Origin: Gammaproteobacteria bacterium
GTDB lineage: Bacteria; Pseudomonadota; Gammaproteobacteria; Steroidobacterales; Woeseiaceae
Length of the DNA stretch: 64,000 bases
Reading direction: 5' to 3'
NCBI GenBank assembly: GCA_024639825.1
Contig: JAHEGH010000001.1
Location: 62,001-126,000, forward strand
Below are positions 1-64,000 of the stretch, one piece after another (the stretch's first letter is position 1; every line of letters begins with the position of its first letter). The notes under the pieces are model-generated. The model ran no database searches, was not told the origin of the DNA, and saw nothing but the letters and a program-made list of their open reading frames with translations. A program made the translations under genes and the position numbers.

Positions 1-99
1 CCCTGAGCCGCTGCTCTGCAACTGGTCTACTTCAAACTGGGAAAGCACCTCGAGGCTGCCTTCCGGCCACACCTCGGCGTCAATGAATTGTCCGGACAT
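1..99 (-). CDS. ppnN: Pyrimidine/purine nucleotide 5'-monophosphate nucleosidase, N-terminal fragment
   Basis: Only the first 33 codons lie in the window; the gene runs off the left edge. The readable part ends PEGSLEVLSQFEVDQLQSSG, which lines up with the start of the E. coli PpnN/YgdH family (PLGSMDMLSQLEVDMLKR). In that family the enzyme hydrolyses the N-glycosidic bond of nucleoside 5'-monophosphates in the cytoplasm and is (p)ppGpp-responsive. Its ATG directly follows the TGA of the upstream L,D-transpeptidase with no base between, so the two are probably co-translated. The call rests on a short stretch and the catalytic domain is not visible. Confidence 0.7.
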   Translation of the reverse strand, partial: MSGQFIDAEVWPEGSLEVLSQFEVDQLQSSGSG

Positions 100-591
100 T
101 CAGGGTCGGATTTCGATGGGCGTATTGTCGCCGGTCATGAGCCAGATATCGATCATATCGGAGTTGGACACGGCGATGCAGCCGTTGGTCCAGTCCTGGG
201 TCCGGTAATAAGCCTCGGACCGCGACGGCTCATTCGGCTGGCCGTGAATCATGATGGCCCCCCCTGGATCAACACCCAGGTATGCAGCCTCGCGGCGATC
301 AGCCGAATTGGGGTAGGACACGTGAATCGACAGGAAGAACTCACTATTCGGGTTACGGTGATCCAGCGTGTATTTCCCTTCAGGTGTTTTGAAGTCACCT
401 TCCGATTGCTTGTCACCAACCGGTCGAATACCCAGCGCGATCTTGAACGTACGAAAAGCCTTGCCGTCGTGCATCAGGTGCAGCTGGCGAGCGCCCTTCT
501 CAATAACAACGCGTTCGGCCACGGGAAACCCGCTGGCCGGTGTGAGGCCAGGTGCAAGCAGGACGATCAGCGCCAGTACGAAAATTCTCAT
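100..591 (-). CDS. L,D-transpeptidase (YkuD domain), exported
   Basis: This 163-residue protein has a signal peptide (residues 1 to about 22) followed by a single YkuD domain. The domain shows the histidine motif MIHGQPN and the catalytic cysteine in WTNGCIAVSNSD. YkuD enzymes form 3-3 crosslinks in peptidoglycan or attach proteins to it in the periplasm, using the cysteine as nucleophile. The TNGCIAV form, without the arginine after the cysteine pair, is common among short ErfK/YbiS-like members. There is no LysM or other binding domain. Its stop abuts the start of ppnN, so the two probably share a transcript. The exact substrate cannot be told from sequence. Confidence 0.85.
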   Translation of the reverse strand: MRIFVLALIVLLAPGLTPASGFPVAERVVIEKGARQLHLMHDGKAFRTFKIALGIRPVGDKQSEGDFKTPEGKYTLDHRNPNSEFFLSIHVSYPNSADRREAAYLGVDPGGAIMIHGQPNEPSRSEAYYRTQDWTNGCIAVSNSDMIDIWLMTGDNTPIEIRP

Positions 592-656
592 GGCAGCAAG
601 ACTAACAAATCTGGGGATCGTAAAAAAAGAGCCGCTTCACAAACTCAGCAAGAGGG

Positions 657-1058
657 TCATACGTTGCGGCCCACGATCCAGCCAATCGCAAAGCCGATGC
701 CGCCGGCGACAAGCGTGTACGCGGGCAGGAAGCGAAACACACGATCTGGGAATTCCGCATCGCCGAACATGTCATTCAGGTTGATGGCATAGGCATAGTG
801 CAGGTACGCGGCCAACCCAAGGGCGGGAATCGCGAAGCCCAGCGTACCCAGTGGCATGCGCATGCCGGCGCCCGTCCAGTGACCCGCACCTTTGTGAAGT
901 GTCAGGAAGGACAGGATAACCAGTACAGCGAGCGGCACGAGGTTGCGAACAACCCATGGCCCGCCCTCCTGTACCTCGGCGAACCAGAATCCTGCCGCGA
1001 CGCTGAGCAGCAGGATGGGCAACAGGCGCAGGACAAGAAATTTGTGCCGCGCTCTCAC
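657..1058 (-). CDS. Small integral membrane protein, unknown function
   Basis: The protein has 133 residues if it starts at the GTG at 1058, giving VRARHKFLVLRLLPILLLSV. That GTG shares one base with the TAG stop of mltD (TAGTG), which suggests translational coupling; the longer open frame upstream lies inside mltD. There are about four hydrophobic segments, with polar loops between them (EVQEGGPWV, AINLNDMFGDAEF). I do not recognise the family. The position right behind mltD suggests a role at the envelope, but that is inference only. Confidence 0.6.
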   Translation of the reverse strand: MRARHKFLVLRLLPILLLSVAAGFWFAEVQEGGPWVVRNLVPLAVLVILSFLTLHKGAGHWTGAGMRMPLGTLGFAIPALGLAAYLHYAYAINLNDMFGDAEFPDRVFRFLPAYTLVAGGIGFAIGWIVGRNV

Positions 1059-2968
1059 TAATCGCTGGCCACGTCCGTTAGCACAGGGATCTGCACGGTA
1101 GTGCCAGGCTGCACCTTGTGCATGTCGATAGCCGGATTGTATTGACGGAACAGCCACACTGGCACCTTGTACTGTCGCAAGGCAATAACCCATATCGACT
1201 CACCGCGCTGGATGGTGTGCTCTGAAACACCACTAATAACGTGCTGCCTGAAAAAACTGTCCTGCTGTGACCGGTGATACGCGATACGCTTTTGTTCAAA
1301 AGCCGCGGCGTCAACGGTACCAAGATCGAGGCGAATACGTTGCCCGACACTGACCGGTGTCCGGAACGCAAATCCGTTCAGATCCCGAAGCCTCTGCGTT
1401 TTGATCTCAAGCCAGTCACCGAAATGTCCCAGGGTTTCCAGCGGCTGCACCTCGATGGTGTTGTCATCAGCGACGCTGTAGTCACTTGGGTCTGAAAGCA
1501 ATGCCGTCTGGATAGTGCCCAAAATCGACGATGCCAGATCACCGGCCAGGGCTTCTGGCGCCATTTCAACAACCTCTGGCTGAGGCTCCGGTGTCGCGAC
1601 GCTTGCTACGACTTCCGGTTCGGGCCGTGGCGCGGCCGCAACCGCGACCTGTGGAGCAGGACCAGCGGCCGGCAGGCGCAGGCGTTGTCCGGCACGAATA
1701 CGGTGACTGCTGCCAAGCTGGTTCAGAGCAACCAGCGTCGAAACTCGCGTACCGTAGGTTTCGGCGATCTGCGACAAGGTGTCACCGCGTGCCACCCGGT
1801 GGAACATGTCCGGTAACTGCTTCTGGAAGATCGCATTATCGGGCAGACCGTTGATCAGTTGCGCCAGCGGCGTACTTGTCGCCGAGCGCGGCAGTCTCAA
1901 CTCATACCCTTTGGGCACATACTTGCTGCCCTGCCAGACTGTGGCCTGCAATCCCGGATTGTGTTTCGCAATCTGTGCCTGACTGACATTGATAGCCTTG
2001 CTCAGGCCGGACACCGACACATAGTGCGGCAAGCTGACCGTCGCGTAGTCCATCGGCGATTCGGGAACAAGGCCGGGGAAATACTTTTCAACATTTTGGT
2101 CGACTTCCCGCGCGGCAAGAAACGCGACATAGAAATTGCGCGATGCGAAGCCAAATGTCCTGCCATTGTAGTTGCGCAGGATATCGACGTAAGCCGTATC
2201 CCCATGCCTGCGCTGCGCGCGGCGCACGCCGGAAAGTCCGTGGTTATACGCCGTGATCGCCATGGGCCAGTTGCCTGTCAGCGAATAATTGTAGGCGAGC
2301 AATCGACCCGCTGCCCGCGTTGCGGCAAAAGGATCGTTGCGCTCGTCTACAACATGGTCGACACGCATAAAGCGGCGCCCGGTGCTGCGTGTAAATTGCC
2401 AGATTCCCGAAGCGCCAACATGCGATCGGGCGGCCGGGTTGTAAGACGACTCGACATGCGGAAGTGCCGCTATGTCGATCGGGACACCCAGCGCTGTGAA
2501 TTCTCCGTTCACGTAGTCGCGCCAGCGCCCGGAACGTTCCAGCCCACTTTTGAATCGATCACGCAGCCCCTGCTGAAAGCGAATGCGGCTGACAGCAGCG
2601 CGCAATGTGTCGTCTGACACGCTGTCTGGCCATAGCGCCAGCACTCGGGCCTCCTCGGTGTTCAGGTTGTCGCGCTTACCTGAAGCAAGCGACCGCAGAA
2701 CCACCTGCAGTTCCTTGCGGCGTTTGTCCACGCGCCGATTGCGTTCGCTGCGTGACAAACTGGCCGGCATGCTAAGGCGGTCATACACCACGGCGAGATT
2801 GCGATTGTCATGCAGCACGCCTTCGTCAGTGGTGTAGGCGGTAAATATCGACACCCAGAAGTCGACATCCGGCTGTAATTCAGACGGCTGCGGGAAGGTC
2901 TCCCCAGACTGCGCTGCGCCAGCCACAAGGAGCCAGGAAAGTACTAAAAGACGGCGAAAACTTGTCAT
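1058..2968 (-). CDS. mltD: Membrane-bound lytic murein transglycosylase D with LysM repeats
   Basis: The protein has 636 residues and an N-terminal signal sequence (MTSFRRLLVLSWLLVAGAA). An SLT domain at about residues 140-270 carries the catalytic glutamate in ALPHVESSYNP (Glu173) and the family motifs GASGIWQFT and AITAYNHG. At least two clear LysM repeats follow (HRVARGDTLSQIAETYG and HTIQRGESIWVIALRQYK), with weaker LysM-like segments between, making it longer than the E. coli protein (about 450 residues). It cleaves glycan strands to 1,6-anhydro products in the periplasm. The start at 2968 is preceded by a purine-rich stretch (AAAAGAAACAA); the frame upstream of it lies opposite the divergent gene. 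Confidence 0.92.
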   Translation of the reverse strand: MTSFRRLLVLSWLLVAGAAQSGETFPQPSELQPDVDFWVSIFTAYTTDEGVLHDNRNLAVVYDRLSMPASLSRSERNRRVDKRRKELQVVLRSLASGKRDNLNTEEARVLALWPDSVSDDTLRAAVSRIRFQQGLRDRFKSGLERSGRWRDYVNGEFTALGVPIDIAALPHVESSYNPAARSHVGASGIWQFTRSTGRRFMRVDHVVDERNDPFAATRAAGRLLAYNYSLTGNWPMAITAYNHGLSGVRRAQRRHGDTAYVDILRNYNGRTFGFASRNFYVAFLAAREVDQNVEKYFPGLVPESPMDYATVSLPHYVSVSGLSKAINVSQAQIAKHNPGLQATVWQGSKYVPKGYELRLPRSATSTPLAQLINGLPDNAIFQKQLPDMFHRVARGDTLSQIAETYGTRVSTLVALNQLGSSHRIRAGQRLRLPAAGPAPQVAVAAAPRPEPEVVASVATPEPQPEVVEMAPEALAGDLASSILGTIQTALLSDPSDYSVADDNTIEVQPLETLGHFGDWLEIKTQRLRDLNGFAFRTPVSVGQRIRLDLGTVDAAAFEQKRIAYHRSQQDSFFRQHVISGVSEHTIQRGESIWVIALRQYKVPVWLFRQYNPAIDMHKVQPGTTVQIPVLTDVASD

Positions 2969-3049
2969 TTGTTTCTTTTCAGGTTTCAATCCCAAATTAT
3001 TGATTAGTTCACGGAATTTCCCGGCATTCTGCCGTATTTTGAGCGTGAT

Positions 3050-4357
3050 ATGAGCGTTAATTGCCGCCAAGCTGAATCTCTCTCTCGTTTTCGGACGTTG
3101 CTGGCGGCCCTGTGCCTGCTCTGCGCGGGCAATTTTGCCCTCGCCGGCGAGACCGCTGTCGAGCCGTCCGGCAATGGTGTCGACCTGCTTCAGGATACGA
3201 CCTTCGATGAGGATTCTCGTTCCAGCGAAACCTCCGCCGCCGCAGAGGATCTCGTTGAGGCCGTTCCCGCGCACCCACATGACGTGCCGCTGGCCGACGC
3301 CGTAACGACAGCAGAAGGCTTGGCCGAACCACTTAGGTTGCTGGAACAGGACATCGCTCCCGGCACTGCCCAAAGATTGGCGTGGTCGGCCACAGAACTG
3401 TTTGAGGGCGTGCCGGTATCGACGCCCGTGCTGGTCGTCAATGGCGAACTACCCGGTCCCACGCTCTGCCTCACAGCGGCTGTGCATGGGGACGAACTCA
3501 ATGGCATCGAGATGGTACGGCGCGTGCTCCACGACATTGATCCGACTAAGCTCTCGGGCGCCGTGATCGGTGTACCGATCGTAAACGTGCAGGGCTTTCG
3601 GCGTGGCTCACGCTACCTGCCCGACCGTCGCGATCTGAACCGCTACTTCCCGGGCAATCCCAATGGCAGCGCTGCGGCGCGAATCGCACACGCACTTTTC
3701 AAGGATGTGGTCGCGCATTGTGACGCGCTTATCGATCTCCACACCGGCTCGTTCGAACGCGCCAATCTGCCGCAAATTCGTGCCGATTTGCGAAATCCTG
3801 ACGTTGTAACGCTCACCCTGGGCTTCGGCTCTATGGTCGTACTGCACAGCCAGCCGACGGTTGGGACGCTACGCCACGCCGCAACGATGGCCGGTATTCC
3901 CGCAGTTACCGTCGAGGCCGGCGGTCCTGCGCAGCTGGAACTGGCCGAGGTGAAACACGGCGTCAAGGGAATCGAAACCTTGCTCTCCACTCTTGGCATG
4001 GTGAAGAAGCGGCGATTCTGGGGTGACCCGGAGCCCGTGTACTACCGGTCAACATGGGTACGCGCTGACAATGGCGGTATCCTGCTTGCCGACGTCAGCC
4101 TTGGCAGCTCGGTACGCAAAGGCGATTTGCTCGGTACGATCACTGACCCGATGAGTAACGCAAGCACCCAACTGCGCTCGCCCTACTCCGGCCGCATAAT
4201 TGGCATGGCACGCAACCAGGTGGTGATGCCAGGCTTCGCTGCCTTTCACGTCGGCATCCAGGCCGAAGACGTCATGCTGGAGCCGGAGGAAGAAGCCGTC
4301 TCCGAAAATGATCGAAATCAGGAGACCGGTGGTTACGTGGACGGCATGTCCGAGTAA
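3050..4357 (+). CDS. Succinylglutamate desuccinylase/aspartoacylase-family zinc hydrolase, probably exported
   Basis: This is a 435-residue protein of the M14-like AstE/AspA family. The zinc ligands are visible in AAVHGDELNG (His and Glu) and LIDLHTGSFE (His), and the family segment PDRRDLNRYFPG is present. Family members remove acyl groups from amino acids or hydrolyse small amides. The N-terminus (RFRTLLAALCLLCAGNFALA) looks like a signal peptide, which is unusual for a cytoplasmic AstE and suggests a periplasmic substrate. About 80 residues of low-complexity linker separate the signal from the catalytic domain. It is divergent from mltD. The substrate cannot be inferred. Confidence 0.8.
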   Translation: MSVNCRQAESLSRFRTLLAALCLLCAGNFALAGETAVEPSGNGVDLLQDTTFDEDSRSSETSAAAEDLVEAVPAHPHDVPLADAVTTAEGLAEPLRLLEQDIAPGTAQRLAWSATELFEGVPVSTPVLVVNGELPGPTLCLTAAVHGDELNGIEMVRRVLHDIDPTKLSGAVIGVPIVNVQGFRRGSRYLPDRRDLNRYFPGNPNGSAAARIAHALFKDVVAHCDALIDLHTGSFERANLPQIRADLRNPDVVTLTLGFGSMVVLHSQPTVGTLRHAATMAGIPAVTVEAGGPAQLELAEVKHGVKGIETLLSTLGMVKKRRFWGDPEPVYYRSTWVRADNGGILLADVSLGSSVRKGDLLGTITDPMSNASTQLRSPYSGRIIGMARNQVVMPGFAAFHVGIQAEDVMLEPEEEAVSENDRNQETGGYVDGMSE

Positions 4358-4388
4358 AATCCTCTTTCCACTCCCAAAGCAGTAGTAC

Positions 4389-5324
4389 ATGAGCGGCGAA
4401 CGCAAACCCCTGTCCAGTTACCGGGCTCCCCGCTACTGGCCCGTATGGGCCGGCATGGGTCTATTGCGCCTGATCTGCCTGCTGCCACATCGCATAACGC
4501 TTGCCATCGGTCGTGTGTTTGGTCGTCTCGCACACGCGTCGGGCGGATCGCGGCGCGCTGTTGTGCGTCGCAACATAGAGCTGTGTTTTCCTGAGCTGAC
4601 ACCCGACGAACGGGATGCGCTGGCCCTGGAACACTTCAAGGCGCTCGGCATGATGCTCGTGGAAATGGGCCTCGGACGGTGGGCTCGCACCAAGCACCTG
4701 CAGTCCATCATGCGCCTTTCCGGCGCCGAACATGTCCTGGATGCGCTGGCATCGGGCAGGGGTGTCATACTTCTTAGCGCGCACTTCACGACGCTGGAGA
4801 TTTCCGGGCGAGTGCTGGCCGAGGCGTTTCCTTTCGACGCAGTATTTCGCAAGAATCGCAGCGAATTCATGACCGAACTGCAGCGCAGCGGTCGCGAAGT
4901 GTCGGCTGACACAACCATCGAAAAGCGCGACATCAAGAAAATGGTGCGCAGCCTCCGCAAGAACCGGGCAGTCTGGTATGCCCCCGACCAAAGCTACAAC
5001 CGCAAGGGCTCGGAGGTAATCGATTTCTTTGGCGTGCCGTCCATGCACACGACGGCAACATCGACACTGGCCAGACTGGGTGACGCGATCGTTGTGCCCT
5101 TTTTTCCGCGGCGGCTTGACGACTCGACGTACGAACTGCTTCTGCTACCTGCTTTTGAAAATTTTCCGAGCGACGATCCGGTCGCCGACACGAAGCGCTA
5201 CATCAAGGTTCTTGAAGAACACATTGGCACTTGCCCGGAGCAGTACTTCTGGATTCATCGCAAGTTCAAGGACCTGCCTGAAGGATACCCGGACTATTAC
5301 TCCGATCTCGATGCGTTGAAATAG
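4389..5324 (+). CDS. Lysophospholipid/lipid A acyltransferase (LpxL/HtrB family)
   Basis: The protein has 311 residues, with a hydrophobic N-terminal anchor (about 18-38) and the acyltransferase HX4E motif in LLSAHFTTLE. A second conserved block is WYAPDQSYNRKGSEVIDFF, and the C-terminus contains the family segment YFWIHRKFKDLPEG. LpxL/LpxM enzymes transfer a secondary acyl chain from acyl-ACP to Kdo2-lipid IVA at the inner leaflet of the inner membrane. The next genes on both strands act on Kdo and heptose, which fits lipid A maturation. Whether it is the LpxL or LpxM type is not decided. Its 3' end overlaps the convergent kdkA gene by 28 bases. Confidence 0.88.
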   Translation: MSGERKPLSSYRAPRYWPVWAGMGLLRLICLLPHRITLAIGRVFGRLAHASGGSRRAVVRRNIELCFPELTPDERDALALEHFKALGMMLVEMGLGRWARTKHLQSIMRLSGAEHVLDALASGRGVILLSAHFTTLEISGRVLAEAFPFDAVFRKNRSEFMTELQRSGREVSADTTIEKRDIKKMVRSLRKNRAVWYAPDQSYNRKGSEVIDFFGVPSMHTTATSTLARLGDAIVVPFFPRRLDDSTYELLLLPAFENFPSDDPVADTKRYIKVLEEHIGTCPEQYFWIHRKFKDLPEGYPDYYSDLDALK

Positions 5325-6028
5325 CCTTCGAGCAATTGCTCCCAGTTGGCGGAACGGAAGTGCAGTCTGGGGTCCAGCCCAACTATCTTGTGTAACGAGC
5401 GATGCAGGCGGCTCAGCGTCTTCTGCTGCCAGGGGCCCGGGCGTTTAAGCTCGCCCTTGTCAAAGTCGAGCATCCAGACCAGGCCATCCGAATCGATCTG
5501 CACGTTGTAGGCATTCATATCAGCATGGTAGACGCCTTTCGCATGGAACTCCTGGATCGCCGCGCCCACGGACTGCCAGAATGCTTCGTCCGGATCGTTC
5601 TGCGCGATGTACTGCGACAAGGGCACGATGCCCGGTACACGCACCGTCATGATGTCAGCCGTGTAAAACGTGCCACGCTGCACATAGCGAGCAGCGGCAG
5701 GCCGCGGTACGCGCATGTTGTTGGACGCGAGTTTGTCCAGCAGGCGCCACTCAAGAAACGGCCGCGTCTTATCTTCGCCGGAGAAGATGTAGGTGTCCTT
5801 GATGAGCTTTCCGAGAAGGCCGCCGCGCATGTAATGGCGCAGCACGAACTGTCTCGGGATATTACCGACGAACATCGTGCTGCCGCGCCCGCCCGAACCC
5901 AGCGAACCACCCAGCAACTCGGCATGCAGCCAGCCCTTCGGCGTAAACCGCTCGTCCGAAATCTGGCTGATAATAGCCTTATCGTATAGGATGGCGCCGT
6001 TCCTGGTCTTCTCGACGGTTTCGGTCAA
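5297..6028 (-). CDS. kdkA: 3-deoxy-D-manno-octulosonic acid kinase
   Basis: This 243-residue protein has an RIO/lipopolysaccharide-kinase fold. The catalytic loop is YHADMNAYNVQ, the metal-binding segment WMLDFDKGELKRP, and the family N-terminal block QFVLRHYMRGGLLGKL. KdkA phosphorylates the inner Kdo residue of the LPS core at position 4 using ATP. The start is a TTG (LTETVEKTRNG) preceded by AAAAGGTCCG; no in-frame ATG lies before the conserved blocks. It is divergent from the GT9 gene and convergent with the acyltransferase. Everything visible fits a Kdo kinase with one Kdo unit, as in Haemophilus and related core types. Confidence 0.88.
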   Translation of the reverse strand: MTETVEKTRNGAILYDKAIISQISDERFTPKGWLHAELLGGSLGSGGRGSTMFVGNIPRQFVLRHYMRGGLLGKLIKDTYIFSGEDKTRPFLEWRLLDKLASNNMRVPRPAAARYVQRGTFYTADIMTVRVPGIVPLSQYIAQNDPDEAFWQSVGAAIQEFHAKGVYHADMNAYNVQIDSDGLVWMLDFDKGELKRPGPWQQKTLSRLHRSLHKIVGLDPRLHFRSANWEQLLEGYFNASRSE

Positions 6029-6057
6029 CGGACCTTTTCCCCAATGCTCATGGTGAC

Positions 6058-7128
6058 GTGATAGTGCCTGATTTGCTCCCGCAATCGAAGCCTGAACACA
6101 TCTGCGTCATGCGACTTTCCGCCATCGGCGATACCTGTCATGCGCTCGCCGTCATCCGGCGTTTGCAGGATAACTGGCCCGACGTGTGCATTACCTGGAT
6201 TATCGGGAAAACCGAAGCCGCCCTGATGTCGGACATACCGGACATTCATTTTGTCGTCTTTGACAAGTCCCGTGGCAGAGCTGCCTACCGGGACGTGCGC
6301 ACAGCGCTTGCTGGCAAGCACTTCGATATTGCGCTTTGCATGCACGCCTCATTACGCGCCAATCTCCTGATCCGTTCGCTACCCGCACACCTTCGACTGG
6401 GTTTCGACAAGGCGCGTGCGAAAGACTTTCAGTGGCTGTTTACAAACCGCCGCATCGATGCGACCCCCGGAGCACATGCGCTGGAGGCTATGATGGCATT
6501 CGCGACGGCGATCGGTGCCGAGCAGCGTGACCTGCGTTGGGACATTCCGCTGGCGCAAGCCGATCGGGACTTCGCTGGAGGCATCGCGGCGGATAACAAG
6601 CCGCTGGTCGTGATCAGCCCGTGCAGCAGCCAGCGGGCACGGAATTTCCGCAACTGGCGTGTCGAAAACTACGCCGCTGTGATCGCGCATCTGGAAACGC
6701 AACATGGCGCCCAGGTTGTTCTGACTGGCGGACCGTCGGATCTGGAAAAAGACTATGGTGCCCGGCTCGCGGCAGGCAGTACGGCACTGAACCTCGTCGG
6801 ACAATCGACGCTTAAGCAGCTCGCCGCCCTCATCGCCCGCGCCGACCTCGTTATCTGCCCAGATTCGGGACCCGCTCACATGGCGACAGCGCTCGGAACC
6901 ACGGTGGTTGGGCTGTATGCATCCTCGAACCCCGCGCGAACAGGGCCGTATATGTCACAAAAGTTCACGATAAATCGCTATCCTGACGCGACTCGTCGTT
7001 ATCTTGGCAAGAATGATGCAGAAGTTCGCTGGGGCCAGCGAGTGCGGAACCCGGGTGCCATGGCCCTGATCGAGGTTTCAGACGTTACAGGAAAAATTGA
7101 CCTTTTCTTCGATGATCACGTGTTTTAG
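6058..7128 (+). CDS. Glycosyltransferase family 9, probable LPS heptosyltransferase I
   Basis: This is a 356-residue GT9 enzyme. The N-terminal half shows the acceptor-side motif ICVMRLSAIGDTCHALAVI, and the C-terminal half shows the nucleotide-sugar motif DLVICPDSGPAHMATALGT. GT9 enzymes transfer heptose from ADP-L-glycero-D-manno-heptose to Kdo or to the first heptose at the cytoplasmic face. A second GT9 gene (waaF) ends 3 bases away on the other strand, so a WaaC-like role is the most likely division of labour. The start is a GTG with a poor ribosome-binding site. The last 4 bases overlap waaF's 3' end. The precise acceptor is inferred. Confidence 0.82.
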   Translation: MIVPDLLPQSKPEHICVMRLSAIGDTCHALAVIRRLQDNWPDVCITWIIGKTEAALMSDIPDIHFVVFDKSRGRAAYRDVRTALAGKHFDIALCMHASLRANLLIRSLPAHLRLGFDKARAKDFQWLFTNRRIDATPGAHALEAMMAFATAIGAEQRDLRWDIPLAQADRDFAGGIAADNKPLVVISPCSSQRARNFRNWRVENYAAVIAHLETQHGAQVVLTGGPSDLEKDYGARLAAGSTALNLVGQSTLKQLAALIARADLVICPDSGPAHMATALGTTVVGLYASSNPARTGPYMSQKFTINRYPDATRRYLGKNDAEVRWGQRVRNPGAMALIEVSDVTGKIDLFFDDHVF

Positions 7129-8135
7129 CCACTGGCTATAAGTATTTTATCGAAAATACGCTCCGGGAGCAGATCCTTCAGACATTTCAGATGGCCCAGC
7201 GGGCATTCCCGCTTGAAGCAAGGGCTACACGCCAGCCCTGTTTCGTGAATATGGCGGCTGTTTGTAAGCGGCGGCGTAAATTTCGGCGAAGATGAGCCAT
7301 ATATCCCGTGTACGTGGGTGCCGACCGCGGCCGCAATATGCATGAGCCCGGAGTCGTTCGATACGGCCTGCTCACAAACCGCCAGCAGGTCGATAACGTC
7401 TTCCAGCGAGGTCTTGCCGCAGAGATTCAGCGCGCGGCTCGCACCCGCGATTGCATCCCCGGCAGCCACGTCTTTCGCGGACCCCAGGACCCAGACTGCG
7501 TAGCCTGAATCGTCAAGCATCTTTGCCAGTTCCGCAAAATACGCGTGCGGCCAGCATTTCGCGGGGCCGTACTCGGCACCCGGCATCATGGCAACGATCG
7601 GCCGATCGGCCGTAACGCCGAGTTCTTTCATGGTTCGGAGCTGATTCTCCGGCGAGACGCGTAACGAAGGATTCGGCAACTCGTCCGGCAGCGATTCACC
7701 AACGTCCAGCCCAAGCGCGACGAAACGTTTCACGGTCTGGTCGAGCACTTTGCGATCGAACGGCCGTGCGTCGTTGACGAGCAGGTAGCGCGACTCGCCG
7801 CGATAGCCAGTGCGCACTGGTATGCCGGCAAGCCATGGGATCAAGGCTGACTTGAATGAGCGTGGCAGGACTATCGCGCAGTCGTAGGCTGTTTTGTGCA
7901 GGTTCGATGCGATACGCCGTCGCTTGCGCAGCCCGATCTCGCCATGTGCGGTTTCCGAGGCAATGCCCTTTCGAATCTCGGGCATACGCGCGACGATCGG
8001 CAACGACCAATCCGGCGCGAGCACGTCGAACGCACGCTCCGGCTCACGTTGATTAAGGACCTTGAACAGCGACTGGGCCATGACCATGTCGCCAACCCAG
8101 GACGGTCCGACGATCAGTGTTGCTGCGGTCCGCAA
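7125..8135 (-). CDS. waaF: ADP-heptose:LPS heptosyltransferase II
   Basis: The protein has 336 residues and the WaaF-typical N-terminus [19 protein letters not shown], which matches the GPSWVGDM hallmark of the family. The donor-binding motif is [17 protein letters not shown], and a cysteine-rich C-terminal segment ([19 protein letters not shown]) is also typical of WaaF. It adds the second heptose to the inner core. No ATG is available at the family start, so I chose the TTG at 8135. That TTG lies 22 bases inside the end of hldD, implying coupled translation. The longer reading start at 8192 would add about 19 residues with no family counterpart. Confidence 0.9.
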
Positions 8136-9070
8136 AGCTGGTCCAGGTAGTCCTTCACACCCTCTTCTACGGGCCTGAACGCAACATCGCAACCTGCCTT
8201 GCGTAGCTGCGACAGGTCAGCCTGCGTAAAACTCTGGTAAGCGCCTTTGAGGTGATCGGGGAACGGGATATAGCGAATTTTGCCCTTGCCGTGCCACTTG
8301 ATCACGGCGCCAGCTACATCGTTAAAACTCTGCGCGGCGCCGGATCCGGTGTTAAAGATACCGGAGACGCCCGGGTTGTCGAGGAACCACAGATTGACAT
8401 TGCAAACGTCGTCCACGTAGACGAAATCGCGCAACTGCTCGCCGTTACCGTAGCCTTCCGTACCTTCGAAAAGGCGCGCTTCGCCATCGGTGAGAATCTG
8501 GTTATTGAAGTGAAAGGCAACGCTTGCCATCGAGCCCTTGTGCTGCTCACGCGGCCCGTAGACATTAAAATAACGCAGGCCCACGACCTGGCTCTCGGGG
8601 TTCGCGGCAACTCGCCGCACGTACCGATCGAACTGCAGCTTCGAGTACCCGTAGACGTTCAGCGGGTCTTCGAACAGAGGGTCTTCAACAAACTCCTTCG
8701 AGCCGCCATAGACGGCTGCTGATGATGCGTAAATGTACGGCGTTTTGTGTTCCAGGCAATGATGCAAGAGGGTCTGCGAGTACCCGTAATTGTTCTTCAT
8801 CATGTAGCGGCCGTCCCACTCGGTCGTCGCGGAGCAGGCCCCCTGATGAAAGATCGCCTTGATGCCGCTCGCAAAGGCCGCGTCACTTGCCAGTCGACCG
8901 ATGAAGTCATCCTTATCAAGGTAGTCGGCAATACCGAGGTTCGCGATGTTGATGAACTTGTGACCGTCTTCGAGATCATCGACCACCACGACATCGTCGT
9001 AGCCGCGATCGATCAGTGCACGTACCAGGTTACTCCCGATAAACCCGGCGCCGCCGGTTACGATCATCAT
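8114..9070 (-). CDS. hldD: ADP-L-glycero-D-manno-heptose 6-epimerase
   Basis: This 318-residue short-chain dehydrogenase/epimerase has the Rossmann motif [19 protein letters not shown], the acidic NADP-selecting segment [12 protein letters not shown], the catalytic tyrosine/lysine in [11 protein letters not shown], and the HldD block [19 protein letters not shown]. It converts ADP-D-glycero- to ADP-L-glycero-manno-heptose, the donor used by the adjacent heptosyltransferases. Starts at 9070 and 9067 are adjacent ATGs; the first is reported. The upstream zinc-finger gene stops 4 bases before it, so the order zf-CHCC, hldD, waaF looks like one operon. Confidence 0.93.
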
Positions 9071-9074
9071 GACA

Positions 9075-9293
9075 CTACTCTGCCACTTCCAGCATGTGAT
9101 ACTGCGCGCCGCAATACGGGCACTTCGCCTCACCCGTCTCCTCGACCGGGATATACACCTTGGGGTGCGAATTCCAAAGGTACATGCCGGGCATGGGACA
9201 GCTCAGAGGCAGATCCCGGGGTCGTACGCCGTACCTGTTCTGGGCGTTAGCCGGAATCAGGTTCTGGTCAACGCTTCCTGCTCTCGATGCCAC
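9075..9293 (-). CDS. Small zinc-finger (zf-CHCC) protein
   Basis: This is a 72-residue protein whose second half carries the zf-CHCC pattern: [20 protein letters not shown] followed by [12 protein letters not shown]. The Cys, His and Cys-x2-Cys ligands are all present. The family is related to the zinc-binding NDUFS6 subunit of mitochondrial complex I, but in bacteria its role is not settled. The GTG start is supported by GAGGA five bases upstream. It precedes hldD by 4 bases. In many proteobacteria a gene of this family sits in the same place beside LPS heptose genes and glnE, as here. Confidence 0.82.
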
Positions 9294-9337
9294 GCGCTTC
9301 CTCGTCTGGTACAGATTGCTTGACGCGAATTATAAGC

Positions 9338-12172
9338 TCAACCCAGCCAGCCGTCCCATGTTTTGGCCACAAACGCGCGCTGCTCGGCGAATTCGGCGGC
9401 CGGAACCAGCGGCGGCTGATCATCCAGAACGAGGTGATGCTGACGCAAACGGTAGTCCCGATACGCATCCTGCAGCGCATCGCCAACAGCCTGCTCCAGG
9501 CAACCTTCGGCCGTCAGGGCATCAAGTTGCCGGATGTTATCCGAGTAGAAAATGACATCAGGCTTCCGTTGCGCCTGATCCAACACGAGATACTGCACGA
9601 GGAACTCGATGTCTCCGATGCCGCCACGACCGTGTTTGAGATCGAACAGCTCACCGCTACTACGATCAAGTTCCTTGCGCATGCGCTGCCGCATCGAGAT
9701 CACGTCAGCGCTCAGGGTATCGCGGCGCACACGCCCTATCAGCGTTTCGCGGCGAATGCGTTCAAACTCTTCAGCGACTACTGCACTGCCGGCGACGGCG
9801 CGTCCGCGCAGCAACGCCTGGTGCTCCCAGGTCCACGCATTCTCCTCCTGGTATCGCTCGAAGGCATCGGTGCTGGTTACAAGCAAACCACGACGCCCGT
9901 CGGGCCGGAGCCGCGTATCAACCTCATAGAGCTGGCCCGAGCCGGTTTGCGTGGTCAGGAAATGAACGAGTCGGCGTACCAGACGACTGAAGAAGAGGAC
10001 ATTGTCGACTGGCTTGTCACCATCGGTCGTTTGATGCGTGCCGCGGGAATTGTGCAGGAAAACAATATCGAGATCCGAGCCATAGGAGAGCTCGAGTCCG
10101 CCCAATTTGCCATACGCAATAATGCCAAAGCCGGCCTCCTGCTCCTCGTCGTTTATGCGGTACTTCGGTACTCCATGTCGTTCGGCCAGATCGCGCCACG
10201 CAACCCGCAACGCCTCCTCCAGAACGGTCTCGGCCAACCACGTCAAACCATCGCTGACCTTCATGATCGGCAACTGCCCGTTGAAATCGGCAACGGCAAT
10301 GCGGAACATCGTCGCACGCTGAAACTGGCCGATTACCTGCATGCAGGTTTCGCTGTCATTTTCTAACGCAAGCCGCTTTCGAAGTTCTGCGGAAAGATCC
10401 GCAAGCGTCACGGCATCGGTGTACAGGCGTGGATCGAGAAGTTCGTCCAACAGCACCGGGAAGCGCGCGATCTGGTCTGCAATATAGTGACTGCGCGCGC
10501 ACAGGTCGACGAGACGCGCCAGCGCACCGTGATTTTCATTGAGCAGCGCAAGGTAAGCGCTGCGCCGCAGGATCTTTTCGACAATTGACAAGGTGCGGGT
10601 CAGCGCCCGCAATGGGCGCGCGCTCTTGGCCACTTCGGCCACAAGCAGGGGGATGAATCGTTGCAGACGTTCCCGCGACGTGGCGTCTATCCGACGCGCA
10701 GCGGTGTCCTTCGCGAAACCAAGCAGTGCGCCTGCGACCTGGGCGGTGTTACTCACGCCGTCCTGCTCAAGGAGCCTAATCCAGGTGGCCTCGTCGGCGC
10801 CTGACTCCCAGGCCTGTTCAACGTGTTCACGCAGCGGCGTAGAAATGCCACTCTCCCGAAACGCCACCTGTTCGAATTGCGACGAGATATCGCCACGATG
10901 CACGTCGATCACCTCGGCCAGTGCGGCCCAGTCCGGGTAGCCCATCGCCAGGCACAGACGCGCGCGATCAACTTCATCGGCAGGCAGCTCATGCGTCTGT
11001 CGGTCTCGAATGGCCTGAATAAAATTTTCGAGACGCCGCATGAAGCGATAGCCATCCCGCAGGCGGGCGGCCCCGTCCTCGCTCAAGCCGCGATTATTAA
11101 TCAGCCTCGGCAGCACCGTCTGCAGTTCCCGCGATTGCAGGGCGGGCTCACTGCCCCCGCGCACAAGCTGCAACGACTGCACGATGAATTCGGCCTCACG
11201 AATTCCGCCCGGCCCGAGCTTTACGTTGTCCTGGAGATCACGCCGTTTCACTTCGGCCGAGATCAATGCATGCATCTCACGCAGTGATTCAAACACACCG
11301 AAGTCGATGTAGCGTCGGTATGCGAAGGGCTGGATCAGGTTGCGGTACAGGTCTTCGACCACGTCGTCCCCGGGGTCAGGCCCGACGACTCGTGCTTTCA
11401 CATAAGCGTAGCGCTCCCAGTCCCGACCATGTTGCAGGAGGTAGGACTCGAGCGCGCCAAAACTCACGACGGGAGGGCCGCTCTCGCCAAAGGGCCGCAA
11501 GCGTGTGTCGATGCGGAATACGAATCCGTCGACTGTCGTCTCGTCCAGTAACGCAATGATCTGGCGAGACAGGCGGCCAAAATACTCCTGGGCGCTGACC
11601 TGCTTTGCTCCATCCGTTTCACCCGCCTCGGGAAACAGAAAAATAAGGTCAATGTCCGACGACAAATTGAGCTCGCGCCCACCCAGCTTGCCCATACCAA
11701 GTATGACCAGCGGTACCTTGTCCCCGGCCGCATCGCGAACAACCCCGTAGCGCTGCGCCATCGTCTTCTCGGCATATTGGGTCGCGGCATCCAGCAATCG
11801 ATCAGCGAGAAGCGAAAGCGACTGCAGGGTCTCATCAAGGCTGGCCAGCCCGAACACTTCTCGCCAGATTACGTGCAGCATATAGCGGTTGCGGAACTTT
11901 CGAAGTCGGGACTGGACTTCCGCAACGGCAGCCTCGCTGCCCGCAATGTCACTTACAAAGGCATCGAGTTGCTGCGGATCCGGGGCCTTGTCGAAAATTG
12001 CGACATTGCCGACAAGCCACTCTTTTTCACGGATAGCGACCGCGCCGGCGAATTCACTACAGGCTGCGAGCCTGACAAGCTCATCGACCGGCCCGCCCTC
12101 GCCAAAGCGTTCGAGCCAGCGCTCGGTCGGTTCGCGTAGTACGCCTGGTAATGTATCGAGACTCCCGCCCAT
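9338..12172 (-). CDS. glnE: Bifunctional glutamine synthetase adenylyltransferase/deadenylase
   Basis: The protein has 944 residues, the normal family length. Two nucleotidyltransferase domains are present: the N-terminal deadenylating domain with NLSSDIDLIFLFPEAG, and the C-terminal adenylylating domain with YGSDLDIVFLHNSRG. Both metal-binding Asp-x-Asp pairs are intact, and each domain is followed by a helical GlnD-like segment (GPGGIREAEFIVQ and GRGGIGDIEFLVQ). GlnE adds or removes AMP on glutamine synthetase in response to PII and glutamine, so it tunes nitrogen assimilation. It ends 44 bases before the zinc-finger gene and may be the first gene of the hldD-waaF transcript. Confidence 0.96.
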   Translation of the reverse strand: MGGSLDTLPGVLREPTERWLERFGEGGPVDELVRLAACSEFAGAVAIREKEWLVGNVAIFDKAPDPQQLDAFVSDIAGSEAAVAEVQSRLRKFRNRYMLHVIWREVFGLASLDETLQSLSLLADRLLDAATQYAEKTMAQRYGVVRDAAGDKVPLVILGMGKLGGRELNLSSDIDLIFLFPEAGETDGAKQVSAQEYFGRLSRQIIALLDETTVDGFVFRIDTRLRPFGESGPPVVSFGALESYLLQHGRDWERYAYVKARVVGPDPGDDVVEDLYRNLIQPFAYRRYIDFGVFESLREMHALISAEVKRRDLQDNVKLGPGGIREAEFIVQSLQLVRGGSEPALQSRELQTVLPRLINNRGLSEDGAARLRDGYRFMRRLENFIQAIRDRQTHELPADEVDRARLCLAMGYPDWAALAEVIDVHRGDISSQFEQVAFRESGISTPLREHVEQAWESGADEATWIRLLEQDGVSNTAQVAGALLGFAKDTAARRIDATSRERLQRFIPLLVAEVAKSARPLRALTRTLSIVEKILRRSAYLALLNENHGALARLVDLCARSHYIADQIARFPVLLDELLDPRLYTDAVTLADLSAELRKRLALENDSETCMQVIGQFQRATMFRIAVADFNGQLPIMKVSDGLTWLAETVLEEALRVAWRDLAERHGVPKYRINDEEQEAGFGIIAYGKLGGLELSYGSDLDIVFLHNSRGTHQTTDGDKPVDNVLFFSRLVRRLVHFLTTQTGSGQLYEVDTRLRPDGRRGLLVTSTDAFERYQEENAWTWEHQALLRGRAVAGSAVVAEEFERIRRETLIGRVRRDTLSADVISMRQRMRKELDRSSGELFDLKHGRGGIGDIEFLVQYLVLDQAQRKPDVIFYSDNIRQLDALTAEGCLEQAVGDALQDAYRDYRLRQHHLVLDDQPPLVPAAEFAEQRAFVAKTWDGWLG

Positions 12173-12210
12173 GGCGTGCAGTCTATCGAAGTTTTGGCAT
12201 GATCCGGGTA

Positions 12211-14427
12211 CTACTGGGCCAGGGCCCTGACCTGCTCGGTAAGATCCCCGAGGACCGTTTCAATCGGGACCGGCCGGCCAACGATGTGGCCCTGCGCGTA
12301 GTCGACGCCCAGGGAGACCAGCAGTTCACGTGCCTCTTCGGTCTCGACATACTCCGCGACCGTCTCCAGTTCCATCACTTTCGCGACCTGGGTAATTGCG
12401 GCGACCATGGATTCCGAGATTCGGTTCTCGGTGATATCGCGAATAAAGCCGCCGTCGATCTTGAGGGTGTCGACATTGAAATTCTTCAGGTAGGCGAAGG
12501 AACTCAGTCCGGCACCGAAATCGTCGAGCGAAATTTTGCTGCCCCGTGCGCGCAGTTGATCAATAAAAGCCTGCGCCTTGTCCAGGTTGGATACGGCGGC
12601 GGATTCTGTAATCTCGAAGCACAATGCCGATGCGGGCACACCCCGATGTTTGAGTTCATCCTCGATAAATTCGAGAATCTCATCGTCACCCAGCGACTGG
12701 CCGGACAGGTTGATCGAGAAGGTGACGTTCTTGCCTGCGACAGACTCCCTGGCGTCCGCAAGCTTGCCCACGGCGTTTGACACTACCCATCGATCAATAT
12801 GCGGCATCATGCGGTAGCGTTCCGCCGCGGAGAACAACGCCTTCGTCGGAATCTGTTTGCCATCAGAGTCCGCCATGCGCAGGAGAATCTCGAACTGCAT
12901 ATTCTCGTTGTTGTCGGTGAGACTGACGATCGGCTGGGCAAGCAACTCAAACTCGTCGCCATCCAACGCCTGCTGAATCTCTGCAACAAGCTGCATATCA
13001 TCGTAACGCCGAACCACGCTCTGATTACACTCATCGTAGACTTCGATACGGTCGCGGCCGTGATCTTTCGCTGACTCACAGGCCATCCGTGCCGTGGTTA
13101 GTGCGCTACCGTCATCTCCATTCGCACGGCTGAACTCCGCAATGCCGATACTCATCGTAATCTGCAGTGACCTGTCACCCTCGAGATATCGCAGCGAATT
13201 GCCTTTCTCACGAATGGCTTCGGCGTACTCGAGTGCTGCGCCTGTATTGGCGTGTGTCAGCAGCATGCAGAAATCATCACCGGTCAGGCGCGACAGGACA
13301 CCACTCTTTGGCAAATCCTCTTCGAGGAGTCTTGAAAAACGCATGATGACATCGTCACCTGCCTCACGACTGAAGCGATCATTGACGAGTTGCAGGTTGT
13401 CGAGGTCGAAATAAATTAACTGGTGCGCATCGTCGTCTGACTTCAGCGCCTTCCAGGACTCATGCAGCTGGTCTTCGAAACCGGCGCGGTTCATAAAGCC
13501 CGTCATGGCATCGAAGGATCGCTCGATGACGTACTCGACCTTGCGCACAATATGCGTCATGAAACGGCGGTCTTCCTTCGAGAAGCTCTGCTTCTCGACT
13601 CGGCCGAGCTGCGCGAGAATGCCTTCGACATTCCCCTGGCTATCCAGCAAGGGACTGAGCAGTGCCTGGTAACCATGTGCCGCCACATCCTCGGACTCCT
13701 CCATGGCCGGAATTTCGAATACGACAGGGCTGCGTTGACCTTCGAGCTTGGGCAACAACTGTTCAACCAGGTAGCGGTCGAGAACCTTGCGGTTGACACC
13801 TTTCCAACTGGAGTGCGTTGCACTGATGCGTATGCGTTTTGAGGGGATAAGCAGCACGCTGTATTTGATCCCGAGGTAACGGCCGCTTTGTCCGACGAGC
13901 TGTGCAAGGCTTGAGTGCCGCGTCTTGGCGCCGTGAATCTTCTCGTCAACCTGGTAAACGAGTTCGAGTTCCTTCTCGATCTCAATTGCGCGGTCCTTGG
14001 CCCTGGCGAGCTTGCTTTCGATATTGAAGCCATCGCCGAGGACAGCCAGTGCCGGCTCAAGGATGTTTTTCAGGAGGCTGGGGTTGAACCAGGACGCCTT
14101 GCCGGCGTTCCGGGAAAACTGCGCAACGAGCATTCCGAGCCGTTCGTTCCCTTCGCCATACACAGGCAAGGCGAGCACAGTCCGGCCCGAACTTAATGTC
14201 CTGCGCAGAATCCCCTCACCCTCGCCCAGCTCCGCAATGACTTCTTCAGGAAGATCGCTGACAAAATTGTCTATCTCGTAGTCGTCGGCACCGTCGCTGC
14301 TCCAGACACATTCGCGCTCATTGTCGTAAAAGCAAAAACATTGCGCGCGCGGTACGAGCGAACGCAGCAGGCCTTCGGCCTTGCCGATATTCTTCTTTGC
14401 TGTGAGGTCATGCAGATCTGCGGTCAT
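12211..14427 (-). CDS. GGDEF-EAL c-di-GMP protein, probable phosphodiesterase
   Basis: This 738-residue cytoplasmic protein has a GAF-like N-terminal half (about 1-295), a GGDEF domain (about 305-465) and an EAL domain (about 480-730). The GGDEF signature is replaced by TGDDF (382-386), and no RxxD inhibitory site precedes it, so cyclase activity is doubtful. The EAL domain keeps the catalytic set: Glu513 in FEILLRM, Asn573 in SINLSGQ, Glu605 in FEITES, Asp635-Asp636 in LDDFGAG, Lys656 in LKIDGG, Glu692, and the final QGHIVGRP. It therefore probably hydrolyses c-di-GMP, with the degenerate GGDEF as a sensor. No membrane segment is seen. Confidence 0.88.
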   Translation of the reverse strand: MTADLHDLTAKKNIGKAEGLLRSLVPRAQCFCFYDNERECVWSSDGADDYEIDNFVSDLPEEVIAELGEGEGILRRTLSSGRTVLALPVYGEGNERLGMLVAQFSRNAGKASWFNPSLLKNILEPALAVLGDGFNIESKLARAKDRAIEIEKELELVYQVDEKIHGAKTRHSSLAQLVGQSGRYLGIKYSVLLIPSKRIRISATHSSWKGVNRKVLDRYLVEQLLPKLEGQRSPVVFEIPAMEESEDVAAHGYQALLSPLLDSQGNVEGILAQLGRVEKQSFSKEDRRFMTHIVRKVEYVIERSFDAMTGFMNRAGFEDQLHESWKALKSDDDAHQLIYFDLDNLQLVNDRFSREAGDDVIMRFSRLLEEDLPKSGVLSRLTGDDFCMLLTHANTGAALEYAEAIREKGNSLRYLEGDRSLQITMSIGIAEFSRANGDDGSALTTARMACESAKDHGRDRIEVYDECNQSVVRRYDDMQLVAEIQQALDGDEFELLAQPIVSLTDNNENMQFEILLRMADSDGKQIPTKALFSAAERYRMMPHIDRWVVSNAVGKLADARESVAGKNVTFSINLSGQSLGDDEILEFIEDELKHRGVPASALCFEITESAAVSNLDKAQAFIDQLRARGSKISLDDFGAGLSSFAYLKNFNVDTLKIDGGFIRDITENRISESMVAAITQVAKVMELETVAEYVETEEARELLVSLGVDYAQGHIVGRPVPIETVLGDLTEQVRALAQ

Positions 14428-14575
14428 GCCAACTCCGTGCGCAGCGCGCCGATAGAGACGCCCACGATGCCAGCCACAGGCCTTTCAGGCTGTGATGCAG
14501 GTCTCAGCGGAACCGGATTTCTCTTTTTTTTCAGCCAATTGCGGTCTTTTTTGACCAAATGGACACTTCGCGTGG

Positions 14576-15529
14576 CTACAATGCGGCGAGCCAGTCATCG
14601 TCCGAGCCCTCATTCACACCCTCGAACAAGGGCGTACTGAGGTAGCGCTCGCCGGTATCGGGCAGCATCGCAAGGATCACGGTGCCCTCTGCTGCCTCGT
14701 CCGCAATATCCAGCGCCGTCGCGAGCGTCGCTCCGGCAGAGATACCGGTGAAAATACCTTCCTTCGCGGCCAGTTCACGCGACACGGCGATGGCGCGATC
14801 ATCGGAGACAGAACGCAGTTCGTCGAAGACCTCCCGATTCAGGACTTGCGGAATGAAATCCGGCGTCCAGCCCTGGATCTTGTGGGGGGCCCAGTCTGAG
14901 CCGGCCAGCAGGGTTGCGGCAGCAGGCTCAGTCGCGACGACCTTGAGATCGGGTCGCGCGGCTTTGAGGATTTCGCCTGCGCCTGTCATGGTGCCGCCGG
15001 TGCCATAGCCCGATACCCAGTAGTCCAGACGCTTGCCGGCGAAATCGCTCAGGATCTCGGGACCGGTTGTGTTGCGATGATAGTCCGGGTTCGCCGGGTT
15101 CTCGAACTGGCGTGCGAGGAACCAGCCATATTTTTCGGCAAGCTCCTGCGTTTTTTTAACCATGCCGGTGCCACGGTCGGCAGCAGGCGTCAGGATAACC
15201 TTCGCGCCAAGGCCACGCATCACCTGGCGACGTTCGATCGAAAACGAATCCGCCATGACGGCCACGAACGGATAGCCCTTCGCCGCGCAGACCATGGCAA
15301 GAGCGATGCCGGTGTTGCCCGAGGTCGCCTCGATAACCGTCTGCCCGGGTTGCAGCGTGCCCTTCTGCTCGGCATCGTTGATGATCGCAAATGCGAGTCG
15401 GTCCTTGACCGAGGCCATCGGGTTAAAGGACTCGACTTTCACGTACAAATCAACATGATCGGGACCCATGCGATTCAGCCGGACTACAGGTGTGTTTCCG
15501 ATCGTTTCCAGAATATTGTTGTAGATCAT
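14576..15529 (-). CDS. cysK: Cysteine synthase A (O-acetylserine sulfhydrylase)
   Basis: The protein has 317 residues. The PLP lysine is in FNPMASVKDRLAFA, the substrate loop is EATSGNTGIALAMVCA, and the phosphate-binding loop is VSGYGTGGTMTGAGEILK. It makes cysteine from O-acetylserine and sulfide. The ATG at 15529 has AGGATAA upstream; an adjacent GTG at 15532 could also serve. It is divergent from cysB, the regulator of the cysteine regulon, with 204 bases between them, so direct CysB control is likely. Sequence alone does not exclude CysM, but the N-terminus ETIGNTPVVRLNRM and the overall length favour CysK. Confidence 0.93.
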   Translation of the reverse strand: MIYNNILETIGNTPVVRLNRMGPDHVDLYVKVESFNPMASVKDRLAFAIINDAEQKGTLQPGQTVIEATSGNTGIALAMVCAAKGYPFVAVMADSFSIERRQVMRGLGAKVILTPAADRGTGMVKKTQELAEKYGWFLARQFENPANPDYHRNTTGPEILSDFAGKRLDYWVSGYGTGGTMTGAGEILKAARPDLKVVATEPAAATLLAGSDWAPHKIQGWTPDFIPQVLNREVFDELRSVSDDRAIAVSRELAAKEGIFTGISAGATLATALDIADEAAEGTVILAMLPDTGERYLSTPLFEGVNEGSDDDWLAAL

Positions 15530-15733
15530 CACTTTATCCTTATTTTTTTCGGCTATTGGGTGTGTTTAGCACAAAAATAGCACGCGTGCTTTGGCGCGGA
15601 TTAAACAGTTATAGCCTATTGTTATAAGAATCTGCTATACCTTGCCGACTTGCTGCGTTCGCGGGTGAAACTGAACGGCCTCGGCAAGGTCTTATTACTA
15701 CTCGCACTAAAACGGGTTCACCAGCAACAAGCG
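15530..15733. promoter_or_regulatory. Divergent cysK/cysB control region
   Basis: This AT-rich interval between two divergent starts contains a 12-bp perfect palindrome (AGCACGCGTGCT at 15579-15590). It also holds repeated TTATA-type boxes (GTTATAGCCTATTGTTATAAG, about 15608-15628). CysB binds long, poorly conserved AT-rich sites upstream of the genes it controls, so the TTATA boxes are the better candidates. The GC-rich palindrome does not look like a CysB site and could be for another factor. Core promoters were not resolved with confidence. Confidence 0.45.
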
Positions 15734-16744
15734 ATGAAACTGCAGCAACTCAAGTATCTGCTTGCGATTATCGACAATGGCCTCAACATCACGGCCGCTG
15801 CCGAACGCCTGTATACGTCCCAACCAGGCGTGAGCAAACAGTTAAAACTGCTTGAAGAAGAGCTAGGCATGCAGATTTTCACGCGCAAGGGCAAGAGCCT
15901 CGGTGGTGTAACCCCTGCCGGCGAACGGATTATCGAGCGTGCACGGGTCATCATGCAGGAGGTCGAAAACATTCGCAGCCTCGCGGCCGACTATTACGAA
16001 GAAGAAGACGGCTCCCTGTCGATCGGCACGACACACACGCAGGCACGCTATGTGCTGCCCGAGATTATCGCGGAGTTTCGCAAGCGCTTTCCTAACATCG
16101 GGCTGAACCTGCACCAGGGAACGTCCGAACAGATTGCCGACATGGTTGCCGGCAACAAGATTGACTTCGCGATTGCCACGGGCTCCCAGGACCTTTTTTC
16201 GGACCTGCTTCTCGTCCCCAGCTATCACTGGGACCGCTCGATCATCGTGCCGAACGGACATCCGCTCACTGCTATCGATCGCAAGATCACATTGCATGAT
16301 CTCGTCGAATACCCGCTCGTAACCTATGTGTTCAGTTTCAACGGCGAATCATCGCTCAAGCGTGCCTTCGCGGATGAGGGGCTGGAGCCCAATATTGGGT
16401 TCACGGCACGTGACGCTGATGTCATCAAGACCTACGTTCGCATGGGGCTCGGCGTCGGCATCGTTGCCAGTATGGCTGCGGATTGCGCGGACAAGAAAGA
16501 CCTGCAGGTCATCGATGCAGAAGGACTATTCCCGCGCAGCATGACCTGGATTGGCTATCGTCGGGATGCTGTCATGCGGCGCTATATGCTCGAGTTTCTG
16601 CAACTTTTCGCACCGCATATTGATGCCCGACAAATTGACGACCTGCGCCGCGCGAACACTCAGGAAGCGGTCAACGAGCTGTTTCAGGGCAGAAAACTGC
16701 CGCTGCGCGGCGGCTGCGGCGATAGCATAACTGCAGTGGCCTAG
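15734..16744 (+). CDS. cysB: LysR-family regulator of the cysteine regulon
   Basis: This 336-residue LysR regulator begins MKLQQLKYLLAIIDNGLNIT and has the winged helix TAAAERLYTSQPGVSKQLK. The effector domain starts near residue 90 with GSLSIGTTHTQARYVLP and includes HQGTSEQIADMV. These segments match CysB/Cbl proteins, which sense N-acetylserine and sulfide/thiosulfate. The chosen ATG is the family start; the open frame begins 28 codons earlier in the intergenic region. Divergence from cysK supports CysB over Cbl. The C-terminal tail (LPLRGGCGDSITAVA) is slightly longer than in E. coli. Confidence 0.93.
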   Translation: MKLQQLKYLLAIIDNGLNITAAAERLYTSQPGVSKQLKLLEEELGMQIFTRKGKSLGGVTPAGERIIERARVIMQEVENIRSLAADYYEEEDGSLSIGTTHTQARYVLPEIIAEFRKRFPNIGLNLHQGTSEQIADMVAGNKIDFAIATGSQDLFSDLLLVPSYHWDRSIIVPNGHPLTAIDRKITLHDLVEYPLVTYVFSFNGESSLKRAFADEGLEPNIGFTARDADVIKTYVRMGLGVGIVASMAADCADKKDLQVIDAEGLFPRSMTWIGYRRDAVMRRYMLEFLQLFAPHIDARQIDDLRRANTQEAVNELFQGRKLPLRGGCGDSITAVA

Positions 16745-16747
16745 CCG

Positions 16748-17335
16748 CTAGTAAATGCGAATTCCGCCGTGACGCCTGCGGCTGCGATAGTCAGACCACC
16801 AGAGTCCGCCCAGCAAGCCAACAATCAGGCAAACCAACGTTGCGCTGCCGACCCAACTCAGCGGCAAGCTGCCCTTGTACTGTTCCTTCATACCCTGGAT
16901 TGACGCGTTCTCTGCCTGCAACGCCGTGATCTCGCTCCGGGCACTCTCGAGTTGAGCATTCAGGGATGACGTTTCATCACGTAGTGCATCAATGGTTGCC
17001 GCGGGCTCTGCAAACGCCTGTTTTGCCTGTTCGAGTTCAGCAGCCAGTGCGTCCCGTTCGGCGATGGTTTCCTCGACGATCAACTTTGCCGGCTTGTCGT
17101 CCACAAGGTAGGCGCTCTTCACCCAGCCTTCCGTGCCATCGGGCAGGCGGACATTCGCATAGTTGACGGCGCGAATCAGGACCTCCATCGACTGGCCGCT
17201 ATCGAGTGTTCGAAACGCGCGGCCGCTCGTATCCTCAGCCTCATACAGGCCGAGTTTCAGATTGTCAGTAACGTAGGCCGTCTCCGCCGCTGCCACGATA
17301 GGCAACAACGCCAGAACCCCAATAATCAGACGCAT
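16748..17335 (-). CDS. SH3-domain protein of the TIGR04211/YgiM type, membrane-anchored
   Basis: The protein has 195 residues: signal peptide (1-17), bacterial SH3 domain (about 18-80, including LRSG-like FRTLDSGQSMEVL and GTEGWVKSAYL), a coiled coil (about 88-150, LxxE-rich), and one C-terminal transmembrane helix (SLPLSWVGSATLVCLIVGLLGG) with a basic tail. This order matches the TIGR04211 family to which YgiM belongs. The likely topology is a periplasmic SH3 and coiled coil anchored by the C-terminal helix. Function is not established. It ends 3 bases from the convergent cysB stop. Confidence 0.8.
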   Translation of the reverse strand: MRLIIGVLALLPIVAAAETAYVTDNLKLGLYEAEDTSGRAFRTLDSGQSMEVLIRAVNYANVRLPDGTEGWVKSAYLVDDKPAKLIVEETIAERDALAAELEQAKQAFAEPAATIDALRDETSSLNAQLESARSEITALQAENASIQGMKEQYKGSLPLSWVGSATLVCLIVGLLGGLWWSDYRSRRRHGGIRIY

Positions 17336-17393
17336 AGTCGATCTCCAGTGCTGTGCGCGAGTGTACTACAAGCGAAATACTTAGCTGTGTGAA

Positions 17394-18821
17394 CTACTGC
17401 TCGTAGAGCCAGCGGAGTAATGCTTCCTGGACTTCCTCGCCCGGGCCGCGGTGGATATCTTCGAAATTCTGCAACACGACCACACTGAAACGGCGACCGG
17501 ACCGGGCCTGCAGATAGCCTGCAATTGCGGTGACGTGATCAAGCGAACCCGTTTTCAGGTGGGCTTTGCCCACAAGCTCGCTACCTCTAAAGCGACGGGA
17601 TAGTGTGCCGTCCAGACCCGTCAGAGACATAGATGCAAGGTACTCGGGCATGTAGGGCTGCTTCCAGGCGAAGCGCAATAGTGAAGCCATGTCGACGGCA
17701 GTGATGCGCGATTCCCGCGACAGCCCGGCGCCGTTCTCGACAGCGAGCTCGGCAGGTTCCAGTCCGTTATTGCTCAACCATTTGCCAATAACTTCTCGCC
17801 CGCCCGCCTCGGTACCGGGCGGGCCGAGCACCTCCGCTGCCAGCGTGTACAGAACCTGGCGCGCCATGACGTTATTGCTGTGCTTGTTGACGCTTGCGAT
17901 CATCTCGGTGAGCGATGGCGACTCAAAAGTAAGAACTGGCTCCATGTCTTCCGGCGCAACTGCCTTGCGCCAACCGCCTCCCAGCGTCCCACCCGATTCC
18001 CGCCAGAGAGACGAGAACAGCCCGTAGGCGAATTCGTTGTGGGAAAGCGCAGTCCGATCCATCGCGTAGCGCTTGCAACCACTGGGAAATCGTCCCGAGA
18101 ACGTCACATGGTCGTTATCGCTGTTGTTTGTCACTGTTATCCCGCGCTGGTATCCACCGCAGTAACCGGGTACAAGCTTCAACCGGTTGTCCACGCTCAG
18201 GTTTCCGAGCTGCGGGTCGAGCCGGACCGTCACCGACTGACCGTCCGGCTCAAACCAGTAGCGCACTACTTTAAAGTTCATGAGTAATGCGTTGGGCGCA
18301 ACGTTGTACGCACGCAGCGGCTGCTTGTCGAATGCGGCGGGATCGTACTCGCCGATGTCAAAGTAACTATCGTCAAGCAGGAGGTCGCCGGAGATGCTAT
18401 CGATGCCTGACTGACGAATACCTCGCAGCATTTGCCAGACACGCTCGGTTACAAGAAACGGATCGCCATGACCTTTCAACAGCAGGTCACCCTCCAGCTT
18501 TCCATCCTTGATCTCGCCAAGCGCATAGATGTCGGTCTTCCACCGGTAGGCAGGACCCAGGACATCAAGGGCGACCAAAGTGGTCAGGAGCTTCATGGTT
18601 GATGCGGGATTGCGCGGCTCCTCGGGTAGCCATGCCAGCACTACTTCACCGGTATCGACATCCTCGACGTGAATACTCAGCGAGTCCTGCGGTACCTGGC
18701 GTACCTGCAGTGCGCTGCGAACACCGGCCGGCAGTTCTTCCTCGTCTGCGTGCCCTACGCCATGACACAGCAGTGAGGCCAACAGCAGGCTGGCAAGGAG
18801 GTCGCGCAAGCAGTCAGGCAT
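17394..18821 (-). CDS. dacB: D-alanyl-D-alanine carboxypeptidase/endopeptidase (PBP4)
   Basis: The protein has 475 residues with a signal peptide (about 1-25). All three active-site motifs of the S13 family are visible: SxxK in NPASTMKLLTTL (Ser74, Lys77), SxN in NKHSNNVMARQVLYT, and KTG in AHLKTGSLDHVTAIAGY. It removes terminal D-Ala from, or cuts crosslinks in, periplasmic peptidoglycan. The chosen ATG lies 8 bases inside the end of the upstream TVP38 gene; the longer open frame would start within that gene. It is the last gene of an overlapping set beginning with the sigma-54 activator. Confidence 0.93.
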   Translation of the reverse strand: MPDCLRDLLASLLLASLLCHGVGHADEEELPAGVRSALQVRQVPQDSLSIHVEDVDTGEVVLAWLPEEPRNPASTMKLLTTLVALDVLGPAYRWKTDIYALGEIKDGKLEGDLLLKGHGDPFLVTERVWQMLRGIRQSGIDSISGDLLLDDSYFDIGEYDPAAFDKQPLRAYNVAPNALLMNFKVVRYWFEPDGQSVTVRLDPQLGNLSVDNRLKLVPGYCGGYQRGITVTNNSDNDHVTFSGRFPSGCKRYAMDRTALSHNEFAYGLFSSLWRESGGTLGGGWRKAVAPEDMEPVLTFESPSLTEMIASVNKHSNNVMARQVLYTLAAEVLGPPGTEAGGREVIGKWLSNNGLEPAELAVENGAGLSRESRITAVDMASLLRFAWKQPYMPEYLASMSLTGLDGTLSRRFRGSELVGKAHLKTGSLDHVTAIAGYLQARSGRRFSVVVLQNFEDIHRGPGEEVQEALLRWLYEQ

Positions 18822-19524
18822 TGTCCGATTCCATTTTGGGCAGGTGGCGATCGAGCGCGCGGCTCGCGGCACGATGCATGACCCATGTCAGCACAACAAT
18901 CGCGATGAGGCCAGCGCCACCAAGCCAGTAACCGAGTGTTGTCGGAGTTGCCTCGCCGGATAATATCTCTCCGATATCGCGAGCCAGTGTTCCGAGATAG
19001 ACGTACAGGGCGACCGGCATGAGCATGCCGACGGCGGTCGCCAGCAGGTGCACCCGCGCCCGGACCGACGTGATGCCATACATGTAGTTAAGCAGATTAA
19101 ACGGAATAACGAGCGACAGCCGCGTCAACACAACAATAAGGAATGCTTCCTCCCGCAGTCCTGCCTCGATAGCCCGGAGTCGTGGATTGCCCGCGACTTT
19201 TGCGGCGACCCACTCGCGGGCGACGAGGCGACCTGCCAGGAAGGCGCTTTGCGCGCCCAGCGTTATTGCGAGCGCGGAAACCAGCGTGCCAATGCCCAGC
19301 CCGAACAGGTAGCCTGCGATCATCATGGAGCCGGAACCGGGGACGAACAGGACCGTCGCCAGGACTACGCACACTGTATAAACGAACGCCCCTGCGAGCG
19401 GGTTGGCCTGCGCCCAGTTGACCATTGCCAGCACAGGTTCGGCGATGGGCGTCACATACACGGCGTAGACGAGGGCGAGAAATATCACCACCATCACGAG
19501 GCGATTGAATATGCGTCGATTCAT
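18814..19524 (-). CDS. TVP38/TMEM64-family (DedA-like) membrane protein
   Basis: This 236-residue protein has about five to six hydrophobic segments and the SNARE-associated/DedA core: VLFVPGSGSMMIAGYLFG followed by SLVIPFNLLNYMYGITSV. In the wider DedA/TVP38 superfamily, members have been implicated in flipping undecaprenyl phosphate or phospholipids. Cotranscription with dacB, which acts on peptidoglycan, would fit a lipid-carrier role, but this is inference. Its ATG overlaps the stop of the sigma-54 activator (TAATG), and its end overlaps dacB by 8 bases. Confidence 0.85.
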   Translation of the reverse strand: MNRRIFNRLVMVVIFLALVYAVYVTPIAEPVLAMVNWAQANPLAGAFVYTVCVVLATVLFVPGSGSMMIAGYLFGLGIGTLVSALAITLGAQSAFLAGRLVAREWVAAKVAGNPRLRAIEAGLREEAFLIVVLTRLSLVIPFNLLNYMYGITSVRARVHLLATAVGMLMPVALYVYLGTLARDIGEILSGEATPTTLGYWLGGAGLIAIVVLTWVMHRAASRALDRHLPKMESDNA

Positions 19525-21320
19525 TACGCTGGTCTCTTGATCCTGAGCGTGCGGATGCGATCCGCGAGTGTGGTTGGGCGCACGCCCAGCAATTCTGCTG
19601 CGCCACCCTTGCCCGACACCTTCCAGTCAGCCTGCTCAAGTGCCCTTATCAGGTTGGTTTTCTGGAACTCCCGCATTTCTTTTTCGGTCAGTGGCCCTTC
19701 GCCGCGCGGCTCGACCGGCGCCGTGCGTTCTTCGTCGAATTTTAGTTCCGGCATGGACAGATCCAGGCGCAGCGACTTGCCGGGGGACAGAATAACGGCG
19801 CGCTCAATCACGTTCTTGAGCTCGCGCACATTACCGGGCCAGCTATAGGATTTCATGTTGGCGACCTGCGAGCGCGTGAGCGTCAGCGCTTCGCGGCCAA
19901 AATCCTTGCAGGTCTGCTCAAGGAAGTGCTGTGCAAGCTGCACGATGTCGTCACCACGCTCGCGCAGTGGCGGTACGTCCACCGGGAACACGCTTATGCG
20001 ATAGAAGAGATCCTCGCGGAACTCGCCATCGACGATCAGGCGCTCGAGATCGCGATTGGTCGCCGCAATGACACGAACGTCGACGGACTTCGTGATGTCG
20101 TCACCAACCCGCTCGAATTCACTCTCCTGCAGGACACGCAGCAACTTGCCCTGCAACTCGAGAGGAATTTCGCCGATTTCGTCGAGAAAAATCGTACCGC
20201 CATCCGCAAGCTGAAATCGTCCAATTCGATCCCGGTGCGCACCTGTGAAGGCGCCCTTCACGTGACCGAAGAACTCACTTTCAAACAGTTCCTTGGGAAT
20301 AGACGCGCAGTTCACTTTGACAAGCGGCCCATCAGAACGAGGGCTTCGAGCGTGGATTTCCCTCGCGACGAGCTCTTTGCCGACGCCCGACTCGCCCTGT
20401 ACGAGTACGCTGGCCGGCGTCTCCGCCACGGCTTCAATGCGTTTCAACATCCGTCTCAGAGCCTGGCTGGTTCCAACAATACGGCCGAAATTCAGTGCGA
20501 CGTTGACTTCCTCGCGCAGGTAGTCGCGTTCGTTCTCCAGTTCCTCACGCAGGCGGGCGTTTTCGGCGAGGGTCCGCCGCAGCTCTCGTTCGGCACGATT
20601 TCTCTCAGTGACGTCTTTGGATGCCACGAGCATTCTGTCGACGTGGCCATGTTCGTCGCGATGTGAGATTGCCGACATGATGAGGTCGATTGGCTGGCCA
20701 TCCTTGGCAACCATCTGGCGTTCAAGGTTGTTGAAGTCTCCTTCGGCGATCAGCTCACGCAAACCACCGTCGGCGTATTTCTTCTGGTCAGCGATGCTCA
20801 TGAAATCCGTAACCGGGCGGCCCAGCACTTCGTCGCGCGTGAATCCCAGTTTACTGAGCCAATGGTCCGTGACCGTGATGATCAGACCGTCCCCATCCAC
20901 CGTGTGCAGCATGGCTGGCGTCGATCGATACAGGGTGCGGTACTTGAAGTTCGCGCGTGCCTGGTCGGACAGCTCCGAATACATGGCGACTGTCCGCAGA
21001 TATTTGCCCTCAGCATCGTACTCGACAAATGCATTCGTGACGCACTCAACAATCTCGCCCGAAGACGTGACGAATGACACGGGCTTGTTCTCAAGCTTGC
21101 CGCGCCTGCGCAATGCCGGACGTAATTCGTGCACGATACACTCGGCCGTTTCCTCGGTCGCGAATTCCTCCGGACGGTGCCCAACCATGTCCTCGAGTTC
21201 ATAGCCAAGGCGCTCCAGCATGGCGTCATTGACGTCAAGATAGGCGCCGTCTTCGGCGATCGACGTGGTCATAACCGGCGCCTTGCGAAACAACCACTCG
21301 TAATCGTCCTTTGAAATCAT
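19524..21320 (-). CDS. Sigma-54-dependent transcriptional activator with two PAS domains
   Basis: This 598-residue bacterial enhancer-binding protein has two PAS domains (about 8-120 and 128-245), a short coiled coil, an AAA+ domain (about 280-515) and a Fis-type helix-turn-helix (about 566-590). Walker A is GESGVGKE (309-316), the sigma-54 contact loop GAFTGA (356-361) is intact, and Walker B is IFLDEIGE (377-384). There is no receiver domain, so it senses its signal through the PAS modules rather than by phosphorylation. An 18-bp inverted repeat begins 12 bases before its ATG, suggesting autoregulation as well as control of the divergent small gene. It leads an operon with TVP38 and dacB. 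Confidence 0.93.
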
Positions 21321-21332
21321 CGGCGCATGATA

Positions 21333-21385
21333 TACGGAATTTCGTAAATTGTCCTACGATTTTTCGTAATTTACGAAATTCCGTA
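21333..21385. promoter_or_regulatory. 18-bp perfect inverted repeat, candidate enhancer for the sigma-54 activator
   Basis: The arms TACGGAATTTCGTAAATT (21333-21350) and AATTTACGAAATTCCGTA (21368-21385) are exact reverse complements separated by 17 bases. Each arm is itself nearly symmetrical around TTTCGTAAA, and a third TTTCGTAA box fills the spacer. The site sits about 75-125 bases upstream of the predicted transcription start of the small gene at 21513, a normal distance for an enhancer, and directly upstream of the activator's own start codon. No nearby coding sequence explains the repeat. Confidence 0.75.
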
Positions 21386-21431
21386 ATTTCTATTTTTGAG
21401 TTAAGCCTCTGTTTTATAAGCATTTAGCAAG

Positions 21432-21449
21432 TTGGCACAAGAAATGCAT
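21432..21449 (+). promoter_or_regulatory. Sigma-54 (-24/-12) promoter
   Basis: The sequence TTGGCACAAGAAATGCAT matches the RpoN consensus TTGGCAC-N5-TTGC with one mismatch. The essential GG (21434-21435) and GC (21446-21447) are separated by exactly 10 bases. The predicted start is near 21459, about 54 bases before the 94-aa small gene. The divergent sigma-54 activator and the inverted repeat at 21333-21385 complete the expected arrangement. Confidence 0.8.
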
Positions 21450-21512
21450 TAAGGAAGACAGAATGTATTACCTCTGAATCCCAGAATAACCGAATTTTTA
21501 AAGGACACACTG

Positions 21513-21797
21513 ATGAAAGCCAAGAACATTGAAAACAATCTCGCGCTGGTAGGCGCGCTGATCGTTTTAGTTGGCGTTTCGTTTGCCGCCGAGGACGCCC
21601 TCGGCTTTGAAGCCGCTGACGTAACCGCCACGGCCGTTGCAATTCACAACGTAGCCGCCAGCACCACAAGCGGTGCGGCGAAAGCTAATGCCGACGCGGC
21701 AGCGCTGGCTGCCAAATCCCTGGCACGCGAAAACTGGCTCGACCTTGATATCAAGCTTGACGACCACAGGTCTACGCTGGTTGCAGACAAGAAGTAA
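21513..21797 (+). CDS. Small secreted or membrane-tethered protein under sigma-54 control, unknown family
   Basis: This 94-residue protein has a hydrophobic N-terminal segment (about 8-26, ending VGVSFAAEDALG), followed by an alanine-rich stretch (AADVTATAVAIHNVAAST) and a charged tail ending LVADKK. The N-terminus could be a signal peptide or an anchor. AAGGA seven bases before the ATG supports the start. I do not recognise the family. It is the only gene between the sigma-54 promoter and the strong terminator at 21947-21977, so it and its structured 3' region appear to be the target of the divergent activator. Confidence 0.7.
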   Translation: MKAKNIENNLALVGALIVLVGVSFAAEDALGFEAADVTATAVAIHNVAASTTSGAAKANADAAALAAKSLARENWLDLDIKLDDHRSTLVADKK

Positions 21798-21977
21798 GGT
21801 CTGACAAGAACCCCCCTTCGGTTGCGACCCGAGCAGGTATCTCTCTCCCCCGAAGACCTGGTCGCGCTTCCGAAAACAGAGCCCGATGGATTGCGGCTCT
21901 TACGGACCTGGAAGGTCCGGCGGCATTCCCCCAAGCCGCTAACTATGGGCGCCGGCTCGCCGGCGCCCTTTCTTTTT
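21798..21977 (+). ncRNA. Candidate structured RNA or 3'-UTR small RNA with GGA and C-rich loops
   Basis: The 150 bases between the small gene's stop and the terminator can fold into a series of hairpins. AGAGCC/GGCTCT (21878-21900) has the loop CGATGGATTGC. CGGACC/GGTCCG (21903-21919) has the loop TGGAA. GCGGC/GCCGC (21920-21939) has the loop ATTCCCCCAA. CAGGT/ACCTG (21834-21860) has a pyrimidine-rich loop containing CCCCC. An outer pairing joins GCGACC (21824-21829) with GGTCGC (21860-21865). Two loops expose GGA, the core of CsrA/RsmA sites; two expose CCCCC, which could pair with ribosome-binding sites. The region could be an sRNA released from, or cotranscribed with, the small gene. The folding is by eye. 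Confidence 0.4.
21947..21977 (+). terminator. Strong intrinsic terminator
   Basis: A 10-bp perfect GC-rich stem, GGGCGCCGGC (21947-21956) and GCCGGCGCCC (21959-21968), has a 2-base spacer and is followed by TTTCTTTTT. It ends the transcript of the sigma-54-driven small gene and its structured 3' region. The stem could also help end the convergent PGPGW gene, but the T-run is only on the plus strand. Confidence 0.9.
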
Positions 21978-21994
21978 GTCCGCATTGTTCGTGC

Positions 21995-22267
21995 CTAGTC
22001 ATCGGCAACCCTGTCCCGATGCGCTTCGGCGCGAGAATTTAGATGATTTGAATTGCGGTTACTGATCGACTTGCGCAGGCGCTTGAGCCATGCCCGTGCC
22101 CAGGTAAACTCGATACTCAGAATCGCAAGCCCCACAGGGATTACAATCAATGCCGGACCCGGCGTAACCAGCATCACCACACCGACCGCAAGAACCGTAG
22201 CGCCTACAACGCCGATTATGATCCGTCGTGCGGTCTTGTATGTAAGATGCGCGGCTCGCCTGATCAA
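21995..22267 (-). CDS. PGPGW-family small transmembrane protein
   Basis: This 90-residue protein has two hydrophobic segments (RIIIGVVGATVLAVGVVMLV and the segment after TPGP) and the family signature LVTPGPALIVIPVGLAILSI, then FTWARAWLKRLR. PGPGW proteins are small inner-membrane proteins of unknown function. The start is a TTG with AAGGA seven bases upstream. The C-terminal 25 residues are polar (NSNHLNSRAEAHRDRVADD) and probably cytoplasmic. It stands alone, divergent from the exported protein at 22313. Confidence 0.78.
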   Translation of the reverse strand: MIRRAAHLTYKTARRIIIGVVGATVLAVGVVMLVTPGPALIVIPVGLAILSIEFTWARAWLKRLRKSISNRNSNHLNSRAEAHRDRVADD

Positions 22268-22312
22268 TCAAAGATCCTTCGCTTTTTCCGTGCTGTGTCG
22301 TAGCCTTGGTGC

Positions 22313-22831
22313 ATGAACATCAACCGGGTATCTATTTTAGCGCTGTTTGTCGCTACAGGTTACATTCCGACCGCCTTTGCCGGCGAAAGTGTCGCCGTTG
22401 TAGCAGAAGAGGCGGAAATTGTGGTCACGCCTCGAGCTGCCAACTTGAAGTTGATCGAATTGCCGGCACTCGATGTCGCTCTTCGCGCAACATTCCAGTG
22501 CGCCGGCATTGCTGAGTCACTGACGCTAAGTGTCGCCGATTCGTATACAACACTGGGGCAAGACGCGATCGCGGACCAGCGATCAGCAAACCTGTTGCTG
22601 ACCGTACCCGCACCACAACTATCGCTGGCAGCAAGCAGCGGTTTCTGCCTCAAGGATGATGTGGCAAGTACGAACGAACTGCTGGTGCCCGGCCTCGCGA
22701 CCGCGCATGCCTCATTGCGCTGCAGGACTGAAGATGGCGTAACGGTGCATTTCGCCAGCGGACCGTTGCAGGTCAGGCTGCGCTGCAGCCGCCCCTCGAC
22801 CGAGGATCAGGACCCGCCGTCGGACAGGTGA
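22313..22831 (+). CDS. Exported hypothetical protein
   Basis: This 172-residue protein has a signal peptide (MNINRVSILALFVATGYIPTAFA) and a mature part of roughly 150 residues rich in short beta-like stretches, with four cysteines (at FQCAG, SGFCL, LRCRT and LRCSR) that could form two disulfides. I do not recognise the family. It probably resides in the periplasm. The last 25 bases overlap the end of the convergent dienelactone hydrolase gene, so the C-terminal STEDQDPPSDR may be lightly constrained. Confidence 0.6.
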   Translation: MNINRVSILALFVATGYIPTAFAGESVAVVAEEAEIVVTPRAANLKLIELPALDVALRATFQCAGIAESLTLSVADSYTTLGQDAIADQRSANLLLTVPAPQLSLAASSGFCLKDDVASTNELLVPGLATAHASLRCRTEDGVTVHFASGPLQVRLRCSRPSTEDQDPPSDR

Positions 22832-23715
22832 CGGCCCAGGAATTCGATGGTCTTCTCCCAGGCGTCGGTTGCCGCTTCTGCGTTGTAGTTCGTGCCGGTT
22901 GGATTGGCGAACGCGTGTCCGACCCCCGGGTAAATGTGAATCTCGTGGTCCTTACGCAGGTGCTCCAGGGCGTCGCGAAACGCTTCGACAGAGTCCACCT
23001 TGATACCCGCATCATCAGCTCCGAATAAGCCGAGAATAGGTGCGTTTATCGCACGGAGCTTGTCTTCGTCAGCCGTAACCTGCCCATAGTAAATGACGCT
23101 CGCATCGAGATCGTCCGGAAACAGCTGCGCCGTGTTCAATGACCAGCCGCCGCCGAAACACCAACCCAATGACCCAACACGAGGTGCTCCTGCTGTCGCC
23201 AGGAATTGATAGGCGCCACGAAGGTTTTGCCGGGCCACCTCGGGTTCCTCGACGACCTCGAGCATCAACGCCCGTGCCTGCGCCGGTGTGCTCGCCGTCC
23301 GGCCACCGTACAAATCGACGGCCAGTACCATGTAGCCTTCCCCGGCAAGGCGATCGGCCATTGCACGGACATTGTCGTTCAGGCCCCACCATTCGTGAAT
23401 CACGATCAATGCAGGCAGCGGTTCCAACATATCGGACGGCGCTGAAAAATAGCCGTATACGTTTTGGTCCCCCACTTCGACATAAGGCATTTTGGGATCC
23501 GAAATAACGGCCCGCGCCGGCGCGATTTCAGCAACGGGGCTCGGCTCTGTCGTGTCTTTCGCATGCTCCCTCGACATGGCTTCGGCGTTCTCACGGCCCG
23601 CTACCTTGTCAGATTCGTCGTTGACAGTCTCTTCTTTTGCGCAAGCGCTCAATAACAGGCCACTAACCAGAAGCGCGGCAAGCATGCCCGTTTTTGAAAG
23701 ACTGGCTGTCAACAT
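22807..23715 (-). CDS. Dienelactone hydrolase-family lipoprotein
   Basis: This 302-residue protein has a lipoprotein signal (LLVSGLLLSAC), a low-complexity acidic linker to about residue 70, and an alpha/beta hydrolase domain of the dienelactone hydrolase type. The nucleophile is a cysteine in GSLGWCFGGGWSL, the acid lies near GLFGADDAG, and the histidine is in YPGVGHAFANPTG. Cysteine instead of serine is the norm for this family. The usual enzyme opens dienelactones in aromatic catabolism, but many members have unknown substrates, and the lipid anchor points to an envelope role. No aromatic-degradation genes are nearby. Confidence 0.85.
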   Translation of the reverse strand: MLTASLSKTGMLAALLVSGLLLSACAKEETVNDESDKVAGRENAEAMSREHAKDTTEPSPVAEIAPARAVISDPKMPYVEVGDQNVYGYFSAPSDMLEPLPALIVIHEWWGLNDNVRAMADRLAGEGYMVLAVDLYGGRTASTPAQARALMLEVVEEPEVARQNLRGAYQFLATAGAPRVGSLGWCFGGGWSLNTAQLFPDDLDASVIYYGQVTADEDKLRAINAPILGLFGADDAGIKVDSVEAFRDALEHLRKDHEIHIYPGVGHAFANPTGTNYNAEAATDAWEKTIEFLGRHLSDGGS

Positions 23716-23767
23716 TCTCGGTTCCTGGTGTCTTGAGGAGTGCCGTAGTTTAAAACAATGCGCGGCG

Positions 23768-23923
23768 CTAGTCCCACTCATCATCGTCCCACTCCTTGAG
23801 TTTGCTCTTGTCGACCTGCTTCCATTGCTGTTCACTTAGGCGGTTGTAGCTGACAATCTTGGCGATCGTATAGATGACAATCACAGCGATCATGACAAGA
23901 AGAAAAATCAGGCCTTTTGGCAT
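23768..23923 (-). CDS. 51-residue single-span membrane protein
   Basis: The frame reads MPKGLIFLLVMIAVIVIYTI, then a polar half containing YNRLSEQQWKQVDKSKLKEW and a short acidic end (DDDEWD). One transmembrane helix at the N-terminus is followed by a cytoplasmic-looking amphipathic tail. Codon use and the clean hydrophobic/polar split suggest a real gene, although the ribosome-binding site (GGGGCAGAACGCG) is weak. It lies between the dienelactone hydrolase gene and the divergent ABC ATPase gene. I know no family for it. Confidence 0.6.
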   Translation of the reverse strand: MPKGLIFLLVMIAVIVIYTIAKIVSYNRLSEQQWKQVDKSKLKEWDDDEWD

Positions 23924-24014
23924 CGCGTTCTGCCCCGACATTTACTGTGTTCACAGCATAGCATCGGCTTGAGCGCTCCGTCAGTGAGCGACACAGGATA
24001 AGGCGGAAAAATCG

Positions 24015-24827
24015 ATGACCAATGAAGTACCACTGGTAGAAATTCGCAACGCCACAATATGGCGCGGAACGACCTGCGTGTTCAAAGATCTGAACCTGAT
24101 CATCGAACAACACGAACGCGTCGCGATTGTCGGGCCGAATGGATCGGGCAAAACCACACTGCTCAAGGCAATGAATCGCGAGCTGTATCCGGTTGCGCGT
24201 CCTGATACCGTTTTCAGGATCCTCGGTCGTGACCAGTGGAATGTCTGGGAGCTACGCAAGCACATTGGGCTGGTCTCACAGGACCTGCAACAACGCTATA
24301 CACCAACCACGACCGCACTCGAGGTCGTCGTGTCCGGCTTTCACTCGAGCATTGGCGTGCACGGCACGCTGGCGAAGCGTGTTGACCAGCAGCAGCTTGA
24401 TGCCGCGCACACTACGCTCGATGAACTGGGTATCGGATCACTTGCGACCACACCACTGCGGGCCATGTCGACCGGCCAGCAGCGTCGGTGCATCCTGGCA
24501 CGTGCCCTGGTACACAAGCCACATACGCTGATCCTCGATGAGCCAACGGCGGGCCTCGATTTCGCGGCAAGCTTCGACTACCTGCAACGCATTCAGGCGC
24601 TGTCGGCTGCCGGGCGCAACATTATTGTCGTTACCCACCATCTCAACGAGATTCCGCCAGCAATCGATCGTGTGATCCTGCTTCAGAACGGTCGCATCGC
24701 TGCTGAGGGCAGGAAAAGCGAAGTCCTGACTGAAACACAGCTCAGTGACGTCTACGAAACATCGATCCGGGTGACCGAAATCGACGGCTACTACCTGGCG
24801 TATCCGGGCCAGAACGCTAAAACGTGA
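24015..24827 (+). CDS. Stand-alone ABC transporter ATP-binding protein
   Basis: This 270-residue ABC ATPase has Walker A GPNGSGKTTLLKAM, Q-loop GLVSQDLQQRY, a signature reading AMSTGQQRRCILARAL in place of LSGGQ, Walker B HTLILDEPTAGLDF, and the H-loop histidine in IIVVTHHLNEIP. The overall pattern resembles the ModF-like and iron/metal type ATPases. No permease or binding protein is adjacent, and the ATPase has only one nucleotide-binding domain. It may serve a permease encoded elsewhere. The following gene starts 45 bases later. Confidence 0.85.
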   Translation: MTNEVPLVEIRNATIWRGTTCVFKDLNLIIEQHERVAIVGPNGSGKTTLLKAMNRELYPVARPDTVFRILGRDQWNVWELRKHIGLVSQDLQQRYTPTTTALEVVVSGFHSSIGVHGTLAKRVDQQQLDAAHTTLDELGIGSLATTPLRAMSTGQQRRCILARALVHKPHTLILDEPTAGLDFAASFDYLQRIQALSAAGRNIIVVTHHLNEIPPAIDRVILLQNGRIAAEGRKSEVLTETQLSDVYETSIRVTEIDGYYLAYPGQNAKT

Positions 24828-24872
24828 CCTGTTACGCTATTTTTTCTCAGTCGGGATATTATCCTGTGGCTT

Positions 24873-25580
24873 ATGTTCAAACCGGTCCACAAGATCATTA
24901 CCAGCACACCGCTTGTCGCAATGCCGGCATTGGCGGCTGAGGGCGGCGCGCAGACCGGCATCACGAGCGTAGGGCCCGCGATGTTCCTGTTCACCATTGC
25001 GGGCGCGCTGCTATTGACCCTGGTTTTCCGCTCTGCGGCAAATCACCTCGCGACGTTCATTACCGGCAAGATCGGTCAGTTCCGAATTCGCTCCGCGCTG
25101 GCAAAACGCAGCCCGGACGTTTTGCACGATTTCATTCTGCCCGGCGCCTACGGTGGTCTTGCCAAGATCGACCATGCCATTCTTACCTCTGGCGGCATTC
25201 TTTGCATCCAGACCAAACACTTCAATGGGATTGTTTTTGGTGGCGAGGATGAAGCCCAGTGGACTAATGTCGACGGTGTGCATCGCCGCCGCTTCCTGAA
25301 TCCTCTGATCCAGAACGAAGGGCGCACGCGCGCGTTGCGCAAGGTTGTTCCTGACGTCCCTGTCGAGAACCTCGTCATCTTCACCGGCTCCGTCGAGTTC
25401 ACGACCGCGCCCCCGAAGAATGTCATTCATGTTCGCGAGCTCGAGAGTTTTGTCGCAAAGCACGTCTTTGGTCCCAGCAAGATCAAGGATTGGCAGGCTG
25501 TCTGGCTGACCGTCAATTCCGCCGTCTTGCGGGACGACGCTGCACGCAAGGATTTCTCTGCGCAAATCAGCTTCGGCTGA
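24873..25580 (+). CDS. NERD-domain protein with membrane anchor
   Basis: This 235-residue protein has a hydrophobic N-terminal region (two segments, to about residue 60) followed by a NERD (nuclease-related) domain. Recognisable parts are ILPGAYGGLAKIDHAILTSG, ILCIQTKHFNGIVFGGED and ENLVIFTGSVEFTT. NERD is related to restriction-endonuclease-like folds; the Asp and Gln-x-Lys here (KIDHAI, IQTKHF) occupy the expected catalytic positions. The domain's role is usually unknown. It could process nucleic acid at the membrane. It is not clearly coupled to its neighbours. Confidence 0.8.
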   Translation: MFKPVHKIITSTPLVAMPALAAEGGAQTGITSVGPAMFLFTIAGALLLTLVFRSAANHLATFITGKIGQFRIRSALAKRSPDVLHDFILPGAYGGLAKIDHAILTSGGILCIQTKHFNGIVFGGEDEAQWTNVDGVHRRRFLNPLIQNEGRTRALRKVVPDVPVENLVIFTGSVEFTTAPPKNVIHVRELESFVAKHVFGPSKIKDWQAVWLTVNSAVLRDDAARKDFSAQISFG

Positions 25581-25627
25581 GCTGATGCTTTATACTCGGT
25601 CGCCATGTCCGGCCCGAGAGATACTGC

Positions 25628-26839
25628 ATGGAATCTGTCCTGATTGATTCACCGATCGGCGTGCTCGCCGTGTTATGCGGGGTTGCCGCTTTCTTCTTCC
25701 TGCTCGCACAGGTAACAGCAGCCAAACTCTTTAACTACATTCCACCACTGCTGTTCATATACGCCACGCCAATTTTCCTCAGCAATCTTGCTGTCGGCGG
25801 CAAGACCCTTATTCCGAATTCATCGATCATTTACTCGGGTCTCAGTCAGTTCGTGCTGCCCGTTTTCATTGTATTGATGTTGATCAAGGTCAACGTCCCG
25901 GCGATCGTCAAAGTGATGGGGAAAGGCGTACTCGTGATGCTCATGGGTACGGCCGGCGTCATGGTCGGCGGTGTCGTCTCTTACATCATCGTTCACGGCT
26001 GGCTGCCGGATGACTCGTGGAAAGGCGTCGGCACCCTGGCCGGCAGCTGGATCGGGGGTACGGCGAACATGCTGGCAGCCAAGGAGATTCTCGGCGCATC
26101 CGAATCGCAGTTCACGCTCGCGATCGTTGCCGACAACGTTATCTACATCGTCTGGCTGCCGATACTTCTGATGTCGCGCGACTACGCCGACAAGTTCAAC
26201 AAGTGGGCACGCGTCCCGGAAGACCGACTCGCCGCGATGGACGCCGCCGCCGAATTGCACATTGAAGACGACCATGCACCGAAGATGCAGCAGTACCTGT
26301 ATCTCGCGGCTGTTGTTATCGGCGTCACCGCCATCGGACACGGCACCGCGCCGGGTATTGCCGCCTGGATCTCCGAGTTATCCCCAGGGGCAGCAGGAAT
26401 ATTCTCGGAAACAACCACACGGATTCTGCTGATCACAACTATCTCGCTGGCGCTATCGACAACCCGCGTATCGGAGCTACCGAACTCGACCGCACTGGGT
26501 ACCGCGCTGGTTTATATATTCGTCGCCGGTATGGGTGCACGAGCGGAAATCTCGGGCCTGGGTGATGCGCCGGCCTTCGTGCTGGGCGCGTTCATCTGGA
26601 TCTTCATCCACGGCCTGTTCATGCTCGCCGGCGCATGGCTGTTTCGTGTCGATGTACACAGTGTCGCCATCGCTTCCGCCGCGAACATCGGCGCTGCGGC
26701 GTCGGCGCCCATCGTTGCAGCGCATCACCGGCCGAATCTTGTGCCCGCATCAATCCTGCTGGCCTTGCTTGGCTACGCCTTGGGCAATTACCTCGCGCCC
26801 CTGACCGGACACCTCGCGAGGATCGCCGTCGGGCAGTAA
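25628..26839 (+). CDS. DUF819-family membrane transporter-like protein
   Basis: This 403-residue protein has about 10-12 transmembrane segments. The family segments SWIGGTANMLAAKEILGAS, NVIYIVWLPILLMSRDYADK and SAANIGAAASAPIVAAHHRP are present. DUF819 (YjcL-like) proteins are predicted permeases of unknown substrate. Polar and small residues in GTANM and AASAPIV could line a substrate path. The next gene starts 4 bases after its stop, suggesting a two-gene transcript with the MBL-fold hydrolase. Confidence 0.83.
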   Translation: MESVLIDSPIGVLAVLCGVAAFFFLLAQVTAAKLFNYIPPLLFIYATPIFLSNLAVGGKTLIPNSSIIYSGLSQFVLPVFIVLMLIKVNVPAIVKVMGKGVLVMLMGTAGVMVGGVVSYIIVHGWLPDDSWKGVGTLAGSWIGGTANMLAAKEILGASESQFTLAIVADNVIYIVWLPILLMSRDYADKFNKWARVPEDRLAAMDAAAELHIEDDHAPKMQQYLYLAAVVIGVTAIGHGTAPGIAAWISELSPGAAGIFSETTTRILLITTISLALSTTRVSELPNSTALGTALVYIFVAGMGARAEISGLGDAPAFVLGAFIWIFIHGLFMLAGAWLFRVDVHSVAIASAANIGAAASAPIVAAHHRPNLVPASILLALLGYALGNYLAPLTGHLARIAVGQ

Positions 26840-26843
26840 GCGA

Positions 26844-27881
26844 ATGAACTGGGCGATCTGGAAACGGCGGGCGAAACAGACAGCGGTCGCCTTAATCGCA
26901 GTATTGGCTGTAACGACGGCAGGCAGTGCCCTGCTATGGCGCGACAGGCCGACGCTGGACAGCACAATGTGGCAAGCACCACCCGACCCTGCGGAAAATA
27001 ATGCGTCAGTTACGGCAACCTGGCTTGGCGTTACTACGCTGCTGTTCGATGACGGTGAGTCGCAAATTTTGATCGACGGTTTTTTTTCGCGTCCACCGCT
27101 CTGGGAAACAGTCCTTGGGCGGGAGGTTGTTAACGACGCAGCCACCATTAACTACGCGCTTCATGAGTTCGGTATCAGCCGTCTTGCGGCGATCATTCCC
27201 GTGCATTCGCATTTCGATCATGCCATGGACATTGGTCCCATCGCGAGGCGCACCGGCGCATCGGTGCTGGGGTCGGAATCCACAGCAAACATCGCGCGTG
27301 GGGCCGGTGTTCACGACGAGCAGATTATCGTGGCTAGCGATGGTGAGGTCTACGAATTCGGCGAGTTCAAGGTTCGCCTGTTGCGTTCTCGCCATGCGCC
27401 GATCGGCTGGAGAGGCAATGCGCCCCTGCCTGGAACAATCGACGAGCCCCTCAGCCTGCCCCAGCCGATCAGCGCGTTTCGGGAAGGTACGAGCTATTCG
27501 ATTGTCATTGAACACACCCAGGGCACGACACTCGTCCAGGGCAGTGCCGGGTTTATCGAGGGGGCTCTGGAAACACTATCCGCCGATGTCGTGATGCTCA
27601 GCGTTGGCGGGCTGACGACGCTGGACAGGAACTACGCAGAGACTTACTGGCAGGAAATGGTCACCAACACCGGTGCGCTCACCGTCTATCCGATCCACTT
27701 CGATGATTTTACCAAGCCGTTCGGTACGGTCATCCCATCACCGAAGTTCCTCGGCAACATGGAGAAGACCGCCAGGTGGCTTGGCGCGTTTCGCGACGCA
27801 TGGGACAAGGAAACACAGATTTTCCTGCCCGAGTTTGGCAAGCCTATCCCGCTCTATGCGCCGCCCTCTTCAAGTACCTGA
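26844..27881 (+). CDS. MBL-fold metallo-hydrolase, membrane-anchored
   Basis: This 345-residue protein has an N-terminal hydrophobic segment (about 13-30) that is either an anchor or a signal, then a metallo-beta-lactamase fold. The metal motif HxHxDH is seen as PVHSHFDHAMDIGP, with further ligand candidates in RSRHAPIGW and YPIHFDDF. The fold hydrolyses esters, phosphodiesters or lactams; the substrate is not determined. It follows the DUF819 gene by 4 bases. Its 3' end overlaps the convergent GIY-YIG gene by 28 bases. Confidence 0.83.
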   Translation: MNWAIWKRRAKQTAVALIAVLAVTTAGSALLWRDRPTLDSTMWQAPPDPAENNASVTATWLGVTTLLFDDGESQILIDGFFSRPPLWETVLGREVVNDAATINYALHEFGISRLAAIIPVHSHFDHAMDIGPIARRTGASVLGSESTANIARGAGVHDEQIIVASDGEVYEFGEFKVRLLRSRHAPIGWRGNAPLPGTIDEPLSLPQPISAFREGTSYSIVIEHTQGTTLVQGSAGFIEGALETLSADVVMLSVGGLTTLDRNYAETYWQEMVTNTGALTVYPIHFDDFTKPFGTVIPSPKFLGNMEKTARWLGAFRDAWDKETQIFLPEFGKPIPLYAPPSSST

Positions 27882-28162
27882 CCCGACGCGAGTTCGGACA
27901 ATGCCGAGCGCCCCTCTATCAACGCCAGTTTTCGCGCCCGGCTAAGTCGCTTGACGCGGTATTCAAGCTGGGACGCACTCGCCCTGTCACCGACCACCTC
28001 CGAAAATACGACCTGTAACGGTCCTCTGCCACGCAGGTACTTCGCACCACGGGGGCTGGTTTCGTGATCAGTCAGGCGCTTGCTGACATCAGTCGCAATG
28101 CCGGTGTATAACGTGCCGTCCGCGCACCGCACGATGTAGAGGCTGAATTCGGAATCGGCCAC
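27854..28162 (-). CDS. GIY-YIG nuclease-superfamily protein (YhbQ/URI type)
   Basis: This is a 102-residue protein made of one GIY-YIG domain. The two signature strands read FSLYIVRCADGTLYTGIATD, and the conserved arginine is in VSKRLTDHE. The C-terminal segment GASQ-like (SASQLEYRVKRLSRARK) is typical of the YhbQ group. These small proteins have been linked to DNA nicking and repair. I chose the GTG at 28162 because GAGG lies five bases upstream and the family starts just before the first signature strand; the ATG at 28195 would overlap the upstream gene by 26 bases. Confidence 0.82.
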   Translation of the reverse strand: MADSEFSLYIVRCADGTLYTGIATDVSKRLTDHETSPRGAKYLRGRGPLQVVFSEVVGDRASASQLEYRVKRLSRARKLALIEGRSALSELASGQVLEEGGA

Positions 28163-28169
28163 TTCGGCC

Positions 28170-28541
28170 TCAGGCGTTGCCGCCGACCAGCGCATCACCC
28201 AATACGCGGAAAGCGCCCGCTTCTATGCTGTCCTGATTTTCGGTGGTATCTGACCAGGTCAACACAATGTCGGCAATACCACCGAGTTCAGCGGCCGGAT
28301 CGTGCAGTCGCAACGTCAACACGTTGCCCGTAAGGCCAGCTTCGCGAATAAGATTATGGCCGCCGAACTGCTGTTCGTTGATTTCAATGTAGATAGATTC
28401 GTCAAACTCTTCGTCGACAGTGCGCATGAGTAACAGGTAATCGTTGATATCACCAATGTCTGTTGTCTTCGCAAAGAACAGCATCGTTGTGTTTTCACGG
28501 ACGTCGAATGCAACCGTGTCATAGTGGCGGCTTTCAGTCAT
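28170..28541 (-). CDS. Hypothetical protein, weakly Imm10-like
   Basis: This 123-residue acidic protein has no signal or membrane segment. It resembles Imm10 immunity proteins in layout: an N-terminal strand, a YLLLMRTVDEEFDESIY block, then IYIEINEQQFGGHNL, and an LTLRLHDPAAELGG block near the end. The resemblance is from memory of the family pattern and is weak. No toxin gene is nearby. Its start overlaps the stop of the acyltransferase gene by 4 bases (ATGA), so it is translated with it. Confidence 0.5.
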   Translation of the reverse strand: MTESRHYDTVAFDVRENTTMLFFAKTTDIGDINDYLLLMRTVDEEFDESIYIEINEQQFGGHNLIREAGLTGNVLTLRLHDPAAELGGIADIVLTWSDTTENQDSIEAGAFRVLGDALVGGNA

Positions 28542-29470
28542 CGAGACTCTCGGCTATCGAGGGTCTGTTGTATCAGTTCATCCTTCTCCTGCCAAATTTC
28601 ACCGAGCCAGGCCTGCACGCTACGACGCCATTCCCGGTCGTTTTCGTAGTCGCCGCAGGTCAGCCAGGATTCAACCGGCCGCTCCCGCACGTTGACCAGG
28701 ACCTCGACGTGCTCGCCGCAGCACATGCCCCAAAATTTCGCCGGCCCGTCCGGGTAAACGAGCGTGACGTCGAGTATGGCGCCAAACATCTCACCCATTG
28801 ATGACATTGCAACGGCAAAGCCGCCGGCACGCGGTCGCAGCAAGTGACGATAGGGATCATTGTGACGATCGCGCTTTTCTACGCTAAACCGCGTGCCTTC
28901 GACAAAGTTGATAACGGATGTCGGCGTATGGCGAAACTTCTCACAGGCCTTGCGCGTCGTTTCGAAGTCCTTGCCCTTCATGTGCGGATTGCGCGCCAGA
29001 TAGCGAGCGGAATATCGCTTCATGAACGGCATATCCAGCGCCCACCAGGCGATGCCCAGAAATGGAAACCAGATGAGCTGCTGTTTGATAAAAAACTTCA
29101 GAAACGGGATACGCCGATTGAAAATCTTTTGCAGAACGAGAATGTCGACCCAGGTCTGGTGATTCGACATCACCAGGTACCAGTCGTCGCGGCGCAAGGT
29201 TTCAACTCCCGTGGCGCGCCAGTCGATAGATCCAGCCTTCGCCAGGATCGCCGAGTTCAACGCTACCCAGGTCTCTCCCATAACCATCAAAAGACGCGTG
29301 ATCTCCCGCCGCAGGGCGGGAATCGGCAGCAGCAGCTTGACGACGGCCAGCACCAGGATTGGTCCGAACCAGAAAACCGTGTTCAGGGTGAAACCGCCGA
29401 ATACGAGAACGCCGCGAAGATGCCGGTAGAAATTTTTCAATCTAGTATGCTCTTTGAATCGATTGCACAT
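28538..29470 (-). CDS. PlsC-type 1-acylglycerol-3-phosphate acyltransferase family protein
   Basis: This 310-residue membrane protein has an N-terminal transmembrane pair (about 15-55) and the acyltransferase motifs HX4D in MSNHQTWVDILVLQ and EGTRF in INFVEGTRFSVEKRD. The arrangement and length match the E. coli YihG-like group, which acylates lysophosphatidic acid or related lipids. The ATG at 29470 is the first after the divergent cupin start region; the earlier open-frame start would run into the cupin gene. It leads a three-gene overlapping set with the Imm10-like and GIY-YIG genes. Confidence 0.87.
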   Translation of the reverse strand: MCNRFKEHTRLKNFYRHLRGVLVFGGFTLNTVFWFGPILVLAVVKLLLPIPALRREITRLLMVMGETWVALNSAILAKAGSIDWRATGVETLRRDDWYLVMSNHQTWVDILVLQKIFNRRIPFLKFFIKQQLIWFPFLGIAWWALDMPFMKRYSARYLARNPHMKGKDFETTRKACEKFRHTPTSVINFVEGTRFSVEKRDRHNDPYRHLLRPRAGGFAVAMSSMGEMFGAILDVTLVYPDGPAKFWGMCCGEHVEVLVNVRERPVESWLTCGDYENDREWRRSVQAWLGEIWQEKDELIQQTLDSRESR

Positions 29471-29484
29471 TCTATCCCGAAGCC

Positions 29485-29817
29485 ATGACCCAACGCATGA
29501 CACCTGAAAAAGCAATGGCCGCTGCGGCGGCATCGGACGATGGCCAGTACGGCATCCTGCTCGAGCATGGTTCTATGGAGCTCGGCTATTACCGTCCTGT
29601 CGGTACTGATGACCAGAAGCCGCATACACAGGATGAGATCTACATCGTACATACGGGCAATGGCGTGTTTGTCCTGAACGAGGAGCGTATCGACTTCGCC
29701 CCCGGCGATGCGCTGTTCGTGCCCGCCGGTGTCGAACACCGCTTTGTGGATTTCACTGACGACTTCGCAGCCTGGGTCGTCTTCTGGGGACCGTCTGGCG
29801 GGGAGCGCCCGGCATGA
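29485..29817 (+). CDS. Cupin-domain protein
   Basis: This 110-residue single-domain cupin has the first motif in KPHTQDEIYIVHTGNGVFVL and the second in FAPGDALFVPAGVEHRFVDF, with the His and Glu metal ligands present. Such small cupins bind a metal and may be enzymes or sensors; none is specified by the sequence. The stop overlaps the start of the next gene (ATGA), tying it to the ceramidase-like membrane protein. It is divergent from the acyltransferase. Confidence 0.82.
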   Translation: MTQRMTPEKAMAAAAASDDGQYGILLEHGSMELGYYRPVGTDDQKPHTQDEIYIVHTGNGVFVLNEERIDFAPGDALFVPAGVEHRFVDFTDDFAAWVVFWGPSGGERPA

Positions 29818-30554
29818 GCGTACTGAGAACGCTGTTTAGTCCGCTGGCCCAGGACCCGGCTTACCATGCGTTTGCCGACGGCCGCACTCTGTTGGGTATC
29901 CCGAATTTCTGGAACGTTGTCTCCAGCCTGCCGTTCTTCATCGTCGGTGTCTGGGGCCTGGTGTTCCTGGCACGCAACCCCGCGACAGTCATTCACCTGC
30001 GCGGCGTCTGGACGGTATTCTTTATCGGAATGCTCGCAACAATGTTTGGCTCCGGCTATTACCATCTTGCTCCCGACAATGCGTCTCTCGGCTGGGATCG
30101 CCTGGGCATGGTCATTGCGTTTATGAGCCTGTTTGCGTTGGTCATTGGCGAATACCTGTCAACGGAATGGGCAAACCGCCTCCTGGTGCCACTGTTACTC
30201 ACCGGCGCAGGCAGCGTCTATTATTGGTTAAGTACCGAAGCGCAGGGCGCGGGCGACATACGGCCTTATGCACTTGTTCAGTTCCTGCCCATGATCCTGG
30301 TACCGGTCATTGTGCTATTACGCCGGGAGCGGAGTGACCTGGGCCCATGGTTTGGGCTATTGATCGTCTTCTACGCCGCGGCCAAAATCTTCGAGTTTTA
30401 CGACGCTTCGGTGTTCGCAGCCGGGCAGTTGATGAGCGGCCATGCAATCAAGCATGTATTGGCGGCACTCGGGGCCGCCTGCCTGCTGCTGGGCCTGCAC
30501 CAGCGGGCACAGTCAGCATCACGCCGGGCGCCACTTACGGGTTTCCCCAAGTAG
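29814..30554 (+). CDS. Alkaline ceramidase-like (CREST) membrane protein
   Basis: This 246-residue protein has about seven transmembrane segments. The family features are PNFWNVVSSLPFFIVGVWG, the histidine-containing FGSGYYHLAPDN and LMSGHAIKHVLAALGA, and a catalytic-looking Asp in FEFYDASV. The CREST superfamily contains alkaline ceramidases and PAQR receptors, all zinc hydrolases in membranes. Bacterial members have unknown substrates. The overlap with the cupin gene and the nearby PlsC acyltransferase suggest lipid chemistry, but this is inference. Confidence 0.78.
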   Translation: MSVLRTLFSPLAQDPAYHAFADGRTLLGIPNFWNVVSSLPFFIVGVWGLVFLARNPATVIHLRGVWTVFFIGMLATMFGSGYYHLAPDNASLGWDRLGMVIAFMSLFALVIGEYLSTEWANRLLVPLLLTGAGSVYYWLSTEAQGAGDIRPYALVQFLPMILVPVIVLLRRERSDLGPWFGLLIVFYAAAKIFEFYDASVFAAGQLMSGHAIKHVLAALGAACLLLGLHQRAQSASRRAPLTGFPK

Positions 30555-30614
30555 CCAGCAGCCGTCATTGCCGCTACCATGCGGCCCGCATCCCAATCGT
30601 GTGGAAAACCCAAG

Positions 30615-31511
30615 ATGACTACCGCAAAACGAATCGACGGCAAGGCGAAAGCCGAACAACTCGCTGAATCCATTACCGAACAGACGGCGGCGTTACTCGC
30701 CGAACACGGTGTCAAGCCCGGTCTGGCCGTAGTCATTATCGGAGAAGACCCTGCCAGCCAGGTGTACGTTCGCAACAAGAAACGTCGCGCCGAGGCTTGT
30801 GGTTTTCATTCCGTGCAACACACGCTGGCCGCGGATACGCCGCAGGACGATGTGCTCGCGCTGATCGACAACCTTAACAACGATGACGCAATCCACGGCA
30901 TTCTCGTGCAGCTGCCGTTGCCGGAACATCTCCACGAGCAGACCATCACTCAGGCCATCTTGCCGTCCAAAGATGTAGACGGATTCCACTTCGTCAATAT
31001 CGGCAAACTCACTGCCGGCCACACAGCCGACGCGTTTGTACCGTGCACACCGGCCGGCTGCATCCTGATGATCGAAGACGAGCTGGGCACTGATTTTTCG
31101 GGCCTCAACGCGGTCGTCATTGGGCGCTCCAATATCGTCGGCAAGCCGATGGGCGCGCTGTTACTGCAGCGTAATGCAACCGTCACAATGACCCACAGCC
31201 GTACCAAGGACCTGCCGGGTGTCGTCCGCAATGCGGACATCGTCATCGCGGCAGTCGGACGCGCCGATATGGTGAAGGCCAACTGGGTCAAGCCCGGTGC
31301 TGTTGTCATCGACGTCGGCATCAACAGGGTCGAAAAAGAGATCGACGGTGAACTGAAGTCGAAACTCACAGGCGATGTCGACTACGACGATGTCTGCACT
31401 GTCGCTGGCGCCGTTACACCGGTACCCGGTGGGGTTGGCCCCATGACAATCACGATGCTGATGTTCAACACCCTGCGTTCAGCTCGTCTCGCCGCGGGCC
31501 TCGAAGGCTAG
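30615..31511 (+). CDS. folD: Methylenetetrahydrofolate dehydrogenase/cyclohydrolase
   Basis: This 298-residue enzyme shows the substrate-site lysine motif [13 protein letters not shown], the family motif [25 protein letters not shown], the NADP-binding [17 protein letters not shown], and the C-terminal [17 protein letters not shown]. It interconverts methylene-, methenyl- and formyl-tetrahydrofolate in the cytoplasm. The ATG at 30615 is the conserved family start; the frame extends 12 codons upstream without a good ribosome-binding site. The last 4 bases overlap the convergent CoA-transferase gene. Confidence 0.96.
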
Positions 31512-32656
31512 ATAACGCCCTGCTCACGCAAATTCGCGAGCTGAGCCTCGGAGTAACCGGCACTCAGGAGTACCTTATCCGTGTCCTGCCCCAAATCGGG
31601 TGGCGCTGACGCGATCTCGGATCTGGTCTCGCTGAAGTGCGGTGCGGGCGCCGGTTGTTTCACACCGGCAACTTCCGTGAATGTTCCGCGAGCCCGATTG
31701 TGTGGATGCTCGGGCGCTTCATCAAAGTCAAGCACCGGCGCAAAACAGATATCCGTACCTTCCATGAGGTCGCACCACTGTGCACGCGTTTTGGTTCGGA
31801 ACAGCTCAGCGAACCTTTGCTTGAGGTTTGGCCAGCGCAGCTTGTCGTACTGATGCGCAAAATCCGGATCGTTAGCAAGACCCAGCTTCTCCAGTAGCAA
31901 CGCGTAAAACTGCGGTTCGATCGAGCCAACCGAAACATATTTGCCGTCGGCAGTCTCGTACGTGTCGTACCAGTGAGAGGCACCGTCCAGCGGGTTGTCC
32001 TGCCGCTGCGGCGACCACTGCCCGTTCTGGAACAAGGCGTACAACAACGAGGTGGCGGCTGCCGATCCATCCGAAATCGCGGCGTCGATGACCTGGCCCT
32101 TGCCGGTCGACTGCGCGTTCAGCATGGCCGCCAGCATGCCAACGGCAAGCAGCATGGACCCTCCGGCTATATCGCCCACCAGTGTGGGTGGCACGATCGG
32201 AGGCGAGTCTGCGCGACCGCCGTACCAGAGCGCGCCCGACAGGGCCACATAGTTGATATCGTGCCCTGCTGCCTGGGCTAGCGGTCCGTTCTGGCCCCAA
32301 CCCGTCATGCGCCCGTAGGCAAGTCGTGGATTGGCCTCCAGACACGCTTCCGGGCCAAGACCCAGTCTCTCCATGACACCGGGTCGAAATGCCTCAATCA
32401 GTCCATCGGCATCGCGCAGCAGCCGCAAGACGATATCTGTCGCACCTTCGCCCTTGAGATCGATCGCGATCGATTTCTTGCCGCGATTCATGATCTTCGC
32501 ATTGGCATTCTCCAGCATGCCAGTACGGTTGACAGGATCCGCCTTGCGCTCGATCAGGATTACCTCTGCCCCCATGTCGGCGAGCATCATTCCGCAGACG
32601 GGTGCCGGCCCGATACCACCCATCTCAATAATTCGCTTGCCTGCCAGCGGTCCCAT
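31508..32656 (-). CDS. CaiB/BaiF family III CoA-transferase, alpha-methylacyl-CoA racemase type
   Basis: This 382-residue protein starts [20 protein letters not shown], the typical AMACR N-terminus. Key segments are [37 protein letters not shown] and a catalytic-Asp region in [15 protein letters not shown]. The [16 protein letters not shown] pattern and HDINY favour racemase over simple CoA transfer. It would epimerise 2-methyl-branched acyl-CoAs for beta-oxidation. It stands alone on the minus strand, divergent from mtnA. Confidence 0.87.
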
Positions 32657-32730
32657 GCTTCACTCTCCCGTGTAGACTCGACTTGGTACGCGACTCCGCT
32701 GCGCAAATCAATCCCGCAGGAAACCACAAC

Positions 32731-33819
32731 TTGACTGCCGAAAACTTCAGAACAATCTGGCTCAAGGCCGACGACTCCGGTGTCGTGCAAATTATCGACC
32801 AGCGGCTGCTGCCCCATGAATACGCGGTGCATGACCTGCGCACATGGCAGGACGCTGACACAGCGATCGCGGACATGTATGTTCGCGGAGCACCGCTTAT
32901 CGGTGCGACGGCCGCCTGGGGCCTGTACCTCGCTGCACGCTCCGATCCAACGCCGGCGGGCGTCCGGTCGGCAGCCGAAGCATTGCTGCAATCGCGGCCG
33001 ACAGCGGTAAATCTGCGCTGGGCGATCGAGCGAATCCTGCGGCTCGTCGAGGCGTCAGGCGACGATCTCGTGCAACGAATTCGCACCGATGCACAGGCGA
33101 TTTGTGATGAAGATGTCGAAATAAGTCGCGGCATCGGCAATCACGGCGTCGTGCTGCTTGAGGAAATCGCCAGGCGCAAACCCGGGCAGACGATCAACGT
33201 ACTGACCCACTGCAACGCTGGCTCGCTTGCGACTATCAACTACGGAACCGCCACTGCCCCGATTTATTTTGCGCAGCAGCGGGGCATTGATATTCACGTT
33301 TGGGTAGACGAAACTCGCCCCCGAAATCAGGGCTCGCAACTGACCGCGTGGGAACTGTCGGCCAGTGGCGTCCCACACACGCTCGTCGTTGACAATGCCG
33401 GCGGCCACCTGATGCAACATGGGATGGTCGACATCGTTTTCACCGGTACCGATCGCACGACGCGATGTGGTGATGTTGCGAACAAGATAGGCACATATCT
33501 CAAGGCGCTGGCTGCACACGATAACAACATCCCGTTCTACGTTGCCCTGCCATCGACGACCATCGACTGGCACAGCCGCGATGGTGTTGCCGAAATTCCG
33601 ATTGAAGAGCGCGATCCGGAAGAAGTCAGTCACATCTACGGAATCAGCGACGGCAAACCCACGCGAGTACGCACGACAGCTAATGACACACCCATTAGCA
33701 ATTACGCGTTCGACGTCACGCCGGCCCGACTCGTTACCGGATTGATCACCGAGCGCGGTATTTGCGAAGCGTCCGAAGAGGGACTGTTCAGCATGTTTCC
33801 AGAGATGAGAGACGTTTGA
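32731..33819 (+). CDS. mtnA: S-methyl-5-thioribose-1-phosphate isomerase
   Basis: This 362-residue enzyme of the eIF2B-like family has the ribose-1-phosphate isomerase features: RGAPLIGATAAWGLYLA, catalytic cysteine in THCNAGSLATINYGT, catalytic aspartate in VDIVFTGTDRTTRCGD, and VALPSTTIDW. It converts 5-methylthioribose-1-phosphate to the ribulose form. I chose the TTG at 32731, with GCAGGA nine bases upstream, because the family begins about 8-10 residues before FRTIWL. A TTG at 32683 would add 16 residues. The stop overlaps the aldolase start by one base (TGATG). Confidence 0.92.
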   Translation: MTAENFRTIWLKADDSGVVQIIDQRLLPHEYAVHDLRTWQDADTAIADMYVRGAPLIGATAAWGLYLAARSDPTPAGVRSAAEALLQSRPTAVNLRWAIERILRLVEASGDDLVQRIRTDAQAICDEDVEISRGIGNHGVVLLEEIARRKPGQTINVLTHCNAGSLATINYGTATAPIYFAQQRGIDIHVWVDETRPRNQGSQLTAWELSASGVPHTLVVDNAGGHLMQHGMVDIVFTGTDRTTRCGDVANKIGTYLKALAAHDNNIPFYVALPSTTIDWHSRDGVAEIPIEERDPEEVSHIYGISDGKPTRVRTTANDTPISNYAFDVTPARLVTGLITERGICEASEEGLFSMFPEMRDV

Positions 33820-34424
33820 TGCTCGACGAAGGCTATATCAAGTATGAAAGCCACTGGACGCCTGGTCCTGCATCACATGTGACAGCCGCCCGAGACCTCG
33901 AATTCTGGCGCAGGCCATTGTACGAGGCGCAATTGATCGGCGAATACAAAGAGCACGGCATTGGTTACGGCAACATTAGTGTGCGTCGAGGCTCCAGCGG
34001 GCTATTCCTGATCAGCGGTACCCAAACCGGCCATTTGCCGGTGACCGATGAACGACATTATTCGCTCGTCACGGACTGCGACATCCGCGCCAACACTGTC
34101 AGGTGCAGCGGGCCCATTCAGGCTTCGTCAGAAGCCATGACGCACGCGGCAATCTACGCACTAAGCGGCACAATTGGTGCGATCGTGCACGCCCACAGCG
34201 CGGAACTCTGGCAAAGACATCTTGGTAAGTTGCCGACGACTGATGCAGACGTTGCCTACGGAACTCCTGAGATGGCCCAGGAACTCGAACGACTCTACCG
34301 GATGGAGGGCCTGTGTGATTCAGGAATCGCCGTCCTGGCCGGTCACGATGATGGTCTTGTCAGTTTCGGCACAACGATGGAAGAAGCCGCCACCCGAATG
34401 CTCAATCTGGCTCGTCCCGGGTAA
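33819..34424 (+). CDS. Class II aldolase/adducin-family protein, probable methylthioribulose-phosphate aldolase or dehydratase
   Basis: This 201-residue class II aldolase has YGNISVR and LISGTQTGHLP in the phosphate-binding half, and the zinc ligands in AIVHAHSAELWQ (His-x-His), with a third histidine expected near LAGHDDG. The family includes fuculose-phosphate aldolase, MtnB dehydratase and the Ald2 aldolase of the DHAP shunt. Its start overlaps the mtnA stop by one base, so the substrate is very likely 5-methylthioribulose-1-phosphate or 5-deoxyribulose-1-phosphate. MtnB would yield a diketo product; Ald2 would yield DHAP and an aldehyde. The sequence does not decide between them. Confidence 0.78.
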   Translation: MLDEGYIKYESHWTPGPASHVTAARDLEFWRRPLYEAQLIGEYKEHGIGYGNISVRRGSSGLFLISGTQTGHLPVTDERHYSLVTDCDIRANTVRCSGPIQASSEAMTHAAIYALSGTIGAIVHAHSAELWQRHLGKLPTTDADVAYGTPEMAQELERLYRMEGLCDSGIAVLAGHDDGLVSFGTTMEEAATRMLNLARPG

Positions 34425-34788
34425 CGGGCACGAGCGAAAACCGGAACGTGCGACAGGCCTTGATGCCTGACTCTTGTTCATCCTCCGCTAGCGGCTTCCA
34501 TGTGGACTGGCGTACAGCCTTCTTCGCTATTTTCTCGAACAGTCGACTCGTACTATGACGCACGGCTATGCGCCGGGGGTAACCGCTGCGCGAGATATTG
34601 AAACAGACCTGCACGTTGCCCTCGACCCGATCGCGTCGCGCAATATCAGGATAATCCGGGATCACGGTATGCAGCGGAACGCGCTCCGTATTGGAGTCGA
34701 TCTGGTCAACGCCGCTCTGCCCGAATGCAGGTGCAACCAGCGCAACAAGCAGCAAAGCCGCGAGACTAGTTGTTCGACGACTCGTCAC
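34402..34788 (-). CDS. Exported TonB C-terminal-domain protein
   Basis: This is a 128-residue protein from a GTG at 34788 (VTSRRTTSLAALLLVALVAP), giving a signal peptide followed by a TonB_C-like domain. The domain begins PDYPDIARRDRVEGNVQVCF and includes YPRRIAVRHSTSRLFEKIAKKA. Two cysteines may form a disulfide. It lacks the proline-rich linker and anchor of a real TonB, so it is a short periplasmic relative. It overlaps the TPR gene upstream by 23 bases and the convergent aldolase gene by 23 bases. Confidence 0.72.
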   Translation of the reverse strand: MTSRRTTSLAALLLVALVAPAFGQSGVDQIDSNTERVPLHTVIPDYPDIARRDRVEGNVQVCFNISRSGYPRRIAVRHSTSRLFEKIAKKAVRQSTWKPLAEDEQESGIKACRTFRFSLVPVTRDEPD

Positions 34789-35311
34789 TCTCACTTTCCA
34801 TCGCGCTGCGGCGTTCGTCGATTTCGACGTTGGGACTAACGGGGTCAGTTTCGTCGAGTAACATGCCTTTGGCAATCTTGAGATTTCTGGATGAAGGACT
34901 CAGTGCCTGGCCACGTGCGATATCAGCCTCTGACTCTTCAAAGCGCTCGAGCCGGAGATAGACCAGGGCCCTGTTGTTGTAGGTTCGCCAGTGCTTTGGA
35001 TCGCGCTCCAGCACCCAGTTACAATGCGGCAATGCCGTCAGTGGCTTGTCAATCAGAATGTAGCCGGCACACAGGTTAGAGTGACCCATCTTTCGCTCAA
35101 GTTCGCCCTGGGCCATTTCCAGCCCACGCAGGGTCAACCTGACACCTTCAACGCCATCGCCGGCCATCAGGGCATTCGCGCCATCAGCCAACAGGGCATT
35201 GCGCGGCCCGAGAACAGTCTTGGACTCTTCATCGGCAGCAAGCTCCGGACAGGCCAGCAACAGGAAAGCTGCGACGAGTAGTATCCAGTAGCTTATGTGC
35301 CTTATCTTCAC
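34766..35311 (-). CDS. Exported TPR-repeat protein
   Basis: This 181-residue protein has an N-terminal signal (ISYWILLVAAFLLLACPELA, possibly a lipobox LLAC) and tetratricopeptide-like helices in the mature part, including PHCNWVLERDPKHWRTYNNR and ALVYLRLERFEESEADIARG. TPR proteins mediate protein-protein contacts, here probably in the periplasm. The GTG start lies 9 bases after the CBS gene's stop, and the end overlaps the TonB-like gene by 23 bases, so the three form an operon. Confidence 0.75.
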   Translation of the reverse strand: MKIRHISYWILLVAAFLLLACPELAADEESKTVLGPRNALLADGANALMAGDGVEGVRLTLRGLEMAQGELERKMGHSNLCAGYILIDKPLTALPHCNWVLERDPKHWRTYNNRALVYLRLERFEESEADIARGQALSPSSRNLKIAKGMLLDETDPVSPNVEIDERRSAMESESDESSNN

Positions 35312-35320
35312 TTCACCGCC

Positions 35321-35749
35321 TTAACCGCTAATGTAACTCTCCAGCTGCTCGATCTCTTCCTTCTGGTCCGAAATGATGGCCTGGACAAGATCTCCGATCG
35401 ATATCAATCCGGCCACCTTACCGTCGACCACAACGGGCAAATGGCGAATGCGTCGTTCAGACATCAGGGTCATGCAATCGTTCACTGATTGCGTGGGCGA
35501 AGCTGTAACGAGGTCGGTCGTCATGATATCGGCGACCGAAGTGGACTCGGATGAGCGACCCTTAACGATCACCTTGCGCGCGTAGTCACGCTCCGTGACG
35601 ATACCCTTGAGTTCATCACCTTCCATGACAAGCAGGGAGCCAACCGCGCGGTCAGCCATGAGCTTAATCGCGTCGAAGACCGACGCGTCCTGGACGATTG
35701 AAATAATCTCGTCGCCTTTTCTATCGAGCAGCTGCTGCACCAGTTTCAT
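35321..35749 (-). CDS. Two-CBS-domain protein
   Basis: This 142-residue protein consists of a CBS pair. The first CBS runs about 8-62 (IISIVQDASVFDAIKLMADR, GIVTERDYARKV) and the second about 75-130 (IMTTDLVTASPTQSVNDCM, GLISIGDLVQAI). CBS pairs bind adenosyl ligands such as AMP or S-adenosylmethionine and act as sensors. The start has a very strong ribosome-binding site (GGGGAGG). A 12-bp palindrome (TGCCCGCGGGCA, 35764-35775) lies just upstream. It heads the operon with the TPR and TonB-like genes. Confidence 0.85.
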   Translation of the reverse strand: MKLVQQLLDRKGDEIISIVQDASVFDAIKLMADRAVGSLLVMEGDELKGIVTERDYARKVIVKGRSSESTSVADIMTTDLVTASPTQSVNDCMTLMSERRIRHLPVVVDGKVAGLISIGDLVQAIISDQKEEIEQLESYISG

Positions 35750-35855
35750 TCCGCCTCCCCTTTTGCCCGCGGGCAGTGGTTTTAGGGGAAGTCTAGCAGA
35801 TGCGGGCTGACCTTCCTCTGCGACAGCCCCGCGGACACCAGAATGATGCACATGG

Positions 35856-37196
35856 TCAGTCCTCGTGCTCCACGTACTGGGCCAGCCGCTCCGAAAGTGA
35901 ATCCGCCGAATACCAGGTCCCGCGCAACATGACGCCGTGAATGCGATGCGCATACCGGACGTCCTCCAGCGGATTGGCGTTGAGAAGGACCAGGTCGGCG
36001 TCACGGCCCACAGCAACCGTACCCGCATTGCTGTCGAAAAATTCGGCGACGGCAACCGTACCCGTTCGCAACGCCTCATAGGGCGTCAGGCCAGCTGCAA
36101 CGAGCGCATCGAGTTCTCGATGCAGAGAGAACCCGGGCACGTTGAACACCTGTGGCGAGTCCGCACCCAGGAGCAGGCCGGCACCGGCCTTGTTCAATTC
36201 CAATATAAGCCGGCGGCGCAACTCTATTGCCAGCGCCGCCACGTCCGGATCGAAATCACGTTCTGCAAGCAGCGCTGCCTTTGAAGCGACCCAACGCTCC
36301 ACAGTGTCTTTCGGCATATATCGCATGCCTGGTTCGCTGCGAAGCACAGCTGTTGGCGTCGAATTAATCCAAACCTCGACGAGAACTTCGGTCGGAACGT
36401 TCCAGGTACCAGCCTCAGCCGTCGCCCGAGCGATCTCCGGAATGCGCTCGGCATCGAGCTCGGCTGCCAGCATGACGTCGAACAATCCACCGTACCCCCC
36501 GAAACCGTCGCTGCCAGCAGGTAACAATGCAGCAAAGTAGCCGTCCAGGTGATCGATCGTGGCCATACCGAGCTGTAGCGCACGGGCGACGCCCACCGCC
36601 ACGGGGACATGACCCGCAAACGGCATGCCAAGCTCATTGGCGGTCTCGGCAACGGCCTCAAATTCCTCTGCGGTCAGTCCCGGATGAATCTTGACGAAGT
36701 CGTAGCCTGAGCGGTGCTGGTCCCTGACCATTTCGCGTGCCTGGTGAGCGCCAGCGACAGACCGGCCATTGAAAGACGGACCGGATGTGACAAGGCGTGG
36801 GCCAAACACGGCGCCCTTGTTTAGATTTTCACGCAGGTCGATGTGCGATGGTTGGCCGAGCATGCCCCGTATCGTGGTCACGCCATTGGCGACGTAGAGA
36901 CTGAAATTCCGATCAAGATCGTCTGAGCTGGCGGCCGGCACGTGGGCGTGCATTTCCGCCAGACCCGGCATCAGGAAACGATCGGTACCGTCAATGACTT
37001 TCGCGCCCTTGGGGATCGGCGTCTCGTCCACAGCACCGAGCGCCGAGATAACGCCATTGTTTACCACCACGGTCTGCTCGGCAATGACCGTTTCCGAGGT
37101 CATGGGCACTACGTTTACATTGACGAATGCGGTGGCCTGCGCGCCAGCGGTCGATGCAGCCAATAATCCGGCGAACAGAACAATACAAGGTTTCAT
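35856..37196 (-). CDS. Exported amidohydrolase-family protein
   Basis: This 446-residue protein has a signal peptide (MKPCIVLFAGLLAASTAGA) and an amidohydrolase (imidazolonepropionase-like) domain. Metal ligands are visible in LAEMHAHVPA (His-x-His), FVKIHPG (Lys), PFAGHVPVAVG (His), ATIDHLDGY (His) and LLLGADSPQ (Asp). The family hydrolyses C-N bonds of cyclic or peptide substrates; prolidase-like imidodipeptidases are among the exported members. The start overlaps the threonine dehydratase stop by 4 bases (ATGA). The substrate is unknown. Confidence 0.84.
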   Translation of the reverse strand: MKPCIVLFAGLLAASTAGAQATAFVNVNVVPMTSETVIAEQTVVVNNGVISALGAVDETPIPKGAKVIDGTDRFLMPGLAEMHAHVPAASSDDLDRNFSLYVANGVTTIRGMLGQPSHIDLRENLNKGAVFGPRLVTSGPSFNGRSVAGAHQAREMVRDQHRSGYDFVKIHPGLTAEEFEAVAETANELGMPFAGHVPVAVGVARALQLGMATIDHLDGYFAALLPAGSDGFGGYGGLFDVMLAAELDAERIPEIARATAEAGTWNVPTEVLVEVWINSTPTAVLRSEPGMRYMPKDTVERWVASKAALLAERDFDPDVAALAIELRRRLILELNKAGAGLLLGADSPQVFNVPGFSLHRELDALVAAGLTPYEALRTGTVAVAEFFDSNAGTVAVGRDADLVLLNANPLEDVRYAHRIHGVMLRGTWYSADSLSERLAQYVEHED

Positions 37197-38176
37197 AATG
37201 CGTTCCCCTCAACGGAGCGAATGCTGGCCAGCTTGTCGTCCGCAATATTGCCGCCACAGATCACTACGGCGACCCGCTTGCTCTTGAGCTCACGTCGTCG
37301 GGCCAACATACCCGCAACGGCGACACCTGCGGCACCTTCTATGGTGTCAAATTCGCTGTCCATGAAGGCCCGCATGCCTGCGGCGATCTGTGCTTCATCC
37401 ACAAGGATCCAGTCGTCGACGACCGCCTGGTTAAGCTCAAATGTCACCGAGCCCTGTTCGATGCCGCCAGCCGTACCGTCAGACAGGGTTGGCTCGCTTG
37501 GCATGTCGATGATCTCGCCTGCTTCGACGGAGCGTGTCATGACTGGCGAAGCCAGCGGCTGGCAGCCATAGATGCGGACGTTGGGATTGTGAGCCTTTAG
37601 CACTGCGCCGGTACCGCCAATAAGACCGCCACCGCCGACGGCAATAAAAACCGCATCGACGTCAGGCAGGTCTTCGACGAGTTCTACACCACATGTACCC
37701 TGACCGGCGATGACCTCCTCATCGTTGTAGGGCGACAGATAGAACATGCCTGTCTCGCTGGCGTATTCGCGAGCGTGCTCTTCTGTGTCCAGGCCATCCG
37801 TACCGAACAAGCGCACATCGCCGCCATAGCGTTTGATTTTCTCTATCTTTGCGGACGAGGTCTGTTCAGGAACGAAGATAACCCCGGTGACACCGAGCTC
37901 GCGCATCGCGCACGCAACAGCGGCACCATGATTGCCGCTTGATGCGGCCACGCAACCGCGCGCACGAATCTCGTCGTCAAGCGTCAGCAAGCGATTGGTC
38001 GCACCTCGCAGTTTGAATGAGCCCGTCGTCTGCCGGTTTTCCAATTTGAAGTACACCTCGGCGCCCAATGCATCACTAAATGTCGTCGAGCGCTGCAATG
38101 GCGTGTGCTCGAGATGTCCGGCGCAGCGCTGCGCGGCTGCGCTCGCCGCGGCGGCGGTACTAGATACGATCGACAT
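37193..38176 (-). CDS. Threonine/serine dehydratase (PLP-dependent)
   Basis: This 327-residue fold-type II PLP enzyme has the Schiff-base lysine in TGSFKLRGATNRLL, the substrate loop in AASSGNHGAAVACAM, and the glycine-rich phosphate site FIAVGGGGLIGGTGAVLK. Lack of a C-terminal ACT regulatory domain makes it the catabolic or racemase-like type rather than biosynthetic IlvA. The ATG at 38176 lies 17 bases inside the end of the upstream zinc peptidase gene. Its stop overlaps the amidohydrolase start, so the two are tightly coupled. Serine racemase activity is an alternative. Confidence 0.86.
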   Translation of the reverse strand: MSIVSSTAAAASAAAQRCAGHLEHTPLQRSTTFSDALGAEVYFKLENRQTTGSFKLRGATNRLLTLDDEIRARGCVAASSGNHGAAVACAMRELGVTGVIFVPEQTSSAKIEKIKRYGGDVRLFGTDGLDTEEHAREYASETGMFYLSPYNDEEVIAGQGTCGVELVEDLPDVDAVFIAVGGGGLIGGTGAVLKAHNPNVRIYGCQPLASPVMTRSVEAGEIIDMPSEPTLSDGTAGGIEQGSVTFELNQAVVDDWILVDEAQIAAGMRAFMDSEFDTIEGAAGVAVAGMLARRRELKSKRVAVVICGGNIADDKLASIRSVEGNAL

Positions 38177-39014
38177 TGAACGTGTCGCAGCTATCGGGAT
38201 CGCCGCTACCCAGTCCTTCGCGGAACCAGCGCTGTCGCTGCGCCGATGTCCCGTGCGTAAATGACTCCGGCACGATTGTGCCCTGGCTCTGACGCTGCAG
38301 CGTGTCGTCACCAATTGCACTCGCCGCGTTGAGCGCCTCGTCGATGTCGCCTGCTTCAAGGATATTGCGAGCCTTATCCGCACGCAGGGCCCAGACGCCA
38401 GCGAGACAATCCGCCTGTAACTCGAGACGGACCGATAGTGCGTTTGCCTCAGCCGTGCCGAGTCGCTGTTTCATCTGGTGCACCTGCCCCGAGATGCCGA
38501 GGAGATTTTGCACATGGTGGCCGATTTCATGCGCAATAACATAGGCCTGCGCGAAGTCACCGGGCGCCTTGAAGCGGGTTCGCATCTGATCATAAAAGCT
38601 GAGGTCGATATAGACCTTGTTATCCGCCGGGCAGTAGAACGGCCCCATGGCCGCCTGCCCGAGACCGCATGCGGAACGCGTCGCACCCGTGAACATCACC
38701 AGGGTTGGCGCCTCATAGCGACGGCCCTGGGCGGCAAAGATCTCGGTCCACACGTCCTCGGTGTCGGCAATGACCACTGACACCATATCGGCCAACGGGT
38801 CATTTTCGAGGTCTTCAGCCGTTGGGCGTGAACCTGTCGACGACGCGCCCCCGCTCTGCATGCCCTCTAGCAACGGCGTAGGGTCAACGCCAAAATACAT
38901 CGCAACGAGGATCAGGACGATGGTTCCCACACCGCCGCCGACTAACCTGGGCCCTGCCCGCGATCCGCGGCGGTCTTCTATGTTTGAACTGCGTCTGCCG
39001 CCTTGCCACCGCAT
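38160..39014 (-). CDS. Neutral zinc metallopeptidase (YpfJ family)
   Basis: This 284-residue protein begins MRWQGGRRSSNIEDRRG, the family hallmark, followed by one transmembrane segment (LVGGGVGTIVLILVAMYFGV) and a periplasmic zinc-peptidase domain. The HExxH motif is AYVIAHEIGHHVQN, and the downstream glutamate is likely in VRLELQADCLAG. A nearby CGLG and FYCPADNKVYIDL are typical. The start is fixed by AAGGAG six bases upstream. Function in E. coli (YpfJ) is unknown. It is the first gene of the dehydratase-amidohydrolase set. Confidence 0.88.
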   Translation of the reverse strand: MRWQGGRRSSNIEDRRGSRAGPRLVGGGVGTIVLILVAMYFGVDPTPLLEGMQSGGASSTGSRPTAEDLENDPLADMVSVVIADTEDVWTEIFAAQGRRYEAPTLVMFTGATRSACGLGQAAMGPFYCPADNKVYIDLSFYDQMRTRFKAPGDFAQAYVIAHEIGHHVQNLLGISGQVHQMKQRLGTAEANALSVRLELQADCLAGVWALRADKARNILEAGDIDEALNAASAIGDDTLQRQSQGTIVPESFTHGTSAQRQRWFREGLGSGDPDSCDTFNVDRI

Positions 39015-39096
39015 AGCCTGCTCCTTGATCCGGGGCCGGCCATTGTCAGCCATCTAACCCGGCATTTTCAAATATGCGCTTAAGCGCGGTTGGGCT

Positions 39097-40602
39097 CTAC
39101 ATCTGCTCTTCGATTGGAAGCAAGCTCAGGAGTTTCGTCGTGAACCGACGCCAGAAACTGGTCTGTGGCTCGGTCGTGATGATCTCTTCAACACCGGCCG
39201 TCTGCAGCAGCCATTGCAGCCGGTGCTTGCGTGACAGGCGAAGCTTGTAGGCAAAGTCCGGCAACGAATCGAGAATGCTGGTTGCCATGGATGCGGCCAG
39301 GTCGTCTGACTCGACTTCCATGCCCATCTCGGTATTGAGATACAGCGAGCGCGGGTCGAGATTGAATGACCCAACAAATAGTCGCTTGCGATCGACGGTC
39401 GCGACCTTCGAGTGCAGGGTAATCTTTGTGTCCGTTTCCATTGCCTCAAAACGGGGCCGCAATTCATAAAGCTCTACGCCCTGCTGCAACAGCGGCTTAC
39501 GGTATCGCGCGTAGACAGCATGCACGCTCGTGTGATTGGTTGACGCGAGAGAGTTGCTGATGATGACCACCCGCACCCCCTTCTTCACAAGCGCACCGAA
39601 GAAATCGACACCCTGCTTCTGCGGTACGAAATACGGAGAGATGACTATCAGTTCCCGTTCCGCGGCTGACACCAGTTTCAGCAGGTAGTCGCTCATCTCG
39701 CTCTGGCGGCGCCGTATCAGGTTACGGACCTTGTCGGGATGATCCTGAACAATTCGGGTCCTGGCCGCGACGAAGTTCAGATTACCGTCGATGAATTCAT
39801 CGATCAGCGCACCGTCAACACCTTTCAGAAACGGCTCGTCGCGATGTCGTTGTACATACTTGCGTGCTTCCTGCAACGAATCAGCAACGCTGCCGTGTGC
39901 AACCAGTTTGTCGAACGCATCCATTGGAATCGCTTCGGGCGAGTTCCAGTATTCATCGAAGCCGTCGGACACATCGTCTACCACCAAACCGATTGCCATC
40001 AGGTCCTCATCAATGAACTCTGTCTTGCCACCGGTCTGGTAATACTCATCAGCAATATTGCGGCCACCCACAATCGTCACCTGGTTGTCGACAGTGAACG
40101 ACTTGTTGTGCATGCGGCGATTCAGAATGTTGAAGTTTGCCAGCAGGCTGATGAAGCGCGACCTTCGCCGCGGAAACGGGTTGAATACCCTGACCTCGAT
40201 ATTCTCGTGCTCGTCGAGAGACAACAAGCCGGAGTCAACTTCGTCCGTGAGTGCGTCGTCCATTAACAGGCGCACGCGCACACCGCGGTCTGCCGCGTGT
40301 GCCAGATGCAGGGCGACAAGGTTACCGGACAGGTCGTCCTTGATCAGATAGCTCTGGATATCGACCGATTTCTCGGCTTTGTCGATCAGTCCGACGCGCG
40401 CACCGAGCGCGTCACTTCCCGAATCCAGTCGATACACTGCCGATTGCGTTTGCCGGGCTCTCAACCAGGTCGTCGCTGCGACACCCAGTACCGTGCCCTC
40501 CGTGTCGGTAGGCTTCCATGACTCAATTCGTTCGGGGAGCTTGAAAAAACGCTGGTACTTCGGCGGCAGCCGGCTGCCAACCAATGTCGAAAACATCCCC
40601 AT
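39097..40602 (-). CDS. Phospholipase D-family cardiolipin synthase-like protein
   Basis: This 501-residue protein has two PLD HKD motifs: MHNKSFTVDNQVTIVGGRN and LHSKVATVDRKRLFVGSFNL. The spacing and the C-terminal NTEMGMEVESDDLA match the ClsC-type cardiolipin synthases. There is no clear N-terminal transmembrane segment, as in ClsC. It would transfer a phosphatidyl group between phospholipids. Two ATGs (40602, 40596) are possible starts. It is the only gene on its transcript as far as can be seen. Confidence 0.85.
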   Translation of the reverse strand: MGMFSTLVGSRLPPKYQRFFKLPERIESWKPTDTEGTVLGVAATTWLRARQTQSAVYRLDSGSDALGARVGLIDKAEKSVDIQSYLIKDDLSGNLVALHLAHAADRGVRVRLLMDDALTDEVDSGLLSLDEHENIEVRVFNPFPRRRSRFISLLANFNILNRRMHNKSFTVDNQVTIVGGRNIADEYYQTGGKTEFIDEDLMAIGLVVDDVSDGFDEYWNSPEAIPMDAFDKLVAHGSVADSLQEARKYVQRHRDEPFLKGVDGALIDEFIDGNLNFVAARTRIVQDHPDKVRNLIRRRQSEMSDYLLKLVSAAERELIVISPYFVPQKQGVDFFGALVKKGVRVVIISNSLASTNHTSVHAVYARYRKPLLQQGVELYELRPRFEAMETDTKITLHSKVATVDRKRLFVGSFNLDPRSLYLNTEMGMEVESDDLAASMATSILDSLPDFAYKLRLSRKHRLQWLLQTAGVEEIITTEPQTSFWRRFTTKLLSLLPIEEQM

Positions 40603-40897
40603 GAGGGGATGATTCAGGAACCGGCGAGCGCTGACAACCGTTAATGCGCTCTACGACCATATACGTACCGTCAATTTGACAGAATCAGGCCTGTGGAACT
40701 GGTTCGTTGCGTGGCCGTCATCGATGTGCAAGGATCGTCACTCGTTTGACAAAGGCACACCTGTCGAAAGGCAGCGTCGCAAAGCTTCCGGTCTAAAGGA
40801 TTTTCCCAGGACAGCGGGGCCACCAACGCGAACTCGCATCGCTGCAGTGATGCATCTCGGGTGTCTTTGGCAATGATAGACAACGCTGGAGGCATTG
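40603..40897. other. Intergenic region, no gene found
   Basis: This is a 295-base gap between divergent genes. It contains two TTGACA-like hexamers (near 40676 and 40746) but no convincing -10 at the right distance, no long inverted repeat and no reading frame with a ribosome-binding site. It presumably carries the promoters for the cardiolipin synthase-like gene and the FAD oxidase gene. Confidence 0.5.
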
Positions 40898-42250
40898 ATG
40901 GCATCCCCGAGATTTCGCGACACCGGCCGGTTCGTCCGACGCACCGCCCCCACCAAGATCTATACACCCGCGAACCTCGCGGACCTGATGCGCTGCCTCG
41001 AGCCCGCCAGCAATGCTCCCCTGCCGATTCGAATTCGTGGCGCCGGTACGGCAGCGACCGACTGCAATACCAACACCGTCGGAACCGTCATCAACATGAC
41101 GGGACTCGATCGTATCGTTCACATCGATTCCTACAACCACACTGTCAAGGTTGAGGCGGGTGTGCGCCTGGGCACGCTGGTAGGCGCATTGGCGGATCAG
41201 GGGCTTGAGCTGATTGGCAATCATGACCAGATGGAGCGTACCGTTGGTGGCGCGATCGCATCGCCGTGCATCGGTGCCTGTATCGGCGGGCAGGCCGCCT
41301 ACCTTTCGACCCAGGTAATCAGTCTGAAAGTGATCACGGCAACCGGGCAGGTGATGAAAGTCACGGAGCAGCAGAAACACCTGTTGAATGCTTTCCGTCT
41401 AAGTTACGGCATGCTTGGCGCGATTTACGAAGCTACCTTGCGGGTGCGCCCCATTGCTACGTTCTCGGCAAGCCACCGCAGTCTCTCAATCGAGACGTTC
41501 GCGGACGTCGCGAACCGGCTCGCAAGTCGCGATATCGGCCTTAAGTTCTATGTGTTGCCGCATATGGACCGCGTCTACCTCGATTTGCGTCGTTATGAAC
41601 GCACGCCTGGCAACTCCTACAACGCGCCGTGGAAGATCAAGGACTGGGGTGAAAGCACGGTGCTGCCCCATGTCTTCAAGTCATTGAACCGCGTCCTGCC
41701 GATTCCCTCAATGAAGTACCGGCTTATGGATAGCATCAGTGCAGCAACGCATGGCCTGGTTAATTCCCGCCTCGTCCGAAATGGCAACAACGTCACGGCA
41801 AGCGGAACCCGGGGACGACGCAAACCGCGCAACGCTCTGCGGTCGACCTGGTGTTTTCCGGCATCCGATTTCTCAGTGGTCATCAAGGCCTATCGCGAGT
41901 TTTGTAACAACACCCTGGTCCAGTCGGGCTACCGCACAGACCTTCCGGTTGTTGGTTTCCGCGTCGCCAGGGACGTGTCAGCTATTCTGTCACCGTCCTT
42001 CGATGAACCCCTGATCGCATTACAGACGGCGTCGACGCAGGAGAAAGGCTGGGAAGACTTCATCATCGACCTCGCACAGTTCGCCGAGAATTGGGGCGGA
42101 ACGCCGTTATTCAGCGAATCTCGAGCGTTACGCGCCGAGTACAGCAAGCAGATGTATTCAAATCGCCTCGATTTCTTTTGCAGGATGCGTCGCCAGCTCG
42201 ACACACACGGGCGTCTGCTTAATCCGTTTATGGCGCAGTATTTCGAGTAA
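40898..42250 (+). CDS. FAD-linked oxidase (PCMH-type, D-arabinono-lactone oxidase-like)
   Basis: This 450-residue protein has a PCMH FAD-binding domain (about 20-190) with LPIRIRGAGTAATDCNTNTV and LELIGNHDQMERTVGGAIAS, where family members often covalently bind FAD through a His in this loop. A catalytic C-terminal half follows, ending GRLLNPFMAQYF, typical of the ALO/VAO group. It would oxidise a sugar lactone or related alcohol with oxygen or a quinone. GGAGG five bases before the ATG sets the start. It precedes the PadR gene by 121 bases and is transcribed in the same direction. Confidence 0.82.
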   Translation: MASPRFRDTGRFVRRTAPTKIYTPANLADLMRCLEPASNAPLPIRIRGAGTAATDCNTNTVGTVINMTGLDRIVHIDSYNHTVKVEAGVRLGTLVGALADQGLELIGNHDQMERTVGGAIASPCIGACIGGQAAYLSTQVISLKVITATGQVMKVTEQQKHLLNAFRLSYGMLGAIYEATLRVRPIATFSASHRSLSIETFADVANRLASRDIGLKFYVLPHMDRVYLDLRRYERTPGNSYNAPWKIKDWGESTVLPHVFKSLNRVLPIPSMKYRLMDSISAATHGLVNSRLVRNGNNVTASGTRGRRKPRNALRSTWCFPASDFSVVIKAYREFCNNTLVQSGYRTDLPVVGFRVARDVSAILSPSFDEPLIALQTASTQEKGWEDFIIDLAQFAENWGGTPLFSESRALRAEYSKQMYSNRLDFFCRMRRQLDTHGRLLNPFMAQYFE

Positions 42251-42303
42251 ACGCGACAAAAGCCGTATTTTGTCCGCCTTATAGGCTCAAGAAGGGTGGA
42301 CTT

Positions 42304-42342
42304 TATATATCGAACTGATATTATACATCGCCCCGATATATA
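42304..42342. promoter_or_regulatory. Candidate PadR operator and promoter upstream of padR
   Basis: A 9-bp inverted repeat, TATATATCG (42304-42312) and CGATATATA (42334-42342), flanks a core TATATCGAACTGATATTATACATC at 42306-42329. This core matches 19 of 24 bases with an element before the second RND operon (47367-47390). The shared TATAC may serve as a -10. Repression of its own operon is the usual mode for PadR proteins. Confidence 0.6.
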
Positions 42343-42371
42343 GGCAGCGTTAGCTGCCAGGCGCGATCGCA

Positions 42372-42914
42372 ATGGATGTCAAAACCGTTTGCCTCGGCAT
42401 GCTGACCGACGGGCCCGCATCAGGCTACGATCTTAAGAAGGAATTCGAGTCTTCGTTCGGCCATTTCTTTGCCGCCGGATACGGTTCCATATACCCCGCC
42501 CTGTCCTGGCTCGCAGACCATGAGCTGGTGAGCTGCGAGGAGATTCCCCAGGAAGGCAAGCCTGACCGTAAGCTCTATCGCATTACGGAAGAGGGTCGTC
42601 AATTCCTGCTAAAGGCACTCAAGAACACTCAGCCCTGCCACAAGGTTCGCTCGGAGTTCCTTGCAACGATGTGCTTTGCACACCTGATGGAGGACGAAGA
42701 CATTCAGGCAGTCCTCAATCACCGGCTCAGCGAAATCAGCCGATACCGGGAACTATTCCGGAGCATCGAACAAGAGGGTATGTCCGACTGGCCGGAAGGT
42801 GCGAAGTTCGTCCTCGGTTTCGGCAAAGCCGTCGCTGCAGCGATGGAAACCTACATCAAAGAGAACCGCCACACGCTGGCGACAGAATCGACCGCCAAAA
42901 CGGCGGCCGGTTAG
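42372..42914 (+). CDS. PadR-family transcriptional regulator
   Basis: This 180-residue regulator has an N-terminal winged helix (about 1-80) with LTDGPASGYDLKKEFESSFG, then GSIYPALSWLADHELVSCEE, the classical PadR DNA-binding signature, and a helical C-terminal Vir-like domain (about 95-160). PadR proteins usually repress efflux or phenolic-acid genes and release on ligand binding. The downstream RND adaptor and permease, 16 bases away, are the expected targets. A matching operator before the second RND operon suggests it acts there too. Confidence 0.88.
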   Translation: MDVKTVCLGMLTDGPASGYDLKKEFESSFGHFFAAGYGSIYPALSWLADHELVSCEEIPQEGKPDRKLYRITEEGRQFLLKALKNTQPCHKVRSEFLATMCFAHLMEDEDIQAVLNHRLSEISRYRELFRSIEQEGMSDWPEGAKFVLGFGKAVAAAMETYIKENRHTLATESTAKTAAG

Positions 42915-42930
42915 ATATGGATTAAAGACA

Positions 42931-44061
42931 ATGGCATTGGGCAATATCAATCGATTCAGATCCTGGTTCGTGTCGGCTGGCATCATCATAGTTGTCACTA
43001 TCTGGATCCTGTCCGGACAATTCAGCGGGAGCGACGAAACCGAACAGGCGACAGCGGAGACCGTCGCAACTGCGACGTTAAGGAATGCTGTCCGTGTTCG
43101 CACTCAGTCGGCCGAGGAAGTCATGCGCACGATTGTCGTTAATGGCAAGACGGCGCCCGCACGTATCACCCACCTCGCGGCGGAAACTGATGGCCGTATT
43201 GAATACGTTGGCGCAGAGCGCGGCGCGAGCCTCAAGACGGGCAACCTTATTGTGCGGCTGGACGAACGTGATCGTGCGGCCCGACTCGCGCAAGCCGAGG
43301 CAACCGTCAGGCAGCGCGAAGTTGAGTACGCAGCTCGAGAGCGGCTCAAATCGGAGAGCTACGTATCTGAAGCGCAACTCCAGGAGGCTTTAGCATTGCT
43401 TGAGACAGCCCGTGCGGAATTGACGCGCGCGCAACTCGATCTTGACTATATGGATGTGCGGGCGCCGTTCGCAGGTGCCCTGCAGGCTCGTCACGTCGAA
43501 GTCGGTGATTTCGTCAAGCGCGGCGATCCAATCGCAACCTATGTCGATAACCGCACAATTATTGTGAGCGCCAACGTATCAGAGTTCGATGCGAAGTATG
43601 TTCACGTCGACGAAATGGCCGAAGCCCGGCTCGCCACGGGTGAAACCGTGCGCGGTCGTATTCGTTTTGTTTCACCCGTCGCCGACGAAGCAACACGGAC
43701 GTTTACTGTCGAACTCGAAGTTGCCAATGTGGATGGCAAGCTTCGCGCCGGTGGAACGGCGGAACTGCGCATCCCTGCACAGACCGTATTGGCGCACCGT
43801 ATTTCACCCTCTCTGCTGACGCTGGATGACGCGGGTAATGTCGGCGTCAAGATCATTAACGATAAAGGTGAGGTCGAATTCGTCGTCGCTGATATTGCGC
43901 TGTCATCAAACGACGGGGTCTGGCTGGCAGGCCTGCCCTCGACGGCGACCATTATCACCGTGGGCCAGGGCTACGTTACCAGCGGCGCAGTGGTAGATGC
44001 GGTTCCCGAAAGTGATGCTGAGACGGCTGTCGCCATCATGGAGTCTGAGGACGCCAAGTAA
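42931..44061 (+). CDS. RND efflux periplasmic adaptor (operon 1)
   Basis: This 376-residue membrane-fusion protein has an N-terminal anchor helix (WFVSAGIIIVVTIWILSG), lipoyl/hairpin halves (ERGASLKTGNLIVRLDERDR, then RAPFAGALQARHVEVGDFVK) around a short coiled-coil hairpin, and a beta-barrel and membrane-proximal region. It links an RND permease to an outer-membrane channel. It is anchored by a helix, unlike the lipoprotein adaptors of operon 2. It follows padR by 16 bases, and its stop overlaps the permease start (TAATG). Confidence 0.9.
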   Translation: MALGNINRFRSWFVSAGIIIVVTIWILSGQFSGSDETEQATAETVATATLRNAVRVRTQSAEEVMRTIVVNGKTAPARITHLAAETDGRIEYVGAERGASLKTGNLIVRLDERDRAARLAQAEATVRQREVEYAARERLKSESYVSEAQLQEALALLETARAELTRAQLDLDYMDVRAPFAGALQARHVEVGDFVKRGDPIATYVDNRTIIVSANVSEFDAKYVHVDEMAEARLATGETVRGRIRFVSPVADEATRTFTVELEVANVDGKLRAGGTAELRIPAQTVLAHRISPSLLTLDDAGNVGVKIINDKGEVEFVVADIALSSNDGVWLAGLPSTATIITVGQGYVTSGAVVDAVPESDAETAVAIMESEDAK

Positions 44062-47000
44062 TGAATATGATCGAACTGGCAATGCTGCGGTCGCGGACCG
44101 TGGTGCTTTCGTTGCTGGTCGTCCTGATCGGCGGCGTTGTGGCGTACCTCACGATCCCCAAGGAAGCAGAGCCTGACATCGAAATTCCGATTGTCTATGT
44201 CAGCATCGATCACGACGGTATCTCGCCAGAGGACTCGGAGCGTCTCCTGGTCCGCCCGATGGAGCAGGAGCTCCGCTCCATTGAAGGCGTCAAGGAAATG
44301 ACGGCGCGCGCCTTCGAGGGCGGCGCAAACGTACAGCTTGAATTCGACGCAGGCATCGACACCAAGCAGGCCCTGCAGGACGTACGCGAAAAGGTTGACC
44401 TCGCACAGGCGAAACTGCCCGGCGAAACAGACGAACCGACCGTGCAGGAAGTGAAGATGTCGCGCTTCGATCCGATGCTCGTCCTCAACCTTGCGGGCAA
44501 TGTGCCGGAACGTTCGCTGACAACCATCGCGAAGAATCTCAAGGAGAAGCTCGAGGCGCTAACGGGTGTGCTTGAGGTGAACCTCATCGGTACCCGGGAA
44601 GAACTCATGGAAGTGGTCGTCGATCCACTTGCTATGGAAAGCTACGGTCTCGACCAGGCGCAGATCATCCAGTTCGTAAACCGCAACAATCGCCTCGTTG
44701 CCGCCGGTGCACTGCATGGCAGCGAAGGACGGTTCCCGGTAAAAGTCCCTGGTGTTTTTGAAAGCGCCGAGGATGTGCTCGACATGCCGATAAAGGCGGT
44801 CGGCGACCGCGTGGTGCACTTCAAGGATATTGCCCAGGTTCTTCGCACCTACAAAGACGCCCAAAGTGTCGCCCGCCTGAACGGCAAATCGGCACTTGCC
44901 ATTGAAGTCATCCAGCGATCGCGGGCGAATGTGATCGACACCATCGCCGCCGTAAACGCGATCATCGACGAAGAATCTGCCTACTGGCCCGCTGATATCG
45001 AGATTGTCGCATCGCGCGACAAGTCTAAAGACATTAAAAACATGCTGTCTGAGTTGCAGAACAATGTGATAGCAGCAGTGTTGCTCGTATTTATAGTGAT
45101 CATCGGCATACTCGGTATACGTTCCGCCCTGTTGGTAGGCGTCGCTATTCCGGGCAGCTTTTTAATGGGTATCCTGATCATCGGGTCGTTCGGCATAACG
45201 ATCAACATGATGGTTTTGTTTGCACTGATAATGGCCGTCGGCATGCTGGTGGATGGTGCGATCGTAGTCACGGAAATGGCCGATCGGCGCATGGCGGAAG
45301 GCGAATCCCGCCATGATGCGTACTCGCGTGCAGCGGTGCGGATGTCATGGCCGATCATTGCATCTACCTGCACAACGCTCGCCGCTTTTGTGCCGCTCGC
45401 ACTGTGGCCGGGTACATCCGGCGAATTCATGAAGTACCTCCCCATAACACTGATCGCTGTGCTGTCCGCGTCGTTGATTATGGCGCTGTTGTTTGTGCCC
45501 ACCCTCGGTTCTATTTTTGGTCGAACAGGTGCGAATACGGATGAAGCACGTCGTAATCTCGCCGCCGCCGAGACCGGTGACGTCGACGACGTGACCGGAG
45601 TCACCGGTAGTTACATTCAGTTTCTGAAAAGTACCCTGAGGCATCCCTGGCTGAACGTCGCCGCGGTTTCCGGACTACTCGTTGCTGTCTACGCCGCGTT
45701 TATAATTTTCGGCAAGGGCGTAGAGTATTTTCCCGAGGTGGAACAGCCATTCGGAATGGTAGATATCCGCGCGCGTGGCGACCTTTCCACCGACGAACGT
45801 GACCGCCTGGTCAACGAGGTCGAAAAGCGCGTACTGGGTATGCCCGAGATCGAGTTCCTCTACGCGAAAACCGGCAGCAGCAATCAAGGCGCTGAAGATC
45901 AGATCGGTTCGCTGACGCTGAACTATGTTGACTGGCAGCTGCGCCGGCCGGCTGACGACATACTGGCGGAGATTCGGGAGCGGACGAAAGACCTTGTCGG
46001 TATCCGAATTGAAACGAGGAAACCGGATTCCGGCCCACCCATGGGCAAGCCGATTCGTATTGAGTTTTCCTCCCGCTTCAACGACCAGTTGAGTAACGCG
46101 GTCGAGCGCGTCCGTGCGCACATGGAAGAAAACGATGCGATCGTCAATATTGAAGACAGTCGCCCTCTTCCCGGTATCGAGTGGCAGATCAAGGTTGATC
46201 GTGCTGAAGCCGCACGCTTCGGCGCGGACATCTCGCTGGTCGGCGCCATGGTTCAGCTCGTCACTAACGGCATCAAGATCGGTGAATACCGCCCGGATGA
46301 CAGTGATGACGAAATCGATATTCGTGTTCGCTACCCAGCCGCAAGTCGCAATCTCGCGCAGATAGATGACCTGCGCATTCCCACTCCCGAGGGCCAGATT
46401 CCGATCAGCACCTTTACTGATCGCGTACCCGCCCAGAAGGTCGGCACGATTCGTCGTATCGACATGCGCCGAACCCTGGCAATCGATGCCGATGCCGCGC
46501 CAGGGATACTCGTCGATGATGTCGTCCGCAGCCTGAAAGCAAGTGTCGCGGAGCTTGGCATCGACCCGCGGGTCAGTTGGTCGTTCCGCGGCAGCACCGA
46601 AGACCAGCAGGAGGATATGGATTTCCTCGCCAATGCGATGCTAATGGCGCTCGCCATTATGGCTATCATCCTGGTTACGCAGTTCAACAGCATTTACCAG
46701 GCCGGGCTGATCCTGACTGCCGTCCTGTTTTCGACGGGCGGCGTTCTTCTCGGTCATTTACTCATGGGTAAGCCGTTTGGCGTCATCATGAGTAGTGTCG
46801 GTGTAATCACGCTTGCCGGTATTGTGGTGAACAACAACATCGTATTCATCGATACCTATAACGTATTGCGCAGTCGGGGCGAACGTCCATCCGACGCGAT
46901 TCTGCGCACCTGTGCGATTCGCCTGCGCCCGGTATTGCTCACCACGGTGACTACCATTGTTGGCCTGATGCCGATGGTTCTTGGGGTGAACATCAACCTT

Positions 47001-47204
47001 ATTGATCGCAACGTGTCCATTGGTGCACCCAGTTCGCAGTGGTGGACACAGCTGGCATCCTCGGTGGCGGGGGGGCTCGCCTTCGCGACTATCCTGACGT
47101 TGTGGCTGACACCGAGCCTGCTCATGGCCCAGGCCAACCTGATGGATCGATGGAAAGCACGCCGGACCCAGGGGCCTGCTGGGTCTGCGCCTCCCGCCGG
47201 TTAG
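44061..47204 (+). CDS. RND-family efflux permease (operon 1)
   Basis: This 1047-residue permease has 12 expected transmembrane segments and two large periplasmic loops. The TM4 proton-relay motif reads GMLVDGAIVVTEM (one Asp where AcrB has two), and TM10 has GIVVNNNIVFIDTYN (Asn in place of the AcrB lysine). This VDG/VNN variant places it in the broad COG0841 group rather than near AcrB. It exports unknown hydrophobic or amphiphilic compounds using proton motive force. No outer-membrane channel gene is present in the window, so a shared TolC-like protein is required. Confidence 0.92.
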   Translation: MNMIELAMLRSRTVVLSLLVVLIGGVVAYLTIPKEAEPDIEIPIVYVSIDHDGISPEDSERLLVRPMEQELRSIEGVKEMTARAFEGGANVQLEFDAGIDTKQALQDVREKVDLAQAKLPGETDEPTVQEVKMSRFDPMLVLNLAGNVPERSLTTIAKNLKEKLEALTGVLEVNLIGTREELMEVVVDPLAMESYGLDQAQIIQFVNRNNRLVAAGALHGSEGRFPVKVPGVFESAEDVLDMPIKAVGDRVVHFKDIAQVLRTYKDAQSVARLNGKSALAIEVIQRSRANVIDTIAAVNAIIDEESAYWPADIEIVASRDKSKDIKNMLSELQNNVIAAVLLVFIVIIGILGIRSALLVGVAIPGSFLMGILIIGSFGITINMMVLFALIMAVGMLVDGAIVVTEMADRRMAEGESRHDAYSRAAVRMSWPIIASTCTTLAAFVPLALWPGTSGEFMKYLPITLIAVLSASLIMALLFVPTLGSIFGRTGANTDEARRNLAAAETGDVDDVTGVTGSYIQFLKSTLRHPWLNVAAVSGLLVAVYAAFIIFGKGVEYFPEVEQPFGMVDIRARGDLSTDERDRLVNEVEKRVLGMPEIEFLYAKTGSSNQGAEDQIGSLTLNYVDWQLRRPADDILAEIRERTKDLVGIRIETRKPDSGPPMGKPIRIEFSSRFNDQLSNAVERVRAHMEENDAIVNIEDSRPLPGIEWQIKVDRAEAARFGADISLVGAMVQLVTNGIKIGEYRPDDSDDEIDIRVRYPAASRNLAQIDDLRIPTPEGQIPISTFTDRVPAQKVGTIRRIDMRRTLAIDADAAPGILVDDVVRSLKASVAELGIDPRVSWSFRGSTEDQQEDMDFLANAMLMALAIMAIILVTQFNSIYQAGLILTAVLFSTGGVLLGHLLMGKPFGVIMSSVGVITLAGIVVNNNIVFIDTYNVLRSRGERPSDAILRTCAIRLRPVLLTTVTTIVGLMPMVLGVNINLIDRNVSIGAPSSQWWTQLASSVAGGLAFATILTLWLTPSLLMAQANLMDRWKARRTQGPAGSAPPAG

Positions 47205-47360
47205 TCCCGGCTCGCCGGTATAACTTTCTCACCGGCGCGCAATCCAAAACGCTTCCTCGCGCATCTAATAGTCGAGTAGTGGCGATATTGCCGCTGCGAG
47301 AAGCCTAACCCATTGATTTATATAGACGGAAGCTGATCGCCAATCGTGTGAAACCATGGG

Positions 47361-47404
47361 TTGCGTTATACCGAACTAGTGTTATACTTCACTACAACAC
47401 TAAA
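47361..47404 (+). promoter_or_regulatory. Promoter and candidate PadR operator of RND operon 2
   Basis: A possible promoter reads TTGCGT (47361-47366), 16 bases, then TATACT (47383-47388). Overlapping it, TATACCGAACTAGTGTTATACTTC (47367-47390) matches 19 of 24 positions of the element upstream of padR. TAGTGTT (47377-47383) and AACACTA (47396-47402) form an additional inverted repeat. The gene starts at 47423 with AAGGGA as ribosome-binding site. A repressor bound here would block the -10 box. Confidence 0.6.
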
Positions 47405-47422
47405 AGAGATGGTTAAGGGATC

Positions 47423-48499
47423 ATGAAAGCAACAACACCGATCATTGCACTGCTGACACTCACAGGATCCGCCCTGCTCACAGGCTGCGGTATCGGCCAG
47501 GCCAGCGTTACTGACAAAGAGACCATTGAGGCGGCGATCCCGGTTCCGGTTGAGGTGACGCAGCCGTCTCGCGCCGACATTTATGCGACCTATGCAGCGA
47601 CAGCAACGATTACGTCTGATGCTGATGCACCGGTCGTGGCCCGTGTTCCTGGTGAAGTGGTGGAACTGCTGGTTGAAGAAGGTGACTACGTGGTCGAGGG
47701 CCAGGTACTGGCTCGCCTCGACGGTGAACGCCTGCGACTCGAAATGCTGGCCGCCAAGGCAAACGTCAACCGAGCCCGGACGGAGTACGAGCGCAACATC
47801 GACCTGAGCAAGCGCGGCCTGATCAGCGCCTCTATGTTCGATAGCCTGCAATACGACCTCGCAGAGCTCGAAGCAACTTATAAACTCAAGAAACTGTCTT
47901 ACGATTATTCGAAGATCCGCGCACCAATTGCCGGTATCGTGGCCACGCGTGAAATAAAGCCGGGCCAGAATCTCGCTATCAACGACATCGCATTTCGCAT
48001 CACCAATACAAAAGAGCTGGTTGCTTACCTGCATATCCCGCAGTCTGAGCTTTCGAAGTTCGACGTTGGCCACACGGCGAATATCGAGGTTGCCTCGATG
48101 CCGGGAACACGCTTTCCCGCGACGATCCAACGCATTAGCCCGACGATCGATACTCGCAATGGCACATTCCGTGCCACGGCAATGATTGATAACGCAAACG
48201 GCGATCTTGCTCCTGGCATGTTCGGACGCTTTACTATCGCCTACGAACAGCACAAAGCCGCGCTTGTCATACCAGCTGCAGCCCTACTCGATGAAGACGA
48301 CGAGAGCACCGTGTACGTGGTGAGTAATGGCGAAGTGGTTCGGCGTACTGTCGTGACAGGCATAGAGTCCGGCGGTAACGTGGAGGTTCTCAGCGGACTG
48401 GGCGAAGACGAGATCATCGTTTTGGTTGGTCACTCTGGTCTTCGCAGCGGCAGCAAGGTTCTTGCCAGCAACACCATTCCGGACCGTTTCGCGGGCTGA
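47423..48499 (+). CDS. RND efflux adaptor lipoprotein A (operon 2)
   Basis: This 358-residue membrane-fusion protein has a lipoprotein signal ending LLTGCGIG, so the mature N-terminus would be lipidated. The lipoyl domain contains VEEGDYVVEGQVLARLDGER, the coiled-coil hairpin spans about 95-160, and the second lipoyl half contains KIRAPIAGIVATREIKPGQN. It is followed 54 bases later by a second adaptor with similar layout. Two adaptor genes in one operon suggest a mixed adaptor ring, as known for TriA/TriB-type pumps. Confidence 0.9.
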   Translation: MKATTPIIALLTLTGSALLTGCGIGQASVTDKETIEAAIPVPVEVTQPSRADIYATYAATATITSDADAPVVARVPGEVVELLVEEGDYVVEGQVLARLDGERLRLEMLAAKANVNRARTEYERNIDLSKRGLISASMFDSLQYDLAELEATYKLKKLSYDYSKIRAPIAGIVATREIKPGQNLAINDIAFRITNTKELVAYLHIPQSELSKFDVGHTANIEVASMPGTRFPATIQRISPTIDTRNGTFRATAMIDNANGDLAPGMFGRFTIAYEQHKAALVIPAAALLDEDDESTVYVVSNGEVVRRTVVTGIESGGNVEVLSGLGEDEIIVLVGHSGLRSGSKVLASNTIPDRFAG

Positions 48500-48553
48500 C
48501 GCTCGACGCGCACATCGCGCCGCTCGTCCGGCGCAAAGCATGAGGGAGAATTC

Positions 48554-49615
48554 ATGAAGCTACATCGCATTAGCTCGGCGGCGTTCGCCTGTATATTACT
48601 GCTGAGCGCATGCCAGCAGGGCAACGGACCAGAGACATCGGACGAGGAAGAGACCCCACCCATCCCTGTGGAGACCAGCATTCCCGTGCGTGGTGATGTG
48701 CTCGCCGTGTACTCCGGCACAGCGCCAATAGAAGCGTTTGCCGAAGCCGACGTCGTTGCCAAGGTCGCAGGTGAGATTCGCGAGGTTCTTGTTGAAGAAG
48801 GAGAGCAGGTTACCGAGGGCCAGGTGATGGCACGCCTCGACGGTGACCGCCTGCGCCTTGAACTCAACGAGTCACGTGCCCGCCTCGAGAAGATGCAGCG
48901 CGATTTTGAACGCAACAAGGATCTTCGGGAAAAAGGCCTGCTCTCGGAAGGCGACTTTGAAAAACTGCAATTCGATCTTGAAGCGCTGCAAGCCTCATAC
49001 AACCTCGCCAGCCTGGAGCTCGATTACACTCAGATCAGGGCGCCTATCGATGGTGTCGTCTCGGAGCGCTTCATTAAGATTGGCAACGCCACCAAGATCG
49101 GCGACCCACTATTCCGGGTAACCGGACTCGACCCGCTTGTTGCGTACCTGCATATTCCCGAACGCGAGTACCGGCAGATTACTACCGGTCAACCGGTTGC
49201 CATCGACATTGACGCACTGGGTGGGCAGAGCATCATCGCGGCCGTGACACGAGTGAGCCCAATCGTCGATCCCGCAACCGGCACATTCAAGATAACCATT
49301 GAAATCCGGGACAATGAGCGCCGCATCAAGCCCGGCATGTTCGGACGCATTAGCATCGTTTACGACCGCCACGAGAATGTGCTGCAGGTTCCACGCAGCG
49401 CGATCATTGAGGAATTGGCGGGCGAGAGCGTATTTGTCGTCGAGGACGACAAGGCGGTTCGCAGAACCGTAACCACCGGATACGGCGAAAGCGGCATGAT
49501 CGAAATCGTCGAGGGTCTCGAAGAAACCGACAATGTCATTATCGTCGGGCAGGTTGGCCTTAAACCCGGAGCCAAGGTTACCGTTATCAACGCGGCTGCG
49601 GATGGGGACAACTAA
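48554..49615 (+). CDS. RND efflux adaptor lipoprotein B (operon 2)
   Basis: This 353-residue membrane-fusion protein has the lipobox ILLLSACQQG, a lipoyl domain with VEEGEQVTEGQVMARLDGDR, a coiled-coil hairpin (about 95-155), and the second half with QIRAPIDGVVSERFIKIGNA. It resembles adaptor A over the full length, suggesting gene duplication. GAGGGAGAATTC precedes the ATG. Its stop overlaps the first permease start (TAATG). Confidence 0.9.
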   Translation: MKLHRISSAAFACILLLSACQQGNGPETSDEEETPPIPVETSIPVRGDVLAVYSGTAPIEAFAEADVVAKVAGEIREVLVEEGEQVTEGQVMARLDGDRLRLELNESRARLEKMQRDFERNKDLREKGLLSEGDFEKLQFDLEALQASYNLASLELDYTQIRAPIDGVVSERFIKIGNATKIGDPLFRVTGLDPLVAYLHIPEREYRQITTGQPVAIDIDALGGQSIIAAVTRVSPIVDPATGTFKITIEIRDNERRIKPGMFGRISIVYDRHENVLQVPRSAIIEELAGESVFVVEDDKAVRRTVTTGYGESGMIEIVEGLEETDNVIIVGQVGLKPGAKVTVINAAADGDN

Positions 49616-52600
49616 TGCGGCGACTGATCGAAATCGCGACCCAGCGTCGCGTCACCATCGTGATGTTCACGGTCGCAATCGTTCTGTTCGGCATGGTGTC
49701 CCTCTCTCGCCTGAAGCTAAACCTGCTTCCCGACATTTCCTACCCGACGATTACCGTGCGAACGGAACTGACTGGTGCAGCCCCGGTTGAGGTAGAGAAT
49801 CTGCTGACCAAACCGATTGAGGAATCAGTCGGTGTCGTACGTAATGTACGCCTGGTGCGTTCAGTATCGCGCTCGGGGCAGTCTGACGTTACCGTCGAAT
49901 TTCTATGGGGAACCGACATGGACATCGCGGGCGTCGACGTTCGCGAGAAGCTCGATGTGCTGTTCCTGCCACTCGAGGCCAGTCGACCGCTGCTGCTGCG
50001 CTTTGATCCCTCATCCGAACCCATCGTCAGACTTGGCCTGCTGTACAAGGACTCAAGCGACGCTGCTGCGGAGACGAGCGAGGAGCGCCTGAAGGCGCTC
50101 CGACGGCTCGCTGAAGACCGTGTCAAGACCGACCTCGAAGCACAGGAAGGTACCGCCGCTGTAAAGGTCAGCGGTGGCCTCGAAGATGAGATCCAGATTC
50201 GCGTCGACCAGCAGAAGCTGTCGCAGCTCGGCATTAGTATTGAACAGATTGCGGCACGTATTCGGGCCGAAAATGTCAATCTGTCGGGTGGGCGCCTCGA
50301 AGAGGGCAACCAGCGCTTCCTCGTACGTACTCTGAACGAATTCCAGAGCGTCGATGAATTTCGCGACGCGATTGTTGCGCGTGTCGGCGACCAACCTGTC
50401 TACCTGCGCGATGTCGCTACCGTCGAGCGTGGTTACAAGGAACGCGAAGCGATTACGAGGGTTCGCGGTCAGGAGTCCGTGGAGCTCGCCGTGTACAAGG
50501 AAGGCGATGCCAACACCGTGCAGGTGGCAAACCGCATCGAGCAACGAATCGAAGGGCTTCGCAAAACGCTGCCCGATGATATCGATATCGTCATGATACA
50601 TGACCAGTCCACCTTCATTTCGTCAGCCGTTGATGATGTCCGGCTTGCCGCAATCCTGGGCGGCCTGATTGCAATTCTTGTCCTCTACGGTTTCCTGCGC
50701 GATTCGCGGGCGACCACAATCGTCGGCATTGCTATCCCTGTTTCCGTTGTCGGCACATTCCTGCTGATGTACACCAACAACGTTTCACTCAACATCATGT
50801 CGCTCGGCGGAATCGCACTCGCTGTCGGTATGCTGGTGGATAACTCAATCGTCGTCCTTGAAAACATCGTGCGGAAGAAGGAACAGGGCGAGGGCATCGT
50901 CGAGGCGGCGCAGAATGGCACGGCCGAGGTTGCCGGTGCAGTGGTCGCGGCAACTTTGACCACGATCGCCGTTTTCTTTCCAATGGTCTTCATCAGTGGT
51001 ATTGCCGGGCAACTGTTCCGCGACCAGGCGCTAACGGTGACATTCGCCCTGGTGTTTTCCCTGATTGTCGCATTGACACTCATTCCGATGCTGGCATCGC
51101 TGCGTGCGCCCGGCCGCTATGAAGGGGAGGTCAAGAGCGACGGATTCGAGGTCGAATCGAAGTCGCGCATTGTACGATTCCTTAAGCGCATAGTTGCTTT
51201 CGTCGTCCGTATCATTACCTTTGTTTCAGTAACTATCGTGCGCGTCTCCAGGTTCCTGTTCGGAGTTGTCAGCTGGGCAATGTGGGCGCTGCTATGGGTG
51301 CCGACCTGGCTTTTCCAGCGTCTCTACAGTGCTGTCGCTGCGGTCTACCCAGGTACGTTACGCTGGTCACTCAACCATCGCACGACCGTCGTCATCGCGG
51401 CGTTCGTCATTTTCGCAGCTACCATGTCGCTCGTTCCACGTTTGGGCACGGAACTCATCCCTCAATTTTCGCAGGGCGAATTCGACGTCGATCTCAGACT
51501 GGCGCCGGGTGCGCCGTTATCCGAAACGGACCGTGCGATCCAGGTGGCGCAACGCGCTGCCAGCAACATTGACGCTATCGCACTAAACTACTCGGTCGCC
51601 GGAACCGGCAACCGACTGGATGCTAATCCTGTCGATGCCGGCGACAATACCGGGTCGCTAAGTGTGCAATTGTCACCCGGATCCGGGCGCGATGCAGAGA
51701 GCGCCGCCATGGACGCCATGCGCAGCGAGCTTTCTCGATTGCCGGGTGTGCAGTATGAGTTTAGCCGCCCTGCACTGCTCTCCTTTGCGAGCCCGCTGCA
51801 GATCGAGATTTCCGGCTACGACCTCGACGCGCTCGCGCGCGTCAGCAACCTCGTCGTGCAGGAAATGAATTCGTCCGATCGATTCACTGACGTCAAGACC
51901 ACTGTCGAGCGCGGCAATCCCGAAATACAGATCGTCTTCGATCAGGAACGCGCCGCAAAGCTCGGCCTCGCTGTTCGTGATATTGCAAATCGCGTCGTGG
52001 CGAACGTGCGCGGCGAACTTGCTACCCGCTACACCTGGCGCGACAAGAAGATCGACGTGCTGGTACGCAGCGTCGATACGCGCCGCTCCAGCATCGAAGA
52101 GATCCGCAGGCTGATCGTTAACCCGCAATCCGACCGCCCCGTAACGCTCGACGCTGTGGCAGACGTAATTGTCTCGCAGGGGCCGGCCGAGATTCGGCGT
52201 GTCGCACAGGAACGTGTCGCCATAATCACAGCGAACCTCGCTTACGGCGATCTCGGCGCGGCCGCCGCGGAAGCCGGTGACATAGTGAATCGTACGCCGA
52301 TGCCGAACGGAATAACGGCGATCGTGTCGGGACAGAGCGAGGAGATGGAGGAGTCGTTTCAGTCCATGCAGTTCGCACTGATTCTCGCCGTCTTTCTCGT
52401 CTACCTCGTGATGGCTTCCCAGTTCGAGTCGCTCATTCATCCCTTCGTTATTCTGTTCACGATTCCACTTGCACTGGTTGGCGCAGTCCTGGCGCTGTTC
52501 CTGACAGGGACCACCGTCAACATCGTTGCCCTGATCGGCGTCATCATGCTGGCCGGTATCGTGGTCAACAACGCCATTGTTCTCGTGGACCTGATTAACC

Positions 52601-52887
52601 AGCTCCGTGCACAGGGTATTGACCGGTTCGACGCCATCATGGAAGCGGGCCAAGCCCGCCTGCGGCCAATTCTTATGACCTCGCTAACGACTGCGCTGGG
52701 CCTTCTCCCAATGGCGATGGGCTTCGGCGAAGGGTCTGAGGTACGCACGCCGATGGCGATTACAGTGATCGGCGGACTTGTTGTGTCGACACTGCTGACG
52801 CTGGTGGTCATCCCGGTTGTGTATTCTCTGATGGACCGCAAGCGGTGGCCTGTGAGCGCACCTGACGAGGGCGTGGTAGCGCAATGA
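49615..52887 (+). CDS. RND-family efflux permease, first of pair (operon 2)
   Basis: This 1090-residue permease is slightly longer than usual because of an insertion around residues 500-580 that carries extra hydrophobic segments (RFLKRIVAFVVRIITFVSV and SWAMWALLWVPTWLFQRLYS). TM4 reads GMLVDNSIVVLENI and TM10 GIVVNNAIVLVDLIN. It probably pairs with the next permease in a mixed trimer, as MdtB/MdtC do. The start overlaps adaptor B's stop and the end overlaps the next permease by 4 bases (ATGA). Confidence 0.92.
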   Translation: MRRLIEIATQRRVTIVMFTVAIVLFGMVSLSRLKLNLLPDISYPTITVRTELTGAAPVEVENLLTKPIEESVGVVRNVRLVRSVSRSGQSDVTVEFLWGTDMDIAGVDVREKLDVLFLPLEASRPLLLRFDPSSEPIVRLGLLYKDSSDAAAETSEERLKALRRLAEDRVKTDLEAQEGTAAVKVSGGLEDEIQIRVDQQKLSQLGISIEQIAARIRAENVNLSGGRLEEGNQRFLVRTLNEFQSVDEFRDAIVARVGDQPVYLRDVATVERGYKEREAITRVRGQESVELAVYKEGDANTVQVANRIEQRIEGLRKTLPDDIDIVMIHDQSTFISSAVDDVRLAAILGGLIAILVLYGFLRDSRATTIVGIAIPVSVVGTFLLMYTNNVSLNIMSLGGIALAVGMLVDNSIVVLENIVRKKEQGEGIVEAAQNGTAEVAGAVVAATLTTIAVFFPMVFISGIAGQLFRDQALTVTFALVFSLIVALTLIPMLASLRAPGRYEGEVKSDGFEVESKSRIVRFLKRIVAFVVRIITFVSVTIVRVSRFLFGVVSWAMWALLWVPTWLFQRLYSAVAAVYPGTLRWSLNHRTTVVIAAFVIFAATMSLVPRLGTELIPQFSQGEFDVDLRLAPGAPLSETDRAIQVAQRAASNIDAIALNYSVAGTGNRLDANPVDAGDNTGSLSVQLSPGSGRDAESAAMDAMRSELSRLPGVQYEFSRPALLSFASPLQIEISGYDLDALARVSNLVVQEMNSSDRFTDVKTTVERGNPEIQIVFDQERAAKLGLAVRDIANRVVANVRGELATRYTWRDKKIDVLVRSVDTRRSSIEEIRRLIVNPQSDRPVTLDAVADVIVSQGPAEIRRVAQERVAIITANLAYGDLGAAAAEAGDIVNRTPMPNGITAIVSGQSEEMEESFQSMQFALILAVFLVYLVMASQFESLIHPFVILFTIPLALVGAVLALFLTGTTVNIVALIGVIMLAGIVVNNAIVLVDLINQLRAQGIDRFDAIMEAGQARLRPILMTSLTTALGLLPMAMGFGEGSEVRTPMAITVIGGLVVSTLLTLVVIPVVYSLMDRKRWPVSAPDEGVVAQ

Positions 52888-55800
52888 AACACACAGAGAT
52901 CTCGCTCCATCGACCCGTCACGACCGTTGTAATTTTTGTAGCACTGGCTTTGGTCGGGCTGATTGCGTCACGGCTGTTACCTCTCGAAAAGTTCCCCGAC
53001 ATCGAATTCCCCGGCATCTTCATACAGGTTCCTTATGCCGGATCGACACCCGAGGAAGTAGAACGCCTGATTACGCGTCCGGTCGAGGAGGCCCTGGCGA
53101 CGTTATCTGGCGTCGAGCGTATGTACTCGAGTTCCAGCGAGGGACAGTCGCAAATATTCCTTCAGTTCGGCTGGGACCAGAGCATGGGTGCCAAAGGCAT
53201 CGAAGCGCGAGCCAAAGTCGATGGCATTCGCCACCTGCTGCCGGATGACGTTCGCAGGGTCTTCGTGTTTACGGGGTCTCTTGGTGATCAGCCCGTCCTG
53301 CAGCTGCGTATATCCAGTGAACGCGACCTGTCGGATAGTTACGAACTGCTCGACCGCGTACTAAAGCGCCGCCTTGAGCGTCTTGATGGTGTATCCCGTG
53401 TGGACCTGCAGGGCGTCGATCCTCGTGAGATTCGAATTCTGCTCAAACCCGACATGCTGGCGGCTTACGGACTCGATATCACGACAATTCGAGATCTGTT
53501 ACTCGGCAGCAACTTCGCGGTCAGCGCTGGAAAAATTACGGCGGGTGGCGAGCGCTTCAGTGTCCGTCCGAGTGGCGAGTTTTCGTCGGTTGAGGAGATC
53601 GAGGACCTGACTATCACTGCTGCGGGATTGCGGCTGCGCGATGTCGCCGACATCGAGTTGCGCACGCCGGAACGCAACTATGGGCGCCACCTGGACCGGG
53701 ACTATGCAATTGGCGTCGCCGTCAGCAAGACCACAGGGTCGAATCTTGTCGAGGTCACTGATCGCGTCATTGCAGAGGTCGAGAAGATCGGAAAACTGCC
53801 GCAGATGCAGGGCATTAATATTTTCTCGCTGGACAACCAGGGCGACAGTGTTCGCGAATCTCTCTCCGACTTGCTGGATGCTGGCTTGCTCGGCGGGTTA
53901 CTGGCGCTGATCGTTCTCTACCTGTTTCTGCGCCAGGTCACGACTACCCTGATTGTAACGGCATCAGTGCCTTTCTCCCTGTTGATTACACTCGGCGCAC
54001 TTTACTTCGCCGGACTGACGCTGAACATTCTGTCGATGATGGGCCTGATGCTTGCCGTAGGTATGCTCGTCGACAACGCTGTCGTCATCACCGAGAGTAT
54101 TTTTCGCCACCGCACCGAAAAGCCTGGCCAGCCATTCACATCGACAATCAATGGCGTCAAGGAAGTCGGGCTGGCCGTTATCGCCGGCACAATGACAACC
54201 ATTATCGTGTTCGCGCCCATGGTATTCGGCGTGCGAACGGACATGACCATATTTCTGACTCATGTTGCCGTAACAATTATCGTGGCCCTGCTTGCGTCAC
54301 TGCTGATCGCACAAACGCTGGTACCGATGCTCGCTGCACGCGTCGCCGTACCGCCGCAGCCGAAGACGGGCGCCTGGATCTCGCGCCTGACAAACCGCTA
54401 CGTTGCCGCCCTGAAATGGATCATTGGCCATCGCTGGTGGACGGCGCTGAGCATTTTGCTGATCTGCATCATTGGCATACTGCCAATGATGCTGGGGCTC
54501 GTGAAATTCGATATGTTCCCTCAGGATGTAGGGCGCCGCTTGTTCATGCCTTACCACGTTGAGGGACAGCATTCGCTTGAGCGAATTGAAGCGACTGTCG
54601 ACACGATTGAGGAATACCTCTACTCCCGCAAGGAGGAGTTCAATATTCGCTCTGTCTACAGCTATTATGATCAGGGTCGTGCAGAGTCCACAATCCTGTT
54701 GACCGAAGAAGAAGACGCAACCCTGTCGACGCGGGAGATCATCGAACTCATTGAAAAGGATCTTCCGTCTATCGCAATCGGCGAACCGAGTTTTCAGTTC
54801 GACCAGCAGGGCGGCGGCGATGGCTTTTCAATCCAGGTCAGCGGCGATTCGACCGAGATCCTGAACGAACTGAGCGTCGACATCGTACGTGCGCTATCGA
54901 CCGTTAAAGGCCTCAAGGACGTTCAGGCGGACGCAGAGTCGGGCGACCGCGAGATCCGTGTCACCATCGATCGGGCACGGGCGGCGAACTCAGGTCTGAC
55001 GACAGCCGAAATCGCACAGTCGATCGCAATTGCCATGCGCGGCGAAAACCTCAGGGAATTCCGTGACGACACAGGTGAGGTCGATGTGCGACTGGCATTC
55101 CGGGAGGACGACAAACAGAGTGTCGAGCAGCTCGCCGATCTCCCACTGTACACGCCTGACGGACAACGCATCACCCTTGGCAGCGTTGCCACAATGCACA
55201 TCAGCAAGTCACCGGATACGATTCAACGTACGGACCGGCAGACGGCCGTTATCATCTCGGCCAATCTCGAGGACGACGTCACTAGCGACGATGTGCGGCC
55301 GCGCGTAAAGAACCTGATGAGCCAGATCGACTTGCCACCGGGTTACAGCTGGAAGGAAGGCCGCGGGTTTGAGCGCCAGGACGAGACCGCGAGCATGATG
55401 ATGACCAATATCATTTTGGGTGTCGCGTGTATCTTTCTGGTTATGGCCGCATTGTTCGAATCACTGCTATTGCCGTTTTCCATTATTCTCGGCTCAATCG
55501 TGTTTTCCATCTTCGGCGTCTTCCTGTTTTTTGCGGCGACCGGCACAACGTTCTCGTTTATGGCGATGATCGGCATCATGATCCTGATCGGGGTAGTCGT
55601 GAATAACGGTATTGTGCTGGTTGATCACATCAACAACCTTCGACATGAAGGCGTGGCCAGGGAAGAATCGATTGTCATTGCAGGGCGGGATCGCCTGCGG
55701 CCTATCCTGATGACCGTTGCAACCACGATCGTTGGCCTGGCGCCCCTCGCCGTGGGCACTACGCAGGTCGGGGGAGACGGTCCTCCGTACTACCCAATGG

Positions 55801-55979
55801 CGAGGGCTATCATCGGCGGGCTGGCGTTCTCGACGGTCGTATCGCTGCTCGTCGTACCCGCTTTGTATCTTTACTTCGACAGCCTGGCTGCCTGGGGCCG
55901 AAAAGTCATGCGTACGGCCAGCAAACCAAGCAGTAAGAACCAGCTGAGCGAGCCACCGCCTGAGGTCACAACAACGTGA
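52884..55979 (+). CDS. RND-family efflux permease, second of pair (operon 2)
   Basis: This 1031-residue permease has TM4 GMLVDNAVVITESIFRHR and TM10 GVVVNNGIVLVDHINN. The periplasmic porter segments (PYAGSTPEEVERLITRPVEE and GVERMYSSSSEGQSQIFLQF) are typical of COG0841. Both operon-2 permeases have the VDN/VNN relay, so the pair shares the same deviation from AcrB. The C-terminal tail after the last helix (about 35 residues, ending PPPEVTTT) is encoded opposite the GlyGly-CTERM tail of the convergent gene, with a 109-base overlap. Confidence 0.92.
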   Translation: MKHTEISLHRPVTTVVIFVALALVGLIASRLLPLEKFPDIEFPGIFIQVPYAGSTPEEVERLITRPVEEALATLSGVERMYSSSSEGQSQIFLQFGWDQSMGAKGIEARAKVDGIRHLLPDDVRRVFVFTGSLGDQPVLQLRISSERDLSDSYELLDRVLKRRLERLDGVSRVDLQGVDPREIRILLKPDMLAAYGLDITTIRDLLLGSNFAVSAGKITAGGERFSVRPSGEFSSVEEIEDLTITAAGLRLRDVADIELRTPERNYGRHLDRDYAIGVAVSKTTGSNLVEVTDRVIAEVEKIGKLPQMQGINIFSLDNQGDSVRESLSDLLDAGLLGGLLALIVLYLFLRQVTTTLIVTASVPFSLLITLGALYFAGLTLNILSMMGLMLAVGMLVDNAVVITESIFRHRTEKPGQPFTSTINGVKEVGLAVIAGTMTTIIVFAPMVFGVRTDMTIFLTHVAVTIIVALLASLLIAQTLVPMLAARVAVPPQPKTGAWISRLTNRYVAALKWIIGHRWWTALSILLICIIGILPMMLGLVKFDMFPQDVGRRLFMPYHVEGQHSLERIEATVDTIEEYLYSRKEEFNIRSVYSYYDQGRAESTILLTEEEDATLSTREIIELIEKDLPSIAIGEPSFQFDQQGGGDGFSIQVSGDSTEILNELSVDIVRALSTVKGLKDVQADAESGDREIRVTIDRARAANSGLTTAEIAQSIAIAMRGENLREFRDDTGEVDVRLAFREDDKQSVEQLADLPLYTPDGQRITLGSVATMHISKSPDTIQRTDRQTAVIISANLEDDVTSDDVRPRVKNLMSQIDLPPGYSWKEGRGFERQDETASMMMTNIILGVACIFLVMAALFESLLLPFSIILGSIVFSIFGVFLFFAATGTTFSFMAMIGIMILIGVVVNNGIVLVDHINNLRHEGVAREESIVIAGRDRLRPILMTVATTIVGLAPLAVGTTQVGGDGPPYYPMARAIIGGLAFSTVVSLLVVPALYLYFDSLAAWGRKVMRTASKPSSKNQLSEPPPEVTTT

Positions 55980-56626
55980 GTATGCCCCGTTGTGACCGCA
56001 TCTCGCTCCGAGTCTTCGAGCGGCAGTAAGGCCAGTTCGGACGTTTCGTCCGGCCCGAAGCTCGCGAGGTAGGTGCCGTCGTAGGCATCGAACAGCTCAA
56101 TCAGGATGTCGTAGTTACCCGTCGGGTAGCCGGCTACGAGTTCCGTCTCGACGATGTAGTCATCATCACTCGTCGCGCCAAACAACGTGAAATCGTCCGT
56201 TGCTGCGTATTCATTCCACGGACCGTACTCATAACTCAGGTAGAGCACAGCGTAGACGTCGATAGCTGCATAGGTCGTGTCTGCATCGAATAGCAGGTCA
56301 ATGCCGGTGTAATAGCCGTCGCGATCCATGTCTGTAAACAGTTCGACGTCAGCATCGTAGAACCAGAAGTTCGGGTCTCCAGCCTGCGCTGCAGCCGCGC
56401 CGGTTTTCTGTTGCGCAGAACGCCTGTCCTTCGAGGTACGCCCGCCGGTTATCCGCAACTCGCCAAACTCATCAAATGAGATATGGCCATCCAGGACGCT
56501 GCCGCGCGTAATGCCCTTGCCCTGTGACGTCAGGCTCTGCCTGGGTTCTGGCGTCGTCTCTGCCAAGCTGATGGTCGCAAACAGCAGCAGGCTGATCGAT
56601 ACAAATATGCCGGTCGCGTTCTTCAT
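55871..56626 (-). CDS. Choice-of-anchor H-type exported protein with GlyGly-CTERM
   Basis: This 251-residue protein has a signal peptide (about 1-22), a linker, and a beta-rich acidic domain (about 85-205, with PNFWFYDADVELFTDMDRDG and YPTGNYDILIELFDAYDG) matching choice-of-anchor H proteins. The C-terminus is TSGGGSLSWFLLLGLLAV followed by a basic tail: a GlyGly-CTERM signal of the kind processed by rhombosortase. It is presumably sent out by type II secretion and handled at the membrane. The last 36 codons, holding the whole tail, lie opposite the permease 3' end. Confidence 0.83.
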   Translation of the reverse strand: MKNATGIFVSISLLLFATISLAETTPEPRQSLTSQGKGITRGSVLDGHISFDEFGELRITGGRTSKDRRSAQQKTGAAAAQAGDPNFWFYDADVELFTDMDRDGYYTGIDLLFDADTTYAAIDVYAVLYLSYEYGPWNEYAATDDFTLFGATSDDDYIVETELVAGYPTGNYDILIELFDAYDGTYLASFGPDETSELALLPLEDSERDAVTTGHTHVVVTSGGGSLSWFLLLGLLAVRMTFRPQAARLSK

Positions 56627-56758
56627 TACGGTGTCCTCTCATTGCTTAACACCATTTAGCACTTGCGACGCTGAATCGATGCTGAACCCTGTGGGCATCA
56701 GCACAAATGCGTGAGACCATGTTCAGCTTGCGTTCATCTGGCCGACACGAAACGAACG

Positions 56759-57643
56759 ATGTCTCTCGATAGCGAACATGAAAACATTCCCCGGGCTGCT
56801 TCATGGCTGCTGTTGGGCGTTGCCGGCGGACTTGGCCTCGACCTGTGTGCCAAAGAACTTTTGCAAACCTATTCGCTTGTGCAGTTCGTCATGCTGCGCA
56901 GCATTATCGCAATCTCGATCATGTTGGCCATTGCGCCTCGCTTTGGTGGCCTCAAGTCTCTCCGCACCCACGAGGCTGGGTGGCACGCCGTTCGCTCAGT
57001 ACTTGCCATCGGCGCAATGTTCGGGTTCTTCTACGGACTGGCACGCATGCCACTCGTTAATGCACTAACGCTCGGGTATACGGCTCCTCTGATAGTGACG
57101 GCGTTGTCGGCGATCTTTCTCGGCGACGAAGTTGGTTGGCGAAGATGGACCGCTGTGGTCATCGGCTTTGTGGGCGTGCTCGTGATGTTACGGCCTGGTC
57201 GCGGTGAGCTGTCGTTTGCCGCCATTGCCGTACTGATTGCTGCGTTTTGTTATGCGTGCCAGGCAATTACAGCACGGCGGCTCGGCGGAACCGAATCGAC
57301 ACTGTCCCTTTCGTTCTATGTCGTGATTGGCCCGCTCGCGGTGTCGTGCGCATTCTTTGACTCCGGTTCCTGGCTGACGCCTGACCTGCAGGGATGGATC
57401 CTCATCGTTGGTGCCGCGACGTGCTCCGTAGTCGCCTGGGTTGGATTTATTAATGGCTACCGCGCGGTATCGCCGGCGATTCTCGCACCGCTCGAATACA
57501 GCGCACTGGTCGCTGGAGCTATCGCAGGATTTATGATCTGGAACGAAGTGCCGGACAGGTGGGTCGTAATCGGCGCGCTGATTATTATCTCATCAGGTGT
57601 CTTTGTCATGTATCGCGGCGCGGCGCGCAAGGCGGAAGTCTGA
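56759..57643 (+). CDS. EamA/DMT-family transporter
   Basis: This 294-residue protein has ten transmembrane segments in two EamA repeats. The repeats are recognisable by PLVNALTLGYTAPLIVTALS with FLGDEVGWRRWTAVVIGFVG, and by SPAILAPLEYSALVAGAIAG with FMIWNEVPDRWVVIGALII. It is a drug/metabolite transporter of unknown substrate, probably an exporter. The ATG at 56759 is the natural start. A bidirectional terminator follows the stop codon. Confidence 0.88.
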   Translation: MSLDSEHENIPRAASWLLLGVAGGLGLDLCAKELLQTYSLVQFVMLRSIIAISIMLAIAPRFGGLKSLRTHEAGWHAVRSVLAIGAMFGFFYGLARMPLVNALTLGYTAPLIVTALSAIFLGDEVGWRRWTAVVIGFVGVLVMLRPGRGELSFAAIAVLIAAFCYACQAITARRLGGTESTLSLSFYVVIGPLAVSCAFFDSGSWLTPDLQGWILIVGAATCSVVAWVGFINGYRAVSPAILAPLEYSALVAGAIAGFMIWNEVPDRWVVIGALIIISSGVFVMYRGAARKAEV

Positions 57644-57661
57644 AAGCGGCTCACGGCAAAA

Positions 57662-57686
57662 AAAACGGGCCATCAAGGCCCGTTTT
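57662..57686. terminator. Bidirectional intrinsic terminator
   Basis: The stem AAAACGGGCC (57662-57671), loop ATCAA and GGCCCGTTTT (57677-57686) is a 10-bp perfect pairing with A and T runs on the two sides. It can end both the EamA transporter gene on the plus strand and the TerB-like gene on the minus strand. Confidence 0.88.
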
Positions 57687-57706
57687 CCTAAACTGTTTTT
57701 TAACGC

Positions 57707-58150
57707 CTATACGTCTCCGGCAACCAGCCCGGCTATCTGTGCCGGTGTAACATTCAGAGCGGCCACAATATTGTTAAAGAAGTCGACCTCGAGCCCACTG
57801 ACTGTCGAGTCACTGCGGAAGACATCCGCAAGAGCCTGTACGACTTCCGAACATTGCTTGTCGCTAAGTTTCTTTTGCGCACCGCGGAGGTATTTGACGA
57901 GTGTCGCTTCAGCGTAAAGTTCCGCGCGCGCCGCGACACGAATATCTGCCGAACTGAATTCTTTGCCCGTGTGTTCTTTGAGGATTTCCTGAATTCTCTC
58001 GACCTCAACGTGCTGGATACTTATGTCGGCATCCGCAGCTCGCGCCAACGTCATAAGCAGTACTTCCTGGAACAACTCATTCACATGGTCTTCGCTGACG
58101 TCGGAGCCACCGAACAACTTCAGTACGTAGTTGAGATCTGCAATTGCCAT
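57707..58150 (-). CDS. TerB-family protein
   Basis: This 147-residue all-helical acidic protein resembles the TerB (tellurite-resistance) fold, with ELFQEVLLMTLARAADADIS, then VEVERIQEILKEHTGKEFSS, and ALADVFRSDSTVSGLEVDFF. TerB domains bind divalent metal through acidic residues in paired helices. No other ter genes are present, so a tellurite role is unlikely; single TerB proteins have various or unknown roles. It stands alone between two terminator regions. Confidence 0.75.
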   Translation of the reverse strand: MAIADLNYVLKLFGGSDVSEDHVNELFQEVLLMTLARAADADISIQHVEVERIQEILKEHTGKEFSSADIRVAARAELYAEATLVKYLRGAQKKLSDKQCSEVVQALADVFRSDSTVSGLEVDFFNNIVAALNVTPAQIAGLVAGDV

Positions 58151-58304
58151 TATTTACTCTCTTTGATTTATTGCGGGCTGCATCCCGGGGCTGGCCGTTA
58201 ATAATAACCCACAAAATGCGTCGAATTGAAGGCATATTTACTACTTAAATTTTCGCTTGGAATTTGTTGATTTCCAAGGGATACTGGCTTCGGGCAAACA
58301 AACA

Positions 58305-58319
58305 AAAGGAGGTGATCCA
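58305..58319 (+). promoter_or_regulatory. Extended Shine-Dalgarno, 15 bases complementary to the 16S rRNA 3' end
   Basis: AAAGGAGGTGATCCA is the exact reverse complement of the usual 16S rRNA 3' end (TGGATCACCTCCTTT). The core GGAGG lies six bases before the ATG of a 26-codon frame. Most natural sites match only 4-7 bases, so this is exceptional. Confidence 0.75.
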
Positions 58320-58399
58320 TGTCTCGTGGGATAACGAAGGTATCTGAAAAACCTGTGGGTCTGACGCGATTGATGGAGCACCGCTACTCCCTTCGCTAG
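58319..58399 (+). CDS. 26-residue small protein or leader peptide
   Basis: The frame encodes MSRGITKVSEKPVGLTRLME then HRYSLR, a basic peptide with no signal or membrane segment. It follows the extended Shine-Dalgarno directly and is closed 29 bases before an intrinsic terminator. Part of the message could pair: TATCTGAAAA (58341-58350) with TTTTCAGATA (58406-58415). The reading may be a small protein, or a leader peptide that senses translation. I do not recognise a family, and no downstream gene on the same strand is in place to be attenuated. Confidence 0.5.
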   Translation: MSRGITKVSEKPVGLTRLMEHRYSLR

Positions 58400-58427
58400 C
58401 CATCCTTTTCAGATATTTGATTCCACG

Positions 58428-58457
58428 GAAAGCCGCAGCAATGCGGCTTTCTTTGTT
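58428..58457. terminator. Intrinsic terminator after the 26-codon frame
   Basis: GAAAGCCGCA (58428-58437), loop GCAA and TGCGGCTTTC (58442-58451) form a 10-bp perfect stem followed by TTTGTTT. It ends the small transcript on the plus strand. On the minus strand it follows the class V aminotransferase stop at once, so it may serve that gene too. Confidence 0.85.
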
Positions 58458-59704
58458 TACGCAGAGAGAATTTGTCGCAATGCGGCCAGTAATTCGTCAA
58501 TTTCTTCCGCACTGTTGTAGTGCACAGGCCCAACGCGCACTGCGCCGCCCGACTCGTAAATACCGAGCGTCTTCGCCACTTCTATCGCGTAATTGTGACC
58601 GTTCCAGACGAAGATATTCTGCTGCGCAAGAGACTCGGCGATAGGCGCCGGCGCGGCAGTCGCATGCGTAAACGAAACCGTTGGTACACGTCGATCCATG
58701 GCGTCGGCAGAAGAAATGCCCAGCACAGTGACCCCATCAATTGCGGCCAGGCCGTCAATCAAGTGCTCAGCCAGAGTCTTCTCATAGTCGAACAGCAATC
58801 CCATGGCCGCTCGCAGGGCTTCACGTCGGCCAGAGGCACCCGCCATCGATGTGCCGATCCATGCAAAATAGTCGATAGCTGCCTTGATGCCGGCAAAACC
58901 TTCGTGACTTTGCGTGCCGGTCTCGAAACAGCCGGGTAGTTCGGTCGGTGCCGGCCTGACTTTGTAAGGTTCCAGTTGCTCCAGCACTTCGCGACGACCC
59001 CAGAGAACACCCTGATGCGGACCGAAGAACTTGTACGGAGAACAGACGAGAAAATCACAACCTATCGCTTGAACATCTGTCATGACATGGGGCACGGACT
59101 GCACGCCGTCAATGAACGTCAGGGCACCGGCGGCCCTGGCTTTCGCACAAATCGAAGTAACATCGTTAATCGTGCCGGTAAGGTTGCTGGCGCCGCCCAC
59201 GCAGACAAGGCGCGTGCGATCGGTCAGCAAGTTATCAAGTTCGCTAAGATCGAACTCAAACGTGTCGGGACTGAACGACAGCCACTTAACCTCAAGGTTC
59301 AGATCGCGCGCCATCAACACCCACGGCCACACGTTCGCATCATGGTCCATCCGGGACAGGATGATTTCATCTCCGGCATCGAATAATCGACCGATCGAGC
59401 GCGACAGATGTAGCGTGATCGTCGTCATGTTCTGGCCGAAGATTATCTCGCTGCTCGACGGTGCGTTAAGAAAATCGGCCATTGCCTCGCGGGCGCTCTC
59501 GACAATCCTGTCGGCCGCAATCGACGAGGCAAAGTAACCACCCTGATTCGCGTTGGCCCCGAGAAGACAATCCGTCATTGCCTTTGCGACGCCGGCAGGC
59601 ACCTGGGTACCAGCGGGATTATCAAAATAAATACGGCGTCGGCCGTGGTCCTGGATGGCGAGCGCTGGAAATTGCGCGCGCACCGCAGCGAGATCAAAAG
59701 GCAT
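58457..59704 (-). CDS. Class V aminotransferase, cysteine desulfurase-like
   Basis: This 415-residue fold-type I PLP enzyme has the cofactor aspartate in ALTFIDGVQSVPHV and the lysine in CSPYKFFGPHQGVLWGR. Other features are RIYFDNPAGTQVPAGV at the N-terminus and GGAVRVGPVHYNSAEEID at the C-terminus, the layout of the cysteine-desulfurase-like TIGR01976-type subgroup. The catalytic cysteine loop of IscS is absent, so desulfurase activity is uncertain. The ATG at 59704 follows the upstream small gene's stop by 2 bases. Confidence 0.85.
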   Translation of the reverse strand: MPFDLAAVRAQFPALAIQDHGRRRIYFDNPAGTQVPAGVAKAMTDCLLGANANQGGYFASSIAADRIVESAREAMADFLNAPSSSEIIFGQNMTTITLHLSRSIGRLFDAGDEIILSRMDHDANVWPWVLMARDLNLEVKWLSFSPDTFEFDLSELDNLLTDRTRLVCVGGASNLTGTINDVTSICAKARAAGALTFIDGVQSVPHVMTDVQAIGCDFLVCSPYKFFGPHQGVLWGRREVLEQLEPYKVRPAPTELPGCFETGTQSHEGFAGIKAAIDYFAWIGTSMAGASGRREALRAAMGLLFDYEKTLAEHLIDGLAAIDGVTVLGISSADAMDRRVPTVSFTHATAAPAPIAESLAQQNIFVWNGHNYAIEVAKTLGIYESGGAVRVGPVHYNSAEEIDELLAALRQILSA

Positions 59705-59706
59705 GT

Positions 59707-59913
59707 CTATTCCTCGGCTTTGCCGCCCCATTTTTCGCGGTGGGCATCTTCTGCGCGCTGGCGGACTTTTGCGTGGCGCCGCGTCAGCAGTAGAGAGTTA
59801 GGATCGCAGACCTCGGCTTTAATAATGCCGAGATCGCTGGCGGCGTCGAACAGGCTGGGGTACCAGCGTTCCCAGTTAGGTAATCGCGCCTCAACTTTGT
59901 CACGAAGAGTCAT
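59707..59913 (-). CDS. Small hypothetical protein
   Basis: The protein has 68 residues from the ATG at 59913 (MTLRDKVEARLPNWERWYPS); a TTG at 59943 would add ten. It is soluble and highly charged, ending AEDAHREKWGGKAEE. The stop lies 2 bases before the class V aminotransferase start, so the pair is probably cotranscribed. I do not recognise a family. Confidence 0.55.
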   Translation of the reverse strand: MTLRDKVEARLPNWERWYPSLFDAASDLGIIKAEVCDPNSLLLTRRHAKVRQRAEDAHREKWGGKAEE

Positions 59914-59958
59914 GGGCGCAATGTAACCGAGCGCCCAAGCCAAGACAATGGGACCGCG

Positions 59959-60297
59959 CTAATCCTCGATCATATTCAACGAGAACAGTGCCACAACCAG
60001 GACCAGTGCGCCCGTTACGATGAGCTGCAGGGACGGCAGGCTTTCCGATAGCGATGGCACAAGGTCGCCCGGGATGCTCAGCAGCAGCGGGTACAAGCTC
60101 TTGACCAGTGCCGCCAGCGGTTGATACGCAACCAGACCACCCAGAAGCACCGCTGTCGGCATTATGATCCGCCGAATCCAGAGCTTGCGCCTGATCCGCC
60201 TGATAATTGTCTTGCTAAAACCGTCATCCGCAATCGGCGACGATTCGAACATCGACTCAAGCAAGCGGTCCTGTTCGTCTTTCATTCGCTCAGCCAT
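59959..60297 (-). CDS. Small membrane protein following the ECF sigma factor, candidate anti-sigma
   Basis: This 112-residue protein has a charged N-terminal half (MAERMKDEQDRLLESMFESS, then KTIIRRIRRKLWIRR) and two to three transmembrane segments. The start overlaps the sigma factor stop by 8 bases, which is the arrangement of many sigma/anti-sigma pairs. It lacks the His-x3-Cys-x2-Cys zinc motif of classical anti-sigma domains, so any anti-sigma role is inferred from position only. Confidence 0.6.
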   Translation of the reverse strand: MAERMKDEQDRLLESMFESSPIADDGFSKTIIRRIRRKLWIRRIIMPTAVLLGGLVAYQPLAALVKSLYPLLLSIPGDLVPSLSESLPSLQLIVTGALVLVVALFSLNMIED

Positions 60298-60841
60298 GTT
60301 GATGATCTTTGATGTCAAAACTTGTCCTGATCTTTTCTTTACCACGAAATATCACCGATTTCACGCTGCCAACCGGCATTGATGTCGCATCGCTGATCTC
60401 GCGATGCGACAGCCCACAGGCATACGACATAACCATGATTGCTCGTTCTTCCTCAGACAACACCGCGAGAAACCTGTCCAGGTCGGTGACTTCATCAGCC
60501 TGTAGCGCGTGTGTACGCGATTCGACCTCCGAGACATGACCAACCTGTTCCAGTATTTCTGCATAGCGTTTCGACTTGCGCTTCGATTGCAGAAAGGTCG
60601 TGTAGGCGACCTTTAGCAACCAACCGATAAACGAGCCACTGCCGGAGTAGGTGTGCAGCTTGTCCCACGCGCGCATGAAACACTCCTGTGAAAGATCGTC
60701 GGCCGCACTGAAATCCCCCGTCAGCTTGCGCAGGAAATTACGCACATGCGACTGGTGGCGGCGTATGAGCTCGCCGAAGGCCTGGGTGTCTTGCACGGAC
60801 ACCACCCTCGCTACAAGCTCGTGATCTTCTCCCGAGGCCAA
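60290..60841 (-). CDS. ECF-subfamily RNA polymerase sigma factor
   Basis: This 183-residue protein has sigma region 2 (about 20-90: FGELIRRHQSHVRNFLRKLT, then ADDLSQECFMRAWDKLHTYS) and region 4 (about 125-170: VLSEEERAIMVMSYACGLSH, then MPVGSVKSVIFRGKEKIR). There is no region 3. The start is a TTG with GAGGA nine bases upstream, close to the end of the DUF6249 gene. It probably controls its own operon. Confidence 0.9.
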   Translation of the reverse strand: MASGEDHELVARVVSVQDTQAFGELIRRHQSHVRNFLRKLTGDFSAADDLSQECFMRAWDKLHTYSGSGSFIGWLLKVAYTTFLQSKRKSKRYAEILEQVGHVSEVESRTHALQADEVTDLDRFLAVLSEEERAIMVMSYACGLSHREISDATSMPVGSVKSVIFRGKEKIRTSFDIKDHQHG

Positions 60842-60853
60842 GTCGAGGAATCC

Positions 60854-61213
60854 TCAGTCGTCTCGTTTGGCGAATTTATTGAGTATCAGGTAAGCGATAC
60901 CTATCACAAAGGGAAAACCCGCGATCCCAAGTAATGGCTGCGTCGCTTCCTCTTCAGGAACCGCAAGGCTGAACAACGCGATACCGATGGCTACCGCAAG
61001 CCAGATAATTCCGAGCCGGAAGTCCCTGTCCTTTGGTGCCTTCGGGTGCCCGAGCCGATCGATCAATTCCGGGCTCAAGTCGTGGCCCTTATCAAGCGCG
61101 ATACGAATCGTATCCTGCATCTCCCGGCGAGCGCGAAAACGCAGCCAGAAAAACAATCCCAACAACATAGCCGGCGCTATTACCCCCGCAAATCCAATCC
61201 ATTCACCTGTCAC
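60854..61213 (-). CDS. DUF6249-type membrane protein
   Basis: This 119-residue protein has an N-terminal transmembrane segment (IGFAGVIAPAMLLGLFFWLR), a cytoplasmic helix-rich part (MQDTIRIALDKGHDLSPELI), and two more membrane segments near the C-terminus. The layout and the ALDKGHDLSPELI block match DUF6249 proteins. The GTG start is backed by GAGGAG eight bases upstream. It is the first gene of the sigma factor operon; a sensor or partner role is inference. Confidence 0.75.
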   Translation of the reverse strand: MTGEWIGFAGVIAPAMLLGLFFWLRFRARREMQDTIRIALDKGHDLSPELIDRLGHPKAPKDRDFRLGIIWLAVAIGIALFSLAVPEEEATQPLLGIAGFPFVIGIAYLILNKFAKRDD

Positions 61214-61380
61214 TGTCTTGTCTCCTCAACATTATTATCTGCATCAGCAGTCTTCACCCGTAAGATGCATGCCGCGGTCGGATTGGATGCAGAAATTTAA
61301 CTTGTTGTTTTTATAGATATTAATTTAACACATTGAGGCGATTTAGACCCAAACCATGAGGTCCCCCGTTAACAACGGGC
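61214..61380. promoter_or_regulatory. Divergent control region of the ECF sigma and RnfD-like operons
   Basis: This AT-rich interval of 167 bases lies between two divergent operons. A short inverted repeat (CCCGTT-AAC-AACGGG, 61365-61379) ends one base before the RnfD-like ATG, occupying the place of a ribosome-binding site. No clear ECF-type -35 was found by eye. The arrangement allows one sigma factor to serve both operons. Confidence 0.4.
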
Positions 61381-62217
61381 ATGAAACTGATATCCAGACT
61401 GGCCGATCCCCGCTACTACCAGGTCGCTGTGCTGACCACACTACTCAGCATCGGCGTATTCGTTCTCGATTTCGGTATTCGATGGCAAAACGCGGTCGCC
61501 ATCATACTGACGGCCCAGGCCGTGCAGTTTATTGGCACCCGACTCTACGGCCTGCCTCGCTTCGACCCGATGAGTGCGCTGATTACCTCGCTCTCCCTGA
61601 CGTTGTTGCTCAGGACCGAACTCATCGCACTCGCCATCGCCGCGCCCGCAATTGCCATCAGCAGCAAATTCCTGATACGCGTCAAGGGCAAGCATGTGTT
61701 CAATCCCGCTAACGTGGCGCTGGTTACACTGATGCTGCTCAGCGACCATGCCTGGGTGTCCTCGGGGCAGTGGGGCAGCGCTGCGATTGGGGCGTTTGGT
61801 TTGGCGTGCCTCGGCTTCCTGGTTCTCACGCGCGCCAGGCGCGCCGAAACGACGATCGCTTTCCTCGCCTGCTACGGCGCGCTGCTGTTCGGTCGGGCGC
61901 TCTGGTTGAGCGACCCGATGTCGATACCTGTGCACCAGCTGCAGAACGGCGCTCTGCTGATCTTCGCCTTCTTCATGATCTCGGACCCGAAGACAACCCC
62001 CAACGCCGCCGTCGGGCGCATGGTGTTTGGGGCGCTCGTCGCAGCGCTCGCATTCGTTATCCAGTTTATTTACTACCAGCCAAACGGACCGATTCTTGCG
62101 CTGATTCTGTCGGCGCCGCTCGTGCCTGTGATCGATGCCTTACTGCAAGGAACGCATTACCGGTGGGGAAAATCCGACGCTCAATCGAGCGCTCACGTCA
62201 AAGGAGTACAGACATGA
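61381..62217 (+). CDS. RnfD/NqrB-like membrane protein, orphan
   Basis: This 278-residue protein has about eight to nine transmembrane segments and resembles RnfD/NqrB: FDPMSALITSLSLTLLLRTE, GKHVFNPANVALVTLMLLSD, and MISDPKTTPNAAVGRMVFGA. The last stretch matches the family's conserved SDPKT region. RnfD binds covalent FMN in electron-transport complexes, but the FMN-binding threonine region is not clear here. None of the other rnf or nqr genes are present. The stop overlaps the DUF2330 start (ATGA). Confidence 0.82.
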   Translation: MKLISRLADPRYYQVAVLTTLLSIGVFVLDFGIRWQNAVAIILTAQAVQFIGTRLYGLPRFDPMSALITSLSLTLLLRTELIALAIAAPAIAISSKFLIRVKGKHVFNPANVALVTLMLLSDHAWVSSGQWGSAAIGAFGLACLGFLVLTRARRAETTIAFLACYGALLFGRALWLSDPMSIPVHQLQNGALLIFAFFMISDPKTTPNAAVGRMVFGALVAALAFVIQFIYYQPNGPILALILSAPLVPVIDALLQGTHYRWGKSDAQSSAHVKGVQT

Positions 62218-63554
62218 AAATTTTTATCACTGCGGTCACGGCGCTTGTGACCGTCATGGTGACGACCACGGCTCAGGCTTTCTGCGGCTTTTACGTCGCC
62301 AAGGCCGACACCAGCCTGTTTAACCAAGCCTCCCAGGTCGTGCTGGTCCGCGACGACGACAGGACTGTCATCACAATGGCTAATGATTTCGAGGGTGAGG
62401 CCAGGGACTTCGCCGTCGTCATTCCGGTCCCGACCATGATCGAGCGTGAACAGATCAACGTCGGCGACCGCGCCATCATTGAGCATCTCGATGCTTATAC
62501 CTCGCCCCGCCTGGTCGAGTACCACGATGGCAATCCCTGCGCACGCTATGACCGCGAGGAGTTGATGAGTATGGACGCGAATTTGCCGGCGGCCGCAAAG
62601 GAACTGAAACGGTCAGCGCGCTCTCAGGGAGTAACGATCGAAGCCAGCTATACAGTCGGCGAGTACGACATCCTCATCCTGTCCGCCAAACAAAGTGACG
62701 GTCTGATTCGCTGGCTCAACGATAACGGCTATAAAATCCCGAGGGGCGCTGAGCGCGTCGTAGACAGCTACCTCGGCCAGGACATGCGGTTTTTTGTGGC
62801 CAGGGTAAATGTAAAGGAGCAGTCCAGGCTCGGTTACCAATACCTGCGCCCACTGCAGGTAGCGTACGAAAGCAACAAATTCATGCTACCCATCCGTCTT
62901 GGCACACTGAACGCGAAAGGCAAACAGGAACTCTATGTCTACGCGCTGACGCGTACGGGGCGGGTTGAAACGACGAACTATCGTACAGTCAAATTGCCGA
63001 CTGACGTTGAGTTACCGGAGTTCGTAGAAGGCGAGTTCGCCGACTTCTACCGCGATATGTTCGCGCGACAGTCTGAGAAGGAAAATGAGCGTGCCGTCTT
63101 CCTGGAATATGCCTGGGACATGGCGTGGTGCGATCCCTGTGCTGCGGATCCGCTAAGCCACGAGGAGTTGCGCAAGCTGGGTGTCTTCTGGCTCGGCAAA
63201 AATGGGCAGGAGGCGAAGCGTATGATTCAGCCTCAGGCCCAGAACGTATTCGTGACACGACTACACGTACGTTACGACGCCGAACACTTTCCCGAAGACC
63301 TGATGTTTCAGGAGACCGGTGACCGACAGAATTACCAGGGCCGCTACGTGATTCGTCATCCGTGGAAGGGCGAAGCCAGCTGCGACCTGACGCAATATGA
63401 TGCCAGTGTTCGAGAGCGCCAGGAGCGCGAAGCACAATTGCTCGCGAACATGACAGGCTGGGACATTGCGGATATCCGCGAGAAGATCCCATTCACTGGC
63501 GGCATTCGTCCCGTGACGGTTAAAGAGCCCTGGTGGAAACGAATCTGGGATTAG
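62214..63554 (+). CDS. Exported DUF2330 protein
   Basis: This 446-residue protein has a signal peptide (MKIFITAVTALVTVMVTTTAQA) and begins the mature part with FCGFYVAKADTSLFNQAS, the DUF2330 hallmark. Later blocks DFAVVIPVPTMIEREQINVG and FVARVNVKEQSRLGYQYLRP are also typical. The function of DUF2330 is unknown. Its ATG overlaps the RnfD-like stop, with AAAGGAG upstream, showing strong translational coupling. Its stop directly abuts that of the convergent epimerase gene. Confidence 0.86.
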   Translation: MKIFITAVTALVTVMVTTTAQAFCGFYVAKADTSLFNQASQVVLVRDDDRTVITMANDFEGEARDFAVVIPVPTMIEREQINVGDRAIIEHLDAYTSPRLVEYHDGNPCARYDREELMSMDANLPAAAKELKRSARSQGVTIEASYTVGEYDILILSAKQSDGLIRWLNDNGYKIPRGAERVVDSYLGQDMRFFVARVNVKEQSRLGYQYLRPLQVAYESNKFMLPIRLGTLNAKGKQELYVYALTRTGRVETTNYRTVKLPTDVELPEFVEGEFADFYRDMFARQSEKENERAVFLEYAWDMAWCDPCAADPLSHEELRKLGVFWLGKNGQEAKRMIQPQAQNVFVTRLHVRYDAEHFPEDLMFQETGDRQNYQGRYVIRHPWKGEASCDLTQYDASVRERQEREAQLLANMTGWDIADIREKIPFTGGIRPVTVKEPWWKRIWD

Positions 63555-64000
63555 CTAGTTGCCGAGCGCCTTCCACGCCGCGAGAACCTCAGCCTCTTTG
63601 TCGGGCGACAGCCCGGCACGAGTGCTGGCGGTTCTCTCGGCGGGCAGGGTGTCCCACCAGGTCAGCAGGTCACGAGCCGTCTCACGCTCTGGTCGATTGT
63701 GCATGCCCGCGCGAACCGCCCGATCCGCACTGAATTTCGCAAAGCCATCTGCTCCGTGCCAGATCGGAAAATCGCGACCACCGGCTAGCCCCTTGCTCGC
63801 CAGGAAATCGGCGTCAATCCAGACAGGATCAACGCTTGCGGCAGTCACCGCCCGACAGTCCTCGAGCAACTCGCCCATGCTGTACGCGTTTGCGTTCACC
63901 ATGTTGTAGGTGCCGCGGATCTCTCGGTCGACACAATCCACTGTGAAATTCGCGAGGTCCCTGACATCGATGATCTGGACATTATCGTCCGGCGATCCGG
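63555..64000 (-). CDS. NAD-dependent epimerase/dehydratase, C-terminal part
   Basis: The reading frame enters from the right edge (the first visible residues are GSPDDNVQIIDVRDLANFTV) and runs to its stop at 63555. VQIIDVRDLANFTVDCVDRE followed by GTYNMVNANAYSMGELLEDC is typical of the C-terminal substrate domain of extended short-chain dehydrogenase/epimerases acting on nucleotide sugars or related compounds. The Rossmann half lies outside the window, so the substrate is unknown. Confidence 0.75.
   Translation of the reverse strand, partial: GSPDDNVQIIDVRDLANFTVDCVDREIRGTYNMVNANAYSMGELLEDCRAVTAASVDPVWIDADFLASKGLAGGRDFPIWHGADGFAKFSADRAVRAGMHNRPERETARDLLTWWDTLPAERTASTRAGLSPDKEAEVLAAWKALGN

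Follow-up and report, generated by a model that had tools for sequence, protein, structure and literature searches.

Features of the locus

The window is the whole stretch of DNA that was analysed (64,000 nucleotides), and it contains a compact locus with a gene for a sigma-54 activator, a divergent gene for a small protein, an operator and a promoter between them, and a structured RNA at the 3' end that is followed by a putative intrinsic terminator (Table 1).

Table 1. Features of the locus and their positions in the window
Feature	Positions	Strand	Remarks
Sigma-54 activator PAS-PAS-AAA+-Fis, 598 aa	19524..21320	-	divergent from target gene; Pfam, GAFTGA
Operator dyad 1, ACG-N6-CGT	21334..21345	.	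5' arm of inverted repeat; overlaps possible activator -10
Operator dyad 2, ACG-N6-CGT	21356..21367	.	starts 22 bp after dyad 1
Operator dyad 3, ACG-N6-CGT	21373..21384	.	starts 17 bp past dyad 2; forms 3' arm of inverted repeat
Sigma-54 -24/-12 promoter TTGGCACAAGAAATGCA	21432..21448	+	GG 21434-21435, GC 21446-21447
Ribosome-binding site AAAGGA	21500..21505	+	read from sequence
Putative exported or membrane protein, 94 aa	21513..21797	+	signal-like N-terminus; C-terminal LDLDIKL...STLVA
Core of the 3' RNA with four hairpins (covariance model R1)	21810..21941	+	model match 2.1e-14; covariation
Hairpin P1, inner stem CAGGT/ACCTG, C-rich loop	21834..21860	+	C run 21847-21851
Hairpin P2, GAGCC/GGCTC, GGA in loop	21879..21899	+	helix 4, 82.2% of cells paired
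Hairpin P3, CGGACC-TGGAA-GGTCCG, CsrA-like GGA loop	21903..21919	+	helix 5, 98.5% of cells paired
Hairpin P4, GCGGC-ATTCCCCCAA-GCCGC, C-rich loop	21920..21939	+	C run 21928-21932; helix 6
Intrinsic terminator P5	21947..21978	+	hairpin 21947-21968, 9 G-C pairs, then T-run

The locus was compared with orthologous loci, which gave a set of 71 from different genomes: 33 from the genus of the window, 15 from other genera of its family (f1) and 23 from five other families (five in f2, one in f3, one in f5, seven in f6 and nine in f15). The small protein served to pick 32 of the genus loci, whereas the other 38 and locus L126 were picked by the activator alone, so that the promoters and operators of these loci form an independent test. 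A further set of 20 f15 loci was likewise picked by the activator. Rows removed before counting were L035 and L036 (on the same contigs as L005 and L010), L098 (its contig ends inside the operator) and L002-L004 (weak matches in the window's genome).

The activator

The initial annotation described a PAS-PAS-AAA+-Fis activator without a receiver domain. The Pfam models PAS_9 and PAS_4 each match two stretches of the protein, together with Sigma54_activat (5.6e-71, 238 bits against a cutoff of 20.2) and AAA_lid_14, and no receiver domain is among the 16 Pfam families listed. The Fis-type end is matched by HTH_8 at residues 549-590, but below the cutoff (E 0.0011, 19.1 of 22 bits); this region is conserved across 37 aligned proteins. 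The translation contains GAFTGA, the motif of the AAA+ sigma-54 interaction domain of sigma-54 enhancer-binding proteins (bEBPs). It is conserved in the activator alignment, whose sequences had been chosen for GAFTGA. Among the best 25 of 44 NCBIfam matches, the AAA+ domain is of the standard type, with NorR and NifA as the top-scoring models; the best match, NorR, attains 372 of 476 bits, and no equivalog cutoff is reached. The PAS domains would be expected to respond to a small ligand or to the redox state. The predicted structure of the PAS pair matched many known PAS folds (LOV-HK, DosP, FixL, NifL-NifA), and this comparison indicated no ligand.

The N-terminal 273 aa of the activator were matched in 143 of 296 genomes of the order, representing 31 of 68 genera and six of the 16 families sampled (f1, f2, f3, f5, f6 and f15). 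Beyond the order, a sample of 369 genomes of the class yielded no convincing orthologue; three matches there were partial (about 130-210 residues) within open frames of 1249-1638 aa and were not counted as orthologues. The activator of genome G236 (C115:3183) is 75% identical to that of the window despite its assignment to a different family, f15, and its contig is perhaps misbinned.

A sigma-70-like -10 element that overlaps dyad 1 is found at 21320-21355. The ATG of the activator gene follows directly, with almost no leader, and the activator may be leaderless and autoregulated. This was the single candidate of the promoter scan, which is close to chance (one found against 1.5 expected).

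Operator and promoter

The region between the divergent genes was initially described as an 18-bp perfect inverted repeat. Its arms (21333-21350 and 21368-21385; 18 nt) are indeed 100% complementary, but they are the outer pair of three 12-bp dyads. The repeat as one regulator site or hairpin was rejected, since relatives keep three dyads at near-fixed spacing. Three exact dyads are present in 57 of the 71 loci, where they are spaced by 22-23 and then 17-18 bp; eight loci have two, five have one and one has none. In the sequence downstream, the frequency of the exact motif is 0.027 per 170 nt. Of the 71 loci, 68 have the triple in register with no more than three of 18 positions off, whereas the control stretches had at least six of 18 positions off in 71 of 71. 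In L102, L132 and L133 it is the third dyad that is out of register, and three sites with at most one mismatch occur at other spacing. In each of the 20 further f15 loci three or more dyads are present if one mismatch is allowed, but three exact dyads occur in only three; the in-register triple (at most two positions off) is present in 18, and in L193 and L194 the third dyad is again displaced.

The exact triple pattern occurs in 85 of the 296 genomes of the order, in 87 copies, and a control pattern in none. All 85 genomes also have the activator. The activator contig carries 85 of the 87 copies, and all but one of these lie within 45 bp of the start of the activator match; the exception lies at 298 bp because the activator match there begins at residue 129. 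One copy off the activator contig, in G105, is located at a contig end that carries the same kind of locus. The other stray triple, L173 (G200:C446), has a -24/-12-like element and stands beside a different PAS regulator, which is cut by the contig end; its other neighbour is a gene resembling an NrtA/CmpA-type ABC transporter binding protein. This arrangement hints at a paralogous regulator that may use the same operator. The genome of the window contains the exact triple once. The idea of further operators in this genome was rejected: matches to the single-dyad pattern with two mismatches, among those listed, number 70 + 65, fewer than the 95 + 114 of the reversed control. The pairing of operator and activator appears near-exclusive and the switch dedicated, and a relation of one activator to one target is suggested.

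The -24/-12 promoter with correct GG-N10-GC spacing, as expected of a sigma-54 promoter, was already part of the initial annotation, and the element is present in 71 of the 71 orthologous loci and in all 20 further f15 loci. That annotation had made its proposal depend on conservation of the repeat and of the -24/-12 element in relatives, and both are kept (triple 68/71, promoter 71/71). The occurrence of activator, dyads and -24/-12 element together in 71 loci strongly supports the view of a self-contained sigma-54 signal-response unit. Joint conservation, which the initial annotation proposed to look for with the small gene included, extends to activator, operator and promoter, but by our reading the open reading frame (ORF) is absent from one genus, g23 (7/7 loci). 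Judged from the promoter sequence, transcription would start near 21459 and would depend on RpoN. Promoter and terminator together suggest that the small protein and the 3' RNA lie on one transcript. The terminator scan as a whole was near chance (six found against 4.7 expected).

Where the RNA ends, relatives such as L018, L027 and L032 carry a near-invariant insert, GAGACCGCTCCGTGTCGGATCGGCCCGCTG, which the copy in the window lacks. It was found in 19 of 89 genomes, once in each except G041 (twice). By eye it sits just 3' of the RNA, with the exception of G049, whose contig starts there. A pattern search for the three-way terminator insert retrieved 19 of 48 rows, among which L023 looks false. 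The insert looks as if it would make the terminator a three-way junction, and it is possibly a protein or ligand site.

The small protein

The 94-aa protein had been assigned to no known family. This assessment agrees with the searches, in which Pfam gave no match at E<=1 and NCBIfam a single match far below its cutoff (13.1 of 636 bits). At E<=0.01 the protein was matched in 43 of 99 genomes, its own included, all of them from the genus of the window, the weakest of these matches being doubtful. The dN/dS of the ORF against four near relatives is 0.17-0.22. In 24 pairs that include 45-aa forms, taken from chosen groups of equal length and with dS above 1 in several, it is 0.07-0.32, and the third position is the most changed in 24 of 24. 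The ORF is coding and under purifying selection.

A script that accepted ATG or GTG starts with a ribosome site and a hydrophobic N-terminus found an ORF in 69 of the 71 loci, with lengths of 33-131 aa, and in 14 of the 20 further f15 loci. The latter count includes L180, which was judged spurious, and the ORF of L182, visible by eye, was missed by the script. The identity of the small protein to those of other genera is 21-35%, so little of the sequence is conserved outside the genus. The C-terminal segments of the f1 proteins and those of other families match with an hhalign probability of 77% (E 2.1e-5, 38 columns), which marks them as weakly related. The mature N-terminus in f2, f6 and parts of f15 reads (D/E)E(I/V)VVTAPR or similar, a segment that we take to resemble a TonB box; in several other families the DEIVVTAPR segment stands directly after the signal sequence. 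DUF1127 is absent from the Pfam families listed for 34 proteins of the family and 18 of other families. Among the same proteins no Pfam family is common to several, each listed match being confined to one member. The predicted structure consists of one low-confidence helix (pLDDT 69, pTM 0.26).

A cysteine motif resembling a lipobox lies near the end of the hydrophobic segment in five loci of f15 genera (L184, L185, L132, L193 and L182), and the envelope location of the small protein may vary. In alignment A5, 15 of the 18 small proteins of other families end in RG; those of L108, L110 and L111, which are short and not in A5, do not.

The 3' RNA

The covariance model R1 was built from 12 sequences, without that of the window. 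At E <= 0.01 with strict filters it matched 73 of 139 genomes, namely 68 of the 73 genomes of the window genus (own included) and five of other genera in the family; no match was obtained outside the family among the 139 genomes. Of the five genus genomes without a match, two (G001 and G005) carry divergent forms to which the model fits weakly (L126, E 0.0017; L023, E 0.025). The other three, G029, G049 and G103, are drafts of 80-84% completeness in which the activator is missing too.

The covariation alignment contains 61 matches, 60 of them distinct, from 73 sources; the 12 sources without a match are 11 loci of other families and L124. The genus alignment A1 is without five of the 32 loci, L012 (which could not be cut), L019, L023, L026 and L028. 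Over 29 pairs, 91.9% of cells are paired and compensatory changes occur in 22 of the 29, in an alignment that was fitted to the R1 model and so leans towards the structure. On none of five measures does any of 500 shuffles come up to the alignment, and the signal is lost when the partners are slid. P1 (helix 3) has a compensatory change in six of six pairs and 95.6% of cells paired, and P4 (helix 6) is mostly invariant with 97.4% of cells paired. The fold of 21795-21985 has a z of -4.2 against shuffles. R1 matched none of the 11 loci of other families, and across families the RNA is recognisable by its layout and its C-loops, not by its sequence.

C-rich loops are what stands out in this RNA. 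Over the 620 nt that follow each of the 71 promoters, runs of C5 or longer number 179 in total and runs of G5 or longer 20. Predicted hairpin loops contain 134 of the C5+ runs against 23.9 in dinucleotide shuffles, and every one of the 71 loci has one; C-rich hairpin loops were also found in 18 of the 20 further f15 loci (L186 and L195 are without). Under a stricter loop definition, 70 of all 91 loci have C5 loops, 98 in total against 11.8 in shuffles (8.3-fold). The enrichment of GGA loops is mild, 1.7-fold (125 against 71.8, in 59 of the 91 loci). The main loop is typically UCUCUCCCCC in the window genus and often CUCCCCC in other families; the loops of the window read UCUCUCCCCC and CCCCC, where the cuckoo / alpha-r14 RNAs repeat CCUCCUCCC. 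A C-rich loop motif is also known from the CcsR RNAs. The P3 loop reads CAGGA(A/T/C)G in several relatives, a form that resembles a CsrA site, and is without GGA in several genus members, e.g., L006, L007, L011, L013 and L021.

No Rfam family reached its gathering score in window positions 21300-22300 or in 10 loci. The weaker matches are suhB/mmgR at 21913-21983 (20 of 41 bits) and two alphaproteobacterial sRNAs, SorX at L132 (E 4.7e-4) and ar14 at L095, one of the 10 loci scanned (E 5.8e-4, 37.7 of 58.8 bits). The miRNA families that Rfam matched to the inverted repeat seem to be artefacts of its palindromic sequence.

The genus g23 of family f15 offers a natural experiment in which RNA function is separated from protein function. 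All seven of its activator-bearing loci (L104, L130 and L176-L180) lack the ORF by our reading, yet they keep the operator, the promoter and the C-loop RNA. The script ORF of L180 starts 138 nt after the promoter, in the terminator region, and is judged spurious. The RNA after the promoter comprises about 150-175 nt, is read as noncoding, and can be aligned among the g23 loci. Its fold has a z of -9.1 in L104, -5.8 in L130, -3.9 in L177 and -4.9 in L178, and the C runs lie in hairpin loops.

Candidate mRNA targets

The motif GGGGGAG occurs 4-10 nt before an ATG 15 times in the genome of the window against five for the reversed pattern, and with weaker contrast in two relatives (16 against 6; 9 against 7). 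These counts are confounded by ordinary Shine-Dalgarno use, and several of the ATGs open only very short frames. Three such genes, named from a reading of their translations, recur: one for a PreA-like enzyme in G000 (the draft genome of the window) and G018, and two shared by G000 and G058, for an MFS transporter and for an aldehyde dehydrogenase; their recurrence could be explained by relatedness alone. A gene of G058 read as TonB-dependent-receptor-like carries GGGGGAGAGA, which complements the loop UCUCUCCCCC over its whole length.

Proposed function and alternative explanations

The sigma-54 switch itself is almost certainly real. Coding selection on the ORF and covariation in the RNA fall within one putative transcription unit, which is the pattern of a dual-function transcript with a predicted function of the RNA. 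The initial annotation named a single small protein plus a structured 3' RNA as the target; both are present, but the RNA was underrated and seems to be a main output. The product would be at least as much the C-rich-loop RNA as the small protein: genus g23 has the RNA and no ORF, and where ORFs occur their sequences differ widely. Most loci retain the ORF, and in these the small protein may therefore be the chief product.

The reading that we consider fairly probable, from sequence comparison and by analogy, is a dedicated one-component switch that drives a small exported protein and a trans-acting RNA of the anti-Shine-Dalgarno type with C-rich loops. The tandem-PAS activator would bind the three phased dyads in the intergenic region and, once a signal arrives, contact the sigma-54 polymerase by looping and fire the single -24/-12 promoter; both steps are expected from what is known of bEBPs. 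One transcript of about 520 nt would encode the predicted exported protein and end in the C-rich-loop RNA, which is perhaps freed by RNase cleavage. The CUCCCCC-type loops would then pair with G-rich ribosome-binding sites (GGGGGAG) and repress translation, as suggested by known C-loop RNAs. The sub-threshold Rfam matches to ar14 and SorX favour this reading. Against it count the failure of R1 to match beyond the family, the displaced third dyad in three of 71 and two of 20 loci, the lack of any Rfam match at gathering score, the 70 of 91 loci under the stricter loop definition and the weak contrast of the G-rich ribosome-site counts.

A simpler possibility is that the exported protein is the sole functional product and the 3' RNA an element of mRNA stability and termination. 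Purifying selection on the ORF, the secretory-type ORF that the script recognises in 69 of the 71 and 14 of the 20 loci (with L180 spurious among the 14) and the C-terminal similarity between f1 and other families (hhalign 77%, E 2.1e-5) argue for it. We regard it as unlikely in view of g23, which has no ORF in seven of seven loci yet retains operator, promoter and C-loop hairpins, of the C-rich loops in 71 of 71 loci, which would be superfluous in a stability element, and of the variation of the protein in sequence and length (33-131 aa; 21-35% identity to other genera). The GGA loops raise another option, in which the RNA would act as a protein decoy that titrates CsrA/RsmA. Both P2 and P3 of the window carry GGA, P3 has the CAGGA(A/T/C)G form in several relatives, and GGA loops exceed the shuffles (125 against 71.8, 59 of 91 loci). 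The 1.7-fold enrichment is small beside the 8.3-fold of C5 loops, however, and several genus members, among them the five named above, have no GGA in P3, so that a decoy is quite improbable. Most doubtful of all is a routine activator-target pair, in which the target would be a common sigma-54 regulon gene of the NifA/NorR type whose 3' UTR is noisy. The standard AAA+ domain with its best scores for the NorR and NifA models (best 25 of 44 matches) would fit such a pair, but no equivalog cutoff was reached among these matches, the triple operator occurs almost only at this locus, and the covarying RNA and the noncoding g23 form contradict it in part.

An extension of the dual-output reading, which we hold to be a speculative and rather improbable one, is that one sigma-54 transcript links control of the envelope with control of translation and retunes nutrient uptake at two levels, as a system so far undescribed. 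The exported protein, with its TonB-box-like DEIVVTAPR in several other families, would act on TonB/outer-membrane uptake, the C-rich-loop RNA would silence mRNAs with G-rich ribosome sites, transport genes included, and the tandem-PAS sensor would thereby shut down or re-tune nutrient uptake.

If the dedicated switch with an RNA output is real, it represents a self-contained RNA-based module of sensor, operator, promoter and RNA in six of the 16 sampled families of one order, to which Woeseiaceae belong. The three-site operator with its nearly fixed spacing would also offer a clean model for the geometry of sigma-54 activation.

Comparison with known systems

The initial annotation knew of no described system with this content. 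This holds for the exact combination in the literature searched, but analogues have been described, namely CIN1 and sX13. No publication on this locus and no described sRNA of Woeseiaceae were found in that literature, most subscription journals being outside its reach.

In the accessible text on the alphaproteobacterial CIN1 locus (ccaF1-CcsR1-4 of Rhodobacter sphaeroides), a single promoter precedes a small-protein gene followed by sRNAs from the 3'-UTR, and an intrinsic terminator closes the unit (PMC10253847, PMC8625941). The layout of one promoter, small protein, 3' RNA and terminator is thus common to CIN1/CcsR, as far as the accessible text describes it, and to the window locus. CIN1 has an RpoHI/RpoHII promoter and a DUF1127 RNA-binding protein, whereas the window locus has a sigma-54 promoter with its own PAS activator, a predicted exported protein and other hairpins. 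By the DUF1127 criterion the window locus, as judged from its predicted protein, is not a CIN1 member.

NfeR1 (alpha-r14) of rhizobia consists, in the accessible part of its description, of three hairpins, each with an unpaired anti-Shine-Dalgarno motif CCUCCUCCC; these motifs silence mRNAs redundantly, and the RNA has LsrB as its activator and NtrC as its repressor (PMC10746234). That part describes it without a sigma-54 promoter or a linked ORF, and the motif of the window RNA is CUCCCCC-like. The sX13 RNA of Xanthomonas (115 nt) is likewise described, in the text available, without an ORF or a dedicated sigma-54 activator, and Rfam gave no link between it and the window RNA in the window region and 10 loci. 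By analogy with what is accessible on sX13 and NfeR1/alpha-r14, the window RNA would work as they do, through C-loop pairing. An sX13-type RNA represses mRNAs with G-rich motifs through its loops, and for the window RNA the G-rich ribosome sites described above are leads to such targets.

Control of an sRNA by a bEBP and a -24/-12 promoter is known from LuxO-Qrr, GlrR-GlmY and CbrB-CrcZ, in which LuxO, GlrR and CbrB are receiver-domain response regulators with partner kinases. The window unit differs from these in its one-component PAS sensor, in the small protein on the putative shared transcript and in its C-rich loops. It would thus join sigma-54-driven sRNAs and C-rich anti-Shine-Dalgarno RNAs, which are known separately, with a one-component sensor in the place of a two-component system.
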